DNA of 64,000 nt, from contig NC_010321.1 in the NCBI RefSeq assembly GCF_000019085.1, positions 1,375,001-1,439,000 of the forward strand, in the 5' to 3' direction. Each line of letters starts with the position of its first letter. Position 1 is the stretch's first letter. Shown piece after piece: positions 1 to 64,000 of the stretch. The notes below the pieces were generated by a model, which was not told the origin of the DNA, did no database searches, and saw only the letters and a list, made by a program, of their open reading frames with translations. The DNA is from Thermoanaerobacter pseudethanolicus ATCC 33223. Lineage in GTDB: Bacteria; Bacillota; Thermoanaerobacteria; Thermoanaerobacterales; Thermoanaerobacteraceae. The position numbers and the translations under genes were made by a program.

Positions 1-706
1 ATCCTTCAAAGTGAAAAACGTCTTTTTTTATCGCTGTAAAAATCCTTTTGTCTATTTCAGGTATTTCTTTCTTTAAGTCTATTAGCAAATTCCTTATATA
101 ATGTCTTTTTGTGTGACCTTCAACAGGACAAGGATTTTTAACAACAGGCAAATTACTCTTTTTAACCTCACTTCTTATGTCTTTTTCCTTAACGTATATC
201 ATAGGTCTTATTACAGTAATTTTTGACCTGTCTAAAAAAGAAACCGGCTCAAAGGTATGAAGCCTGCCATTGTAAAACAAATTCATGATAAAAGTATCTA
301 TCAAGTCATCATAATGATGTGCTAAAGCCACTTTGTTGCATCCTTTTTCTTTTGCAAAATTATTTAATGCTCCTCTTCTTAAATTCGCACACAAAGAGCA
401 TGGATTTTCTTCTTTTCTGTAATCAAATACTATCTTTTTTATATCGGTTTCTTTAATAAAAAAAGGTATCCCTTTTTCTTGGCAAAAATTTTCTACAGGC
501 GTTGGGTCAAAATTATCATAACCTAACGTCAACATCAATCCCATTACCTCAAATTTCTCCGGATAAAAATTTTTAAGAAGATGTAATCCATACAAAAGGG
601 TTACACTGTCTTTTCCTCCTGAAACACCAACAGCTATTATATCTCCCTCTTGTATCATATTAAAATCTTGAACTGCTCTTCTTATTCTTCCAAGTATTTT
701 TTGCAT
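1..706 (-). CDS. ttcA: TtcA-family tRNA 2-thiocytidine synthase, 3' end cut by window
   Basis: The reading frame runs from ATG at 706 off the left edge, giving about 235 visible residues. Near residue 28 it has the PP-loop ATP-binding motif VSGGKDS. Further on it has a CSLCANLRRG segment matching the paired cysteines of TtcA-type thiolases, followed by an AHHYDD-like stretch. TtcA enzymes adenylate C32 of tRNA and replace oxygen with sulfur using an Fe-S cluster. The start is set by GGGGTGAT just upstream. The gene is divergent from the methyltransferase at 817. Related PP-loop thiolases (TtuA-like) cannot be excluded without the missing C-terminus. Confidence 0.8.
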   Translation of the reverse strand, partial: MQKILGRIRRAVQDFNMIQEGDIIAVGVSGGKDSVTLLYGLHLLKNFYPEKFEVMGLMLTLGYDNFDPTPVENFCQEKGIPFFIKETDIKKIVFDYRKEENPCSLCANLRRGALNNFAKEKGCNKVALAHHYDDLIDTFIMNLFYNGRLHTFEPVSFLDRSKITVIRPMIYVKEKDIRSEVKKSNLPVVKNPCPVEGHTKRHYIRNLLIDLKKEIPEIDKRIFTAIKKDVFHFEG

Positions 707-721
707 ATTATCACCCCTTCA

Positions 722-751
722 ATATTAATACTATTCACAGGAATATGTCAA
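722..751 (-). promoter_or_regulatory. Promoter for ttcA-like gene
   Basis: A consensus -35 TTGACA (751-746) is followed after 17-18 bases by TTAATA/TAATAT. It lies 16 bp upstream of the minus-strand start codon and is arranged back-to-back with the plus-strand promoter at 757-785. Confidence 0.6.
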
Positions 752-756
752 TACAA

Positions 757-785
757 TTGAATATTTTAGCTAATTATGATATAAA
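757..785 (+). promoter_or_regulatory. Promoter for RlmI-like methyltransferase
   Basis: TTGAAT, 17-base spacer, TATAAA with an upstream TG. It covers the first codons of the longest possible ORF (ATG at 745), which argues that translation really begins at 817. Confidence 0.5.
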
Positions 786-816
786 GAAATTATTAGAAGT
801 TGTGAGGAGAGAAGTT

Positions 817-1992
817 ATGGCAGATGTTATATTAAGAAACACAAATATTAAAAGGATTTTAAATGGTCACCCTTGGATATACAAAACTGAAATAGATAGA
901 ATTGAAGGAGATTACACTCCAGGTGGAATTGTAAATGTTTTAAATCACAAAAAAGAATTCATAGGAAAAGGCTATATAAATTTAAAATCCATGATAACAG
1001 TAAGACTATTGACTCGGGATATTCATGAAGAAATAGATGAAGAATTTTTTAGAAAAAGAATTAAAAGAGCCTGGGAATACAGAAAAAAGGTTATGGACAA
1101 TTTAAACTCCTGTAGAGTCGTATTTGCAGAAGCAGATTTTTTACCTGCTTTAATCGTGGACAAATTTGGTGACTATCTCGTTCTTCAAACACTTTCATTA
1201 GGTATAGATCGATATAAAGAAACAATAGTAAAGCTTCTTGTTGAAATATTAAATCCCAAAGGAATTTATGAAAGAAATGATGTAAATGTAAGAGAATTAG
1301 AGGGCCTTCCACAGCAAAAAGGTTATTTGTACGGCAAGTTTGACACAATGCAACAATTTGAAGAAAATGGAATAAAATTTTGGGTAGACATTGAAAATGG
1401 CCAAAAGACTGGATATTTTTTAGATCAAAAAGAAAACAGAAGAGCAATTCAAAATTACGTCAAAGATGCAGAAGTTCTTGATTGTTTCAGCCACACTGGT
1501 TCATTTACAGTACATGCCCTACACTATGGAGCAAAAAGAGTCGAGACAGTCGACATCTCTGAGGAAGCCATTGAAATGGCCAAAAAGAATGTAGAACTCA
1601 ATGGTTATCAAGAAAGATGTAATTTCGTATGTGACAATGCCTTTGATTTGCTGAGGAAATACGACAAAGAAAATAGAAAATTTGACACTGTAATATTAGA
1701 CCCTCCTGCCTTTACAAAAAGCAAAGAAACTGTAAAAGACGCATTAAGGGGATACAAGGAAATAAATTTAAGAGCATTAAAAATTCTAAGAGAAGGAGGC
1801 TTTCTCATCACCTGTTCTTGTTCACAGCACATAAAACCTGATATGTTTTTAGATGTCATTAAAGAAGCAGCCAATGATGCTAAAAGAAATGTAAGACTTG
1901 TAGAACAACGTACTCAATCAAAAGACCATCCAATATTATTAGCCTCTGAAGAAACTCAATACTTAAAGTGCCTAATTCTACAAGTCTTATAA
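817..1992 (+). CDS. Class I SAM-dependent rRNA methyltransferase, RlmI/YwbD-like
   Basis: This 391-residue protein has an N-terminal PUA-like RNA-binding region (ILRNTNIKRILNGHPWIYKTEI). A Rossmann methyltransferase domain follows, with the SAM-binding segment VLDCFSHTGSFTVHA and the catalytic-type motif LDPPAFTKSK; the ending ITCSCSQH is typical of RlmI/RlmK-type 23S rRNA cytosine-C5 methyltransferases. The ATG at 817 is preferred over 745 because it has a GAGGAGAG ribosome site and begins the family-like MADVIL sequence. The exact target cytosine cannot be told from sequence alone. Confidence 0.85.
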   Translation: MADVILRNTNIKRILNGHPWIYKTEIDRIEGDYTPGGIVNVLNHKKEFIGKGYINLKSMITVRLLTRDIHEEIDEEFFRKRIKRAWEYRKKVMDNLNSCRVVFAEADFLPALIVDKFGDYLVLQTLSLGIDRYKETIVKLLVEILNPKGIYERNDVNVRELEGLPQQKGYLYGKFDTMQQFEENGIKFWVDIENGQKTGYFLDQKENRRAIQNYVKDAEVLDCFSHTGSFTVHALHYGAKRVETVDISEEAIEMAKKNVELNGYQERCNFVCDNAFDLLRKYDKENRKFDTVILDPPAFTKSKETVKDALRGYKEINLRALKILREGGFLITCSCSQHIKPDMFLDVIKEAANDAKRNVRLVEQRTQSKDHPILLASEETQYLKCLILQVL

Positions 1993-2058
1993 AAAAGAAC
2001 ACTTTCCCTATTTTTATCATATTGTGTAATAGTGAAAGTGTATAAATGAGGTGAAAAA

Positions 2059-2292
2059 ATGGAGAGGCAACAATTAGGCTCCAGGCTTCTATACGAGGGT
2101 ACCGTCGGATACGATGTCCTTCAGCTTCAAATGATTCTTCAAAGTTTAGGTTATGACCCTGGTCCAATAGACGGCATTTTTGGGCCAAGAACCAAAAACG
2201 CCGTCATGAGATTTCAAAGAGACAATGGTCTTAAAGTGGATGGAATTGTAGGACCAGAAACAATGAGAGTTATAAATATGCTCATACCTTAA
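2059..2292 (+). CDS. Small stand-alone peptidoglycan-binding domain protein
   Basis: A 77-residue protein made almost entirely of one PG_binding_1 repeat: [18 protein letters not shown], then [19 protein letters not shown], then [13 protein letters not shown]. Such repeats bind cell-wall peptidoglycan and usually sit beside a hydrolase domain. Here there is neither a catalytic domain nor a signal peptide. GAGGTG precedes the start. The last 4 bases overlap the convergent pyrE stop. It could be a spore or wall accessory protein or a detached domain; no function beyond wall binding is visible. Confidence 0.75.
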
Positions 2293-2861
2293 AATTTCCT
2301 GCTTCCCGGCTTTACAAGAGGAATGCCTTCTTTGCAAAGAGGACATTCCTCTTTTTCATATGTCTCAACATACAAACTTACTACAGACTTAAAAGGAACT
2401 TCAAAATTTACCTTTCCGTCGCTTCTATCAACTATACTTCCAACTCCTATAACATTGCCTTTTAAAGAATTGACTAAATTTATAACCTCTTTTACAGAAC
2501 CTCCTGTAGTAACAACATCTTCTACCACTAATACATTTTCTCCTTCTTTGATTTCAAACCCTCTTCTTAGCTTCATCACCCCTTCTTCTCTTTCTGCAAA
2601 AAGAGCTTTTGCTCCAACTTGACGAGCAACTTCATAGGCCAATATAATTCCTCCAATTGCAGGCCCTATTACAACATCTATTTCGTGGCCTTTAAATTTT
2701 AATGCCAATTCTTTACTAAAAATTTCGCTGTATTTAGGATATTGAAATATTTTCGCACACTGCAAATAGGTATCGCTGTGTTTTCCTGATGTCAATAAAA
2801 AATGTCCTTTGTTAATTACTCCTAACTTGCTAAAAATCTCTAAGACTTCTTCTTTTTCCAT
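2289..2861 (-). CDS. pyrE: Orotate phosphoribosyltransferase
   Basis: PyrE joins orotate to PRPP to make orotidine 5'-phosphate. The PRPP-binding motif [14 protein letters not shown] lies at about residues 110-123, and the 190-residue length fits the clostridial type. The start MEKEEVL is chosen because AGGGGATGAG lies just upstream, inside the end of pyrD; the longer ORF adds seven residues that would overlap this site. It is the last gene of the pyr operon and is convergent with the peptidoglycan-binding gene. A short C-terminal CPLC motif (two cysteines) is visible, which may bind metal. Confidence 0.95.
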
Positions 2862-2874
2862 TTTCTCATCCCCT

Positions 2875-3783
2875 TTAATCAACCTTTAAAGAACCTATAA
2901 TCTCATTTATGTCTTCTATATTGTTTAAAACCATATATTGTTTTATGCCCTCAATAACCTCAATTGTGCAATTGGGATTTACAAAATTACAAGTGCCAAT
3001 TGCCACTGCCTTCGCCCCCGCAATCATAAACTCTAATGCATCTTTAAATGAACTTATACCGCCCATACCTATAACAGGAATTTTCACGGCTCTCGCTGCC
3101 TCATACACCATCCTAAGGGCAATAGGCTTTATAGCAGGTCCAGACAAACCCGCAATCACGTTCTTAAAAACAGGGGTTCTTGTATCAATATTTATAGCCA
3201 TTCCTGCAATTGTATTAATTAAAGATACAGCATCTGCTCCTCCATCTTCTGCTGCTTTAGCACAAACTCCAATATCTCCTACATTTGGAGTTAATTTTAC
3301 AATGACAGTTTTTTGTGTAACTTTTTTTACTTCTTTTGTTATATTAAATATATCCTCAGGATTTATTCCAAAAGCCATACCACCTTTTTTTACATTTGGA
3401 CAGGAGACATTTATTTCAATTCCATCAACACCATCTATATCAAGCTTCTTTGCCATGTAAGCAAATTCCTCAATGGTTTCTCCTGCAATATTCACTATTA
3501 CAGCAACATCATAATCTCTTAAAAAAGGCAGCTCTTTCTCAATGAAAGCATTTATACCCGGATTTTGAAGCCCTACACTGTTTAGCATTCCACAAGGAGT
3601 TTCATAAACTCGTGGAGGTGGATTACCTTCTTTAGGGTTTACAGTTAATCCTTTTACAACTATTGCCCCTAATTGATTTAAATCAATATATTCTCCGTAC
3701 TCTCTTCCAAATCCAAAAGTACCTGAAGCTGTCATCACCGGATTTTTTAACTTAAGTCCCCCAACTTCAACTTGTAAATTCAA
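2875..3783 (-). CDS. pyrD: Dihydroorotate dehydrogenase B, catalytic subunit
   Basis: Class 1B enzyme that oxidises dihydroorotate to orotate with FMN and passes electrons to PyrK and then NAD. It has the active-site segment [13 protein letters not shown] with its cysteine, and [14 protein letters not shown] and AIGT phosphate-binding segments near the C-terminus. A TTG start at 3783 overlaps the pyrK stop and has GGAGGTGG upstream, giving 302 residues; an upstream in-frame ATG would add 14 non-family residues. Coupling with pyrK suits an obligate two-subunit enzyme. Confidence 0.95.
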
Positions 3784-4508
3784 AATTCCACCTCCTCTGC
3801 CCAAAAGACGGGACCATCTTTGCACACTCTTTTGTACTCAAAACCACCATCTTTTTTCACTTTACAAGCGCATACAAGACAAGCTCCTATGCCACAAGCC
3901 ATCCTTTCTTCTACAGATATTTGACAAGGAATGTTATTTTTCAAAGAAATCTCTTTAAGAGCTTTTAGCATAGGCTTTGGTCCACAGCCATATATTATGT
4001 CAATCTTATCAATTATATCCTCAATTCCTTGTGTCACCATTCCTTTTTTCCCAAAACTTCCGTCCTCTGTCGTGACAATAACTTCTCCTAAATTTTTAAA
4101 CTCCTCCACAAGAAAAATTTCTCTTTTAAATCCCAACGCAATATACAAATTTTTTGCTTTGATTTTTTTAGCAAGGTATAGAAGGGGAGGAATGCCTATT
4201 CCCCCTCCTACTATTAACACATTTTTGTCCTCATATAGTTCAAAACCATGTCCGTGAGGACCTGTTACTTCAATTGTGTCTCCTTTTTTCATTTCGGATA
4301 AATTTTTAGTACCTTCCCCTTTAACCTGATATACAATTGTCATTGATTTGTCATCAACAGAGCATACGCTAATAGGCCTCTTTAAAAAAGTCTTGCCTTT
4401 GCAGTCTACCATCACAAATTGTCCTGGGTGTGCTTTCTCATACCACTCAAATACCATTTTATAAATACCTGTGGCTATCTTTTCATTAGACAATATCCTG
4501 GTTTCCAT
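3780..4508 (-). CDS. pyrK: Dihydroorotate dehydrogenase B, electron-transfer subunit
   Basis: A ferredoxin-reductase-like FAD domain (about residues 1-100, with RPISVC) precedes an NAD-binding domain ([15 protein letters not shown]). The C-terminal 2Fe-2S loop [12 protein letters not shown] supplies the first cysteines and a later CKDGP the last. It forms the heterotetramer with PyrD and donates electrons to NAD. AGGTG precedes the ATG, and the gene follows pyrF after 8 bp. Confidence 0.95.
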
Positions 4509-4516
4509 TTTTCACC

Positions 4517-5440
4517 TCAACAAGCGATGTATTTTCTTTTAACAAGCCCATTGTTAATCATACCTGTCATAAGAATTACTTCTGCTCTCGCCGCTTGTGC
4601 ATACTCATATTCAGAATATACATCTTTCCAGTAAGGAGTTTGATATGCATAGATAACGCTCCGTGAAGAATTTATTATTGCGCCAAATCCATTCTCATCA
4701 AAACAATCCATTATATCTTCAACAGTCCCCCCTTGTGCCCCATAGCCTGGCACTAGAAAGAAGCAATTTGGCATTTCCTTTCTTAGCACTTTTGCCTCTT
4801 CTGGATAAGTTGCCCCTACTACTGCACCTATAGAACTATAGCCATATTTCCCAATTGCTGAATTTGAAATTCTATTTATCATTCTTGCAACACTTTGATA
4901 TACATACTCACCCTTGGTAGTTTTTATATCCTGTATATCTTTAGAACCTTTGTTAGAAGTCTTGACAAGTGCAAATATACCCTTATCGTATTTAATCGCA
5001 TCTTCTACATAAGGCATTATAGTGTCTTCACCCATATAGGGATTTACAGTAATAGCATCAAACAACTGGTTTTGCAAATAAGCTTTTGAATACATTTTTG
5101 CAACCTCTTGTATATCTCCTCTTTTAACATCCGCTATTACCATAAGCCCTAAACTTTTGGCGTATTCAGCAGTTTTAAAGAAAGCTTTAAATCCTTCTAT
5201 CCCATAAGCTTCATAAAAAGCCACTTGGATTTTGACCGCAGGTACAATATCGTAGACTGCATCTATTATACCTTTATTAAAGAGATACAAAGCTTCACAC
5301 ACACCTTCAATGTTTTCTCCTCTTTTTTTAAATGCGATATCTTTTATAAACTGGGGCGTCATTTCAATTCTAGGGTCAAGCCCCACCACAACAGGACTTT
5401 TTTTAGATTTTATATTTTCAATTAACCTATCAATAAACAT
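4517..5440 (-). CDS. pyrF: Orotidine 5'-phosphate decarboxylase (family 2)
   Basis: Decarboxylates OMP to UMP. Visible family features are VVGLDPRIE near the N-terminus, the catalytic Lys-Asp segment ADVKRGDI, and VPGYGAQGG, which grips the phosphate. At about 307 residues it is the longer type 2 form common in Clostridia, not the 230-residue form. The second Met (MFIDRL, 5440) is preferred because AAAGGATGAGG lies at a suitable distance; the first Met at 5449 would have almost no spacing. Confidence 0.95.
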
Positions 5441-5497
5441 ATTCCTCATCCTTTACTGAAAGTTTATTCATTTTATTGTATAAATATTTATTAATAA

Positions 5498-6793
5498 TTA
5501 TACCTCAACTTTTTCTGTTTTTCTATCCTTTTTGTATTTTATTTCTCCTTCCACTATCGTACAATCCACAACTCCTTTTAGCCTCATACCATGGAAAGGC
5601 GTGTTTTTCCCTTTTGATTTAAATTTATCTTTGTCAACTACATACTCTTCATAAGGGTCTACAATTACAATATCCGCTATCGACCCTACCTTTATCCCAC
5701 TGGATATACCTAATATTTTCGCAGGATTTATACTCATGTAATTGACTAACTCTTTTATGGTTATTTTACCTGTCTGTACAAGGAAAGTATTTATCACAGA
5801 GAAGGCTGTCTCTAAGCCCGATATTCCAAAAGCAGCCATGTCGTAAGGTACTTTTTTGTCATCCTTAGTGTGAGGGGCATGGTCTGTCGCGATTGCATCT
5901 ATTGTGCCATCTTTCAATCCTTCTATTAATGCTTCTATATCCTCTCTTGTCCTTAAGGGTGGATAAGCTTTTGTGTTTGTATCGTAATTGTAAACTGCTT
6001 CATCTGTCAAGGTAAGATTGTGAGGAGTCACTTCAGCAGTTATTTTCACTCCCTTTTCTTTCGCTTCTCTTATAAGTTCGACACTTCCCTTTGTTGAGAT
6101 ATGTGCGATGTGAAGCCTTACACCAGTTGACTTTGCAAGTATAATATTTCTTGCAAGCATGACTTCTTCTGCTTCTCTTGGTATGCCTTTTAATCCTATC
6201 ATTGTTGAAATTACTCCGCTATTCATTACACCTTCTCCACTTAAGGCTTTGTCTTCACAGTGAGTTATCATAAGAAGGTCATACATTTTTCCGTATGTCA
6301 TTATCCTCTTCATAAGCCCTGCGCTCATTATTGGAAAACCATCATCAGATAAGGCAACAACCCCTGCTTTTTTAAGTTTTGCCATTTCGGTTATCTCTTC
6401 GCCTTTCATTCCCTTTGTCATGGCTCCTATAGGCAGTACTTTTACAACTCCTTCTCTTTGTGCAATGCTTTTTACATATTCTACTACTATTTCATTGTCT
6501 ATAGGAGGATTTGTATTTGGCATGCAGGCAACAGTTGTATACCCTCCTGTTGCTGCCGCCTCTGTCCCTGTTTTAATAGTCTCTTTCTCTTCAAATCCCG
6601 GCTGCCTTAAATGGGTGTGCATATCAACAAAGCCCGGAAGTACATATTTTCCTGTCGCATCAATCACTATCCCGTCTGAGACTTGTATATTTTTATCAAT
6701 CGCTTTTATGATACCATAGTCTATCAATATATCCGCTGTGGCTTCACTTCCAAATCCATCTATTACCGTACCGTTTTTTATAATCATCCTCAT
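5498..6793 (-). CDS. pyrC: Dihydroorotase
   Basis: Amidohydrolase that closes carbamoyl aspartate to dihydroorotate. The metal-binding HTHLRQPG motif is at about residue 60, a THCEDKAL histidine and HIAHIST follow, and ATDHAPH near residue 305 carries the catalytic aspartate. The length is about 431 residues, class I type. The chosen ATG lies one base after the pyrB stop, with AAAGGAG inside the end of pyrB, so pyrB and pyrC are probably translationally coupled. Confidence 0.95.
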
Positions 6794-6794
6794 T

Positions 6795-7709
6795 TTAATT
6801 TCTCCTTTCACAAAGTATTTTTAAAAGTGCCATCCTGACAGCGACACCGTTTGTCACCTGTTCTTCTATAACAGAATACTTGTCATTTGCTGCTTCTGAC
6901 GTAAGTTCAACATTTCTGTTTATAGGCCCTGGATGCATCAATATCGCATCAGGTTTTGCAAGTTTCATTCTTTCCTTATTTATCCCAAAATACTCTCTAT
7001 ATTCATCAATTGAGGGAAAAAGACCGCTTTTTTGTCTTTCCAGCTGTATTCTAAGCCCCATCACCACATCTGCTCCTTCTATTGCTTCCTCTACATTGTA
7101 GTAAGCCTTGACTCCTAATTTTTCTATTGCAGGTGGCATCAAGGTGGAAGGGCCTGCAACTCTCACTTCCGCCCCCATCTTTTTAAGTCCCCATATATTT
7201 GACCGTGCAACTCTGCTGTGCATAATATCTCCTATTATTGCCACTTTTAATCCTTCAAAGCTTTCTTTCTTTTCTCTGATTGTCATCATGTCCAACAAGG
7301 CTTGGGTGGGATGTTCATTTATACCATCTCCTGCGTTTATGATAGAGGCATTTGTGTATTTTGCCATAAGATGCGGCGCTCCACTCATGTTGTGTCTTGT
7401 TATTATCACATCCGCCTTCATCATCTCAACAGTCCTTATGGTATCTATTAAAGACTCCCCTTTAGCCACACTGCTGGTTGCCACTTCTATATTGCCGTAA
7501 TGGGCTCCTAAATACTTTGCTGCCATCTCAAAAGATAGTCTTGTCCTCGTGCTAGGTTCGAAAAAAATCGTCACAACTGTCTTTCCCTTTAGTATCTGTG
7601 AATATTTTTCTCCATTTAGAATTTTTTTCATCTCCTTTGCAGTGTCTAAAACTTCTAGTATTTCTTCTTTCGATAAATCCTTAATGCCTAACAGGTCTTT
7701 TCTCTTCAC
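6795..7709 (-). CDS. pyrB: Aspartate carbamoyltransferase catalytic chain
   Basis: First committed step of UMP synthesis. It carries the carbamoyl-phosphate loop [13 protein letters not shown] near residue 50, HPTQALLD near 132 and the C-terminal [10 protein letters not shown]. The 304-residue length is normal. Translation starts at GTG behind AGGAGGAAGG, a site that lies inside the last codons of the 38-codon leader ORF; only one base separates the leader stop from the GTG. No PyrI regulatory chain is visible, as in Bacillus. Confidence 0.95.
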
Positions 7710-7710
7710 A

Positions 7711-7827
7711 TTACCTTCCTCCTTTTAAAAAAAGAGTAGTAACCACATCACAATAGTGTGAAATGGTACTACTCTTTTTGTATAAAATATTCTCTTTTGT
7801 TAAAATTAGGGTTCTGAATTTTGGCAT
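7711..7827 (-). CDS. Putative pyr leader peptide (38 codons) spanning a terminator
   Basis: An ATG at 7827 sits 6 bases after GGGAGGAT, which is also the 3' arm of the PyrR-controlled terminator. It opens a 38-codon frame ending TAA at 7711, one base before the pyrB GTG. The frame reads straight through the terminator hairpin at 7727-7779 and ends over the pyrB ribosome site. No homology is recognised. The arrangement resembles the E. coli pyrBI leader, where a closely following ribosome prevents hairpin formation. Chance ORF occurrence remains possible. Confidence 0.5.
   Translation of the reverse strand: MPKFRTLILTKENILYKKSSTISHYCDVVTTLFLKGGR
7727..7779 (-). terminator. Intrinsic terminator inside pyr leader ORF
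   Basis: A 13-bp perfect stem AAAAAGAGTAGTA / TACTACTCTTTTT (with further pairing inside) is followed on the minus strand by a T7 run, directly before the pyrB ribosome site. It lies downstream of, and separate from, the PyrR attenuator. Confidence 0.8.
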
Positions 7828-7913
7828 AAAAAATCCTCCCTTTTTAGAGTTTAATACTCCGGGAGAATATCTATCATTCTCCCTTTTTAGCCTCGCTGGG
7901 CTAAATTAAAGGT
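7828..7913 (-). promoter_or_regulatory. PyrR attenuator between pyrR and pyrB
   Basis: In minus-strand order: a PyrR binding loop (stem TTTAGCC/GGCTAAA around CAGCGA, 7913-7884); GGGAGAAT with ATTCTCCC (7883-7861) as antiterminator; and the same ATTCTCCC with GGGAGGAT (7840-7833) plus T6 as terminator. The last two are mutually exclusive, as in the known Bacillus pyr mechanism: UMP-bound PyrR stabilises the loop and causes termination. Confidence 0.85.
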
Positions 7914-7914
7914 G

Positions 7915-8546
<632 letters not shown>

Positions 8547-8561
8547 ACTTTGCTTTTTTAT

Positions 8562-8590
8562 ATATTATCACATTCTTTTTAAATTGTCCA
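8562..8590 (-). promoter_or_regulatory. Promoter of the pyr operon
   Basis: TGGACA (8590-8585), 17-base spacer, TAATAT (8567-8562). Transcription would start just ahead of the PyrR loop, as an attenuated leader requires. Confidence 0.65.
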
Positions 8591-8667
8591 TAGGAATATT
8601 TAAAAAAAATAAAAATTGTGCTAAGATGTTAGTATTGACACCAATATTAAAAGAAGGATGTGACAAA

Positions 8668-9663
8668 ATGGAAGTAGGAAAAGTACCTGTAGAAATACTA
8701 AAAAGAAGTGTTTTCCCATATCTCGGAGTTAAAAGAAAAGAAGTTTTAGTCCACTCCCAATTAGGAGAAGACAGTAGCATAATCGATTTCGGCGAATACG
8801 TGGCGGTCCTTTCAACAGACCCCATAACAGCAGCAGAGAAATTAAGCGGCTTTTTATCTGTCATAATATCCTGTAATGATTTAGCTTCTTGTGGCGCAAA
8901 GCCAATTGGAATATTATCAACTATACTACTGCCCGAAGGCAGTGATGAATCTGTACTCCATAATTTAATGGAAGAAATAGATAAAGCAGCAAAAAAGCTC
9001 AACATAGAAGTTTTAGGAGGCCACACAGAAATAACCACTACAGTAAACAAGCCTATTATAAGCACAACAGCAATTGGCATGGCTAAAAAAGGTGAGTACA
9101 TAACCACAAAAGGCGCAAAAATAGGCGATGATGTCATAGTTACAAAAGCTTTAGGCCTTGAAGGCACAGCAATTTTAGCAACTGACTATGAAGATTTGCT
9201 GCTAAAGCGCTACGATAAAGATTTTATCTTAAAAGCACAAAGTTTTATAAACGAAATAAGTGTCATAGAAGAAGGACTTATTGCAGCACAAAATGGTGCA
9301 AATGCAATGCACGATATAACAGAAGGAGGAATATTAGGAGCAGCCTATGAAATCGCAGAAGCATCAGGCCTTGGCATTGAAATATATGAGGAAAAATTGC
9401 CAGTACGCCCTGAAACAAAAGAAATTTGCCGTTTTTTTGGCATAAACCCTTTAAAGCTCATATCCAGCGGTTCAATGATAATTACTGCCAGTGATGGAGA
9501 TAAAATAGTCAAATCTCTATCTGAAAAAGGAATACAAGCTACAATAATAGGTAAAATTATAAAAGAAGGAAAATATTTAATAACATCAAAAGGAAAAGAA
9601 GAAATAACTCCGCCAGAGCGAGATGAGATATATTTAGTAAATAAAGAGAGGATTCTTTTATAA
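8668..9663 (+). CDS. AIR synthase-related protein (HypE/PurM-like fold)
   Basis: This 331-residue protein resembles the PurM/HypE/ThiL superfamily of ATP-dependent enzymes. LGEDSSIIDFG and LSTDPIT at the N-terminus match the nucleotide- and metal-binding aspartates, ISCNDLASCGAKPIG is the superfamily segment, and HDITEGGILGAAYEIAEASG is the C-terminal signature. It lacks the cysteine tail of true HypE, and no hyp genes are nearby, so the substrate is unknown. The ATG at 8668 has AAGAAGGATG upstream; the longer frame to 8386 overlaps pyrR and is rejected. Divergent from pyrR. Confidence 0.7.
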   Translation: MEVGKVPVEILKRSVFPYLGVKRKEVLVHSQLGEDSSIIDFGEYVAVLSTDPITAAEKLSGFLSVIISCNDLASCGAKPIGILSTILLPEGSDESVLHNLMEEIDKAAKKLNIEVLGGHTEITTTVNKPIISTTAIGMAKKGEYITTKGAKIGDDVIVTKALGLEGTAILATDYEDLLLKRYDKDFILKAQSFINEISVIEEGLIAAQNGANAMHDITEGGILGAAYEIAEASGLGIEIYEEKLPVRPETKEICRFFGINPLKLISSGSMIITASDGDKIVKSLSEKGIQATIIGKIIKEGKYLITSKGKEEITPPERDEIYLVNKERILL

Positions 9664-9753
9664 TTCTATCTCAGGGTGTAAACAAACTTTTTATGATATG
9701 TTGGCATTTTGCATAAGTGAAGCGACTTGACAGAGCAGGAACTAAACTTATCT

Positions 9754-10674
9754 CTATTTGTTTCTCAATATTTCAATCAACCTTACAAAATACTCAGGAA
9801 GTGGAGCTTCAAACTCCATGTAAACTCCTTTTGTAGGATGCATAAATCCTAAAACACTTGAATGTAATGCCTGTCCTTCCAACTTAAACTTTTGCCTCTT
9901 AAAGCCATAAACATGGTCTCCTACAATAGGATGTCCTATATAAGCCATATGCACTCTTATCTGATGAGTCCTACCTGTCTTTATAACCGCCTCTACTAAT
10001 GTATTTTCTTTAAACCGCTCCAAAACTTTGTACAATGTAAGAGCATATCTTCCATCCTCTATTACAGCCATCTTTTTTCTGTCAACAGGGTGCCTTCCTA
10101 TAGGTGCCTCAATTTTCCCCTCTTCATCTTTTATAACTCCCTCTACAATAGCAACATATTTTTTAAAAACACTTCTCTCTTTTATTTGATTAGAAAGGCT
10201 TATGTGGGCCTTATCATTTTTAGCAACAACCATCACACCAGAGGTATCCTTATCAAGCCTGTGAACTATACCCGGCCTTAAAATGCCGTTAATTCCCGAT
10301 AAATTTTTACAGTGGTAAAGAAGTGCATTAACAAGTGTACCACTGTAATTACCCGGCGCCGGATGCACTACCATTCCCTGTGGCTTATTTATCACAATTA
10401 TATCATCGTCTTCATAAAGAATATCCAAAGGTATATCTTCTGGCAGTACATCAATTTTCTCTGCCTCTGGGACATTTAAAACAACCTCATCATTCTCTTT
10501 TACCTTGTAGCTGGGCTTTACCGTTTTACCATTTACAAAAACAAGCCCATCCACAATCAATTTTTTAATATAAGACCTTGTGTAATCTAATTCTGCCGCA
10601 AGAAAGACATCTATTCTCTTTCCTTCATCCTCTTTTTCTCCTTGCAAAACTATCTTATCTACTATGTTCATCAC
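9754..10674 (-). CDS. rluD: RluA/RluD-family pseudouridine synthase
   Basis: An S4 RNA-binding domain (about residues 15-75, KRIDVFLAAELDYTRSYIKKLI) precedes the catalytic domain with HRLDKDTSGVMVVAKN, which contains the conserved catalytic aspartate, and RTHQIRVHMAYIGHPIVGD. It isomerises uridines in 23S rRNA; the precise sites are not deducible. GTG (10674) or ATG (10671) could start it. It follows lspA with almost no gap, a common lspA-rluD pairing in Firmicutes. About 90 bp with no clear feature separates its end from the AIR-synthase-like gene. Confidence 0.9.
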   Translation of the reverse strand: MMNIVDKIVLQGEKEDEGKRIDVFLAAELDYTRSYIKKLIVDGLVFVNGKTVKPSYKVKENDEVVLNVPEAEKIDVLPEDIPLDILYEDDDIIVINKPQGMVVHPAPGNYSGTLVNALLYHCKNLSGINGILRPGIVHRLDKDTSGVMVVAKNDKAHISLSNQIKERSVFKKYVAIVEGVIKDEEGKIEAPIGRHPVDRKKMAVIEDGRYALTLYKVLERFKENTLVEAVIKTGRTHQIRVHMAYIGHPIVGDHVYGFKRQKFKLEGQALHSSVLGFMHPTKGVYMEFEAPLPEYFVRLIEILRNK

Positions 10675-10675
10675 A

Positions 10676-11110
10676 TCACGCCTTCTCCTTAAAAATCATA
10701 AGATATCCTAATATAATAGCTCCTATAACTATAAAAGAATCTGCAACATTAAAAACCGCAGGGAAAAATTTAAAATCAATAAAGTCTACAACATATCCCA
10801 ATCTAACTCTGTCAATAAGATTTCCAATAGCGCCACCTAAAATCATAGCAAGTGTATAATTATACACACTATTTTCCGGCAATTTAATCATAGAATAAAT
10901 CAACACAGCTCCTACAATTACTGTTATTATTATAAAAAAAAGAGTCTTATTCTGAAGCATCCCAAATGCCGCACCTTTATTCTCCACATAAGTAAGATGA
11001 AAAAAATTCTTTATAACCGGATAACTTCCTATAAGCATAAGGTACTTCACTGCAAGATACTTCGTCAATTGGTCAAGAAAAACCACAAAAGCTACAATAA
11101 CTATCGCCAA
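10676..11110 (-). CDS. lspA: Lipoprotein signal peptidase II
   Basis: Four-helix membrane aspartyl protease that cleaves prolipoproteins after lipidation. Visible are FFHLTYVENKGAAFGML, GGAIGNLIDRVRLGYVVDFIDF with the first catalytic Asp, and FNVADSFIVIGA with the second. The second TTG (11110) is preferred because GGAGG lies 8 bases upstream; the first TTG at 11116 is too close. A -10 TATAAT at 11173-11168 suggests its own promoter. Confidence 0.93.
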   Translation of the reverse strand: MAIVIVAFVVFLDQLTKYLAVKYLMLIGSYPVIKNFFHLTYVENKGAAFGMLQNKTLFFIIITVIVGAVLIYSMIKLPENSVYNYTLAMILGGAIGNLIDRVRLGYVVDFIDFKFFPAVFNVADSFIVIGAIILGYLMIFKEKA

Positions 11111-11303
11111 TGCCAATTCCTCCTATGTATTCATTTGTTTGAGTTGGCGTATTTGCCGTACGAATATATTATACAAGAAAATTGGGATTTAAACTATATG
11201 CTTTAAAAAGTAATAACTATGGGATATAATCATTATTGAAGGCATATGAAATTGTAGTCAATCTCGTCATAAAAAATTTAATATAAATTTAGGAGTGATA
11301 ATT

Positions 11304-11453
11304 ATGGAATTCCCAATAAAACATAATGTTTACACATTTACTGACTATCTTAAATTGGAAGAAGGTGAAAGAGTAGAATTAATTGAGGGTAACCTTGTAG
11401 CTATGTCCCCTTCACCTTCAAGAATAGTATCTACATTTTCTTTAACACAATAG
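11304..11453 (+). pseudogene. Uma2-family endonuclease N-terminal remnant
   Basis: A 49-codon frame behind AGGAGTGAT encodes TFTDYLKLEEGERVELIEG followed by a MSPSPS motif, the N-terminal signature of Uma2/DUF820 PD-(D/E)XK proteins, which are normally about 180-190 residues. It ends at TAG before the catalytic region, so it is a truncated copy. The ribosome site is intact, so a short peptide could still be made. Confidence 0.7.
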
Positions 11454-11477
11454 TTTACATAAATCTTTTATGATTTA

Positions 11478-12449
11478 TTAACCTTCCACCTCTTTTAATT
11501 TTTCCGCTACATCTAAAAAATTACTGTCCTCCACATAAATCTTTTGAAATTGCTTTAACGCCTTTTCTTTTTGCCCCAGTTTCCTATAAACTGTACCCAA
11601 CAAATACCTATACACCTTCATCTCCTCAGTATCAGTTTTTCTCTTCCTCATCGGTCCTTTTTCTAAAACCGCTAAAGCCATATCAGGTTTGTTAAGTTCT
11701 ATATAACAATCAGCCATTGCATTAATTACAAACAAATTATTCTTATACTCCTCTGGCAATAAATTCATAAGTTCAAGTGCCTTTTGGTATTGCCCAACTT
11801 TAATTAAAAGATTAATATAATGAGTTTTTGCCTCCAAATCCTCCGGATACTTAAAAAGATATTTTTCAAAGCACTCATTAGCTTTTTCATCTTCTCCTAA
11901 ATGGATATAAATAATTCCAATCTCTTTATACAAAGAAATTGCATCTGGTTCTATTTCAATAACTTTTAAAAAATTATCTAAAGCACTTTTATAATCTCCA
12001 CGATTATAAGCCACCTTACCCTTCTCAAAGAAAGAAACTGCCTTTGAAATAGGTTTTTTACTTAACGCGTAAAAATAAAACGCAAAAATTATAAATCCTA
12101 ATATTCCCAAGGGAGTATATGTAAATAGCAATATAAAAGAAGCAATAAACAACAAATAATGAGGAGCTTTTGAAGGCATTTTTTTCAATATTTCTGGTGG
12201 ATAAGTTATACTAACATTATTTATTTGAGTGTTAGGTGAAGAACTGACTTGTTTTTTCTTTTTATTTAAATAATTGATGGTATAAAGACCTGTCCCCGGA
12301 ATCCCAAAAGAAGTATAAACTCCCCGGGGACCTACCCCTATTCTCGCACCTCTTTTCCCTACACTAAAACCTATACCGCTTTTACTGACATTTATTCTAA
12401 CTCCTTTACCCAGACTAATACTTCTTCTAAATCTCCAGCTCACTTTCAA
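11478..12449 (-). CDS. DUF4236 domain protein with membrane segment and TPR repeats
   Basis: The N-terminal 55 residues match DUF4236: WRFRRSISLGKGVRINVSKSG followed by GVYTSFGIPGTGLYT. Two hydrophobic segments lie at about residues 95-135, then at least four TPR-like repeats (AYNRGDYKSALDNFLKVIEIEP and similar). This suggests a membrane-anchored scaffold. Function is unknown. The longest start is TTG at 12449, but GTG at 12443 gives a more usual start directly before the DUF4236 sequence. It is a lone gene between an Uma2 remnant and a DUF2357 gene. Confidence 0.65.
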   Translation of the reverse strand: MKVSWRFRRSISLGKGVRINVSKSGIGFSVGKRGARIGVGPRGVYTSFGIPGTGLYTINYLNKKKKQVSSSPNTQINNVSITYPPEILKKMPSKAPHYLLFIASFILLFTYTPLGILGFIIFAFYFYALSKKPISKAVSFFEKGKVAYNRGDYKSALDNFLKVIEIEPDAISLYKEIGIIYIHLGEDEKANECFEKYLFKYPEDLEAKTHYINLLIKVGQYQKALELMNLLPEEYKNNLFVINAMADCYIELNKPDMALAVLEKGPMRKRKTDTEEMKVYRYLLGTVYRKLGQKEKALKQFQKIYVEDSNFLDVAEKLKEVEG

Positions 12450-12547
12450 TTATACCTCCTCTAAATTACGGATCCAATTAAAAGATATCTTCTATCGCTT
12501 TAAAAATTTCCTATACATCGGCATTATTTCTTCCAATTTTAAATGAA

Positions 12548-14404
12548 TTATTGCTGTATTTCTCTTCTTATCCTCTTTATAATTGCATTGGGTCTTTTTG
12601 AAAATTCTTCTATAGGTATTTTGTCTCGTAAAATATCATCTTTATAGATATTATAATAACCCTCATTTATAAATATCGTTAAATTCCCTATTTTAAAGCC
12701 TGTTATTTTTGTATTTTCGTCAATCATTTTACTATTAATATTGACTTTTAAAAATTCTTCTTGATGCTCATACAACCTCTTAAGTTCCAAATAAAGTCTA
12801 TAGTCTTCTTTTGTTTTTATACAAAGTTCTGATACGTTTTTTGCATTCTTAAGAAGAAACAAATTAGTATATATACGATTTGTAACTCCAAAAGGACCAC
12901 AAGTAATAGGTCTTTCAAGCTTATTCCATTCTTCTATTTCAAATTTCACATATAACTCATCAGAATCCTTTGGTATTTCTTTTATATCTTTCCTTTTTAC
13001 TATTTCAAAACCTTTTATCCTACCATAATAGTGTATCCCAGCTTCTTTATCAAATTTTTTGATTGACTGGTATATCGCAACATATTTAAACTTGATACCG
13101 CTAGACTTAATATTTTTATAAGGTATATGATAAAAATTATATTTGAGATTTATATCAAGCTGCTCTTTACTTGACAACGGAGCAACAAGTACTTCTTTAT
13201 CATCAAACTTTACTTGATCAAGGTATTCATATGTACCACCTTGAAAAACTGAATCTTCAAAAGCTGATTCAAAAGAATTATTTATAAGGTCATCTATGAG
13301 TTTCTCAACAAGCTTAGTAGAACCAGGTAAAAATGGCAGTCCTCCCACATTAACTTTTTCATTACTTTTATAAAAATGATGTTCTTTATATTTTTCTTCG
13401 TCAGAATATGGAAACAATACAAAAGCCCCGAAAACCATTCTCTCAAAATTTTTATTATTTTTATTTTCATACACAATGGCATCACGGTATCTATGCATAG
13501 TGTTTATATCCTCTTCTTCCGGACCTGGAGAACGATATTTATTATAATAATCTGTATCAACAACTGCAGGATTTATTTTGTATTTTGCATCAAGTACATA
13601 TTTAAATATAGTGTTTGATCCAACTTTACTCAACGATAATATACTATCAGGCATTTGAGGTGTAGTTGGGATATTATCATATTTAAATTTCTTATTGTAC
13701 ACTAGGGAATATATCTCCCCATTTTTTGGATTTTGATATTCAACACGAGTCTCCTCGCCTTTTGTCAAAGTAACAGTAAGTCCTCGATTATTAAATTTAA
13801 TAATACCTTGCTTTACAAGATTATATTTTTCTCTCAATATTGAATTAAGTTTGATAAAACACCAATATTCATATAATATAGCCAAATCTTTCATAGATAT
13901 TTTAAAAATGTATTCCCTTATCATAAGTCCCTTTAAAAGCATAATATAATATTTATAAACATCCTTGTATCCTGGCGACATATTAAGCACAAGGGAAAGT
14001 GAATTCATAGTATATATATCTCCAACACCTTTCAAAAAACTGTAATTTAAATGCCTTCCAAGCTTATATATCATCGCTTCAATGCTTTTTTTAATCTTTT
14101 CATCAACAATACTTGATTCTTTTTCATAATTTTTCTTAACTAAATTAAGCTTTTTTATTATAGATTTTATAATGTATTTTACCAATCTGTTTTCATATGT
14201 ATCATAGGTAACAGAACTCTTTACAGAGCAAACTTTGTCAACTATTATTTCCCCATCGATGTTCTTCACATATTGAGGATGCTTGTTAATCCATTTTATT
14301 CCCTCTCTGTCAACCCTTTTTGCAGTATAATATTTTAGTATTTCCCTATCTTTTTTTAACTTGAATTCGGCAAGTAGCAAGCAAATTAAAAATTCAATTT
14401 CCAT
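12548..14404 (-). CDS. DUF2357 / PD-(D/E)XK nuclease-like protein, probably N-terminally truncated
   Basis: This 618-residue protein has the DUF2357-type segment SSVTYDTYENRLVKYIIKSI near residue 65. A predicted nuclease region contains KYVLDAKYKI, a DxK-like core, and HRYRDAIVY. The C-terminal part (VLVAPLSSKEQLDINL) is typical of the same family. Members often pair with McrB-like GTPases in defence loci, but no partner is present. There is no ribosome site before the ATG, an in-frame TAA lies 27 bases upstream, and an IS1380-type gene begins about 190 bp away. Loss of the true N-terminus is therefore likely. It may be inactive. Confidence 0.6.
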   Translation of the reverse strand: MEIEFLICLLLAEFKLKKDREILKYYTAKRVDREGIKWINKHPQYVKNIDGEIIVDKVCSVKSSVTYDTYENRLVKYIIKSIIKKLNLVKKNYEKESSIVDEKIKKSIEAMIYKLGRHLNYSFLKGVGDIYTMNSLSLVLNMSPGYKDVYKYYIMLLKGLMIREYIFKISMKDLAILYEYWCFIKLNSILREKYNLVKQGIIKFNNRGLTVTLTKGEETRVEYQNPKNGEIYSLVYNKKFKYDNIPTTPQMPDSILSLSKVGSNTIFKYVLDAKYKINPAVVDTDYYNKYRSPGPEEEDINTMHRYRDAIVYENKNNKNFERMVFGAFVLFPYSDEEKYKEHHFYKSNEKVNVGGLPFLPGSTKLVEKLIDDLINNSFESAFEDSVFQGGTYEYLDQVKFDDKEVLVAPLSSKEQLDINLKYNFYHIPYKNIKSSGIKFKYVAIYQSIKKFDKEAGIHYYGRIKGFEIVKRKDIKEIPKDSDELYVKFEIEEWNKLERPITCGPFGVTNRIYTNLFLLKNAKNVSELCIKTKEDYRLYLELKRLYEHQEEFLKVNINSKMIDENTKITGFKIGNLTIFINEGYYNIYKDDILRDKIPIEEFSKRPNAIIKRIRREIQQ

Positions 14405-14593
14405 GAATGTAAAAAAAACGGTGTTTTGTTATAAGTTTTGCACTTTGATAACTGCATATTTACATTGAAAGAATAAAAGCTATATCCTTTTTTACAGTTA
14501 ATTTACTCTTTTAAGGTATAGCAAAGCTAACCGTCTACTTGATATGGCGGTTTCTATCATTTGGTATATTTTTTGGTATATTCTATGTGTTTA

Positions 14594-15991
14594 CTATGTT
14601 AAGCAAAATACCATTAGTGCTTTTCGTATATACGTTATCACAGTTTTAAGAAACGGATTATTAGGATAACGTATATGCCTATAACGTCCTTTCCCAACAA
14701 GATTACCAGGTACATTATATAATATTCGCCTTATTGTGGTTATCTCATGATGACTCATAAACTCTGGCAAGATAGTCCTTTTGAACCAATTATGGAGATT
14801 GTAAGCGATCATTTTGATAAGCAAAAATATTTCGTTGCAAAATTTGTTTCTTTGACTGTTTTTTGAAAAAGCAAATCCTTCTTTTAGTTCATCTATTTTG
14901 TTTTCAATGTCGCAGCGTTGGTTGTATTCATGAAATATTTCTTCAGGTGTCATGTACTCAATATTTGTTACTATAGCTTGATATTCATATTTGAATTCGT
15001 CTATATCCATACAAATCTGCCCTGTTTTGGGCTGTGGCAGTTTTTTGCGTATAATCACAATTCTGCGTACTTTATCCCATTTAGGCATTTTTGCATATAT
15101 TTCATTTACACTAAAGGTTTTATCTATTTCAGTCCAAGGATAAAGGTGTTCTCTTTGATTGACATAGTCTATAAAGCATCTGATCCATGCCTGATTTTTA
15201 GCTTTCATTACATATTCATAACCTTTAGATTCAAAATACAGCATATTATCGTAGTCAAATGCTCCACGGTCAACGCGTACTCGCTTAATTATCCAATTTT
15301 CAGGAAGCTGTTCTTCGCAAGATTTTACAAAATCTAAGAAACCATGATTTGTGTGATGTTTACCTTCTTCAAGAGTAACATTAACAAGTTCATCAGTATT
15401 AGCAATAATGCCGATTTTCTCTTTGAAAGATGGTCGACCATGGTACCTTGGATTATAACCTACTGAAGCACCTTCCTGCTCTCCAAATATAGTACAAACT
15501 GTATCATCAAAATTCATAATGACTTCACGTTTCGTTCCTTTAGATTGCAAGGAAAGCAAAGTCTTGTTAATAAGTCTTAATTCTTCAAGAGAACTTTCAG
15601 GCAAAGCTTTAATTAAGTCTCTGCATACTTTTTCGCTGGGAACTTTATGCCCTTTAATTTCTGTGTATGCATTATCATATCTTAGTTGGTCCATGTGAAG
15701 AAAGCGGGTATTCCCTTGAATTACAGAATCAATCATAAAGTCAATAATCTCGGCTGGTTGAAAAACAGCATTTGGTGCTTTTTTAAAGGATAATATGCTT
15801 GAAAGAATTTTATTAAAGCCGATTTTTTCTTTAAATGCTTGGATATAGGTGAAAGTTACATTGTTTGATACTGTAAAATTATCAAAAGTTGCTGGCAAAA
15901 TATATTTTGAAAACCCCTTTTCTTTTGTAAGATTAAGTGTTAAACTCATATTATGGAGATTCTCCTTTCTGTTAATGTTTTTGTTTGACAC
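14594..15991 (-). mobile_element. IS1380-family-like transposase
   Basis: A 465-residue DDE transposase. NFDDTVCTIFGEQEGASVGYNP carries the first acidic residue, RVRVDRGAFDYD the second, and QRCDIENKIDELKEGF the glutamate region; these resemble IS1380 transposases. The frame is intact. Terminal inverted repeats could not be fixed by eye, so the element ends are not given. It probably landed upstream of the DUF2357 gene and also cut the small minus-strand remnant at 16054-16209. Confidence 0.75.
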
Positions 15992-16053
15992 TTAAATTTT
16001 ATCAGAAAAAGGGGAATCTCCATATATTTTTTGTAAAAAATTTTTCACTTAAT

Positions 16054-16209
16054 TTAGCCCTCAAATGGCTCTATTTGGGCATTTCGTAAATTCACTTGCC
16101 GAATCCAAGGTAAACATTGTTTAGTGAATTCTTTATTACTCATTAACCAAAGTCTTTTGAATAATTTTTTGCAATATTTTCTCAAATACTTTATTGAGCT
16201 ATTTACCAC
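16054..16209 (-). pseudogene. Unrecognised C-terminal protein remnant
   Basis: From a GTG at 16209, a 51-codon frame ends at TAA 16054. It is basic and looks like the tail of a larger protein (KYCKKLFKRLWL, CLPWIRQVNLRNAQIEPF). No ribosome site precedes the GTG and an in-frame stop lies shortly upstream. It stops just before the IS1380-type element. I do not recognise the family. The following 16210-16366 holds no gene I can support. Confidence 0.3.
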
Positions 16210-16366
16210 GATATTATTGACAAAAAAGTGAAGCTAAGCAAAAAGCAATTTAAATAATAACAAGTAGATATAGATACGTTTTTAGATCCTCATTAATATC
16301 GTCATTATTACGGTTTATAATTACTAAATTATTACAGTTTATAATTACTAACTAATTATAATTGGA

Positions 16367-16409
16367 TTTTTCCTCCAAAGGGCAAAACAGCCCCTTGGAG
16401 GAAATTTTG
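16367..16409. terminator. Hairpin after small peptide gene
   Basis: A 15-bp stem (TTTCCTCCAA-G-GGGC against GCCC-T-TTGGAGGAAA, one G-U) lies 2-20 bases after the small peptide stop. The T-rich flank is better on the plus strand, so it may act in either direction or as an RNA 3' stabiliser. Confidence 0.55.
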
Positions 16410-16410
16410 T

Positions 16411-16491
16411 TTACTTGTCTATTACCCCAGATCCGAAAAATCCAAGGCACCATCCCATCGGGGTAACAGAAGAAAATGTTATCTTCTGCAT
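16411..16491 (-). CDS. Small peptide (26 aa), unknown role
   Basis: The ATG at 16491 has an excellent GGAGGAGGTG site 6 bases upstream and encodes 26 residues, including TPMGWCLGFFGSG, before TAA. A 19-bp hairpin lies upstream and a strong hairpin downstream, so it is a self-contained unit. It is also downstream of a second small frame (16604-16751) and a consensus promoter (16821-16793). The single Cys next to Trp and the Gly/Phe-rich core could suit a secreted or modified peptide, but nothing visible proves a function. Confidence 0.5.
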   Translation of the reverse strand: MQKITFSSVTPMGWCLGFFGSGVIDK

Positions 16492-16524
16492 ATTTTCACC
16501 TCCTCCTAAGCAATTTTTATGTTG

Positions 16525-16567
16525 AGCACATCTCAAAACTTTTTACATAAAAGTTTTGAGATGTGCT
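16525..16567. repeat. 19-bp perfect inverted repeat with 5-nt loop
   Basis: AGCACATCTCAAAACTTTT pairs perfectly with its complement at 16549-16567. It lies between two small minus-strand frames and ahead of the ribosome site of the 26-aa peptide. It could be a partial terminator, a processing site or an mRNA stabiliser. Confidence 0.8.
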
Positions 16568-16603
16568 TCTAGCCTTTTTGAAATACATTTTTGCTTTACT
16601 TTT

Positions 16604-16751
16604 TTACTTATCTACAACTACAGAATGATAATATATCGCATCCTTTTCTCCACATGGTCCCATACTTCCATCATTTCCTAGCACACTAATACACCATGAA
16701 TATACTAAAAGAGTAACTATAGAAAAAATAACTAATAATTTTTCTCCTCAT
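16604..16751 (-). pseudogene. Small exported-peptide gene with 1-nt frameshift in an A5 run
   Basis: An ATG at 16751 behind GGGGAGG starts MRRK. Removing one A from the following A5 run would continue LLVIFSIVTLLVYSWCISV, a clear hydrophobic signal-like helix, then a short polar tail with GPCGEKDAIYYH and TAA at 16604 (about 48 residues in all). As written, the frame closes after about 21 codons. It may be decayed, a sequencing slip, or read by slippage. It shares the promoter at 16821-16793 with the 26-aa peptide gene. Confidence 0.45.
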
Positions 16752-16792
16752 ACCTCCCCTTGCCTCCCTTTACTTTTCCTTCTCTTACCTAT

Positions 16793-16821
16793 ATAATATA
16801 TGGTAAGTTAAACAATTTCAA
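16793..16821 (-). promoter_or_regulatory. Promoter of the small-peptide unit
   Basis: TTGAAA (16821-16816), exactly 17 bases, TATTAT (16798-16793), 42 bp before the first small frame. Confidence 0.55.
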
Positions 16822-16852
16822 CCCGAATTGATTCTGGGTGGTGTGTTAAAAA

Positions 16853-17044
16853 ATGGATGGATTTTATTACGATTTAGAAGCTTTTAGCAATGAACTAAGG
16901 GATAATAGTTTCAGGGCCAGTAAAATTAACTATTATAGGAATGAAAAAGGGCTGTTTAAAATAAATTGTCTGAAAATTCAAACTTTATTTGAATGTGAAT
17001 ATAAATATGTTCATTTTTTACATGATATAAAAGGCTGTCTATAG
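16853..17044 (+). other. Doubtful small ORF (63 aa) and adjacent fragment
   Basis: A 63-codon frame (MDGFYYDLEAFSNEL...) follows GGTGGTG, but I recognise no family. A second frame at 17053-17187 in another phase (KALDFEKAYVRNINSVSNL) may be a further piece of the same decayed gene. No terminator or operon partner is evident. It could be a remnant or chance. Confidence 0.25.
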
Positions 17045-17426
17045 ATTAAGGATTGAATCAGAAAGATAAATTTAGTTTTAAGGCCCTAGATTTTGAAAAA
17101 GCTTATGTCAGAAATATTAATTCTGTTAGCAACCTTGATACTTTTAGCCATATTACTTTACCTACCACCACAATTGTAACTAGTTAAGTTTCGTATACAT
17201 CGCAGCATGTACTAACATCTGCTGAGTATCGCTTATATTAGGTCCGTTAACTTATCCACACAGGAGGATTTTCAAATGGAATTACACCAACTAAAGTTGC
17301 ACTCTTTCAAGGAGTGAATCAAGTAAAGAATCTGCGCTCAGAAGCCCTAGTTCTTCAAAACGTAGTCTGGCCTTTCCCAGGTCTATCATAATCTTGACAC
17401 CTCCATACGGGCACCAATTGGGCACC

Positions 17427-17467
17427 AAAAAAGGGTTCTGGTACCTTGCCGGATACCTAGAACCCTT
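17427..17467 (-). terminator. Terminator of smpB-tmRNA-tRNA unit
   Basis: On the minus strand, AAGGGTTCT (plus GGTA) pairs with (TACC plus) AGAACCCTT and is followed by TTTT, 9 bp after the tRNA CCA end. Confidence 0.8.
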
Positions 17468-17475
17468 GATTTTTC

Positions 17476-17551
17476 TGGTGGAGCTGATGGGACTTGAACC
17501 CACGACTTCCACAATGCCATTGTGGCGCTCTCCCAACTGAGCTACAGCCCC
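17476..17551 (-). tRNA. tRNA-Ala (anticodon GGC)
   Basis: A 76-nt cloverleaf with encoded CCA. The acceptor stem GGGGCTG/CAGCTCC has the alanine-specific G3-U70 pair. The anticodon stem CCACA/TGTGG closes the loop ATGGCAT, anticodon GGC. The T arm contains GGTTCAAGTCC. It lies 11 bp after tmRNA. Confidence 0.95.
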
Positions 17552-17562
17552 ATATTTATTTT

Positions 17563-17915
17563 TGGTGGAGGTGCGGGGAGTCGAACCCCGGTCCGAAGGC
17601 GTCACAGTAAAAGCTTCTCCGAGCGCAGTCGCTGTTTTAATTTTCCCTCAGCGGTTCTCCCAGCGACAGGATAACCGCCTCGGTAGCTTCATAAGTTCCG
17701 GTTTTGCCCCGAAGCCTGAGCAAAACCAGTTCCCCACTCTTTTGACGCCCAATCCTGAAACGTGGGCATTTCAGGTTGGACGGCTACCTTAAATTAGGCA
17801 GCGTAAGCTAATTCTCTGTCTGCGTTTATTTTTACTCCACCGTTTTTACGAGCTGGCGGACAACTCGGCTCGCTACTTTTACCTCGACTGCCCCCGTCGA
17901 AACCAGTACACCCCC
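17563..17915 (-). ncRNA. ssrA: Transfer-messenger RNA
   Basis: A 353-nt tmRNA. The 5' GGGGGTG pairs with the 3' CACCTCC followed by ACCA, keeping the alanine-type G3-U70 pair, and the T arm GGTTCGACTCC is intact. The internal tag frame ends NADRELAYAA then TAA; the exact resume codon is uncertain. It rescues stalled ribosomes with SmpB, whose gene ends 3 bp upstream. Confidence 0.95.
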
Positions 17916-17918
17916 ATG

Positions 17919-18389
17919 TTATATGCCTAATTGTTTTTCTTTAAAGTGTTTTTCTAATTCACTTTTTGCATCTCTTCTCGCAATATCTTCTCTCTTATCG
18001 TAGAGTTTTTTACCTCTCGCTACAGCTAATTCGACTTTGACAAGGCCTCGCTTTAAATAAAGCTTTGTAGGAATTAAAGTGTAACCCTTCCTTGTCACAT
18101 AACCAATTAGTTTATTAATCTCATGTCTATTGAGAAGTAATTTTCTAGTCCTTAAGGGGTCTTTATTAAATATATTGCCTTTTTCATAAGGACTTATATG
18201 CATATTATAAAGATAAACTTCGTTGTTTTCAACTCTTGCAAAGCTATCTTTTAAATTGACTTTCCCCATCCTAATAGATTTAACTTCAGTTCCACTAAGC
18301 ACTATTCCTGCTTCATAAGTTTCTTCAATGAAGTAATCATGGTAAGCTTTTTTGTTTTGAGCGATTATTTTAATTTCTTCCTTCGCCAA
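17919..18389 (-). CDS. smpB: SsrA-binding protein
   Basis: SmpB binds tmRNA and places it in the empty A site of stalled ribosomes. The 156 residues include [32 protein letters not shown] and the basic tail [16 protein letters not shown], both diagnostic. Translation starts at TTG behind GAGGGTG. It has its own promoter (18490-18463) although rnr ends only about 110 bp upstream. The order rnr-smpB-ssrA is common in Firmicutes and links RNA decay to ribosome rescue. Confidence 0.95.
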
Positions 18390-18418
18390 ATTTTAAACAC
18401 CCTCTTTAGGAGAAAATT

Positions 18419-18445
18419 GCCCTACTTGTGTGTCACAAATAGGGC
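18419..18445 (-). terminator. Hairpin in smpB leader
   Basis: GCCCTA-T-TTGTG / CACAA-G-TAGGGC with a 3-base loop, followed by AATTTT. It lies after the smpB promoter, so it could attenuate smpB or end rnr read-through. Confidence 0.5.
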
Positions 18446-18462
18446 ACCCTCATCGCTATTAT

Positions 18463-18490
18463 ATTATAACACATTTTTAAATAGTGTCAA
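18463..18490 (-). promoter_or_regulatory. Promoter of smpB
   Basis: Consensus TTGACA (18490-18485), 16-base spacer, TATAAT (18468-18463). Confidence 0.75.
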
Positions 18491-18498
18491 TATATGTT

Positions 18499-20661
18499 TC
18501 AGCTTTTATGCTCGGTTAAGCCAATCTCTAAATTATCTTTTTCTTCTTCTGCTAAAACAAAGTCTATTTCTCTCCTATCCACATCTACATGAACAACTTT
18601 TACATAAACCTCTTTACCTATAGAGTAAACTTTTTTGCTCTTTTCACCAATTAAAACATATCTTTCTGGATCAAAATGGTAATAGTCATCCTCCAATGAA
18701 GCAACATCTACTAACCCTTCCACAGTGTTGTCAAGTTCTACAAAAAATCCGTAATTTGTCACGTTGGAAATTATCCCTTTATAAACATTCCCTATTCTAT
18801 CTGCCATGTACTCTACTTTCTTTAATTCTTCTATTTCTCTTTCTGCAGCTTCTGCTGCTCTTTCTCTCTCAGAAGATTTTAAAGCAATGTCATTTAAAAT
18901 TCTGTTGTAATGGCGTTGCCTTTTTTTTGTTAATTTTCCATTTATGTATTCTTTGATTATCCTATGAATTATAAGGTCAGGATATCGCCTTATGGGGGAA
19001 GTAAAGTGAGTATAATATTGGGTCGCCAAAGCATAATGGCCAATGTCTTCTGGACTGTATCTTGCTCTTTTTAAAGACCTTAAAAGCAAAGTTTCTACAA
19101 CTCTTTGCTCACTCTTTCCTCTCACTTGTCTTATTAACTCTTGCAAAGACTTTGGATGTATTTGTCCTCCTTCAATTCCTTTTATATGGTATCCCAAATT
19201 GTGAATAAATTTATTGAAAGCAATTAATTTCTCTATATCCGGATGTTCGTGTATTCTATAAACAAATGGTACATTTACCCAATGCATATGCTCAGCTACC
19301 GTTTCATTAGCTACTAACATAAATTCTTCAATTATCCTATGAGCTATATTCCTTTCGACTTTTACAACATCTATTGGTTTACCTTTCTCGTCTACTATTA
19401 CTTTAGCTTCAGGAAAATCAAAATCTACACTGCCTCTTCTTTTCCTTTTCTCTAGCAAAACAAGAGCTAGCTCTTTCATTAGTTTAAAATCTTCCAATAG
19501 GTACTGATACCTCTTTTTTAATTCTTCATCATTTTCTTCTAAAAGTTTGTAAACATTTGTATATGTCATTCTCTCTTTGCTTTTTATAATGCTTTCAAAA
19601 ATTTCATGGTCTACAACTTCTCCTTGAGAGTTTATTTTCATTTTAACAGTGAGAGTCAGTCTTTCTTCCTGCGGATTTAGACTGCAAATACCATTAGATA
19701 ACTTAGGTGGCAACATTGGTATTACTCTATCAATGAAATATACACTACAACCTCTTTTTAATGCTTCTTTATCTAAATTCAAACCTTCTTTCACATAATG
19801 GCTCACATCTGCAATACTCACATACAGAAGATAATTGCCATCTTGAAGTTTTTGTACACATACTGCATCGTCCAAATCTTTTGCATCTTCTCCATCAATT
19901 GTGACAAAATCTAAATCAGTCAAATCAACTCTTCTCTTATTCTCTTCTTCAGGAATTTCTGTCGGTATCTCTTCTGCTTCTTTTAAAACCTCTTTAGGAA
20001 AAACTTCAGGAATATCATACGCCCGTATTATAGACATTACATCTATGCCAGGGTCACCTTTGTATCCTAATACTTCTATAATCTCCCCTTCAGGACTTCG
20101 CCTTCCTTCAGGCCATTTAGTAATTCTGGCTACAACTTTCATGCCTGTTTTAGCGCCTTTATCTTCTCCTTTAGGAATAAATATATCTTGATGGATCTTT
20201 TTGTTGTCTGGCACTACAAAGCCAAAATTTTTGCTTTTTTCGTAAGTTCCAACAATAGTTGTATTTGCCCTTTTGAGAATTTTTACAACTTCTCCTTCTT
20301 CGCTCTTTCCATCCACCCTTTTTGTAACTCTCACTAAAACAGTATCGTCATGCATTGCACCGTTCATGCCACTTACAGGTATGAATATGTCCTTTATATT
20401 GCTATCTTCGGGAATTAAAAAGCCATAGCCTCTTGAATGAAATTCAATCTTACCTTTTACTAAATCTAATCTTTCAGGAAGAGCATATTTACCTCGTTTT
20501 GTTTTAAAAACAAGGCCTTCTTTTTCCATCTCTTTTAATATTTTTTCTAAAATGCTTTTTTGACTATAGTCTATCCCTAATATTTTCATTATTTCTTCTA
20601 TTTTAGAAGGTTTATAATTCTCTTCTCTCATTAATTCTAAAAGTCTTTCTTTTACGCTCAT
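18499..20661 (-). CDS. rnr: Ribonuclease R
   Basis: A 3'-to-5' exoribonuclease of about 720 residues. In order: an N-terminal winged-helix region, cold-shock domains (FHSRGYGFLIPED; KNFGFVVPDN), the RNB catalytic domain with DLTDLDFVTIDGEDAKDLDDAV (metal-binding aspartates) and HYALATQYYTHFTSPIRRYPDL, and a C-terminal S1 domain (GNVYKGIISNVTNYGFFVEL). The second Met at 20661 is used because GAGG then has normal spacing. RNase R also degrades tmRNA-tagged messages. Confidence 0.95.
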   Translation of the reverse strand: MSVKERLLELMREENYKPSKIEEIMKILGIDYSQKSILEKILKEMEKEGLVFKTKRGKYALPERLDLVKGKIEFHSRGYGFLIPEDSNIKDIFIPVSGMNGAMHDDTVLVRVTKRVDGKSEEGEVVKILKRANTTIVGTYEKSKNFGFVVPDNKKIHQDIFIPKGEDKGAKTGMKVVARITKWPEGRRSPEGEIIEVLGYKGDPGIDVMSIIRAYDIPEVFPKEVLKEAEEIPTEIPEEENKRRVDLTDLDFVTIDGEDAKDLDDAVCVQKLQDGNYLLYVSIADVSHYVKEGLNLDKEALKRGCSVYFIDRVIPMLPPKLSNGICSLNPQEERLTLTVKMKINSQGEVVDHEIFESIIKSKERMTYTNVYKLLEENDEELKKRYQYLLEDFKLMKELALVLLEKRKRRGSVDFDFPEAKVIVDEKGKPIDVVKVERNIAHRIIEEFMLVANETVAEHMHWVNVPFVYRIHEHPDIEKLIAFNKFIHNLGYHIKGIEGGQIHPKSLQELIRQVRGKSEQRVVETLLLRSLKRARYSPEDIGHYALATQYYTHFTSPIRRYPDLIIHRIIKEYINGKLTKKRQRHYNRILNDIALKSSERERAAEAAEREIEELKKVEYMADRIGNVYKGIISNVTNYGFFVELDNTVEGLVDVASLEDDYYHFDPERYVLIGEKSKKVYSIGKEVYVKVVHVDVDRREIDFVLAEEEKDNLEIGLTEHKS

Positions 20662-20670
20662 TCCCATTCC

Positions 20671-21222
20671 TCACAATCCTATCTGTGGTGCGATTTTTTT
20701 CATTTCATTAAGAGCAATCTCTAAAAATTCGTCTAAAGAAATTCCAAATTCTTCACAAGTTTTGATTTGGTCACGGTTTGCTCCTTTAGCAAAAGTCTTG
20801 TCTTTAAACTTCTTCTTTAATGATTTTAATTGGACTTCCTCTAACTTCTTAGAAGGCATCACATAAGCTGTTGCAGTAATTAAACCCGATAAAGGATCTA
20901 CAGCAAAAAGGGCTTTGTCAAGAAGAGTTATCCTCTCAATGCCATGAATTTCATTATGTGCCATAACTGCATGTACTATTTCCTCATCAAGACCATGTTC
21001 TCTTAAAATTTCTCCACCCCTTATACTGTGCAACTCTGGATTGTCCTTAGTTTCTTGGTAGTCTATGTCATGTAATATCCCTGTAACTACCCATCTTTCA
21101 ACATCTTGCCCTAATCTTTCAGCTAACCCTCCCATTATAGCACCTGTCGCTATCATGTGATTTATTAAAGTCTCATCTGATACATATTCTTTGACAAGCG
21201 CTAAGGCCGTGTTTCTATCCAT
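20671..21222 (-). CDS. HD-domain metal-dependent phosphohydrolase, unknown substrate
   Basis: The 183-residue protein has the HD signature: HMIATGAIMGGLA, GILHDIDYQ with the His-Asp pair, then AHNEIHG. GGAGGAG precedes the ATG. HD proteins of this size hydrolyse nucleotides or related phosphates, but the sequence does not reveal which. Its stop is 9 bp before rnr, suggesting cotranscription. Confidence 0.8.
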   Translation of the reverse strand: MDRNTALALVKEYVSDETLINHMIATGAIMGGLAERLGQDVERWVVTGILHDIDYQETKDNPELHSIRGGEILREHGLDEEIVHAVMAHNEIHGIERITLLDKALFAVDPLSGLITATAYVMPSKKLEEVQLKSLKKKFKDKTFAKGANRDQIKTCEEFGISLDEFLEIALNEMKKIAPQIGL

Positions 21223-21307
21223 TTAACTCTCCTCCTACTATTAAAGTTACCAATTTTACTTAATATTATAACATGAATGGTCAAAAAACAATAACCTTAA
21301 ACAATGC

Positions 21308-21341
21308 TCAAAGGCAGCAAATTTTGATTTGCTGCCTTTGA
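21308..21341 (-). terminator. Hairpin terminator after ppdK
   Basis: A 14-bp perfect stem TCAAAGGCAGCAAA / TTTGCTGCCTTTGA begins 6 bp past the ppdK stop. The T-rich tail is weak. Confidence 0.7.
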
Positions 21342-21347
21342 AATTAA

Positions 21348-23981
21348 TTATTTATTATCGTATTTTATTGCCGCCTGAGCAGCAGCCAGTCTTGCAATAG
21401 GTACTCTGTAAGGTGAAGCAGAGACATAATCAAGACCTACTTTGTGGCAGAACTCAATAGAAGATGGGTCTCCACCGTGCTCACCACATATACCTACTTC
21501 AAGGTCAGGTCTTGTCTGTCTTCCAAGTTTAGTACCCATTTCTACTAACTTGCCAACACCCTCTTGGTCAAGCTTAGCAAATGGATCAAATTCATATATC
21601 TTCTTTTCATAATAGGTTTCAAGGAACTTGCCAGCGTCATCCCTTGAGAAACCGAAAGTCATCTGAGTCAAGTCATTAGTACCAAAGGAGAAGAATTCTG
21701 CTTCCTTAGCAATTTGGTCAGCTGTAAGAGCTGCTCTTGGTACCTCTATCATTGTTCCTACAAGGTATTTTATCTCAACATTGTTTTCTTTTATAACTTC
21801 GTCAGCTACTTTTACTATTATGTCTTTGAGGTATTTAAGCTCTTTAAGTTCACCTACAAGTGGTATCATAATTTGCGGTTTTACGTCTTTGCCTGTTTTC
21901 TTCTTTACGTTTATAGCAGCTTCTATAATAGCTCTTGTCTGCATTTCAGCAATTTCTGGATAGGTTATAGCTAATCTACAGCCTCTATGACCTAACATTG
22001 GGTTAAACTCTTTTAAGCTTTCTACTGTTGCTTTTAGCTCTTCAAAAGTTATACCCATGTTTTCTGCAAGTTCTTTAATTTCTTCATCTGTATGAGGTAA
22101 GAATTCATGCAGTGGTGGATCTAAAAGGCGTATAGTAACAGGGAATTCACCCATAACTTCAAACAAACCTTCAAAGTCTGACCTTTGCATAGGCAATAGT
22201 TTTTCTAAAGCTTTTCTTCTTTGTTCTTCTGTCTTTGAGACAATCATTTCTCTCATAGCAGGAATTCTATCTTCATCAAAGAACATATGCTCTGTCCTGC
22301 AAAGGCCTATTCCTTCAGCACCAAACTGAACTGCAACTTTTGCATCTCTTGGTATATCTGCATTAGTTTTTACTTTTAATTTTCTATATTTGTCTGCCCA
22401 GCTCATGAGAGTTGCAAAATCTCCAGTTAGCTCAGGTGTAACAGTCTTTATTTCACCAATGTACACATTACCTGTGCTACCATCTATAGATATGTAGTCT
22501 CCCTCATGAACTTCTATATCGCCAATTCTCATTACTTTTGCTTGCTCGTCTATCTTTGCATCGCCACAACCTACTACGCAAGCTGTACCCATACCTCTTG
22601 CCACAACAGCTGCATGAGATGTCATACCGCCACGAGTTGTAAGTATTCCTTGTGCTACAGACATACCTTCAATGTCATCTGGAGATGTCTCTGTTCTTAC
22701 AAGAATTACTTTTTCTCCTCTTGATTTTGCAGCTTCTATTGCCTCATCAGCAGTAAAATATACTTTTCCTGATGCAGCACCAGGAGAAGCAGGTAAACCT
22801 TTTGCAACAGGCTTAGCAGCTTTCAACGCATTTGGCTCAAAGGTTGGATGCAATAACTGGTCCAATTGTTTCGGATCTACTCTTAAGACTGCTGTCTTTT
22901 CATCTATTAAGCCTTCAGCCACTAAGTCTACAGCTACTTTCAAAGCTGCTTGAGCAGTTCTCTTTCCGTTTCTTGTCTGTAGCATGTAGAGTTTACCTCT
23001 TTCTATAGTAAACTCTATGTCCTGCATGTCTTTGTAGTGTTTCTCCAATTTCTCAGCAATTTCTACGAATTGGTTATATACTTCTGGCATAGTCTCTTTC
23101 AAAGTTGAAATTGGCTGAGGCGTTCTAATACCTGCAACAACGTCTTCACCTTGAGCATTCATCAAGAATTCGCCAAATAAAGCTTTTTCACCAGTTGCAG
23201 GATTTCTTGTGAAAGCAACACCTGTACCTGAGTCATTGCCCATGTTGCCAAATACCATTGATTGGACATTTACTGCTGTACCCCAATCACTTGGTATGTC
23301 GTTAAGTCTTCTGTACACTATAGCCCTTGGATTATCCCAAGACCTAAATACTGCTTTTACAGCTTCTAGAAGTTGATCTTTTGGATCTTGTGGGAAGTCT
23401 ACTCCCATTTCTTTTTTATAAAGTTCTTTAAATCTTTTTACTACCTCTTTGAGGTTTTCAGCTGTTAAATCTGTATCAAATTTTGCACCATTTTCCTCTT
23501 TTATTTCATCTAAAATAGCTTCAAATTTATTCTTGTCAATTCCCATTACAACATCTGAGAACATTTGAATAAATCTTCTATAGCTGTCATAGGCAAATCT
23601 TTCATTGTTTGTAGCTTTAGCAAGGCCTTCTACTGTCTCGTCGTTTAAACCAAGGTTTAAAATAGTATCCATCATACCTGGCATTGAAACTCTCGCGCCA
23701 GACCTTACAGATACTAATAAAGGATTTGTTGGGTCTCCAAATTTTTTACCTGTAATTTCTTCTAATTTAGCCATATATTCATAGATTTGTTCAACAATTT
23801 CTGGAGCTATAGTCTTACCATCTTGATAATACCTTGTACAAGCCTCAGTGGTGACTGTAAATCCTTGGGGAACAGGTAAACCCAACTTTGTCATTTCAGC
23901 AAGATTTGCGCCTTTTCCTCCTAAGAGTTCTCTCATTGAAGCATCGCCTTCACTAAATAAATACACATACTTTTTACTCAT
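21348..23981 (-). CDS. ppdK: Pyruvate, phosphate dikinase
   Basis: Interconverts pyruvate, ATP and Pi with PEP, AMP and PPi, a key PEP/pyruvate node in thermophilic anaerobes. The 877-residue length is standard. In order: an N-terminal ATP-grasp domain ([21 protein letters not shown]), the phosphohistidine domain with the catalytic His in [17 protein letters not shown], and a C-terminal PEP/pyruvate TIM barrel ending [15 protein letters not shown] overlaps the regulator's stop (ATGA). The control gene is directly upstream in the same operon. Confidence 0.97.
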
Positions 23982-24790
23982 GAAATCTCTCCTCCTTTTA
24001 ATACGTTTAATATCACATTAGCTGTTTCTTCTACAGCTTTATTTGTAACATCGATTACAGTACACCCTAATCTCTTCATCACCTCCTCAGCATATTTTAT
24101 CTCTTTTTTAACTCTTTCTTCAGTAGCGTATATAGCATTAGCATCAAGGCCAAGAGATTTTAATCTCTCTTTCCTTATTTTTACCAAAACTTCAGGATCT
24201 ATAGTCAACCCAAATATTTTTTTAGGGTTGATTTCAAATAATTCTTGAGGTGGTTCAATTTCTGGCACTAAAGGTAAATTAGCAGCTTTTATATATTTAT
24301 GAGCAAGGTACATGCACAAAGGTGTTTTGGATGTTCTAGAAACCCCTATAACAACTACATCTGCCAATAGTATACCCATTGCATCTTTACCATCATCATA
24401 TTTTACGGCAAATTCTATTACTTCGATTTTTTTCAAATAATCTTCTTTATTATTTTTTGCTAAATTGGTATGGGGGGATATACCAGTACTATCTTCAATA
24501 GCATTTATCACTGGTCCCATTACATCTACTATTTTTATGCCAAATTTCTGTGCTTTTTTAAGAAGATAATCTTTTAATTCCGGGACCACCATAGTATGGA
24601 TTATTATGCTATTTGCATCATTAGCTGCTTCCATAATAATTTCTTCTATTTGATTTTTATCACCTACATACGGATATTTTTTTATTTTTTCTATAAAAGT
24701 ATCAAAGTGAGCAGCAGCAATACTCGCAATGTTTTCTGCTGTATCTACATTAGAATCTGAAACCAAGTAAATTGATACTCCTTCTTCCAT
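23978..24790 (-). CDS. PPDK regulatory protein (DUF299 kinase/phosphotransferase)
   Basis: This 270-residue protein matches the bifunctional serine/threonine kinase and pyrophosphorylase that inactivates and reactivates PPDK. The N-terminus [15 protein letters not shown] and the P-loop-like [15 protein letters not shown] near residue 153 are diagnostic. It lies in the order ccpN, this gene, ppdK, as expected for a control module. GGGGGAT precedes the ATG. Confidence 0.92.
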
Positions 24791-24803
24791 TCAAGAAATC
24801 CCC

Positions 24804-25445
24804 CTAACCTTCCCCAAGCTTTACAAACAATTTAGTTATATTAGTTTTCGAAATTCTTCCTGTCACTTTGTATCCTTGTTTTCCATCACTTCCCACTACA
24901 GGTTCAACTACAGGAAGACTGTCTACTTCGTGCTCTATAATTTTAACAGCAGCATTATACACAGGCTCATCATCATAAGTTGTAACTATGTTAGGCATAC
25001 GGGTCATAATTATTCCCACCGGGACCTTATAAATATCAGTGTTGCCTATTGCGATTTTTAAAAAGTCTTTTCTTGAAACAGCGCCCGTTAAAAATCCTCC
25101 ATCCTGTACAAAAATTGTCCCGACGTCTTTTAAAAAAAGTGTTACAATGGCATCATACACTGATGTACTTTCCTCTACCACTACAGGTAAAGACTTGATA
25201 TCTTTTACTTTTATGCTCTTTATATAATCTTCTACTAAACTGAGGGGTGATTTTCCTGTATAAAAATATCCCACTTTTGGCCTCGCCTCTAAGATCCCAG
25301 ACATAGTTAATATTGCCAAATCCGGTCTTAAAGTCGCTCTTGTGACATTTAATTTCTCAGCTATTTGTTCCCCTGTAATGGGTTGATGTTTCTTGACAAT
25401 GTCAATAATTATATGCTGGCGGTTTGTCAGTTGAATCTTTATCAC
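24804..25445 (-). CDS. ccpN: CcpN-like transcriptional repressor (HTH + tandem CBS)
   Basis: An N-terminal winged-helix domain (HQPITGEQIAEKLNVTRATLRPDLAILTMSGILEARPKVGY) is followed by two CBS domains (about residues 70-210). CcpN represses gluconeogenic genes in Bacillus and senses nucleotides through its CBS pair. GTG at 25445 gives the family-like N-terminus, though its ribosome site is poor. Position at the head of the ppdK operon suggests it controls PEP synthesis and itself. Confidence 0.88.
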   Translation of the reverse strand: MIKIQLTNRQHIIIDIVKKHQPITGEQIAEKLNVTRATLRPDLAILTMSGILEARPKVGYFYTGKSPLSLVEDYIKSIKVKDIKSLPVVVEESTSVYDAIVTLFLKDVGTIFVQDGGFLTGAVSRKDFLKIAIGNTDIYKVPVGIIMTRMPNIVTTYDDEPVYNAAVKIIEHEVDSLPVVEPVVGSDGKQGYKVTGRISKTNITKLFVKLGEG

Positions 25446-25523
25446 CCCTTTAAAGTTTTTGACAATTTATACTTTCCTCTGTCGTTTCATAAACGTTTTC
25501 TATCGGTTTATTACTTTAGTATA

Positions 25524-25603
25524 ATTATATCACAAGTTTATAAGATAACCAACTTTCTTTTTCGTTTCCTTCCTATTATATCACAAATTATTGTAACATA
25601 AAA
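25524..25603 (-). promoter_or_regulatory. Tandem extended -10 promoters with CcpN-box-like repeats
   Basis: TGTGATATAAT occurs twice (25585-25575 and 25534-25524), 51 bp apart, each containing an extended -10 TGATATAAT. The proximal one has TTGGTT at 17-base spacing (25552-25547). Each copy matches the Bacillus CcpN consensus TRTGHYATAYW, as I recall it, at 10 of 11 positions. Confidence 0.55.
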
Positions 25604-25638
25604 AAACAAGGAAATCAGTTAAAAATCCTGATTCCCTT
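25600..25638 (-). terminator. glyS terminator
   Basis: AAGGGAATCAG pairs with CTGATTTCCTT, followed by GTTTTTTT, overlapping the glyS stop. Confidence 0.85.
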
Positions 25639-27025
25639 AAAAATTTAACCTTTCTTCAAGATATTTCTCTACTTCTTCAATTTTTATTCTCACTTGTTGC
25701 ATAGTATCTCTATCTCTTATGGTTACACAGTGATCATTTTCCGAATCAAAGTCATAAGTAATACAGAAAGGCGTGCCTATCTCATCCTGTCTTCTATACC
25801 TTTTACCTATGCTTCCTGTCTCATCGTAATCTACTACGAATTTATTTCTCAACTGGTCATAAAGCTTATAGGCATTTTCTGATAATTTCTTGGATAATGG
25901 AAGCACTGCTGCCTTAATGGGAGCAAGAGCAGGATGAAGCCTTAAAACCACTCTAGTTTCTCCATCTTCTAACTCTTCTTCTTCATAGGCATCTATTAAA
26001 AATGCCAACATTAACCTATCTACCCCAACAGAAGGCTCAATGCAATATGGTATGTACTTTTCTCCTGTTACAGGGTCCATATAAGACAGGTCAACTCCCG
26101 AATGTTCCATATGTTGCCTTAAATCAAAATCTGTTCTATTAGCTATTCCCCACAACTCTCCCCATCCAAAGGGAAAATTATATTCTATGTCTGTGGTGGC
26201 AGTACTATAGTGAGATAGTTCTTCTTTTTTATGGTCTCTAAATCTTAAATTTTCTTCTTTTAAGCCGAATTCTAAAAGCCAATCCATGCAATATTTTCTC
26301 CAGTAACTAAACCATTCCATATCTTCTCCCGGTTTACAGAAAAATTCTAATTCCATCTGTTCAAATTCTCTCGTTCTGAATATGAAATTACCAGGAGTAA
26401 TTTCATTTCTAAAAGATTTACCAATTTGTCCTATTCCAAAAGGTATTTTCTTACGAGTTGTCCTTTGAACATTTTTAAAGTTCACAAAAATTCCTTGTGC
26501 GGTTTCAGGTCGCAAATACACTTCTGATTTAGAGTCTTCTGTAACACCTTGATAGGTTTTAAACATGAGATTAAACTTCCTAATATCAGTAAAATTATGG
26601 GCACCACATTTTGGACAAGATACTTTATGTTCTTTTATAAATTCCATCATTTGTTCATTTGTCCAACCTTCAATAGAAATATTTAATCCCTTTTCTTTAA
26701 TGTAGTCTTCAATCAATTGGTCAGCTCTAAATCTTGATTTACACTCTTTACAGTCCATTAAAGGATCGCTAAAACTGCTAACATGACCTGATGCAACCCA
26801 CACTTCTGGATTCATCAAAATTGCAGAATCAATCCCTACGTTATAAGGACTTTGTTGAATAAATCTTTTCCACCACATCCTTTTAATATTGTTTTTAAGT
26901 TCTACTCCCAGAGGTCCATAATCCCAAGTATTAGCAAGTCCTCCGTATATTTCAGACCCTGGAAAAACAAATCCTCTGTTTTTTGCAAGGGCAACTATTT
27001 TATCCATTGTAACTGCTTGTGGCAT
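25637..27025 (-). CDS. glyS: Glycyl-tRNA synthetase (dimeric type)
   Basis: A class II synthetase of 462 residues in the single-subunit alpha2 form. It has the N-terminal [14 protein letters not shown], an inserted zinc-like CxxC pair (CKEC and CPKC), class II motif 2 around [21 protein letters not shown], and motif 3 around [20 protein letters not shown] precedes the ATG. No T-box leader is visible upstream; a plain terminator of the preceding gene lies there. Confidence 0.95.
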
Positions 27026-27058
27026 TTAATAACACTCCTTTTTCTCTCGCAATTATGC

Positions 27059-27094
27059 AAAAACCCTTCATCCCTTTTGGGAAGAAAGGTTTTT
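27059..27094 (-). terminator. Terminator upstream of glyS
   Basis: AAAACCTTTCTTCCC / GGGATGAAGGGTTTT (one mismatch, one G-U) ending in T5, 41 bp after the DUF4342 stop. Confidence 0.75.
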
Positions 27095-27134
27095 AACTTT
27101 ACTTATTTAAGAATACCAAAGAGACAAGTTTCTG

Positions 27135-27545
27135 TCAATCTTTTTTCTTTTCTTCTTTTAATACGGTTACGCTTTTATCATGTTTTTCAACTTCAATTGT
27201 GCAATTAGCTAAAAGCGCTACTGCCGCTCCTACTAATGTCAACTGAGGAATGATAACTGCAGAAATAGCCCCTGCCGTTACAGGAATCTCCAAAAGAACT
27301 TTATCGTCTTTTTTTATTCTTATTTTTGTAACATTACCTTTTTTAATTAATTCTTTTATTTTATCCATAACTTCTGAACCTGCGACTGTAAAGGTCTCAG
27401 TCCAACTTTTTCTATTCTCTTCTATATATATCAATGCGTCTACAACACTGCCACCTGACTTCTCTAATGCTTCTTTTGCTTCTTTATAACTTACTCCCAT
27501 TCTCTCTACTATCATATCTATTTTTTCTAATTCTTCATCTAACAC
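27135..27545 (-). CDS. DUF4342 protein with UBA/TS-N-like N-terminus
   Basis: Residues 1-40 resemble a UBA/TS-N helical domain (MIVERMGVSYKEAKEALEKSGGSVVDALIYIEE). A DUF4342 domain follows, with WTETFTVAGSEVMDKIKELIKKGNV and a hydrophobic glycine/alanine stretch (ITLVGAAVALLA-type). A C-terminal charged tail ends it. GTG at 27545 is preferred: AAGGAGG lies 8 bases upstream. Function is unknown; the hydrophobic part could touch the membrane. It overlaps nothing and follows recO by 14 bp. Confidence 0.75.
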   Translation of the reverse strand: MLDEELEKIDMIVERMGVSYKEAKEALEKSGGSVVDALIYIEENRKSWTETFTVAGSEVMDKIKELIKKGNVTKIRIKKDDKVLLEIPVTAGAISAVIIPQLTLVGAAVALLANCTIEVEKHDKSVTVLKEEKKKD

Positions 27546-27559
27546 GTTAAACCCTCCTT

Positions 27560-28306
27560 TCACATATTTTGTAAATTGTCAATAAAATCTTTTGATTTAA
27601 ACTCTATTTCAAGATGTTCTTTCATATAGGCTGTTATTATTTTATCCACTTCTTCTTTTATAACTCCTGAAACTTTAATATTTTGAAGCTTGTCATAATC
27701 TCCTTTAAGAAAATACTTTATAGCTTTTAATGTTACTTCATGTAATGGCTTGGCGTCAAAACATTTATTTTTGCAGTTTATACACACTGCACCCCCGCAG
27801 GAATTAGAAAAATATTTTAAATTCTCTCTTTTTCCACAGACAACACAATTATCAAGTTGAGGCATATATCCCAATAAAGAAACTAATTTTAAGTTATAAG
27901 AAGAAATAAAAATTAAAGGGTCTATTTGTAGCTCGTCAACTGCTTTTAAAGAATGTTTTAAAAACAGATACAGCCTCTCGCTTTTTTGATTTTCCTCTAA
28001 AATTTTGTTTATAGTTTCGGCAATATACGAAGCTACAGAAAATTTGACTAAGTCTTTTTCTATATTTCTATGCGCTTCGATTAACTCCCATTGGTCAATA
28101 TAGTAATAATTTTTCCCCTCAAAAATAACATAATTGGCAACAATAAAAGGCCTTATTGCATTCACAAAGCGGCTCTTTGAGCGCCTTGCCCCCTTTGCCA
28201 CTGCCTGGAGTTTGCCATAGCTTTTAGTAAAAAGAGTGGCAATTTTGTCTGTTTCACCTATTAAATTGTTTTTTAATACTATTGCTTCTGTCTTTAACAA
28301 GCCCAT
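27560..28306 (-). CDS. recO: DNA repair protein RecO
   Basis: RecO anneals single strands and loads RecA with RecR. The 248 residues begin with the OB fold ([28 protein letters not shown]...VAKGARR). A helical domain and a zinc site follow, with CVVCG and CINC cysteines. It lies between deoC and DUF4342 in a conserved clostridial block with era. Confidence 0.93.
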
Positions 28307-28312
28307 TTTTTA

Positions 28313-28984
28313 TCAACTCATTTTTAGTTTATTCCATTCCTCTGCAATCTTAACGCCTGCACTTGCCCCAATACGATTAGCTCCTGCTTCAATCATCGCC
28401 TTAGCATCTTCAGCAGTTCTTACACAGCCAGAAGCCTTAACACCAAAGTTTTCACCAACTGTCTGTCTCATTAATTTTACATCCTCTACTGTCGCTCCAC
28501 CTGGTCCAAAGCCAGTAGAAGTCTTAACAAAATCAGCACCTGCTTCTCTTGTGAGCTGACATGCTTTTACCTTTTCTTCATCAGTGAGATAACAGGTTTC
28601 TAAAATTACTTTTACAACTATATCTCCATAGGATTTCACCGCTTTTACAACTTCTTCAATTTCTTTTTTCACATAATCATAATCTCCACTCTTTAACATA
28701 CTTACATTCAACACCATATCTACTTCTGTAGCACCTCTTTTTACTGCATCTACCGCCTCAAAAACTTTACTTTCAATAGTATTTGCCCCTAATGGAAAAC
28801 CTATCACTGTGCAAACTTTCACATCTGTATCTTTCAACATACTATAGGCAAGGTCTACAAAGCAGGGGTTTATGCAGACAGAAGCAAATCCATACTCTTT
28901 TGCCTCATTACAAAGTTTTTCTATTTCACTTTTTGTCGCATTTGGCTTCAGTAGAGTGTGGTCAATCATTTTTGCTATGTTCAT
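28313..28984 (-). CDS. deoC: Deoxyribose-phosphate aldolase
   Basis: Class I aldolase splitting 2-deoxyribose 5-phosphate to glyceraldehyde 3-phosphate and acetaldehyde. The 223 residues include [11 protein letters not shown], the VLETCYLT segment and the Schiff-base lysine in [22 protein letters not shown] at 28984 is chosen because AAAGGAGG lies upstream; the ORF could extend eight codons. Its position between era and recO is typical of this group. Confidence 0.95.
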
Positions 28985-29019
28985 GACATAACCTCCTTTT
29001 GTTTTCACTAAATACTTTA

Positions 29020-29928
29020 CTATTCGTAAGTTTTCTTGTCAATGGCATATCCTAATTTTTTAAGTAACGTTGTATTGTCTCTCCACCCCTTCCTCGTCTT
29101 TACCCATAGGTCAAGAAAAACCTGTTTTCCATAAAATTCTTCTAAATCAAGTCGCGCACTTTGACCTATCTTTTTTAGCATTTGCCCATTTTTGCCTATA
29201 ATAATTCCTTTGTGGGACTCTTTCTCACAGTAAATATATGCTTCAATGTCTATTATATCTTTATCTTCCCTCTCTTTAATAGATTCTACTTCCACATAAA
29301 CACCGTGAGGTACTTCTTCCTCTAAAAAGTGTAACATCTTCTCTCGAATTATTTCTGCCACTATTAATTTTTCGGGCTGATCTGTTATATAATCATCCAA
29401 ATAATATTTGGGGCCTTCTGGCAAAAGTGATACAATTTTTTCTTTTAACAAATCTATATTTTTATTTTCAATAGCAGAAATAGCTACTACATCTTTAAAC
29501 TCATATTGCTCTTTAAAAATTTTTATAGTCTCTTCTACTCTTTTCTCAGGCACCAAATCTATTTTGTTGACTACAAGTATGACAGGTGTATCTACTTCTT
29601 TTAAATGTTCGATTATGTATCTATCTCCAGGTCCTACTTCCGTATCTGGTTCTATCATATACAAAATAAGGTCAACTTCCTTCAATGTTCTTTTAGCTAC
29701 CTCAATCATAAATTCGCTTAATTTAGATTTAGGTTTATGAATGCCAGGAGTGTCAACAAAAATAACCTGGTATTCATCTGTTGTCAAAATCCCACGAATG
29801 GTATTTCGAGTAGTTTGGGGTTTGGGAGAAGTAATAGCAATCTTCTCTTGTAAAATTGCATTTAAAAGAGTAGATTTACCTACATTAGTTCTACCAACTA
29901 ATGCTACAAAACCAGCTTTATGGCCCAT
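29020..29928 (-). CDS. era: GTPase Era
   Basis: Binds GTP and the 3' end of 16S rRNA during 30S maturation. G1 GRTNVGKST is at residues 12-20, G3 [10 protein letters not shown]4 NKID, and a C-terminal KH domain contains [15 protein letters not shown]. The 302-residue length is standard. AAGGAGTG precedes the ATG. It is near ybeY, another 16S maturation factor. Confidence 0.97.
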
Positions 29929-29939
29929 ATCATCACTCC

Positions 29940-30638
29940 TTATTTGATTATTTGAAAAATCAACACTGTAATCAATATCCCAAATAAACCTCCAAAAAAT
30001 ACCTGAGAAAAAGAGTGGATTTTACCTTCTACTCTGCTTTCAGCCACCATAAGAGCAAGTAAAAAACCTAAAGTGGCAATAAAAGCATTTGCTGTCATAA
30101 AAGTTATAGCTGTCGCAGTAGCAAAAGCAATAGCACTATGAGCGCTGGGCATTCCTCCCCTCATAGGAGTTCCTTCTTTAAAATGTACCTTTAAAATTAC
30201 AGTCAAAAACACTACAACTAAAAGATTTATAACTGTGATATGAATGGGTGACTCTCTAAGCTTTAATAAAATTATTTTTGTCCAAGGATTTACCCTATCA
30301 AAAAATATTAAATAAGCTACAAGAATGGCATTTATTGCGGATATAAGAACTGCCCCTGCAGCTACATTTTTCGCGACCTTAGCCAAAGGATTATAATTTT
30401 TAACCATCATGTCAATTGTGGTTTCAATAGCCGTATTTATCATTTCAGAAATTAAAACTAAAGAAATTGTAAATAAAATTACCACAAATTCTACTCTTGA
30501 AAGGTCAAAAAAAAGGCAAAAGAATAATACCAATATCGCTATGGCAAAGTGAACCTTCATGTTTCTTTGGGTCTTAAAAGCATGTAAAATGCCCTCTATC
30601 GCATAATTAAAGCTGTCAATTAAATTTCTCGATTTCAC
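29940..30638 (-). CDS. Fusion: DgkA-type lipid kinase + PAP2 phosphatase
   Basis: The first 115 residues are a DgkA/UndP kinase ([38 protein letters not shown]). The second half is a PAP2-type membrane phosphatase ([36 protein letters not shown]). Several membrane helices are visible. Firmicute DgkA proteins usually phosphorylate undecaprenol and PAP2 enzymes remove phosphate, so the fusion may set the undecaprenyl-phosphate pool. GTG at 30638 follows GGCGGTGAT at the ybeY stop. Confidence 0.88.
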
Positions 30639-30642
30639 AAAA

Positions 30643-31122
30643 TCACCGCCCAATATTAAGCCTTGCCATAACTTCCTCTTCTTTTTCCCTCATAATTTTT
30701 CTTTCTTCTTCAGTTTCATGGTCATAACCCAAAAGATGCAGCATGCTGTGAGCTGTTAAATAAGCTACTTCTCTTTCAAAGGAATGTCCATATTCCATTG
30801 ACTGCTCTAAAGCTTTTTCTAAAGAAATAACTATATCTCCTATTGGCTGTACCTCTTCTGAATCTTCCTCTATTTCCTCAACTTCCCCATAAGTATCTTC
30901 AAACTCTGCTAAAGGAAATGACAAAACATCCGTCGGCTTATCTATACCTCTATAATATTTATTTAATTTTCTAATTTCCTCATTATCCACAAAAGACACA
31001 CTTACTTCAACATTATCAATAACCTCTTCTACCTCTAATACTGTTTTTATAACTTTTTCCACCAATTCTTCCAAATTTATTGCATCAACTTTATCTTGTC
31101 TGTTGTCTATCAAAATGTTCAT
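30643..31122 (-). CDS. ybeY: Endoribonuclease YbeY, 16S rRNA maturation
   Basis: A zinc-dependent RNase with the signature AHSMLHLLGYDHETEEER, whose three histidines bind zinc, and the upstream RKLNKYYRGIDKPTDVLSFP. The 159-residue length includes an acidic insert (EVEEIEEDSEEV). ATG overlaps the preceding stop (ATGA). The order phoH, HD protein, ybeY, dgk, era is classical. Confidence 0.95.
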   Translation of the reverse strand: MNILIDNRQDKVDAINLEELVEKVIKTVLEVEEVIDNVEVSVSFVDNEEIRKLNKYYRGIDKPTDVLSFPLAEFEDTYGEVEEIEEDSEEVQPIGDIVISLEKALEQSMEYGHSFEREVAYLTAHSMLHLLGYDHETEEERKIMREKEEEVMARLNIGR

Positions 31123-33185
31123 TCTAACACCTCTTTATTTTGATTTGGTTCAATATCAGGATACTCAATTCTTTTATGAAACATACCAGTTAAAGCAGTC
31201 AAAAAAGAATTTTTTATAGTTTTAATATCTTTTAAAGTTAAATCGCTATCTTCCAACTGACCATCATTTAATCTATCTGCGACGATTTTATCAATCATAT
31301 TTTTTATATTTTCCTCAGTAGGTTCCGGGATAGATCTCACAGCTGCTTCTACAGAATCTGCCAACATCAAAATGGCAGACTCTTTGGTAGAAGGCTTTGG
31401 ACCTGGATATCTGAAAGATTCTTCTTCGCAAGATTCCTCTTCATTTTGTAAAGCCTTAGTATAAAAGTATTTCACTAAGGAAGTACCATGGTGTTCTTTT
31501 ATCAAATCAATGACTTGTTGAGGAAGTTTATACTTTTTAGCTAATTCTACACCATCTTTTACATGGGAAATTATTACTAATGTACTTAAATCAGGAGAAA
31601 TTTTGTCATGCAAATTTTCTCCTGAAAGCTGGTTCTCTTTGAAAAAATAAGGTCTTTTAATTTTACCTATATCATGGTAATAAGCCCCCACTCTAACTAA
31701 CAAACTGTTTGCTCCAATAGCATCAGAAGCAGCTTCTGCGAGATTTGCTACTACTATGCTGTGGTGATAAGTACCAGGAGCATCCATCATAAGTTTTTTA
31801 AGAAGCGGATTATTGGGATTTGATAGCTCTAAAAGTTTTAAAGGAGTTAAGATATCAAAAGCTGCTTCCCAAAAAGGCAAAGTACCAATAACCAAAATTA
31901 TACTAAAAGTTCCACTGACAATTCCCCATAAACTACTTTTTAATACAGAAATTATATCATTGCTATTTAAAAGCCCTATTCCTACAATACTTACAAGATT
32001 TACCCCACTGACGTAAAGACCCGCTTTTACAAAATCTAAACGTTGCTTAGAATGAGAAAGTTTTACTGCACCAATCAATCCCCCTAGCAATGACATAAAA
32101 ATAAATTCTTGGTTAAAACCCACCATTAAGCCTACTAAAAGAGAATAAATTATGTCAATCATAATAGCAATATAAGGATCTATTAAAACAGAAATTAGCA
32201 TAGGCAAAGTAGCAGCAGGAATTAAAAGCGGTTCAATCTCTTTAAAGGCAACAGCTAATAAAAGATAAAAAATACCTGTTAAGCACAACAATTCAATGTA
32301 CATTTTTTTTGTAGTAATCTTTTTGTCCAATTTTATAATATAATACACTGATAAAAAAAGTGACAAGCCTAAAATCAAAAATAAGCCTATTATCATTCCA
32401 TAGTCAATCTTACTGCTACCTTTTAAGAGACCTAAAGATTTCAAAACCTCAATTTGTTGTTGTGTCACCACTTCTCCACTGACTACGATATTTTGTCCTT
32501 TTTTATACATAACCGGCTGTACTCTTTCCTCTGCTTCTTTTTTAGCAAGGTTTGTCTCATAGGCATTATATATCATATTAGGAACAATAACAGAAGATAA
32601 AATCTTAACAGCTACTGGTTTTACTTCTTCAGAAATATCAGAACTTTCTACAACACTCTTGGCATCGTTTAAAACAGTAGGCAAAGCATCTTCTGTAATC
32701 TGCCTTGCCATAATTGCTTTTTCTGTCGATAATACCACCGATTCCATGTTTATAAGGGTATTATCATCTATTTTTAAAAGCAAAGCCACGTCATTATCTT
32801 CTAAACCTATGGGACTTACAGCTTTAAAGTCCTGCAATTTCTTTTCTTCTGTTTCTGAAGATTTGCGTACATCTCTTAATTTATTAAAAAAATCAACTAG
32901 CTTAAGATAAGATTCTTTTGCAATATTTTCATTATAATCATATTTGGGATTGACCGCATTTACTGCTTCCTCTATTTTCTTTTGAGTAGCAACTACATCT
33001 ACTACATCTTTAGGAGCTTTTATGTCTTGAGTAGCTACGTCCCCAGCTTTTAAGTCAAATTTTGGAGGCGTTACACTAGTATAAACTAAGGCATAGGAAG
33101 AAACAAAATAAAAAATAACAAAAAAAATGATTATCAATTGCTCATTTTTAATTATATTTTTTATATGTTTGTCCAGTTTTTTCAT
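31119..33185 (-). CDS. 7TM-HD membrane phosphodiesterase (PgpH-like)
   Basis: One N-terminal membrane helix precedes an extracytoplasmic region (about residues 40-265) with the KGQNIVVSGEVVTQQQIE segment. Seven or so membrane helices and a cytoplasmic HD domain follow (HHSIVVANLAEAASDAIG, VGAYYHDIGKIKRPYFF, HHGTSLVKYF). PgpH homologues hydrolyse cyclic di-AMP in Firmicutes. The 688-residue length fits. GAGGGG precedes the ATG, 3 bp after phoH. Confidence 0.92.
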   Translation of the reverse strand: MKKLDKHIKNIIKNEQLIIIFFVIFYFVSSYALVYTSVTPPKFDLKAGDVATQDIKAPKDVVDVVATQKKIEEAVNAVNPKYDYNENIAKESYLKLVDFFNKLRDVRKSSETEEKKLQDFKAVSPIGLEDNDVALLLKIDDNTLINMESVVLSTEKAIMARQITEDALPTVLNDAKSVVESSDISEEVKPVAVKILSSVIVPNMIYNAYETNLAKKEAEERVQPVMYKKGQNIVVSGEVVTQQQIEVLKSLGLLKGSSKIDYGMIIGLFLILGLSLFLSVYYIIKLDKKITTKKMYIELLCLTGIFYLLLAVAFKEIEPLLIPAATLPMLISVLIDPYIAIMIDIIYSLLVGLMVGFNQEFIFMSLLGGLIGAVKLSHSKQRLDFVKAGLYVSGVNLVSIVGIGLLNSNDIISVLKSSLWGIVSGTFSIILVIGTLPFWEAAFDILTPLKLLELSNPNNPLLKKLMMDAPGTYHHSIVVANLAEAASDAIGANSLLVRVGAYYHDIGKIKRPYFFKENQLSGENLHDKISPDLSTLVIISHVKDGVELAKKYKLPQQVIDLIKEHHGTSLVKYFYTKALQNEEESCEEESFRYPGPKPSTKESAILMLADSVEAAVRSIPEPTEENIKNMIDKIVADRLNDGQLEDSDLTLKDIKTIKNSFLTALTGMFHKRIEYPDIEPNQNKEVLE

Positions 33186-33188
33186 GGA

Positions 33189-34184
33189 TTATTCCCCTCG
33201 CTCTGGGATTTCTGATTTGTTTTCCTCCATGTTCTTCTCATAAATTTCATAAGCTTTTATGATTTTAGCTACAAGAGGATGCCTTATCACATCTTCTTCA
33301 GAAAGCATTACAAACTCTATACCTTCTATTCCTTTTAATATCTCCATAACCTCTTTTAGTCCGGATTTTTTACCTCTTGGCAAATCTATTTGAGTAACGT
33401 CACCAGTTATAACTGCTTTAGAACCAAAACCTATACGGGTTAAAAACATTTTCATCTGCTCAGGAGTGGTGTTTTGAGCTTCATCAAGTATTATAAAAGA
33501 ATCGTCCAAAGTTCTACCTCTCATATAAGCTAGGGGTGCTACCTCAATTAAGCCTTTCTCCATGTATTTTTGGAAAACTTCTGCTCCTAAAATGTCGTAA
33601 AGCGCATCATATAAAGGTCTTAAATAAGGATCAACTTTTTCTTGCAAATCTCCTGGCAAAAAACCCAACTTTTCTCCTGCTTCAACAGCCGGCCTTGTTA
33701 AAATTATACGACCTACTTCTTTATTTTTCATTGCAGTAATAGCCATTGCCATAGCCAAATAGGTCTTGCCCGTACCGGCAGGTCCTATTCCAAATACAAT
33801 CTGATTTTTTCTTATAGCTTCTACATACCTCATTTGCCCATAAGTTTTGCACCTTATCTGTTTGCCTCTAGCTGTTATACAAACAATATCAGACATTAAA
33901 GACTTTAGTTTTTCTTCTTCTCCTGCCTCAATCATATTCATAGTATACAAAACATTTTGAGTAGTAATCACATCTCCCTTTTCAATCATTCCCATCAATT
34001 TGTTAAAAAGTTTATTAGCAGATTCCACGTTTTTTTCTTCCCCCGTTATCTTAATAATTCCTCCTCTTAACACTATCTTGACATCTAATCCCTCTTCTAT
34101 TAACTTAATATTTTCATCAAAGTTGCCAAACAAATTGGCAGCTTGCTCCATATCCTCAATATTAATAGCTAACTCCTTAATCAA
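33189..34184 (-). CDS. phoH: PhoH family ATPase
   Basis: A KH-like N-terminus (about residues 1-90) precedes a P-loop ATPase with Walker A GIGPAGTGKTYLAMA, Walker B DDSFIILDEAQN and the TRIGFGSKAVITGD segment. It is thought to act in RNA metabolism; its substrate is not settled. The TTG start overlaps the yqfD stop, with AGGAGGGG inside yqfD, so translation is coupled. Confidence 0.93.
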   Translation of the reverse strand: MIKELAINIEDMEQAANLFGNFDENIKLIEEGLDVKIVLRGGIIKITGEEKNVESANKLFNKLMGMIEKGDVITTQNVLYTMNMIEAGEEEKLKSLMSDIVCITARGKQIRCKTYGQMRYVEAIRKNQIVFGIGPAGTGKTYLAMAMAITAMKNKEVGRIILTRPAVEAGEKLGFLPGDLQEKVDPYLRPLYDALYDILGAEVFQKYMEKGLIEVAPLAYMRGRTLDDSFIILDEAQNTTPEQMKMFLTRIGFGSKAVITGDVTQIDLPRGKKSGLKEVMEILKGIEGIEFVMLSEEDVIRHPLVAKIIKAYEIYEKNMEENKSEIPERGE

Positions 34185-35368
34185 TGTTCCCCTCCTATAT
34201 AAGAAATTTTTTCTTTCATTCCTATTTCCTCTAAAACCTCTGCAGTAATATTGGCTCTTAATATTTTATCTTGTATAATCACATAACTTTCTTTTTTATT
34301 TACTATCTTACTTTGAGGGCCTAAAACCTTCTCCAACTCCTTTAGTGCTTTTTCAAAAGCAATATTTTTTGCTTCCTCTTTAGATAAAACAATAGTTTTA
34401 GGTTTGGTTTCATAGTATACTTCTTTTATTATTCTAACTGGAAAGTTTTTTGATATTATCTCTTTTTCCTCTTTTTCAAAATTCTTAAAGTCTACTTTTT
34501 TAGGGGATATAGTTATAGTATTGTTACCAAAGATTATTTTTGTAACAGTTATTTTGTTGTTTGTCCTCTCAAAGACTTCTTTTTTGAGTTCGGCGTCAGC
34601 ATAAACTTCATACCATGTCCTCCCAATAATTTGGCCATCAGCATGTACAAATCTTGTCTCTAGTCCTGGCTTTTCAATTATCCCTGTAACAATTATATCT
34701 CCCGCTTTTACTGTATCTCCAACTTTTTTTACCGCTTCCCCTTCTAAAACCGTCATCTTATAAATTATACCATCTTTTTTAGCTATTATATTGCATGGTT
34801 CATCTTTTGACAATACCTCTTGAGGTTTTGTTTTACCTACAACTTTTACAAAAGCATTAGTACCCTTTATATTTATTCCTATCCACGATATATCATTATT
34901 TTGTAATAAAAATTCTGTCTCTATTTTATTAACATCTATAGCAAATTTAGAAACTCCTGGCTTTAATCCTAAGTATGAAAGCTTTTCTAAAACTACTTTT
35001 TCATTTACATTGTTGACGGTCTCTATATTAATTTCCCATATAAAAGTAGAAAATGCATAAATAAGTATAAGAGAAACTATTGCCCCTAAAACCAACAATT
35101 TCCTTCTTTTTAATCGAGAAATCACAAAAGGCAATCCTTTTTTAGAAATCACTGAAACACGACAATTAGTTTTTTTCGCAAAAGATACTATTTCTTTAAA
35201 ACCCTTTAAACTCACTTTTGCAACTATAGTAGTATAATTCTTACGCTCAATATCCCAAATATAGACATCATTTACCATTATGAGATTTAAAAATTTTTCA
35301 ATTGACAAACCTTCAATCTTAATAATAACATATCCTTTTAAAAAATTCCATAATTTTATTGCAACCAA
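34181..35368 (-). CDS. yqfD: Sporulation protein YqfD
   Basis: A 395-residue protein with one membrane helix near residue 95 (LVLGAIVSLILIYAFSTFIWEI) and a long outside domain including SWIGINIKGTNAFVKVVGKT, where YqfD proteins have similar sequence. In Bacillus, YqfC and YqfD are mother-cell sporulation proteins. TTG start with AGGAGGAG upstream. Presence of the pair supports an endospore-forming host. Confidence 0.9.
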   Translation of the reverse strand: MVAIKLWNFLKGYVIIKIEGLSIEKFLNLIMVNDVYIWDIERKNYTTIVAKVSLKGFKEIVSFAKKTNCRVSVISKKGLPFVISRLKRRKLLVLGAIVSLILIYAFSTFIWEINIETVNNVNEKVVLEKLSYLGLKPGVSKFAIDVNKIETEFLLQNNDISWIGINIKGTNAFVKVVGKTKPQEVLSKDEPCNIIAKKDGIIYKMTVLEGEAVKKVGDTVKAGDIIVTGIIEKPGLETRFVHADGQIIGRTWYEVYADAELKKEVFERTNNKITVTKIIFGNNTITISPKKVDFKNFEKEEKEIISKNFPVRIIKEVYYETKPKTIVLSKEEAKNIAFEKALKELEKVLGPQSKIVNKKESYVIIQDKILRANITAEVLEEIGMKEKISYIGGEH

Positions 35369-35379
35369 AAATACTCCTC

Positions 35380-35649
35380 CTATACCATTATTTCTATATT
35401 CATTATTTCGCCACTAATCGTTATAATCTCTGTCATTATAGAATTCACAATCATATTTTTACCTAATATTCTAACAACTCCAATTGTTGTATTTACCCTA
35501 ATCCTTTCAGGAATATACTCAATAATTCCCTTGTGGTTTTCTATAGTAACATGGGTTTTCCCTATCAAAGTTATTTTAGGGAGATTCAACAGTACCTCTT
35601 TTGGAAAGTCTATTGCATTTACAAGTTCGTTTTTTGTCCCATCTTTCAT
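35380..35649 (-). CDS. yqfC: Sporulation protein YqfC
   Basis: An 89-residue YqfC/YabP-family protein. LPKITLIGKTHVTIENHKGIIEY and TTIGVVRILGKNMIVNSI are the family core, thought to be spore-coat or membrane-associated. GGGAGG precedes the ATG. A sigma-E promoter was looked for upstream, but no convincing match was found. Confidence 0.9.
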   Translation of the reverse strand: MKDGTKNELVNAIDFPKEVLLNLPKITLIGKTHVTIENHKGIIEYIPERIRVNTTIGVVRILGKNMIVNSIMTEIITISGEIMNIEIMV

Positions 35650-35813
35650 ACAGTAACCTCCCTTCTTTTAAAATTTTATGAGGAAGAAATTAAAAAAATT
35701 CTCTTGCTTTTTTATAGGTAATAGACCTTTTGAGTAATTAGAAAATGTATTATAATGAAAGTAAGAAAATAAATATTTCTATTACTGTAAATTATTTTTT
35801 GGGGGGATTTGCC

Positions 35814-36794
35814 TTGGAGAAAATAGTAATAATTTTTACGGGTGGAACTATATCCATGAAAAATGACCCTAATTTAAATGCTGCTATACCCTCTTTATCA
35901 GGAAAAGACATACTAAAAATGGTTCCCAACATAAAAGAAATTGCCCAAATTGAAATAATCCAATTTGGTAATTCCCCAAGCCCTCACCTTACTCCTGAGC
36001 TATTGGTAAATTTAAGACGAGAAGTTGAAAACGTAATCAAACAACAAGTAAAAGGAGTCGTCATTACTCACGGTACAGATACATTAGAGGAAACAGCATA
36101 TTTTTTAGACTTAACTATAAATTCTGAAAAGCCAATAGTCTTGACTGGAGCCATGAAAAATTCTTCTGAAGTTGGATACGACGGTCCCAATAACTTAATT
36201 GCTTCTGTAATTACTGCTTCCTCAGAAAAAGCCAAAAATAAAGGAGTGTTAGTAGCTTTCAATAACGAAATACATGCAGCACGAGATGTCACAAAAACTC
36301 ATACTTCAAGTATTGACACTTTTAAAAGCCTTGAAACAGGTCCAATAGGTGTTGTAGATAATAACAAAGCGTATTTTTATAGGAACATTGAGACAAGAAA
36401 TTATATACCAGTAGACCATTTAGAGCCAAGAGTCAGTCTTCTAAAAGTCGCCTTTGGTATGGAGGATAAAATTATCAGATTCCTTGTTGATAGCGGAGAA
36501 AAAGGAATAGTAATAGAAGGAACAGGAAGGGGAAATGTACCTCCAAAATTGGCTGAGGGCATAGAATATGCTATATCAAAGGGAGTAATTGTAGTGTTAG
36601 TTTCAAGATGTCCTATGGGAAGAGTTGATGCCTCTTACGGTTATAAAGGTGGCGGAAAGCATCTTGAGTCCTTAGGGGTAATCTTTGGAGGTAATCTCTC
36701 AGGGCAAAAAGCTCGCATAAAACTCATGGCAGCTCTTGCTTATTCCAATAATTACAATGAAATCAAAAAATTATTTGAAGAAGAAAAGACTTGA
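35814..36794 (+). CDS. ansA: Type I L-asparaginase
   Basis: Hydrolyses asparagine to aspartate and ammonia. The first catalytic Thr lies in IIFTGGTISM near the N-terminus, and the second in VVITHGTDTLEETAYFLDL, followed by the Lys-bearing LTGAMKNSSEVGYDGPNN. TTG at 35814 is chosen because GGGGGGAT lies 7 bases upstream; the longer frame to 35745 adds non-family residues. It is on the opposite strand from the surrounding block and ends against yqeY with a shared terminator. 326 residues, cytosolic type. Confidence 0.92.
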   Translation: MEKIVIIFTGGTISMKNDPNLNAAIPSLSGKDILKMVPNIKEIAQIEIIQFGNSPSPHLTPELLVNLRREVENVIKQQVKGVVITHGTDTLEETAYFLDLTINSEKPIVLTGAMKNSSEVGYDGPNNLIASVITASSEKAKNKGVLVAFNNEIHAARDVTKTHTSSIDTFKSLETGPIGVVDNNKAYFYRNIETRNYIPVDHLEPRVSLLKVAFGMEDKIIRFLVDSGEKGIVIEGTGRGNVPPKLAEGIEYAISKGVIVVLVSRCPMGRVDASYGYKGGGKHLESLGVIFGGNLSGQKARIKLMAALAYSNNYNEIKKLFEEEKT

Positions 36795-36813
36795 TACCTA
36801 ATGGCATCAAGTC
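36788..36813. terminator. Shared terminator between ansA and yqeY
   Basis: GACTTGAT / ATCAAGTC with inner CC/GG pairing, overlapping the ansA stop and 6 bp from the convergent yqeY stop. Confidence 0.65.
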
Positions 36814-36819
36814 CTTTGT

Positions 36820-37263
36820 TTACTGTAGATACTTGTTTACCATGTCTTTAACAAGGTTGCCATCTGCTCTCCCTTTTACGATTGGCATTACCTTTCCCAT
36901 CACTTTTCCTATATCGCTTTTAGTTTTAGCACCAGTTTCTTCGATAGCTTTTTTTACTATTTCCTCTATTTCCTCTTCGGATAGCTGCTTCGGTAAATAA
37001 GAAAGCATAATCTCAATTTCTTTTTTGGCTTTATCCACTAAGTCTTGCCTTCCACTTTTCTCGTAATCCGGCAACACTTCTTTTCTTTGCTTTATCTCCT
37101 TAGAAATTACATTGATGACCCCTTCATCGTCTAATTCTTTTTGAGTATCTTTTTCAACTTGGAGAATAGCTGCTCTTACCATACTTAAAATATTCTTTTT
37201 GAAATTATCTTTGTTTTTCATAGCTTCTACCATATCTTTGTATATTCGCTCTTTTAGGGGCAT
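36820..37263 (-). CDS. yqeY: GatB/YqeY domain protein
   Basis: A 147-residue helical protein: KERIYKDMVEAMKNKD, LPDYEKSGRQDLVDKAKKEIEIMLSYLPKQLSEEEI, then DIGKVMGKVMPIVKGRADG. It resembles the tail domain of amidotransferase subunit GatB and may touch tRNA or act in translation; its role is unproven. The ATG at 37263 has GGAAG 8 bases upstream. It follows rpsU in a conserved pair under one promoter. Confidence 0.9.
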   Translation of the reverse strand: MPLKERIYKDMVEAMKNKDNFKKNILSMVRAAILQVEKDTQKELDDEGVINVISKEIKQRKEVLPDYEKSGRQDLVDKAKKEIEIMLSYLPKQLSEEEIEEIVKKAIEETGAKTKSDIGKVMGKVMPIVKGRADGNLVKDMVNKYLQ

Positions 37264-37277
37264 GGCAAGCACTTCCT

Positions 37278-37463
37278 TTATTTATTATATTTATATTTTC
37301 TTTTTCTTGCTGCTTCGGATTTTTTCTTACGTTTTACACTGGGACTTTCGTAATGCTCTCTTTTGCGAACCTCTGATAAAACGCCTGCTTTGGAACATTG
37401 GCGCCTAAATCTTCTCAGAGCATTGTCCAATGATTCGTTTTCGCCGACTCTTACTTCAGCCAC
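37278..37463 (-). CDS. rpsU: Ribosomal protein S21
   Basis: A 61-residue basic S21: [36 protein letters not shown], ending in a lysine/arginine tail. GTG start behind GGAGGGAG. It has a consensus promoter 80 bp upstream. Confidence 0.97.
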
Positions 37464-37542
37464 TACTCTCCCTCCCTCCAGATAAACTGCTCAAGCTAAG
37501 CTGCGTATTCTGCTGCGATGTCTTGCTGAAAATTCTCATTTT

Positions 37543-37571
37543 ATTATACTCCTAAAACCATAATGTGTCAA
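37543..37571 (-). promoter_or_regulatory. Promoter of rpsU-yqeY
   Basis: Perfect TTGACA (37571-37566), 17-base spacer, perfect TATAAT (37548-37543). The -35 begins 4 bp past the hit stop codon. Confidence 0.85.
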
Positions 37572-37574
37572 TGA

Positions 37575-37919
37575 TTAACCTGGTGGCCAAGTCATAAATC
37601 TACCCCCTAAAAGATGAAAATGTATGTGATATACCGTTTGTCCCCCGTCATTTCCACAGTTTGATACAATTCTATAACCTTTTTCGTCAATGCCCTCTTT
37701 TTTTGCCAATTCTTTTGCCACCATATAAGCATGAGATACTATATGTTTGTTATCCTCATTTAAATCTAACAATGTCGGTATATGTTCTTTTGGCACAATG
37801 AGGATATGCACAGGTGCTTGGGGGTTAATATCTCTAAATGCTACTACTAAATCATCTTCATAGACTATATTGGAAGGTACTTCTTTATTTATAATTTTAC
37901 AAAAAATGCAATCTGACAT
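37575..37919 (-). CDS. HIT-family (HinT-like) nucleotide phosphoramidase
   Basis: A 114-residue protein starting CIFCKIINKEVPS. It has HILIVPKEHI and the triad-type HIHFHLLGGR near the C-terminus, characteristic of HinT hydrolases acting on AMP-lysine or related adduct nucleotides. AGGAGGTG precedes the ATG. It lies between mtaB and rpsU, usual in Clostridia. Confidence 0.94.
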   Translation of the reverse strand: MSDCIFCKIINKEVPSNIVYEDDLVVAFRDINPQAPVHILIVPKEHIPTLLDLNEDNKHIVSHAYMVAKELAKKEGIDEKGYRIVSNCGNDGGQTVYHIHFHLLGGRFMTWPPG

Positions 37920-37955
37920 CCTTTCACCTCCTCTTTTTATATTCTACACATCAGG

Positions 37956-39323
37956 TTAAATTCCTTCAATTTCTCCAATTAAGAAATTATCTTTTATTTC
38001 TTTTATTTTCACTGGAAAAATCTCATTTCTAAGTAACTTTATATCCCCTTTAACAGCTATACTTAAATAATTATCAGTCAAGCCTTCTACATAACCCTCC
38101 ATATTCTTTACTGGTTGTTCAAAGAGGACTTCCAAAGTTTTCCCTATAAAACTCTCCATAAATTTATATTCACACCTATTAGACAATTCTATGAGCTTTT
38201 TACTCCTATCTTCTTTTATATGATTTGCAACTTGATTTGGAAAGTTGTATGCTCTTGTACCTTTTCTCCTTGAATATTTAAAAACATGCATTTTGCTAAA
38301 ACAAATCTCTTCCACAAATTTGTAAGTCTTGAGAAACTCCTCTTCCGTTTCACCAGGAAATCCCACCATAACATCTGTAGTTATCGCCACATCCTTGATG
38401 TATTCTCTTAACCTATCAATTACACTTTTGTACTCCTTTGTAGTATATCTTCTTCCCATTCTTTTTAAGGTTTCATCACATCCACTTTGAAGGGATACAT
38501 GATAATGCCTGCACATCTTAGGCAAGTTAGCTATTTCTTTCACAAACTCTTCAGTTAAAAAAGTAGGCTCAATAGAACTAAGTCTTATCCTTTTTATGCC
38601 ATCTATTTCATGAATCATCTTTATAATGTCCAAAAGCCCAATATTTTTTAAATCTTTGCCATAGGAAGCTATGTGTATACCTGTGAGAACAATTTCTTTA
38701 TACCCTGAATCAGCAAACCTTTTTACTTCATCTAGTACTTTTTTGGGGTCTCTACTTCTCACAGGTCCCCTGGCGTAAGGGATTATGCAGTAAGTACAGT
38801 ATTGATTGCAGCCGTCTTGAATCTTTATATATGCCCTTGTCCTTTCTGTATAAGCTGTTACTCCAAATTCCTCATATTCCTTTTGAGTCATTATATTATT
38901 TACCACACTCAACTTTTGATTTTTTTGTGTAAATTCCTCTACTAATTCCACTATTTTGTCCTTATTTTTCGTACCAATCGCTATGTCCACTTCCGGAAGA
39001 GAAAAAGCTTCCTCTGGACTTACTTGCACATAGCAGCCAACAGCTACTACCAGCGCATCAGGATTTTTCTTTCTAGCTTTTCGTATCTCCTGCCTTGACT
39101 TCATATCACTTCTATTTGTTACAGTACAGGTATTTATTACGTAAACATCCGCTTTTTCATTAAAATCAACTACTTCATAACCAGCTTTTTTAAAAAGCTC
39201 AGCCATGACTTCTGTCTCATATTGATTTACCTTACACCCCAAAGTATAAAAAGCAACAGTTTTTTTATGACCATATCTTTCATAAAATTCCTCATTACTA
39301 AGAGTTAAATCTACTTTTGCCAC
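37956..39323 (-). CDS. mtaB: tRNA t6A37 methylthiotransferase
   Basis: A radical SAM enzyme that adds a methylthio group to t6A37 of ANN-reading tRNAs. The N-terminal MTTase domain has TLGCKVNQYE and the cysteine segments NTCTVTNRSD and VGCYVQ. The radical SAM CxxxCxxC motif is in GCNQYCTYCIIPYARG, and a C-terminal TRAM-like domain follows. GTG at 39323 is chosen: AGGAGGAG lies upstream, whereas the ATG at 39359 sits inside the promoter -10. It forms the left border of the accessory island. Confidence 0.93.
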   Translation of the reverse strand: MAKVDLTLSNEEFYERYGHKKTVAFYTLGCKVNQYETEVMAELFKKAGYEVVDFNEKADVYVINTCTVTNRSDMKSRQEIRKARKKNPDALVVAVGCYVQVSPEEAFSLPEVDIAIGTKNKDKIVELVEEFTQKNQKLSVVNNIMTQKEYEEFGVTAYTERTRAYIKIQDGCNQYCTYCIIPYARGPVRSRDPKKVLDEVKRFADSGYKEIVLTGIHIASYGKDLKNIGLLDIIKMIHEIDGIKRIRLSSIEPTFLTEEFVKEIANLPKMCRHYHVSLQSGCDETLKRMGRRYTTKEYKSVIDRLREYIKDVAITTDVMVGFPGETEEEFLKTYKFVEEICFSKMHVFKYSRRKGTRAYNFPNQVANHIKEDRSKKLIELSNRCEYKFMESFIGKTLEVLFEQPVKNMEGYVEGLTDNYLSIAVKGDIKLLRNEIFPVKIKEIKDNFLIGEIEGI

Positions 39324-39359
39324 TTTAAAAATGCTCCTCCTATTAAATCTCTTTTTCAT

Positions 39360-39377
39360 ATTATATCACATATTATA
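39360..39377 (-). promoter_or_regulatory. Twin -10 elements upstream of mtaB
   Basis: Two TATAAT hexamers 12 bp apart (39377-39372, 39365-39360); the proximal one has an upstream TG. No good -35 is seen. The ORF's first ATG overlaps the proximal -10. Confidence 0.5.
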
Positions 39378-39431
39378 ACATGCTATTGTACACAAAAAAA
39401 AACATGCCCCGAAAAGCCTTTTATTTTGCTC

Positions 39432-39512
39432 CTATGTTAGCTTTTCCGCTGCTTCATTTAACCATCTTGGAAGCTTGACTGTCTTTTTCATATTTTTGTT
39501 TATGAATTTTAC
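39432..39512 (-). pseudogene. HicB-like antitoxin C-terminal fragment
   Basis: A short frame encodes KFINKNMKKTVKLPRWLNEAAEK before TAG at 39432. The KKTVKLPxWLNExAEK pattern is typical of the DNA-binding tail of HicB antitoxins. No hicA or N-terminal part is present. It lies directly against the uvsE remnant in another frame. Confidence 0.35.
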
Positions 39513-39527
39513 ACAAACAAAAATGTG

Positions 39528-39850
39528 GACTTGACCTCTTCAATAGCTTTTTTTCTACATTTTTGTCAGTAGAATTTAAAACAGTATATTGTCCAGGATG
39601 CATAGAAACTCTCATTCTATTTTTTTATTTTTCCTCCAATTTTTAAAAGCCTATCTTTAAAAATTTTCCACCACGTAAATTTATTTATTTCATTTGAACC
39701 AAAAGGTATCAAATCTGATGTGATTCTAAAAAGCTTTATATTATTTTCAACATTGAATAATATTTTCGAGAGAATTTAAGTTGTACACAATTAATTCTAA
39801 TAATTTTTCTTCAGTTGCATTTTCTTTTTTTATAGCTTTTAAACTAGGTG
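39528..39850 (-). pseudogene. uvsE: UV damage endonuclease (UvsE) remnant
   Basis: Pieces in several frames line up in UvsE order: ATEEKLLELIVYNLNSLENII, then IKLFRITSDLIPFGSNEINKFTWW, a short stretch with a shift, then MRVSMHPGQYTVLNSTDKNVEKK. These match the N-terminal third of UvsE, which is normally about 300 residues. Frameshifts and the missing C-terminal two-thirds make it nonfunctional. Confidence 0.75.
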
Positions 39851-39906
39851 TTCAAAACTCTTACTGTTAAACAAGCATATCTTATTGCTATATTATTTTC
39901 CATCTT

Positions 39907-40815
39907 TTATTTATTTGAGATGGTATATCTATTTTTGCCTTTTGCTTTGCTTACATACATTAGTCTATCTGCTTTTTTTAGTAATTTTTCTGGGGTATCC
40001 TCTTTTTTAATCATAACCCCTCCTATAGAAGCAGAAACTTTTATTATTTGTCCTTTTTCTTCAAAAAAAGAGTTTTCTATAAGGGTAATCATTTTTTGGG
40101 CTAGTTCCTCTATTGAATTTATGTCTTCTATTTCAAATATGACAATAAATTCATCTCCTCCAAATCGTGCTACTATGTCATTTGCTCTTAAATTGCTCTT
40201 CAAAGTCTCTCCTATCATTTTTAAGACTTTATCTCCTATATGATGACCATATAAGTCATTTATGTCTTTAAAATTATCTAAGTCGATAAATAAAACAGCA
40301 AATTTTCTATTATACCTTTTTGTCTCTTTTATTTTTTCTTTTATAAAAAAGTCTAATCCTCTTCTATTTAAAACTCCTGTAAGTTCGTCTATAAATGCTA
40401 AATTTCTTAGTTTTTCTAGTTCTGTTTTTATGATTTTTACATCTGTTACCTCATTGAAAATTTCTATTGCTCCCATTACTTTCCCTGTTTCATCTGCAAT
40501 AGGTAATACTTTCACATAAACAGGGATTCTATGACCAGATTTGTTATGTAAAAATACTTGTTTTTCTACAAAAGTATTGTTTTTAATAGCATAAACTAAA
40601 GGACATTCTCCCTTGCAAAGTTCTGTACCCTTTTCATCTATATGTTTTAAGATGTTGTCCCAGCAGTGAGAATTAAGTACTTCCGTTTTTTTAAAACCAG
40701 TAATTTCTTCTGCTCTTTTGTTCCAATAAAGAATTTTTCTCTCTGTATCTACAAGGTATACACCATCTGATAGATTTTCAAAAACCGATTCGCACACCCC
40801 ATCTTTTAAAAACAT
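39907..40815 (-). CDS. PAS-GGDEF diguanylate cyclase
   Basis: A 302-residue soluble protein with an N-terminal PAS domain (VFENLSDGVYLVDTERKILYWNKRAEEITGF), including a CWDNILK...CKGECPL segment with three cysteines. A GGDEF domain follows with the intact active-site motif FGGDEFIVIFE and LIDLDNFKDINDLYGH. It should make cyclic di-GMP in response to a PAS-sensed signal. The nearby HD-GYP protein could degrade the product. No membrane segment is seen. Confidence 0.93.
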   Translation of the reverse strand: MFLKDGVCESVFENLSDGVYLVDTERKILYWNKRAEEITGFKKTEVLNSHCWDNILKHIDEKGTELCKGECPLVYAIKNNTFVEKQVFLHNKSGHRIPVYVKVLPIADETGKVMGAIEIFNEVTDVKIIKTELEKLRNLAFIDELTGVLNRRGLDFFIKEKIKETKRYNRKFAVLFIDLDNFKDINDLYGHHIGDKVLKMIGETLKSNLRANDIVARFGGDEFIVIFEIEDINSIEELAQKMITLIENSFFEEKGQIIKVSASIGGVMIKKEDTPEKLLKKADRLMYVSKAKGKNRYTISNK

Positions 40816-40946
40816 TAAAATCTTCCTTTCATTAAAAATTTTATATAATTATGATGTTATAATTATATTGCTATTTCGATTTTTGCAATAAAAGAATAAA
40901 AATTAATTTTAAATTTCAAATTAAAATTATAAAAAGCATGAAATAC

Positions 40947-40974
40947 AGCCTTTCAAAAAGTTAAAAGAAAGGCT
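40947..40974 (-). terminator. Hairpin after chemoreceptor gene
   Basis: AGCCTTTC / GAAAGGCT, 8-bp stem, 12-base loop, 16 bp after the stop. Confidence 0.5.
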
Positions 40975-40990
40975 ACATATTTTAATCATT

Positions 40991-42373
40991 TTATTCGACT
41001 CTTGAAACATCAATCTGAAGTTCATCTAAGTATTTTATCAATATTTTTGAGGTTTCTTCTATTTCTTCTAATATTGTTTCTGCTTTACTGATATTACCTG
41101 TATGATAAGCATCTATAGCTTCTTTAACTAAAGAATGTATTTTAATGTGGGGCTCTTCAATCTTTTTAAAAGAAGTCATAGCTTTGATACTTTCATTATT
41201 TACAGAGTAGTACCACCCACCTAATGAACATGTGTGATGGTTACTAGCATCACCGCTTAAAGGTTCAAAACCTAAAAGCATGTTATAAACCTTCCATTTC
41301 CATAGTAAATGGTCAACTTTATATAATTCTATATGGTCAGAGATTTTCATAAAGTGGGCTTTTTCTCTTATTTGTGTCCTTGTTTTTTCTAATCTTTTGC
41401 TTAAATCATATATTGCTTTTCCTACATCTATACTCAAAGTTTTAATTTTATCCGCAAACCCGGCATTTTCTTCATTTGTTGCAGACATTTCCTGTATGAA
41501 CGCAGATTGTTCCTCTACATTAGCTGTTATTTCTTCAATATGCTCTTGAACATGGTTGGTCTTTTCAATTATATTACTCATAGCTTCTATTGCTTTTGTA
41601 GACAAATCCTTCCCTTTGCTTAATTTGTTTGCTGCAGTTGATATGTAAGATACAGCTTTTGTCATTTCATTTTGAAGTAGTTCTATGTTATTACCAATTC
41701 TATCCGCCGATATCTTAGTATGTTCTGCTAATTTTTTAACTTCCTCAGCAACAACAGCAAACCCTCTTCCGGCTTCTCCTGCACGAGCTGCTTCAATTGC
41801 GGCATTCAGCGACAGAAGATTTGTTTGGTCAGCTACTCCCCTTATTATCTCTACTACTTCATTTATCTTTTTCATACCTTCAGTTAAAGAATTAATTAGA
41901 TTATTTATGTAATTAAATTGTTCTAACATTTCATCAACAAATACAGTTAACTCTTCTACCGAAGAAGTCCCTTTTCTGGCTTGTTCAAGCGCATCATGCA
42001 TTTCTTCAGTAATATCTGTAGCTTTTGTAGCAATTTCCTGGGAAGCAGATGCCAATTCTTCTGTTGTTGTAGCTACATCATTTAATCTTGCAGATTGCTG
42101 TGATACCATTTCTAAAAGTTCTCTCAAAAATTCCATTTTAGCAGTAACTGCAACAGCATCATTTATATCTAGAATAGTTTCTTTGGTAATTCTTTTGAAA
42201 GATTCAGCACAATTTACCATTTCGTTGTTTATTTTATCTAAGTTTCCTATACCTTCTACTTTACTCAAGTTATATGTCCCTTTAGTTATTTCTTTTAAGT
42301 TATTTTCCAACATAGTAATTACACTATCAAATTTATCATTACCTAAAGATTTATTTTCTTTTTTTAAAAACAT
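40991..42373 (-). CDS. Soluble methyl-accepting chemotaxis protein with CZB domain
   Basis: A 460-residue receptor without membrane helices. The signalling core contains [44 protein letters not shown], the conserved MCP hairpin. The C-terminal 110 residues form a CZB zinc-binding domain ([30 protein letters not shown]), whose His and Cys ligands can bind zinc. It likely senses a cytoplasmic signal. The ATG at 42373 has GGAGGAG upstream; the longer frame overlaps the cheW pseudogene. No CheA is nearby. Confidence 0.9.
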
Positions 42374-42407
42374 GTTTTTCTCCTCCTTTTTTTCGTTTGT
42401 TTGGCTT

Positions 42408-42677
42408 TCAACCCGCAACTTTTTCTACAGTTCTTTCTTTTTCTTCTGTTATTACAGATATGGGATCAATAAGTATTATAACTTTATCTTCTTTTTGGCT
42501 AAACCGGAAATATATTTGAGATTTTCTCATCTTAGATTAATTACACCTTCTATATACGAAGGCATGCCAGGAATTTTTATAGGTGTTTCATATTTTGTTA
42601 TTTCCTCAATCCTTATAAATTTCAATACCCTACTCTTCGCTATTTAAAAGAAAAATAACATACTGTTTTTCTATCAT
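42408..42677 (-). pseudogene. cheW: cheW remnant
   Basis: ATG at 42677 behind AAAGGAG begins MIEKQYVIFLLNSEE then hits TAG. After a one-base shift it continues IEEITKYETPIKIPGMPSYIEGVINLR, stops again, and after a deletion resumes EDKVIILIDPISVITEEKE to TGA. These are CheW segments in the right order. At least two frame changes, two stops and a missing middle make it nonfunctional. Confidence 0.8.
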
Positions 42678-42805
42678 TTTATTTCTCCTTTCTACGTTTT
42701 AGTTTTTGTATTATTGGATATTACTTTATAAATTGCAGATACGTCACCACCTTTTCTTTAATTAAAATTAAGTATAAATAACTAGATATATAAAAACAAT
42801 TGTAC

Positions 42806-43402
42806 CTAAGAGATTCCTTTTTTTACACCACTTTCTCTTTTCTTAATAGCTCTTTCCAATGATAACACAACGAAAATATTATATTTTCGTGGAAGGTTTT
42901 TTAACTCTAATATAGCTTCCTGTTCATTTTTAATTTTCCCTTTGTTATAAGGCCTTTCCGTTGTCATGGCATCAAATGAATCACAAACTCCAATTATTTG
43001 TGCAACCAACGGAAAATCATTTAAGCCAAATGGATAGCCAGAACCATCAAGTCTTTCATGATGATAAAGCATTCCCGGGATAAGATCTTTTAAAGAAGGA
43101 AAAAACTTTAATATCTCATTGCCATATAGCGGGTGAATTTTTATAATATCATATTCAAGCTCTGTAAGTTTCCCAGGTTTATTGAGGATATCTTTGGGAA
43201 CTATAAATTTGCCAATATCATGTAAAAGAGCACTTTTACAATTTAGAATTTTCTCTTCTTGTGATAATTCCAATTCTTCAGAAACCAACTTTGTAAGTCT
43301 AGCTACTCTTACACTATGTAAGAAGCTTGTATAATGATGATACTTAAGTTTTTTCAATAAATATCTTATTAAATAACAATCATTTAGATTATTTGGTCTC
43401 AT
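42806..43402 (-). CDS. HD-GYP cyclic-di-GMP phosphodiesterase-like protein
   Basis: A 198-residue stand-alone HD-GYP domain: HSVRVARLTKLVSEELELS, ALLHDIGKFIVPKDILNKPGKL, HPLYGNEILKF, MLYHHERLDGSGYPFGL, then VCDSFDAMTTERPYNKGK. All metal and GYP signature residues are present. The last 30 residues are unlike the usual family end, suggesting a late mutation or divergence. It probably degrades cyclic di-GMP or a related dinucleotide. A run of 77 A lies about 100 bp upstream of its start. Confidence 0.88.
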   Translation of the reverse strand: MRPNNLNDCYLIRYLLKKLKYHHYTSFLHSVRVARLTKLVSEELELSQEEKILNCKSALLHDIGKFIVPKDILNKPGKLTELEYDIIKIHPLYGNEILKFFPSLKDLIPGMLYHHERLDGSGYPFGLNDFPLVAQIIGVCDSFDAMTTERPYNKGKIKNEQEAILELKNLPRKYNIFVVLSLERAIKKRESGVKKGIS

Positions 43403-43497
43403 CTTACATCATCCTTATATGATAGTTTTTCATAAATTTCCATCTTGCTATAATTATTATTAAATTATTATAATTCGACAAAAAATTCAAAATACTT

Positions 43498-43586
<89 letters not shown>

Positions 43587-43636
43587 TCTCCATGCATCTT
43601 AAAAAGCTTTAAAACTATCTGGATTTATGTCAATAT

Positions 43637-44241
43637 AGTAGACACAAAAACTCGGAATTTTTATGCTGACTTTTTAATTAAATCCTCAAATTGTTGCAAA
43701 GTCTATAGCCTATACTACTATGTAGTCTCTTTCTATTATACCAGGATTCAATATACTCGAATATAGCAAGTCGGGAAGTATCAAAATCATAGTAAGTAGC
43801 TAAATTTACTTCTTCCTTTTTAAAAGAAGCATGAAAAGATTCTATACACGCATTATCATAAGAGCATCATAATATTTTTTATTTTCCTCGATAAACTCAA
43901 ATATAGAGTTTACTCCTTTGCAAATATGGCCATGGCTTTTTTAATATTTTATTCTCCTCTTCAAGCCTTGCCATCTTTTTTAACATAGCATGACATTCTG
44001 CTACTGTAATTGTTGTGCCCTTGTTGTCTATATTTATTGGTTTTGCTTTTTTCAACCAACCTGATATTGTGGATTTTGAGATGCCATATTCGCTTGAAAG
44101 CTCTGATAGACTTTTACCATGGTTATACAACTCTACTATAGTATTCTTGAATTCATCATTATACTTTGTCCTCTTGGTATTTTGTAGACACTACTCTCTT
44201 TATATTTTTATTTTATCCTGTTCGTGTTAAAGTGTCTACAA
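43637..44241 (-). mobile_element. IS3-family remnant with internal deletion
   Basis: GTAGACAC and GTGTCTAC lie at the two ends. The orfA part (43897-44130 and a little upstream) contains SELSSEYGISKSTISGWLKKAKP and KKMARLEEENKILKK, then shifts frame. Downstream, an orfB tail reads YDNACIESFHASFKKEEVN and ESWYNRKRLHSSIGYR, the C-terminal DDE region, also shifted. Most of orfB, including the first catalytic residues, is gone. At about 600 bp it is half normal size and inactive. Confidence 0.8.
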
Positions 44242-44590
44242 TAATATACTAACACCAAATACTTGAAACCACCGATTACATAAACACAATCCCTTGAATA
44301 TGTTTGTCCTTTAACTGATACATAACCGATATTGGGATCCATTAATAAATATACTTTATCATAAGTGTCAGCATAGTATTCATATCCTCGAACTACCATA
44401 GTATGCCCCGTACTACTGCTAGTTGGATACATCCCCTCTTTAAATTCCATAATCTCCCATAGAGGAATTTTTCTCCCAACATAGAATTACGTGCCATTTT
44501 TAATTTTACAAGCATTGTGCATAACAGTAAATTTAAGTAATGAAGGAGAACAGTCCCAATAGTTCATATATAAATTTATCTAACTTTATT
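44208..44590 (-). pseudogene. C39/papain-like peptidase remnant
   Basis: An upstream piece reads INLYMNYWDCSPSLLKF, then a stop, and the intact frame from 44450 reads GHTMVVRGYEYYADTYDKVYLLMDPN, matching the His and Asp part of C39-like cysteine peptidases. The frame runs on into the IS3 remnant. Such peptidases cleave leader peptides or act in secretion, which fits the adjacent transporter and radical SAM genes. Not functional as written. Confidence 0.55.
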
Positions 44591-44640
44591 TTCATTTTTA
44601 AATGCCTTCACATATAAAACTATAGACCTTCTAAAATCCT

Positions 44641-44802
44641 CTATTTATTACTTATTGCATAAATGAGGTAGTGGTCCACAGAAGTTATATAAATTGTCTC
44701 ATCTGAGACAATAGCATGTAATGAAATAATATCATCAACTGTTTCAAATCTCCATTTGAGTGTACCATTAAAAGCCAAAGTAGAACTTTTAATCCTTTTC
44801 AT
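44641..44802 (-). pseudogene. PQQ-like beta-propeller fragment
   Basis: 53 codons containing GTLKWRFETVDDIISLHAIV and ETIYITSVDHYLIYAI, a single blade of a PQQ_2-type propeller whose usual form is GTLKWKFET...TIYVGSxDxxLYAI. Full proteins have six to eight blades. Fragment of a larger, possibly secreted protein. Confidence 0.6.
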
Positions 44803-44911
44803 TTTCTTTCTTTCCTTTCTCCTCTTAATTTTCCATCCCCTCAAAGCATGCAATACTTCAAAGTGTCTTGAATTTTTTTGCCCCAGTTTTTACAAAATAA
44901 AAAACTATCTC

Positions 44912-45640
44912 TTACCGAGTATCATTTTGTATAGATGTCTTATAATCATAATTCTTCATCGCACCAAGATGTTCTTTATCAAGAACAGGTGAAACCGCAA
45001 TATATCTATTGTTATTATTAATAAGGCTACTAATCAAATCATAAAACACTTCACACATTATTAATTCTTTATCGCTTCCGAAATAAAGGTTGTGAAACCT
45101 ACATAATTCCAAAAAACATTCCTCTTCTATAGCGAACAATTCTTCTAAGAGAGAATGTATTTTAAATTCATTCGCCTCAATCAACTTATCAATAGTTAAA
45201 GGATAAATGTAGTACATTTCATCAAATAAAAAGCATACAAAATCTCCCAAATGAATTCGAAAACTGCTCATATTTTCTTTCAGATTATAACAATTTAAAA
45301 ATCCTCTTTTATTATTTTGAATTAGTTCTTTTATCTCATCGGGAATGACAACATTTTCATCAAAGTATGACATTGTATTAATGCCTTCATACTCAAGTTT
45401 ATCATATTGCAATTCTGCAATATCCGTTTCTGGTAGGAAAGTGAGCCTATGCAGTTGTATTGTGACGGTTCTTTTATCTGAAACTTTTCGTTCTAATTGT
45501 TTTATCCTAAATATTGTTTGCAAAGTAGCTTCTAAATCTTCTTCTTCTTCAAATGGGTAGCCGTAAATAAATGAGAGTATGCAATTTGTCCCTTCAGAAA
45601 TAATAAATTGCACGATAGGCTCAAGGATATCTAATTTTAA
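44912..45640 (-). pseudogene. C-terminal half of a B12-type radical SAM protein
   Basis: The frame (from about LDILEPIVQF) contains CILSFIYGYPFEEEEDLEATLQTIF, the segment found late in the radical SAM barrel of B12-binding proteins, and LHRLTFLPETDIAELQ. The Cx3Cx2C motif and B12 domain are missing. It begins within a few bases of the stop of the radical SAM gene at 45637, in a different frame, so a deletion probably removed the 3' end of one gene and the 5' half of the other. The specific family is uncertain. Confidence 0.5.
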
Positions 45641-46431
45641 ATCCTATCTAACCAATCAAGAAATGATTCTTTATTATTAATAACTTCTAATGAAATTGTT
45701 ATAGACAGGGTAGCTCTAACCCCATTCTTTTTCAGTAATTCGAGGTTTTTTATTACTATATCATAAACGCTTCCCTTATTCGTTGAAAATACTCTGCTCA
45801 TATCATTAATATATTTAGGTCCATCAAGTGAAATACCTATATTTACTCCATGTTCCTTGCAGAACCTTACCATTTGTTCTGTAAGCAGTGTTCCATTAGT
45901 CACAATAGAATAACTAAATTTTATCTTACTTTTTTCAGTTTTCTGAATAAAATAAGCCAAACTATTCCACACTAATAATGGCTCTCCACCATAAAAAATA
46001 ATGTCTACATTTTCTACGGCTTCTTTAATTGCATATCTCATATATCCCTCTATAAATTTATCAATAACATCCATTTTTAAATACTCCACTTCAGAAAATT
46101 GCTCTTTATCTGCAATATTTTTAACAGCACAGTATGTACATCTAAGATTGCAAGCGTTTGTAAGAATAATATATATTGTATTGACCTTTCCCATTCTCAT
46201 TTTTAAAGTATTACGTTTCAATTCTAAAGCATGATTGTCAGTCTCGTCATCATATATATAAATCCCTGCCTCCAAAAGAATTACCAATTCATCCCTATTA
46301 ACAACTAATAGATGTTCAATCCTTTCAAGCTCATCATTATCTACAAAGATAACATCCATTATCAAAGAATTATATATAGCATAAACTCCATCATCCACTT
46401 GTAGTTTTTTATAATATTTTGATAATTTCAT
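45637..46431 (-). CDS. Radical SAM peptide-maturase-like protein, C-terminally truncated
   Basis: 264 residues. The N-terminal 80 residues resemble the leader-binding region of SPASM-type maturases. The radical SAM motif ACNLRCTYC has C94, C98 and C101, followed by FYGGEPLLVW and ISLDGPKYIND. It ends after SITISLEVINNKESFLDW, where a full SPASM protein would continue 150-200 residues with extra cysteines. The ATG overlaps the ABC exporter stop (ATGA). A role in modifying a secreted peptide is likely by context. No precursor gene is found and it is probably inactive. Confidence 0.7.
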   Translation of the reverse strand: MKLSKYYKKLQVDDGVYAIYNSLIMDVIFVDNDELERIEHLLVVNRDELVILLEAGIYIYDDETDNHALELKRNTLKMRMGKVNTIYIILTNACNLRCTYCAVKNIADKEQFSEVEYLKMDVIDKFIEGYMRYAIKEAVENVDIIFYGGEPLLVWNSLAYFIQKTEKSKIKFSYSIVTNGTLLTEQMVRFCKEHGVNIGISLDGPKYINDMSRVFSTNKGSVYDIVIKNLELLKKNGVRATLSITISLEVINNKESFLDWLDRI

Positions 46432-48140
46432 AAAACCTCTTCTCCCTCCATAGTCAAAGTATAAAAGAACCCTTTCCTGTTGTACAATTCATCATATGTC
46501 CCTCTCTCAATGATTTCCCCATTGTCCATTACAAGTATTTCATCCACCATCTGCATAGTATGATAGTTTAATCGGTGCATGACAGCTATAACGGTACAAT
46601 TATCTTTATTCATTAAAACCTCTTCAACTTCACCAGCAGTTTCATTATCCAAATTTGAAGTTCCTTCATCAAATAAAATTATCTGAGGATTTCTTAAGAA
46701 AACCCTAGCTATTGAAACTCTTTGTTTTTCCCCTCCAGATAATGAATTCCCCTGTTCTCCTAAAGGTAAAAGCAGATTATAGTCAATTTTCTTTAGAAAC
46801 TCACTCATTCCTGCTTCTGTTAAAGCATTTATAACATCTTCGTTTGAAAAGTCTTTGCTAAATAAGGTGACATTTTCCTTTAATGTCGCATCAAAAATAT
46901 ATGTTTCTTGATCAACCATACTTAAAATATCATAATAATCCTTTTCGTTTATATTTGATAGCTCGTTATTTCCAATCAGACATTCCCCTGTATATCCCAT
47001 ATACATTTTTGCAATAATTTTTAGGAGAGTACTTTTCCCTGATCCGCTTTTTCCAACAATAACATACTTTTTCCCTTTTTCAAATTCACAATTAAGATTT
47101 TTTATCACCGGTGTATCTGAACTGTACGAGAATGACAGCCCTTTAATAGTTATTTTATCCCATTCATCTATTTTGCTCTTGTCATTATTTAGAAATTCTC
47201 CCTCGTCAGGAAAGTTAGTATCAAGAATCTCATGAATTTCATCTCTCAATTCTTTGCATGATTTAATTTCCACTAAATAATTGCTTGACCTCATCAACGG
47301 AAAAGCCACATAGGTCATTAGCTGCGAGGCGGCAACTATATCAGCTACAGAAATGATTCTATTCATTGCTAAAACTCCACCTATACAATAGGTACCTACA
47401 AACATAATCTGTCCCAATAAAAAAGAAAGCTCATTCAGTAAATACTTACTTAAATCTAATTTATATCTCTTTTCCAAATCTTCGCTGCTTTTCATTTGAT
47501 ATTTTCCAATCATTATGCCTAATAACTTAAACCTTTTCACAATATGAAATGCACCCAATTGTTCATTCAATTCTCCAATAAATTTATTGTGCTCCTTCAT
47601 GTATTGATTATTTAACCCATCTATCCATTTACCTGAAAACATAGGAATCGCTAGTTGGATTAAGGACATAGTTAAAATAAAAGCTCCAAGTATCGGACTA
47701 ATTAAAGATATTAATATCCCAGCAGTTATGAATTGAGTTAACCCAACAAGCATATCTAATATAACGTGAAAATATGAATTTTCCAGTATCTCCATTCCTT
47801 TAGTAAAAATGTTAATATAATAGGACCTTGATGAGCTGTAAAATCTGCCTGTCTCTCTGTTCATTATTGATTCGAATCCTCTTTTTCTTATATAAGAAAT
47901 ACACCGTTTTATGAGAACGCGACGTGATTTTGCAGCACAATAATTTATTAATGAAGCTATACAAATATATAATATTGCTATAATCATCAAATCAATCATT
48001 TTTCTGAAACTATGCCCCATCGCTACTTCTATTAAATTTTTTAGAAGAATGGCAAGCCCCACTTCAAATATTGACCGTAAAACTAAAAAAAATATTGTTA
48101 TAGCAAAAATCAACTTGTTTTTAAACATTAAACGCCACAT
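46428..48140 (-). CDS. ABC exporter, fused membrane and ATPase domains
   Basis: 570 residues. The N-terminal 300 hold about six membrane helices of an exporter-type fold. The ATPase domain has Walker A VGKSGSGKST, signature LSGGEKQRVSIARVF, and Walker B IILFDEGTSNLD with Glu-to-Gly at the usual catalytic position, so hydrolysis may be altered. No C39 domain is fused. Located between the ABC-F and radical SAM genes, it probably exported the modified peptide. GGAGG precedes the ATG. Confidence 0.88.
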   Translation of the reverse strand: MWRLMFKNKLIFAITIFFLVLRSIFEVGLAILLKNLIEVAMGHSFRKMIDLMIIAILYICIASLINYCAAKSRRVLIKRCISYIRKRGFESIMNRETGRFYSSSRSYYINIFTKGMEILENSYFHVILDMLVGLTQFITAGILISLISPILGAFILTMSLIQLAIPMFSGKWIDGLNNQYMKEHNKFIGELNEQLGAFHIVKRFKLLGIMIGKYQMKSSEDLEKRYKLDLSKYLLNELSFLLGQIMFVGTYCIGGVLAMNRIISVADIVAASQLMTYVAFPLMRSSNYLVEIKSCKELRDEIHEILDTNFPDEGEFLNNDKSKIDEWDKITIKGLSFSYSSDTPVIKNLNCEFEKGKKYVIVGKSGSGKSTLLKIIAKMYMGYTGECLIGNNELSNINEKDYYDILSMVDQETYIFDATLKENVTLFSKDFSNEDVINALTEAGMSEFLKKIDYNLLLPLGEQGNSLSGGEKQRVSIARVFLRNPQIILFDEGTSNLDNETAGEVEEVLMNKDNCTVIAVMHRLNYHTMQMVDEILVMDNGEIIERGTYDELYNRKGFFYTLTMEGEEVL

Positions 48141-48153
48141 ATGCGCCTCCTAT

Positions 48154-49587
48154 TTATAGTGTATCTTGAAATATCTTGCCATCTTTTATTCTTAGAATAT
48201 TTGTTGATATGTTTTTAATAAATCTAACATCATGGGATACACATATTATCGTGCCAGGATACATCTTGATTAACTCTTCTAAAGCAGTTATAGAAGTTAT
48301 GTCTAAATAATTTGTAACTTCATCAAAAATTAAAACGTTAAAATCAGAAAGGAAAAGCCTTACAAGGCTTAATTTGACTTGTTCACCTCCGCTCAAGGTG
48401 TTTATTTTGTTTTGAAGTTTGTCAGCAGGAAAACCCATTCTATATAAAATACTGCGAGAAAAGCTTTCCCCTTGTATTGAATTCTCTAGAATATATCTAC
48501 CAACAGTTTTGTTATAATCAAGTTCTTTTAAATTTTGTGATTGCATGCCTATTTTTACTTGAGGCGAAATATGAATACCAACCTCCGATTTTCTATCCGC
48601 AATGAGATTTAGTAAAGTTGTTTTCCCACAGCCATTTTTACCTACAATTACTGTTTTACTTCCATTTTCTATATAAAATTTTGCATTTTCAAAAATTATT
48701 TTTCCATCATCATAGCTGAAGTTGAGGCAATCCGAGTAGATAATATACTTATTTCTACTTCTAATAAGGGAATAAAGTTGTAACCATGGTTTTATTTGAA
48801 ATGCCTCATATGGTCTTTCAACAACAGGCAATTGATCAATTCTAGACTGAATACTTTTCGCTTTTTTTGCAAGGGCTTTCTGCTTTGCTGAATAGGACCT
48901 ACCTACACTTGAGAATTCCTGTGCCTTTCTATCGCTATTGCTAATTTTTCTATTCTTACGGCTAAACTTCATCTCCTTTTCTTTTTGTTCTTTTAAAGCC
49001 TGATATAACTTCTCTTTTTTCGCTAAATACTCCTCATATTCAAACTTTTGCCTCTTTACCTCCTCTTCTTTTATACGTGTATATTCATCATATGTGCATT
49101 TATATAACTTGACCTTTTTATTTTCTATTTCAAGTATAGAGGTACACAAAGTATTTAGTAAATCACGATTATGAGATATTAATATAAATGATGATTCTTT
49201 TTTTAACCTCTCTTTCAAAAAATTAATATAATCCAAGTCAAGATTAGATGTTGGTTCATCAAGCAATAATAAATCGTGAGGTTGTTCCAGCGTTCTTTTA
49301 ATTCTTAATTTCTGGATCTCACCAGCACTTGCAGATTCCAATGCAGGACTATTTGCAATAGTCAGTTCTGAATACTGAGGAAGATAAGAAATGAGTGCGT
49401 TAACATCTACTTTTCCGGTATCATACTCCTCAATCCCATATATAATTTTTAGAAGTGTTGATTTGCCAGAACCATTTTGTCCTACTATACCAACTTTATC
49501 ACCAGAAAAAAGTTCAAATTTATCTATTGAAAAAAGTTCGTAATCCCCATAATACTTCTTTAAATTACTAATATTTATATATCTCAT
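48154..49587 (-). CDS. ABC-F family ATPase, ribosomal-protection-like
   Basis: 477 residues with two ATPase domains and no membrane segment, the ABC-F plan. Domain 1 has Walker A GQNGSGKST, a deviant SAGEIQKLR signature and LLLDEPTSNLD. A long charged linker of about 90 residues (KEEEVKRQKFEYEEYLAKKEKL...) precedes domain 2, with GKNGCGKT, LSGGEQVKLSLVRLF and LIFDEVTNYLD. Long linkers mark antibiotic-resistance ABC-F proteins that eject drugs from the ribosome. It may give self-immunity or plain resistance. The ATG at 49587 follows AGGAGTG. Confidence 0.85.
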   Translation of the reverse strand: MRYINISNLKKYYGDYELFSIDKFELFSGDKVGIVGQNGSGKSTLLKIIYGIEEYDTGKVDVNALISYLPQYSELTIANSPALESASAGEIQKLRIKRTLEQPHDLLLLDEPTSNLDLDYINFLKERLKKESSFILISHNRDLLNTLCTSILEIENKKVKLYKCTYDEYTRIKEEEVKRQKFEYEEYLAKKEKLYQALKEQKEKEMKFSRKNRKISNSDRKAQEFSSVGRSYSAKQKALAKKAKSIQSRIDQLPVVERPYEAFQIKPWLQLYSLIRSRNKYIIYSDCLNFSYDDGKIIFENAKFYIENGSKTVIVGKNGCGKTTLLNLIADRKSEVGIHISPQVKIGMQSQNLKELDYNKTVGRYILENSIQGESFSRSILYRMGFPADKLQNKINTLSGGEQVKLSLVRLFLSDFNVLIFDEVTNYLDITSITALEELIKMYPGTIICVSHDVRFIKNISTNILRIKDGKIFQDTL

Positions 49588-49689
49588 CAGGATCACTCCT
49601 GTTTTTCATCATTTTGGATGCCAAATAATAGAATTTACAACATTATTATTGTTTGTATCCCTCTTGACCTACCAAACTTTTCTATTGCC

Positions 49690-49735
49690 ATTATACAATG
49701 AAAATTCTTGAATGTCTACTATATCTTTGTATAGT
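49690..49735 (-). promoter_or_regulatory. Promoter and dyad upstream of ABC-F cluster
   Basis: TAGACA (49718-49713), 17 bases, TATAAT (49695-49690). A dyad ACTATA-N6-TATAGT at 49718-49735 lies just upstream of the -35 and shares one base with it, and could be an operator. The rest of 49597-49895 holds no gene; a hairpin ACCCGAAA/TTTCGGGT followed by T-rich DNA is seen near 49768-49815. Confidence 0.55.
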
Positions 49736-49895
49736 TTTTATTCCCTAGTTTTGCAGCAAATTTTAAATTAATGTAACCCGAAAACATTTATTTTACTAAT
49801 GATTTCGGGTAAAATTTTTTATAAATTGCAATGTTAAATGCAACACCTAATGAAAATCATGTAGATATAGGATTTGGAACAAATCATATATAACC

Positions 49896-51005
<1,110 letters not shown>

Positions 51006-51014
51006 TCTATTTTT

Positions 51015-51947
51015 TTATCTGTTGCATTTAATTATACAACTAACCTCATTAAATTCTTCTTTTAAAAGGTATGCTATTCTTAAGTCGTCACTGTACCAGA
51101 ACATTACTTCCAATTCTTCTTTTTGTTCTGTTGTTAAAGTATCATATTTTGCAAGAAGAAGCTTACGGCTTCTTTTGAAATATTTTCTTTTATTGTCTGG
51201 CAGCTCTTTTTGTATTCTTTTTCTTACATTTTCTATCGCCCAATATATGTACCTTGTAAAATGAAATTTGTCTATTGCTATTTTAGCTCCTTTGAAATAT
51301 GTTTTTACTGTATCTGAAAAAGGCCTCCACATGTCTATAATAACCCACTTTACTTTATTCCTGTCTTTAAATCTTTTGAAATATTCACTTAGATTCTTTT
51401 GTTTTCTGTCTTTTAAAATATCTAATATTTTTCTTTCTTTTGGGTCTACAATAATGCAATGATATTTCCTGCCTCCAGAGTTCTCTTTGAATTCGTATAT
51501 ACTGATAATTTCCGGTAATGTTTTATAATCAGGTTCTACTCCTATTGTGTCTAAAAGTCTCATCACAGTCGTAATTGATACCCCTGTAACTTCAGATATA
51601 TCTTTCATGCTTTGTTGTTTTTTTAGTTGTTGTAGTATGTAAATAGATAATCTGCTGGTCATTCGTGGTAAATAGTCTATATGTTCATAGAATTTCTTGC
51701 CACAGTGTTTACAAACGTATCTCCTCTTTTTTAGTACTATCACTGTTGGTTTCCCGAATAATGGTACATCTTTTATTCTTTGTACTCTATAATCATGAAT
51801 CTTAGATGTTATTTCCCCGCATCTTGGACAAATATGTGGTTTCTGTTTCATCTTAATATGAAGCTCTATTCTGTTGTCATTTTCTATAACACCTTCCAAA
51901 ATTGTATCTTCAGATTTTAAGAAATTTGTGATATAATTACCTTGCAC
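51015..51947 (-). mobile_element. ISL3-family transposase, C-terminally truncated
   Basis: 310 residues. The N-terminal zinc finger has CPRCG and CKHCG pairs, an HTH follows (QQSMKDISEVTGVSITTVMRLLD), and then the DDE region with VIIDMWRPFSDTVKTYFKGAKIAIDKFHF. Intact members have about 400-430 residues; here the frame runs out next to the IS30 insertion. GTG start at 51947 inside an inverted-repeat arm. The 5' terminal repeat of the element is at 52000-52017. Confidence 0.82.
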
Positions 51948-52017
51948 TTATTCTGATGCCTCCTTTTGTTGGGTTGTTTTAACCACTTCTATTATAGCAG
52001 GCATTCAGAATAAGTGC
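51944..52017 (-). promoter_or_regulatory. ISL3 terminal repeat that can sequester the start
   Basis: GGCATTCAGAATAAGTGC (52000-52017) and GCACTTATTCTGATGCC (51944-51960) can pair over 17 bp with one bulge, covering the ribosome site and GTG. A TATAAT (51996-51991) lies between, so internal transcripts would lack the upstream arm. Confidence 0.65.
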
Positions 52018-52999
52018 TCTCTTTTTTATAGATTTCTTTTTCCCCACCCCAACATTTATTATAGAACCAAAAGTTTCAGTAATTCTTGTAGCCTTTAGGA
52101 AATTCATGTGTTGTTCATAAAAAAGAGTAAATGGCAAATATCCTACAGCAAATCCTAAAAATCCAACCCAGGACCCTAAATAACCTAAACCTATTCTCAT
52201 ATAAGTGCGAATTTCACAACCTATTAGCAATACTGCTTCCATTCCCAACAAAAATCCGCCAATACGTTGCCTAAAGTTAATTGTTCCTTTATTCCATCTT
52301 CAAAACCAGGATGTGCTCCAAAAAATATCCAACCTACTAATATAAAAGCTAACATGATTACCCATGTAATTACTATACCAATTATGGGTAGATAACCCCT
52401 CATTAATATTCTTGTAATACGGGGTACTCCCAATTTTGCATAAAAACTATCGTTTTTTGTCATGCTTTTGCCTGTTTCTAAGCTTATCAATGCGCACTCT
52501 GTTCCATAGCCACTTTTTGCAAGGCCAAAACCTCCAATAATTCCAGCTATTAATGTTAATAAAACGTAGATATGCCTTTATCAGCTATAGATTTACCAAA
52601 AGGTAAAATTTTTTCTCCATTAGAATATTGGAGAAAGGATGGATTAATTATTCCGCCCCAGACATTTGCAAATGCAAAATAAATGATGTATATTAAGAAT
52701 AACCACCAGATTATATTTTTATAATATCTGTATTTTGAATCATAGGTAATAGATTCAACAGGATCATTTGTATTACTCTTTACATAAGATAGTGTTTCTT
52801 GATGTTTAAAATAACTTGCTAATTTTAGTTTACTCATAATGAATAAAGCTGTGATTCCGCCAATAGCCATAAATATGATTGTAACAGTTGAGTGAATACT
52901 CATAAGAGGTACTCCACCAATTAGGTGATTAAGAGTACAACCACCAGCTAAACGTGTTCCATAACTAAAAAGCATTCCTCCTAAGAAATTAATAGCTTA
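52018..52999 (-). pseudogene. YeeE/YedE transporter remnant
   Basis: Three frames in order carry one membrane protein: NFLGG...YGTRLAGGCTLNHLIGG (52975-52556), then LETGKSMTKNDSFYAKLGV with helices (52490-52224), then GMEAVLLIGCEIRTYMRIGLGYLG (52251-51979). These are YeeE/YedE features, with conserved Gly-Cys motifs for thiosulfate or selenium-related transport. Frameshifts separate the parts. The 3' end abuts ISL3, and the 5' end is cut next to the transposase region at 53000. Confidence 0.75.
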
Positions 53000-53125
53000 G
53001 GTCTTTGCAGAATCCCAAAATCCTTATGGATTAAGGGATTCTGCTGTATATTTTCAAAGGAATTCCCCCGCTTTCGTCGAATTTATATAGAGAACCAAAT
53101 CCCAAAAAGAAATGGAGGAAATCCT

Positions 53126-54535
53126 ATGAAAATCAAAGCTAAACAACTTTCTCTCTCCGATATTTACGATGATGTTCAATCCTTCTTTGAAGAAGATAAA
53201 CCCAAGTTTATTAAACTCTTTGATTCCTTTATTGATTTATCTGAACTTATTCCGCCTTCTTTTTACGCCCATTATTATTCCCACTTTGGACGTCATAGAG
53301 ATTTTTCTCTTGAATCTATGCTCACTGCTTTGATTATCCAAAAAATTCTCTCTATCCCTACTGTTCAACTCCTTGTCCCTGTCCTTAAGCTATCTAAAGA
53401 ATTAAGAGAGCTTTGTGGCTTTAAAAGAGTCCCTCATCCTTCTCAATTCTCTAGATTTAAATCCATTTTCCTCAAAGATTTGGAGAATTCCTTCAATAAT
53501 CTTGTTAATTTAACTGAGCCTATTTGTAAGGCTATTAATCCTTCACTTTCTAATATCCTCATCGCTGATACTACTGGCTTTCAACCTTATGTCAGAGAAA
53601 ATAATCCTAAGTTCTTTGATTCCCTTTATAGAAATATTAAAAAGTTCTCTAAATCTAATCCTGATTTTGATGCCCACTCTTATGCTTGTTCTAAAATGCC
53701 TAAGTTCGCTCACTCTAATCCTGATGCTAAATTCTCTTATATTAATGGCCATTATTGTTACTCTATCAAAGCTACCATCCTCACTAATGGCTTAGGCATT
53801 ATTCAGCATATTAGTTTCTATGACGATGATTTTTTAGATGTCAATACTGCTAAATCTGCTGCCGAGTCTAAAGATTTGTACGATTCTAAAACTTTAATCC
53901 CTTCTCTTAATGAATTCTTTAATTTACATCCTATTTTCTCTTATAGATACTTCTTAGGTGATGCCGGGTTTGATTCTTTTGATAATTATAAATACTTGCT
54001 CTCAGAGCATGGCATAATACCTATTATCCCTCGAAATTCTAAAAACTTACTTCAACCTACTTTTAACTCTGATGGTATCCCTACCTGCCCCCGTGACCCT
54101 TCTCTTAAAATGTCCTATGATGGCATCGTTCGGGAAAAAGGTAGAGCTACCAGAATTAAATGGCTTTGCCCTATGTCCAAAAAAGTTAGACTAAATGGTA
54201 AAACTACTTATATTCTTGAATGTGATAACCCTTGTACCTCTTCTAAATGTGGCAGAATATTCTATACTACCCTTGACATTGATTTTAGAAAAAACACTGT
54301 TGTCCCTCGTAACTCTAAAAAGTGGTCCAAACTTTATGAAAAACGCCCTATTATTGAAAAATCTATTTCTCTTTTAAAAAGTTCTATCGCTGTTGATAGC
54401 TTTAAACTCATAAATACCAGGTCAATCAAAGCTGATGTTTTTCCTGGGGCTATCACTCAACATATTGGTTTAATTATTACTGCAAAGCTTGGTACTTTTG
54501 AACATCCTTTATCTTTGAAAAAACTTTTGGCTTGA
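53126..54535 (+). mobile_element. DDE transposase (IS4/IS5-like, DUF772 N-terminus)
   Basis: A 469-residue intact frame. The N-terminal region HYYSHFGRHRDFSLESMLTALIIQKILS is DUF772-like. The DDE core has LSNILIADTTGFQPYV, YFLGDAGFDSFDNYKYL and EKRPIIEKSISLLKSS. Family placement below this level is uncertain (IS1182/ISNCY possible). GGAGG precedes the ATG. A hairpin GCAGAATCCC/GGGATTCTGC (near 52999-53043) marks the left flank. It may have broken the YeeE/YedE gene. Confidence 0.8.
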
Positions 54536-54763
54536 TGACTTGTTCTTATGTTTTGATTCGTTTGTCACCTTTTAACATTAAAAAGGTGTGTTAAGTATTG
54601 TCTTTTTTGAATTTGTATCTTTCTTCCATTTCTCTTTTCCCCTCTTGAGCGTGCCTTTAAAATGTAATTTCTTTATTTTGTTCCTTGTAATGTAACTTTT
54701 TTACTCTAATATTTATCTCATTTTGCAATCACCTAAAATCTTTTTATATTATAACATGGTATT
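54536..54763. other. Intergenic, no gene seen
   Basis: AT-rich DNA between the transposase and the terminator at 54764. A hairpin CACCTTTT/AAAAAGGTG near 54571-54593 may end the transposase transcript. Nothing else is supported. Confidence 0.5.
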
Positions 54764-54789
54764 ATAAAAAAATAGGCTTCAAAAAGCCT
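54764..54789 (-). terminator. Terminator downstream of rsmE and GC-rich element
   Basis: AGGCTT-TTTG-AAGCCT followed by ATTTTTTT on the minus strand. It would end transcripts coming through the GC-rich element from the rsmE side. Confidence 0.8.
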
Positions 54790-54821
54790 TTCAGTTTGTT
54801 GACAAAGTTAAAAAAATATTC

Positions 54822-55102
54822 AAAGGAGATATTTTGCATCGTCGCTCCGATGTTCCAAAGCGACAAAACATAAGCTTCCCCTTCAGGTTCCGGCAGGGTA
54901 CCTACGTCAGGTGGCATCCATGCCTTAAGGTGCCCGCCTCCGCCCTCCTTGGCTTCGGCCCTGCCTCCACCCTCGGTCTTGCTAAGTTTCCCGGCACTCA
55001 AGTAAGTATAGTTGTTTTTTTTATTTTTGCTTTATCAAACTCTCTTACTTGAGTGCCGGGTCGCTTTGTAACAAGTTGCTCCTTATGCAAAATATCTCCT
55101 TT
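54822..55102. other. GC-rich nested inverted-repeat element (possible structured RNA or MITE-like)
   Basis: 281 bp bounded by a perfect 17-bp inverted repeat AAAGGAGATATTTTGCA (54822-54838; complement 55086-55102). Inside is a second perfect 17-bp repeat CCCGGCACTCAAGTAAG (54990-55006; complement 55044-55060). AGCGAC arms at 54859-54864 can pair with either 54841-54846 or 55060-55065. The 54840-55000 core is clearly GC-rich, unlike the host. Minus-strand transcription would run into the terminator at 54764-54789. A 79-codon frame across it has no ribosome site and biased composition and is not accepted as a gene. Confidence 0.6.
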
Positions 55103-55178
55103 ACGAAAGTTTATCTACAATTTGACATGCCCTAAAGGGCATTAGAAAATATCTTTTTGTTCTTTGTTTATTAATAAT

Positions 55179-55917
55179 TTAACCCATATCTCCTAATTCA
55201 TACATTACTATTGAACAAACTGCGATGGCTGCTGTCTCAGTTCGCAAAATCCTGGGGCCTAAGCTTACAGGCTTAATACTTTTGTTTAAGGCTAATTCAA
55301 TTTCCTCTTGAGAAAAACCTCCTTCAGGGCCTATAAAAATTCCAATTTTTTTTACGCCTTTTGCCTTTTTAAGCACCTCTTTTAATTTTGAAGTTTGTTC
55401 CTTTTCATATGGAATTATGCATAGATCAAACTTATCAACCTGATTTATAGCCTCTTCAAAGGAAATAGGCATACAAATTTCGGGCACCCCAGTTCTGCCC
55501 GATTGTTTACAAGCTTCTTCACTAATTTTTCTCCACCTAGCAATTTTTTTTATTTATATTGCTTTTAGTTATGTCTACAACCGTATAACGAGTCACAACT
55601 GGGATAAATTTTTTAACTCCAATTTCTGCACATTTTTGAATAATCAATTCCATTTTATCTGACTTAGGCAAGCCTTGAAATAATGAAATTTCTAAGGCAC
55701 TCTCTGTATTTGATTCTAATTCTCTTTCTAAAAATAAAATAAGCTTGTCTTTTTTTATCTCTTCAATACGAGCAGCATATTCTTTTAATCCATCCGATGC
55801 AACAATTTCATTTCCTCTTTTAAGCCTTAAGACATTTACCAGATGATGAAAGTCTTCTCCTTCTATATAGACAAATTCTCCTTTAATATTTTGCCTATCA
55901 ATAAAAATTTTTCTCAT
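55179..55917 (-). pseudogene. rsmE: 16S rRNA m3U1498 methyltransferase, frameshifted
   Basis: The N-terminal part (to 55537) has DFHHLVNVLRLKRGNEI and LFQGLPKSDKMELIIQKCAEIGVKKFIPV. One base too many in an A8 run then shifts the frame; with A7 it would continue IARWRKISEEACKQSGRTGVPEI into the C-terminal part (FIGPEGGFSQEEIELAL, SLGPRILRTETAAIA), giving a full RsmE of about 245 residues. All motifs are otherwise intact, so the change is recent, a sequencing slip, or tolerated by slippage. It follows prmA. Confidence 0.88.
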
Positions 55918-55923
55918 AAGCTC

Positions 55924-56850
55924 TCACTTTTTCCTTGATAATATTGCACACCATTCTCCTTCTTCTCTAATTTGCAACACTTCAAAAAATTCTTCAACTT
56001 TTTGCAAAACTTCTTCTTTTCTACTTTTTATTATACCACTAGCTAAAAATAAGCCCTCTTCTTTTAAGTATTTAGGAACCTCTGCCGACAACTTAATTAT
56101 CACATCAGCAATAATATTTGCCACTATAATGTCAGCTTTTCCTCTAAATTCGCTTAATAAATCACTTTTAAATACTTTTACATTTTGCAAGTTATTTAAT
56201 TCTACATTTTGTCGGGCTACTTCCACAGAAACTTCGTCTATATCTGCCGCATAAACTTCCTTTGCTCCTAATTTGCTACTAGTAATACTAAGTATCCCTG
56301 AGCCACAACCTACATCAAAAACTATGCTTTCTGGCATCACAATATCTTCTAAAAACTCCAAACACATCTTTGTAGTCTCATGGGTGCCTGTGCCAAAAGC
56401 CATTCCGGGGTCTAACTCGATAATTATCTCTTCTCCTTGAGATACATATTCTTCCCAAGAAGGCTTAATCACTATTTTCTTCCCTATTTTTAGAGGCTTG
56501 TAGTACTGTTTCCAATTGTTTTCCCAGTCCGCTTCATCTACTTCTGAGACTTTTACGTCAAAATTGCCTATATCAATTCCAAAAGATTTAAGTTCTACAA
56601 TTCTATCTTTTAAAATATTTATTTTATCTGTAGTATCTGAAGCAATAGGAAAATAGGCAAAAACCTTAATATTTCCCTCTTCTTCAAAAAGAGAAGAATC
56701 CAAATAATCCCAATTATCACTTTGCGCCAACAGTTTTACATCATTAGGGTTTTTTATAACTACACCGCCAGCTCCTAATTCGTGCATGATATTTGTCACA
56801 GCCTCTTCTGCTTCTTGTGTAGTTGTAACTTGTACTTCAATCCATTTCAT
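55924..56850 (-). CDS. prmA: Ribosomal protein L11 methyltransferase
   Basis: Trimethylates L11 lysines and the N-terminus. The 308 residues have an N-terminal substrate-binding domain, then the methyltransferase with LDPGMAFGTGTHETTKMCLEFLE, VFDVGCGSGILSI and DIIVANIIADVI. The ATG at 56850 is preferred, with AAAGGTG 8 bases upstream. It lies between dnaJ and rsmE in the heat-shock operon, the usual clostridial order. Confidence 0.95.
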   Translation of the reverse strand: MKWIEVQVTTTQEAEEAVTNIMHELGAGGVVIKNPNDVKLLAQSDNWDYLDSSLFEEEGNIKVFAYFPIASDTTDKINILKDRIVELKSFGIDIGNFDVKVSEVDEADWENNWKQYYKPLKIGKKIVIKPSWEEYVSQGEEIIIELDPGMAFGTGTHETTKMCLEFLEDIVMPESIVFDVGCGSGILSITSSKLGAKEVYAADIDEVSVEVARQNVELNNLQNVKVFKSDLLSEFRGKADIIVANIIADVIIKLSAEVPKYLKEEGLFLASGIIKSRKEEVLQKVEEFFEVLQIREEGEWCAILSRKK

Positions 56851-56877
56851 TCTTTTCACACCTTTAATTTAAATTTA

Positions 56878-58038
56878 TTATCCGCCAAAAGCATCCTTCA
56901 TCCTTTGAAAAAAGGATTTTGATTCTGTCGCAGTATTTCCTTCTAATTTTTTTAATTCTCTTAGCAATTCTTTTTGCTTTTCTGTCAACTTTTTAGGCAC
57001 ATCAATATAAACTTCTACAATTTGGTCTCCGCGTCCTCTTCCATTTATGTGAGGAATCCCTTTTCCCCTTAACCTAAACTTAGTCCCTGTCTGAGTTCCT
57101 TCTGGTATTGTAAAACTAACTGTTCCATCCAGCGTAGGAATTTTTATTTCTCCGCCTAAAGCTGCATCAGCAAAACTTATAGGCATTTTCAAATGCACAT
57201 TGTATCCTTCTCTTGTGAACAACTCGTGGGGCTTTACGTGAATTACAATATACAGATCTCCCCTTGGACCTCCTCTTAAGCCTGGCTCTCCTTCCCCTCT
57301 TAAGGTAAGCATTTGTCCTTCGTCTATTCCTGCTGGTATAGTAACTCTAATTTTTCTCCTCCTTCTAATTCTACCTGTTCCACCGCATTTGTTGCAAGGG
57401 TCAGTAATAATTTTTCCTTCACCATGGCACCTATGACAAGTTCTTATATTTACAATTCTTCCAAAAGGAGTATTCTGTGCAGTTCTCACTTCACCAGTTC
57501 CATGGCATACAGGACAAGTCTCCGGTTTGCTACCTGGCTTTGCCCCTGTTCCTTTACACACATCGCATTCTTCAAATCGCTCAACCTCTATCTCTTTTTC
57601 TGTTCCAAAAGCAGCCTCTTCAAAAGTTAAAGTAAGGTCATATCTTATGTCATTACCCTTTTGAGGGCCTGTTTCTGCTCTTCTCCTGCCAGTACCAAAG
57701 AAATCATTAAAAATATCGCCAAATATATCGCCAAATCCTCCAAAGCCTCCAAAATCAAAACCGCCCTCTCCAAAACCTCCTTGACCAAATCCACCTTGGC
57801 CAAAACCGCCTTGCTCAAAGGCTGCGTCTCCAAATTGGTCATATTGGGCTCTTTTTTGAGGGTCGGAGAGAATTTCGTAAGCTTCGTTTATTTCTTTAAA
57901 TTTTTGCTCTGCTTCCTTATCTCCTGGGTTCAAGTCAGGATGATATTTCTTAGCAAGCCGTCTATAAGCCTTTTTTATTTCTTCTTCTGTGGCATTTCTA
58001 TCTACTCCTAATATTTCATATAAATCTTTTTTAGCCAC
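56878..58038 (-). CDS. dnaJ: Chaperone DnaJ
   Basis: 386 residues. The J domain (about 1-70) contains the HPD tripeptide in [12 protein letters not shown] Gly/Phe-rich segment ([18 protein letters not shown]) follows, then four CxxCxGxG zinc repeats ([32 protein letters not shown]) and the C-terminal substrate-binding domains. GTG start behind GGCAGGTG. It stimulates DnaK ATPase. Confidence 0.97.
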
Positions 58039-58067
58039 TTTCTCACCTGCCTTTCATTACGCAAATT

Positions 58068-58090
58068 AGAACCAGGTAAAACCTGGTTCT
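58068..58090 (-). terminator. Hairpin between dnaK and dnaJ
   Basis: AGAACCAGGT / ACCTGGTTCT with a 3-base loop, directly after the dnaK stop. The T run is weak, so partial termination or mRNA processing is more likely than a full stop. Confidence 0.65.
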
Positions 58091-58093
58091 ATA

Positions 58094-59932
58094 TTATTTA
58101 TTATCATCATCCTCCACTTTATAGTTGGCTTCATAAACATTGTCCTGTGTTGTACCTTGTCCAGCACTACCTGTATTTGTAGCTCCTCCCGTTTGTCCTC
58201 CCGCTTGTTGGTATATTCTTGTAGAAACTTTGTAGAAGGCTTGTGAAAGTTTCTCAGAAGCATTTTTAATCGCTTCTATATCGCTTCCTTCAAGAGCTTT
58301 TCTCACATTTTCTATTTCTCTATTTATTTCATCTTTTTCGGCTTGCGTCATCTTATCTCCAAGGTCTTTCATTGTTTTTTCAGCTTGATAAATGAGAGAA
58401 TCTGCTTTATTCCTTATTTCGATTTCTTCTTTCTTCTTCCTATCTTGTTCTTCATACTGCTTAGCCTCATTAATCATTCTTTGTATCTCTTCTTCTGACA
58501 AATTAGTTGTAGAAGTAATAGTTATATCCTGAGATTTACCAGTACCTAAGTCTTTTGCAGAAACATGTACAATTCCATTGGCATCTATGTCAAAAGTAAC
58601 TTCAATTTGAGGTACTCCTCTTGGAGCTGGTGGAATCCCTGACAAAATAAACCTTCCGAGAGTTTTGTTGTCTTTTGCCATAGGCCTTTCGCCTTGTAAC
58701 ACGTGTATTTCAACAGAAGTCTGATTATCCGCTGCAGTGGTAAATATCTGGCTCTTTCTTGTAGGTATTGTGGTGTTTCTCTCTATAATCTTAGTAAATA
58801 CTCCACCTAAGGTCTCTATACCCAAAGACAAAGGTGTTACGTCCAGTAAGAGAATATCTTTCACTTCTCCGGCCAATACTGCCGCCTGTATAGCTGCACC
58901 TATAGCCACTGCCTCATCTGGGTTAATTCCTTTGTGAGGTTCTTTACCCATTATTCTCTTTACTGTCTCCTGTACCAAAGGCACTCTTGTAGAACCACCA
59001 ATGAGAATGACTTTATCAATATCAGAAGGTTTTAAACCTGCGTCGCTTAATGCTTGGTTAACAGGACCTACAGTTGATTCTACAAGGTCGGAGATTAGCT
59101 CTTCAAATTTTGCCCTTGTAAGATTTACATCTATATGTTTTGGACCTGTAGCATCAGCAGTAATAAATGGCAAGTTTATATTAGTAACCGTTGCAGAAGA
59201 AAGCTCTATTTTTGCTTTTTCCGCAGCATCTTTTAGTCTCTGCAATGCCATCCTGTCATTTCTTAAGTCAATTCCATATTCTTTTTTGAAGTTGTCAGCA
59301 AGCCAATCTATTATCCTTTGGTCGAAGTCATCCCCACCCAAGTGGTTATTGCCACTTGTAGCCAAAACTTCAAATACTCCATCTCCTATTTCCAAAATAG
59401 AAACGTCAAAAGTACCGCCACCTAAGTCGTAAACCATTATCTTTTGATTTCCTTCTTTGTCAAGGCCATATGCCAAAGCAGCAGCTGTCGGCTCATTTAT
59501 TATTCTCAAAACCTCAAGACCTGCAATCCTACCTGCGTCTTTTGTAGCCTGTCTTTGGCTGTCATTGAAATAAGCAGGAACAGTAATTACCGCCTGTGTA
59601 ACTTTTTCACCCAAGTAAGCTTCTGCATCAGCCTTGAGCTTTTGCAAAATCATTGCAGAAATCTCTTGAGGTGTATATTCTTTATCGTCAATTTTTACTT
59701 TGTAATCAGTTCCCATGTGTCTTTTTATAGACATTATAGTCCTGTCAGGATTTACAATTGCCTGCCTTTTTGCAACTTGCCCTACTAACCTTTCTCCTTC
59801 TTTAGTAAAAGCAACGACTGAAGGCGTAGTACGAGCTCCTTCTGCGTTAGGTATTACTACAGGTTGGCCTCCTTCCATAACAGCAACACAAGAAAAAGTA
59901 GTTCCTAAGTCAATTCCTATAACTTTCCCCAT
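58094..59932 (-). CDS. dnaK: Chaperone DnaK (Hsp70)
   Basis: 612 residues. The ATPase domain starts [16 protein letters not shown] and has [17 protein letters not shown] and [14 protein letters not shown]. The linker [18 protein letters not shown] leads to the substrate-binding domain. A Gly/Gln-rich C-terminal tail follows. The ATG at 59932 has AGGAGG 9 bases upstream; the longer TTG start is less likely. Works with DnaJ and GrpE encoded alongside. Confidence 0.98.
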
Positions 59933-59949
59933 ATTTTTCAACCTCCTTT

Positions 59950-60540
59950 TTATTTTGCTACTTTAACCAAACTTGGTCTTATTACTTTATCTTTTAGATA
60001 ATACCCTTTTTGGAAAACTTCAATAATTTCATTTGGTTGTTTTCCTTCTACCTCTTCCTGCATTACAGCATGGTGCTTATAGGGGTCAAAAATCTGCCCC
60101 TCTGCTTCAATTTCTTTTACACCAAATTTATCCAACATCTTTTTAAACTGCCTGTAAATTAATTCTATCCCTTCTTTTAGAGAATTATAATCTCCACTGC
60201 TCGCCAAAGCTCTTTCAAAATTATCCATAACAGGCAAAAGTTCTAAAATTACTATTTCTTTACCATATTCTACCATTTCTGATTTTTCTTTTTCTGTTCT
60301 CTTCCTGTAATTTTCAAATTCTGCTTTCAATCTTTGTGCAATATCTAAATATTCTTGAGCTTCAGCCTCTTTTTGCTGAAGTTTTTGCTTTAATTCCTCT
60401 ATTTCATCAACCGTTTGTTGCTGATGCTCTTGCTGTGTTTGTTCTTCCTCTTCAGGAGGCCCTTCCATTTGTTCATTTGATTCTAAATTATTTACATCAT
60501 TTTCCTCCTCTTTGTTAATTTCTTTTTCCATCTCTTCCAC
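59950..60540 (-). CDS. grpE: Nucleotide exchange factor GrpE
   Basis: 196 residues. An acidic, glutamine-rich N-terminus and long coiled coil ([36 protein letters not shown]) precede the beta domain [44 protein letters not shown]. It releases ADP from DnaK. GTG start behind GAGGTGATAT. Lies 9 bp before dnaK. Confidence 0.96.
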
Positions 60541-60553
60541 TTATATCACCTCG

Positions 60554-61585
60554 TTATATTTCATCATTGTATATACTCGACAAAAGATTTGAAAGCTCTT
60601 TTGTCATCACATTGATTTCACTAATCAACTTCCTATAATCCATTCTTGTAGGTCCTATAATTCCTATTGTACCCACCACACGGCCATTAATCTTATAAGT
60701 AGTTTTTATTACGCTTAAATCCTTCATCTCTTCAAACTTGTTTTCGCTTCCTATTCTCACATCTATAAAATCTACTTCAGGCTCTAAAACTTCGTTCAAT
60801 AACGACTTGTTGTCCAAAAGATTGAAGAAATTTTTTGCTTTGCCTAAATCCTTGTATTCAGGAAAATCTAAAATATGGGAAGTTCCATCCGCATAAATGT
60901 CTGTTTCCTGTAACTGCTTCAAGCTCAAAAGTATAGTGTTTATCAATTCGTCGGCTATAAAAGCCATCTCTCCCAACATCTGCCTTAAATCCTGTTGTAA
61001 AAACTCAAAAATATCTTTTTCACTTTTTCCGGCAATTTTCTCGTTTAACAAATTATTTAAAAACTCAAAAATAGTTCTATCTACATTTTGGCATAAATTT
61101 AGCAAGTAATTTTTTACAATTCCTGTGTCCGTCACTACTAAAAAGATCATTTTATTAGAAGCAACAGGTATAAGTTGGATTTTCTTTATTCTATCAGGGT
61201 TCAACTTTGGCATTTTAGCAACTGTAGTATGGTGAGTTATGTTAGCCAAAATTCTTGCATATTTCTTTACAATTTCATCAAATTCTGCTATTATTTCCTC
61301 GCGAGTATTATAGCTAATTGGAGGGTCATTGTTTATATAATTTCGAAGAATGCTGTCTACATAAAATCTATATCCTTTATCTGAAGGTATTCTTCCTGCG
61401 GAAGTATGAGGTTGCTCCAAATATCCCATTTCTTCTAAATCCGCCATTTCGTTTCTTATAGTAGCAGAACTTAATCCTATATTGTACTTCTTAGCTATTG
61501 TTCTCGACCCTATTGGCTCTGCCGTCATAATATAATCAGTAATAACCGCATATAGTATTTTTTTCTTCCTATCATCTAACGGCAT
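60554..61585 (-). CDS. hrcA: Heat-inducible transcription repressor HrcA
   Basis: Represses the operon by binding CIRCE. An N-terminal winged helix (YIMTAEPIGSRTIAKKYNIGLSSATIRNEMADLEEMGYLEQPHTSAGRIPSDKGYRFYVD) precedes the dimerisation and GroEL-responsive part. The ATG at 61585 follows GGGGTGGTG; the longer frame would start inside the CIRCE operator and is rejected. First gene of the hrcA-grpE-dnaK-dnaJ-prmA-rsmE operon. Confidence 0.96.
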   Translation of the reverse strand: MPLDDRKKKILYAVITDYIMTAEPIGSRTIAKKYNIGLSSATIRNEMADLEEMGYLEQPHTSAGRIPSDKGYRFYVDSILRNYINNDPPISYNTREEIIAEFDEIVKKYARILANITHHTTVAKMPKLNPDRIKKIQLIPVASNKMIFLVVTDTGIVKNYLLNLCQNVDRTIFEFLNNLLNEKIAGKSEKDIFEFLQQDLRQMLGEMAFIADELINTILLSLKQLQETDIYADGTSHILDFPEYKDLGKAKNFFNLLDNKSLLNEVLEPEVDFIDVRIGSENKFEEMKDLSVIKTTYKINGRVVGTIGIIGPTRMDYRKLISEINVMTKELSNLLSSIYNDEI

Positions 61586-61605
61586 TTTCACCACCCCATG
61601 TATTA

Positions 61606-61632
61606 TTAGCACTCTACTCGATTGAGTGCTAA
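61606..61632 (-). promoter_or_regulatory. CIRCE operator
   Basis: Perfect TTAGCACTC-N9-GAGTGCTAA, the HrcA binding site, just downstream of the promoter. Confidence 0.97.
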
Positions 61633-61643
61633 TTCATGTTTTT

Positions 61644-61672
61644 AAAATACCACTCTTATAATTTTTTGTCAA
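61644..61672 (-). promoter_or_regulatory. Promoter of the hrcA operon
   Basis: TTGACA (61672-61667), 17-base spacer, TATTTT (61649-61644). It lies within 8 bp of the hemW stop. Confidence 0.75.
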
Positions 61673-61679
61673 TACTCAT

Positions 61680-62807
61680 TTAGGGCAGAAATTCTTCAAA
61701 AATGACGTTAGAGACATCAATACCCCTCTCGGTAAGTTTTACACACTCATTATCAATCTCAATTAGACCTTCTTTTAAGTATTTTTGTATTACTTTTTTG
61801 TAAATTTCAAACAAACTGATACCAAATCTTTTCTTAAAATCCTTGTCACACACTCCTTTTGTCATTCTCATTCCTAAAAACATAAACTCAGCCATTCTAT
61901 CTTGTTTTGTCAACTTTATCTTTTCCTTAACTGCACTTTTTCTTTCTAAAATGCTCTTAATATAGTCTTTTATATTTTCAATATTACTATATCTCACATC
62001 CGCCATATAAGAATGGGCTCCTGCACCAAATCCCAAATAATTTTTGCATTCCCAGTATAAAATATTGTGGCGACATTCAAATGTGGGCAATGCAAAATTA
62101 GATATTTCGTAATGGTGATAGCCTTTTTCTTTTAAAAACTCTATACCCCAATGATACATTTTAAGCTCTTCTTCCTCATCAACTATAGGCAACTGACCCT
62201 TTTCATAAAGTCTGTAAAAGGAGGTGTTAGGTTCTAAAATCAAGCTATAAGTAGAAACATGCGTCGGCTGTAATTTTACTACTTCTTTTAAAGTTTCTTG
62301 CCACTCTTTAAAGGTTTGAGTAGGAAGAGCGTACATCAGGTCTATATTTATATTGTCAAAGAACTTTTTCACTAACTCATAATTTCCAAAAAATTCTTCT
62401 ACTGTATGAATTCTACCTATATATTTTAAAAGCCTATTTTGAAAAGCTTGAAGTCCAATACTTACTCGGTTTATCCCGTTGTCTTTATAAATTTTTAGTT
62501 TTTCTTCAGTTATAAGGCCGGGATTCATTTCAATAGTAATTTCGCAACCATCAAGTATTTTATAATTTTTAAATACAGATTTCAATATCTTCTCTATATA
62601 AGAAGGAGGCAAAAGGTTAGGGGTACCTCCTCCTATATAAACCGAAACCACATTATAATCTTTTGTAGAATTTGATTCTATTTCCATAAGTAGTGCCCGA
62701 ATATAGTCGTCAAAAAGATAATCATAGCCTGCATAAGAATTAAAATCACAATAATAGCATTTTCTTTTACAAAAAGGAATGTGAATGTATAATCCTATCT
62801 CCCTCAT
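61680..62807 (-). CDS. hemW: HemW-like radical SAM protein (heme chaperone)
   Basis: 375 residues. [18 protein letters not shown] holds the radical SAM cysteines, then [11 protein letters not shown] and [17 protein letters not shown], and a C-terminal HemN-like domain. HemW homologues bind heme and are thought to insert it into proteins; they are often misnamed coproporphyrinogen oxidase. The extra cysteine of true HemN-type motifs is absent. The ATG overlaps the lepA stop (ATGA), an order conserved in Firmicutes. Confidence 0.9.
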
Positions 62808-64000
62808 TTTTCATCATCTAATTTCAATATTGACATAAAAGCCTCTTGAGGTATTTCAACACTTCCCACCTGTCTCATGCGCTTTTTACCTTCTTTTTGC
62901 TTCTCCAAAAGTTTTTTCTTACGAGTTACGTCTCCTCCATAGCACTTGGCAAGGACATTTTTCCTCAAAGCTTTTACAGTCTCTCTTGCAATAATCTTAG
63001 AACCTATTGCAGCCTGGATTGGGATTTCAAAGAGGTGCCTTGGAATATTTTCTTTTAACTTTTCTACAATTTTTCTCGCTTTTTCATAGGCTTTATCTTT
63101 ATGAACTATCATGGATAAAGCATCTACCAATTCGCCATTTATCAAAATATCAAGCTTTACCAAATTAGATTCTTTATACCCTTTAAGCTCATAGTCGAAA
63201 GAGGCATAACCCCTTGTTCGTGATTTTAAAGCATCAAAAAAGTCGTATATTATCTCATTTAAAGGCATTTCATATTTTAAAAGTACGCGAGTTTGTTCTA
63301 AATATTCCATTCCTAAATATACTCCCCGTCTATCCTGGCAAAGCTCCATAATCGCCCCTACATATTCAGTAGGCACCATAATAGTAGCTTCCACAATTGG
63401 CTCTTCAATATGATCTATTTGCGTAGGAGGTGGCATTTTTGTAGGATTGTCCAAATCCAATACTTCTCCATTAGTCTTATATACTTTATAGATTACACTT
63501 GGAGCAGTAGTGACAAGGTTTAAATTGTACTCTCTTTCAAGTCTTTCTTGGACTATTTCCATGTGCAAAAGTCCCAAAAAGCCACACCTAAATCCAAAAC
63601 CTAAGGCAGCAGAGGTGTCAGGTTCAAATACAAGTGACGCATCATTTAGCTGAAGTTTTTCTAAAGCTTCTTTTAAATTTTCATAATCTTGTCCATCCGC
63701 AGGATAAATTCCACAAAAGACCATTGGCACTACTTCTTTATAGCCAGGAAGTGGAGAATCGGCTGGATTGTCTGCGTCTGTTATTGTATCTCCTACACGA
63801 GTGTCTTTTACATTTTTTATGCTGGCAGCAATGTAGCCAACTTCACCGGATTTAAGCTCTTCTACTGGATAAAGGTTAGGTCTAAACATACCCACTTCTG
63901 TAACTTCAAAAACTTTGCCAGTAGAAAACATTTTTATTCTCATTCCTGGTTTAACAATTCCATCTACTACCCTTACAAAGCTTATTGCTCCTTTGTAATT
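62804..64000 (-). CDS. lepA: Elongation factor 4 (LepA), 5' part outside window
   Basis: About 398 C-terminal residues of the normal 600. The frame is open through 64000 with no stop, so the gene begins to the right of the window. Domain II ([23 protein letters not shown]), the G'' region ([23 protein letters not shown]), and the LepA-specific C-terminal domain with [27 protein letters not shown] are clear. A GTPase that back-translocates or remodels ribosomes. The G1 region is not visible. Confidence 0.96.

Follow-up and report, generated by a model that had tools for sequence, protein, structure and literature searches.

Is the pyrB leader of Thermoanaerobacter pseudethanolicus ATCC 33223 read by two sensors, or is it closed twice by one RNA-binding protein? 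The window analyzed here, a stretch of 64,000 nucleotides from contig NC_010321.1, carries pyrR and pyrB on its minus strand, and the interval between them (window 7914-7710, ca. 204-205 nt) constitutes the leader. The genes and upstream signals are as follows.

pyrR, 8466-7915, minus strand: UMP-responsive RNA-binding attenuation protein / uracil phosphoribosyltransferase (NCBIfam NF003549, 257 bits over cut-off)
pyrB, 7709-6795, minus strand: aspartate carbamoyltransferase, GTG start at 7709 (NCBIfam NF002032, 410.8 bits)
First PyrR attenuator, 8465-8550, minus strand: ordinary layout, upstream of pyrR (RF00515, 45.1 bits, under the gathering score)
Candidate promoter, 8562-8590, minus strand: TGGACA-17-TAATAT with TG before the -10 (consensus scan only)

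PyrR structures, including 1ufr, 1non and 1a3c, are the best PDB relatives of the pyrR product. Downstream of pyrB, the minus strand encodes pyrC, pyrF and a dihydroorotate dehydrogenase electron-transfer gene. Both the adjacent pyrR and the second PyrR site before pyrB recall the B. subtilis pyr operon. A consensus scan found no minus-strand promoter within the pyrB leader; thus, pyrB depends on read-through of the two terminators described below, T1 and T2. Compared with dinucleotide shuffles, the fold of the leader is 6.9 sd better. We rejected a repeat or mobile hairpin, as the leader is single-copy in its own genome (2,362,816 bases), the sole other match being the palindrome itself. Elsewhere in the window, a tmRNA (17479-17915, minus strand; RF00023, 204.7 bits) adjoins a tRNA gene.

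The leader elements are arranged in the following order.

PyrR-binding loop (predicted anti-antiterminator) before pyrB, 7912-7882, minus strand: RF00515, 43.7 bits; present in 19/19 family leaders
Antiterminator hairpin GGGAGAAU..AUUCUCCC, 7883-7861, minus strand: fold of -12.3 kcal/mol; its GG is common to the PyrR loop
Terminator T1, 7868-7833, minus strand: fold of -13.6 kcal/mol, with a U6 tract at 7833-7828
Leader ORF of 38 codons, MPKFRTLILTKENILYKKSSTISHYCDVVTTLFLKGGR*, ATG at 7827 to TAA at 7713-7711, minus strand: start and open frame in 19/19 family genomes
Second intrinsic terminator T2, 7779-7729, minus strand, inside the ORF: fold of -25.8 kcal/mol, with a U7 tract at 7733-7727; supported by covariation
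pyrB Shine-Dalgarno GGAGG, 7722-7718, minus strand, inside the leader ORF: identified from sequence

A preliminary description of this DNA had placed a complete set of PyrR loop, antiterminator and terminator before pyrB, and we found every element in its place. The arrangement follows B. subtilis PyrR antitermination in that the loop shares bases with the antiterminator and the antiterminator with the terminator: AUUCUCCC is common to the antiterminator and T1, which are mutually exclusive, and forcing the PyrR loop switches the folding model to T1. The RF00515 match at the pyrB leader (7826-7916; 43.7 bits, E 1.9e-4) falls under the 54-bit Rfam gathering score. RF00515 matches were found in all 37 genomes of the class, and they exceed the cut-off in only three. 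Only 2 bases separate the pyrR stop codon from the PyrR loop downstream of it (7912-7917), and the two are comparably near each other in the family leaders that were read; a ribosome terminating there could therefore cover the loop.

The 3' arm of T1, GGGAGGA, carries the Shine-Dalgarno of the leader ORF (GGAGG, 7839-7835), which is followed by six T and the ATG at a spacing of 7 bases. The ORF runs through T2, and its stop stands 1 base before the pyrB GTG. These observations confirm the earlier claim that a terminator arm doubles as the ribosome site of a 38-codon ORF spanning a second terminator. When the PyrR loop was forced in the folding model, the probability that this Shine-Dalgarno is unpaired fell from 0.29 to 0.00 at 37 °C and from 0.26 to 0.03 at 65 °C in the window leader, and from 0.60 to 0.02-0.07 at 65 °C in Thermoanaerobacterium. 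All own-family leaders tested gave 0.00-0.07 with the loop forced, the exception being genome G010 (0.26 at 37 °C but 0.05 at 65 °C). Within the model, then, PyrR binding should build T1 and silence the ORF in the same step.

We compared the pyrB leaders of 19 genomes from the GTDB family of the organism (f1), which span three genera and include T. wiegelii, C. subterraneus and Thermoanaerobacterium butyriciformans. All 19 share one layout: PyrR loop, Shine-Dalgarno in the T1 arm, ORF and T2. An ATG or GTG start directly follows the T1 U-tract in every one of them (in one genome it follows TTTTCC), 46-57 nt separate the AUG from T2, and in 19/19 the leader ORF terminates inside the T2 5' arm or downstream of it. 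Between the start and T2, frame 0 contains no stop in any of the 19 leaders, whereas frame +1 contains 1-3 stops in 19/19 and frame +2 contains 1-5 in 15/19. In shuffled sequences, an open frame arises by chance with a probability of ~0.1 per sequence, or ~10^-7.6 across 8 representatives, which are not fully independent. Thus, the start, the frame and the ribosome site were all kept along with the hairpins; failure of any of the three beside conserved hairpins had been proposed as grounds for abandoning the idea. The frame in which the ORF enters the T2 stem differs among lineages (...LRAEPF* versus ...KSRAIF) and is still open. A twentieth family genome, G006 (same genus, 90% complete), is outside the 19 counted: its search returned no close pyrB, only a match to a carbamoyltransferase paralogue, which may reflect assembly gaps or loss of the pathway.

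The peptide itself shows a different pattern. The preliminary description had expected synonymous bias in the ORF, and this was absent: pN/pS was 0.99 and 1.78, which suggests that the act of translation is kept rather than the peptide. Attenuation by an amino-acid leader peptide was likewise rejected, as none of 23 leader peptides contains a codon run for a regulated amino acid. The compensatory stem changes that had also been predicted were found in T2. Across 15 distinct sequences, 95.8% of the alignment cells are paired and six pairs show double changes; the covariation is 0.348, compared with 0.169 after shuffling, with 27 versus 9.8 double-change cells. The covarying columns are 10-57 (C-G/U-A), 21-45 (U-A/C-G) and 23-43 (C-G/A-U). 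An RNA-only antiterminator for T2 was considered and rejected, the pairing of the T2 5' arm with the upstream leader being no higher than the shuffled level in f1. With no competing RNA partner upstream of T2 in this family, the ribosome is left as the natural agent of relief.

Simplified versions of the leader occur in two sister families, each represented by two genomes. Family f2 retains the PyrR loop and T2; the Shine-Dalgarno lies in a hairpin whose U-tract is poor, and the ORFs, 9 and 13 codons long, stop inside T2. Family f3 lacks the antiterminator and T1 and retains the ORF and T2: AAGG of the loop runs into the Shine-Dalgarno AAGGAGG, followed by ATG and a 6-codon ORF with its stop at the T2 edge. 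Forcing the loop changed the modeled unpaired probability of the Shine-Dalgarno only slightly in f2 (from 0.36 to 0.20 and from 0.26 to 0.22). In f3, forcing the lower loop stem raised it from 0.23 to 0.76, leaving the Shine-Dalgarno exposed, so occlusion there would need bound PyrR itself, with steric blocking assumed. T1 thus varies in quality while the ORF and T2 are constant: it is strong in Thermoanaerobacter, weak in Thermoanaerobacterium and in g2 (the TTTTCC leader), at -7 to -10 kcal/mol beside T2 folds of -18 to -22, and absent in f3.

A search of 398 genomes of the phylum for overlap of a PyrR loop with a Shine-Dalgarno gave matches in 27, which include direct overlaps at pyrB and leader ORFs before carA (f70) and pyrC (f55), gene names that for f70 and f55 rest on a reading of N-terminal residues rather than on a family search. 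In f70, a distant Firmicute family in which the site stands mostly before carA, 13 of 20 genomes combine the overlap with an ORF and have no antiterminator; the short ORF stops inside or beyond the terminator at the 15 loci examined, and the next gene is carA-like wherever it was called and read. The pyrC leaders of f55 are built similarly, the loop overlapping the Shine-Dalgarno of a short ORF that stops inside or beyond the terminator, again with no antiterminator. A U-tract followed by ATG was also tried as a signature; it occurs in 35 of 398 phylum genomes, and the inspected loci were mostly chance matches or the start regions of pyrR or uraA, so it is not diagnostic alone.

Could the ORF simply be incidental, with T2 acting as another, somewhat leaky terminator that fixes the level of pyrB expression or serves as a back-up to T1? 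Its unconstrained peptide agrees with this reading, as do the terminators that commonly overlap coding ends in this genome and the organism's own uraA leader (PyrR site 2336384-2336484), in which T1 is followed by another hairpin, with a T-rich tail, that a 14-codon ORF crosses. We had considered that leader as a second case and rejected it, for the ATG is ACG in two relatives (G008 and G007). It serves instead as an internal negative control, and since its second hairpin lacks a conserved ORF, tandem hairpins need not involve translation. At pyrB, however, start, Shine-Dalgarno and open frame are all kept throughout the family with the other frames mostly closed; moreover, the ORF and T2 persist in f2 and f3 despite a weak or missing T1 and recur at carA in an unrelated family. 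We therefore regard an incidental ORF as unlikely.

Other uraA leaders take different forms. In f3, the loop overlaps the Shine-Dalgarno of uraA itself. In G383, uraA itself starts at the ATG that follows the U-tract and uses the Shine-Dalgarno in the T1 3' arm, and in Thermoanaerobacterium an ATG that likewise follows the U-tract lies in the uraA reading frame; judged from sequence, the latter two suggest direct dual control of the gene.

The preliminary description had gone further and proposed dual control by two signals. Its structural half, a PyrR switch joined to a translated second terminator, is borne out in the 19 family genomes and, in simplified form, in the two sister families; its sensory half is not. 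Under that proposal, PyrR would read UMP at T1, and UTP-dependent polymerase pausing would set the distance between ribosome and polymerase at T2, as at E. coli pyrBI. The geometry is indeed like that of E. coli, where pyrL extends across the attenuator and stops 3 nt short of pyrB, and some Thermoanaerobacterium leaders contain U runs of 4-6. The stretch from AUG to T2, however, is A-rich in f1 and has no U-rich pause tract (U 0.29-0.43, A 0.41-0.49; U 0.29 and A 0.47 in the window leader). A equals or exceeds U there in 21 of 23 leaders, whereas the corresponding E. coli stretch, from the pyrL AUG to the attenuator, has twice as much U as A (0.34 versus 0.16). No U run longer than 2 was found between AUG and T2 in f2 or f3, yet the ORF and T2 are kept. 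UTP-sensitive pausing of the pyrBI type is not supported by these sequences, and we consider such dual sensing distinctly improbable.

Still less plausible is a leader ORF that acts mainly to boost pyrB translation through reinitiation or coupling. Reinitiation has been suggested in general terms for leader genes (PMC4833913), and the distance from the leader stop to the pyrB start is ~1 nt in most Thermoanaerobacter. That spacing is not maintained, however, being ~50-65 nt in most Thermoanaerobacterium and g2, 129 nt in G017, an overlap in Caldanaerobacter and 59-82 nt in f2/f3. A functional small protein, for which only the good Shine-Dalgarno and start codon speak, is barely credible given a product with no protein family match, pN/pS near 1, and lengths of 6-48 codons in unrelated sequences.

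If a ribosome is to hold T2 open, it must do so in a genome whose terminators sit close to stop codons. The terminator stem starts no more than 10 nt from the stop codon in 38 of 54 genes of this genome, compared with 8 of 30 in E. coli (p 2e-4), with medians of 4 and 21 nt, respectively; by the same measure, f3 gave 12/16, f2 10/20 and Thermoanaerobacterium 11/21. In E. coli, terminators close to a stop codon are repressed by the ribosomes there (PMC4824070), which is why a short stop-to-terminator distance has been used in the literature as a proxy for runaway transcription (PMC7858274). The position of terminators at stop codons suggests that ordinary trailing ribosomes do not disable them here, and relief of T2 by a ribosome probably needs local pausing of the polymerase. 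In B. subtilis, leader ORFs nevertheless operate at terminators when the polymerase is paused (PMC6851288, PMC9226507): at tlrB, a ribosome nearing the leader stop blocks the terminator, and NusG-dependent pausing gives the time needed for loading (PMC6851288). By analogy, a pause at or just after the T1 U-tract could serve the relief of T2.

Several known systems share parts of this design. Classical PyrR sites are not known to have a leader ORF with the terminator arm as its ribosome site, or a second, translated terminator. Closer is a PyrR-gated leader peptide model without an antiterminator, which Van de Casteele and colleagues are reported to have put forward in 1997 for the pyr cluster of Thermus strain ZO5; in that model, PyrR reportedly decides whether the leader ORF is translated, and the ribosome keeps the terminator open. 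The f3 and f70 leaders, with direct overlap of PyrR loop and Shine-Dalgarno, an ORF and a terminator, resemble the Thermus model. The window leader would share with it the occlusion of the Shine-Dalgarno, but through the T1 arm, as the folding model predicts, and it differs in that an antiterminator is present and T1 is competent, with the Shine-Dalgarno in its arm, so that two terminators stand in series. E. coli pyrBI also has a leader ORF that spans an intrinsic terminator and stops a few bases short of pyrB; unlike the leader studied here, it operates without PyrR and uses U-rich, UTP-sensitive pausing. At B. subtilis tlrB, vmlR and bmrCD, too, a leader ORF lies near a terminator and ribosome position decides termination (PMC6851288, PMC9226507), but these leaders respond to antibiotic-stalled ribosomes, whereas gating in the window would be exerted by PyrR at initiation. 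Our literature search returned no account of a PyrR leader of this kind, nor any description of the spread of the simpler PyrR-gated ORF form in Firmicutes, and the tandem two-terminator form appears to be new.

On balance, we think it probable that the pyrB leader works as a switch with two locks and that PyrR alone operates both, T1 directly and T2 via translation of the ORF. Because the T1 arm is the ribosome site of the ORF, gating of ORF translation by PyrR is more economical than two independent sensors. When uridine nucleotides are plentiful, PyrR would bind the loop, as in other members of its family; the antiterminator would be lost, T1 would form and most polymerases would stop. The same event would bury the ORF ribosome site in the T1 3' arm, consistent with the folding results, and transcripts that escape T1 would then carry a ribosome-free ORF, allowing T2 to fold and stop the polymerase. 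When nucleotides are scarce, the antiterminator would form, leaving T1 open and the ribosome site free, and a ribosome translating into T2 would prevent its folding so that polymerase reaches pyrB. The sequence of the leader peptide would be irrelevant to this switch. The conserved core across the order would be PyrR-gated ORF translation together with T2, to which a competent T1 would add a lock of the Bacillus type.

More tentatively, and at somewhat less than even confidence, we propose that a terminator gated by PyrR and held open by the ribosome is a widespread, unrecognised mode of control in Firmicutes, used at pyrB in Thermoanaerobacterales and at carA and pyrC elsewhere. In Thermoanaerobacter, this mode would come after a PyrR terminator of the classical type, a single protein would close both locks, and transcription and translation would be coupled locally in genomes that appear uncoupled in other respects. 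The leader would then offer a direct test of whether translation can still control a terminator in bacteria whose polymerase runs ahead of the ribosome, and of whether pausing at the T1 U-tract buys time for the ribosome. If the proposal is true, a single RNA-binding protein would act on transcription in two ways, directly at T1 and via translation of the leader at T2, related leaders would show forms with and without T1, and the switch would be tighter or steeper than either lock alone.
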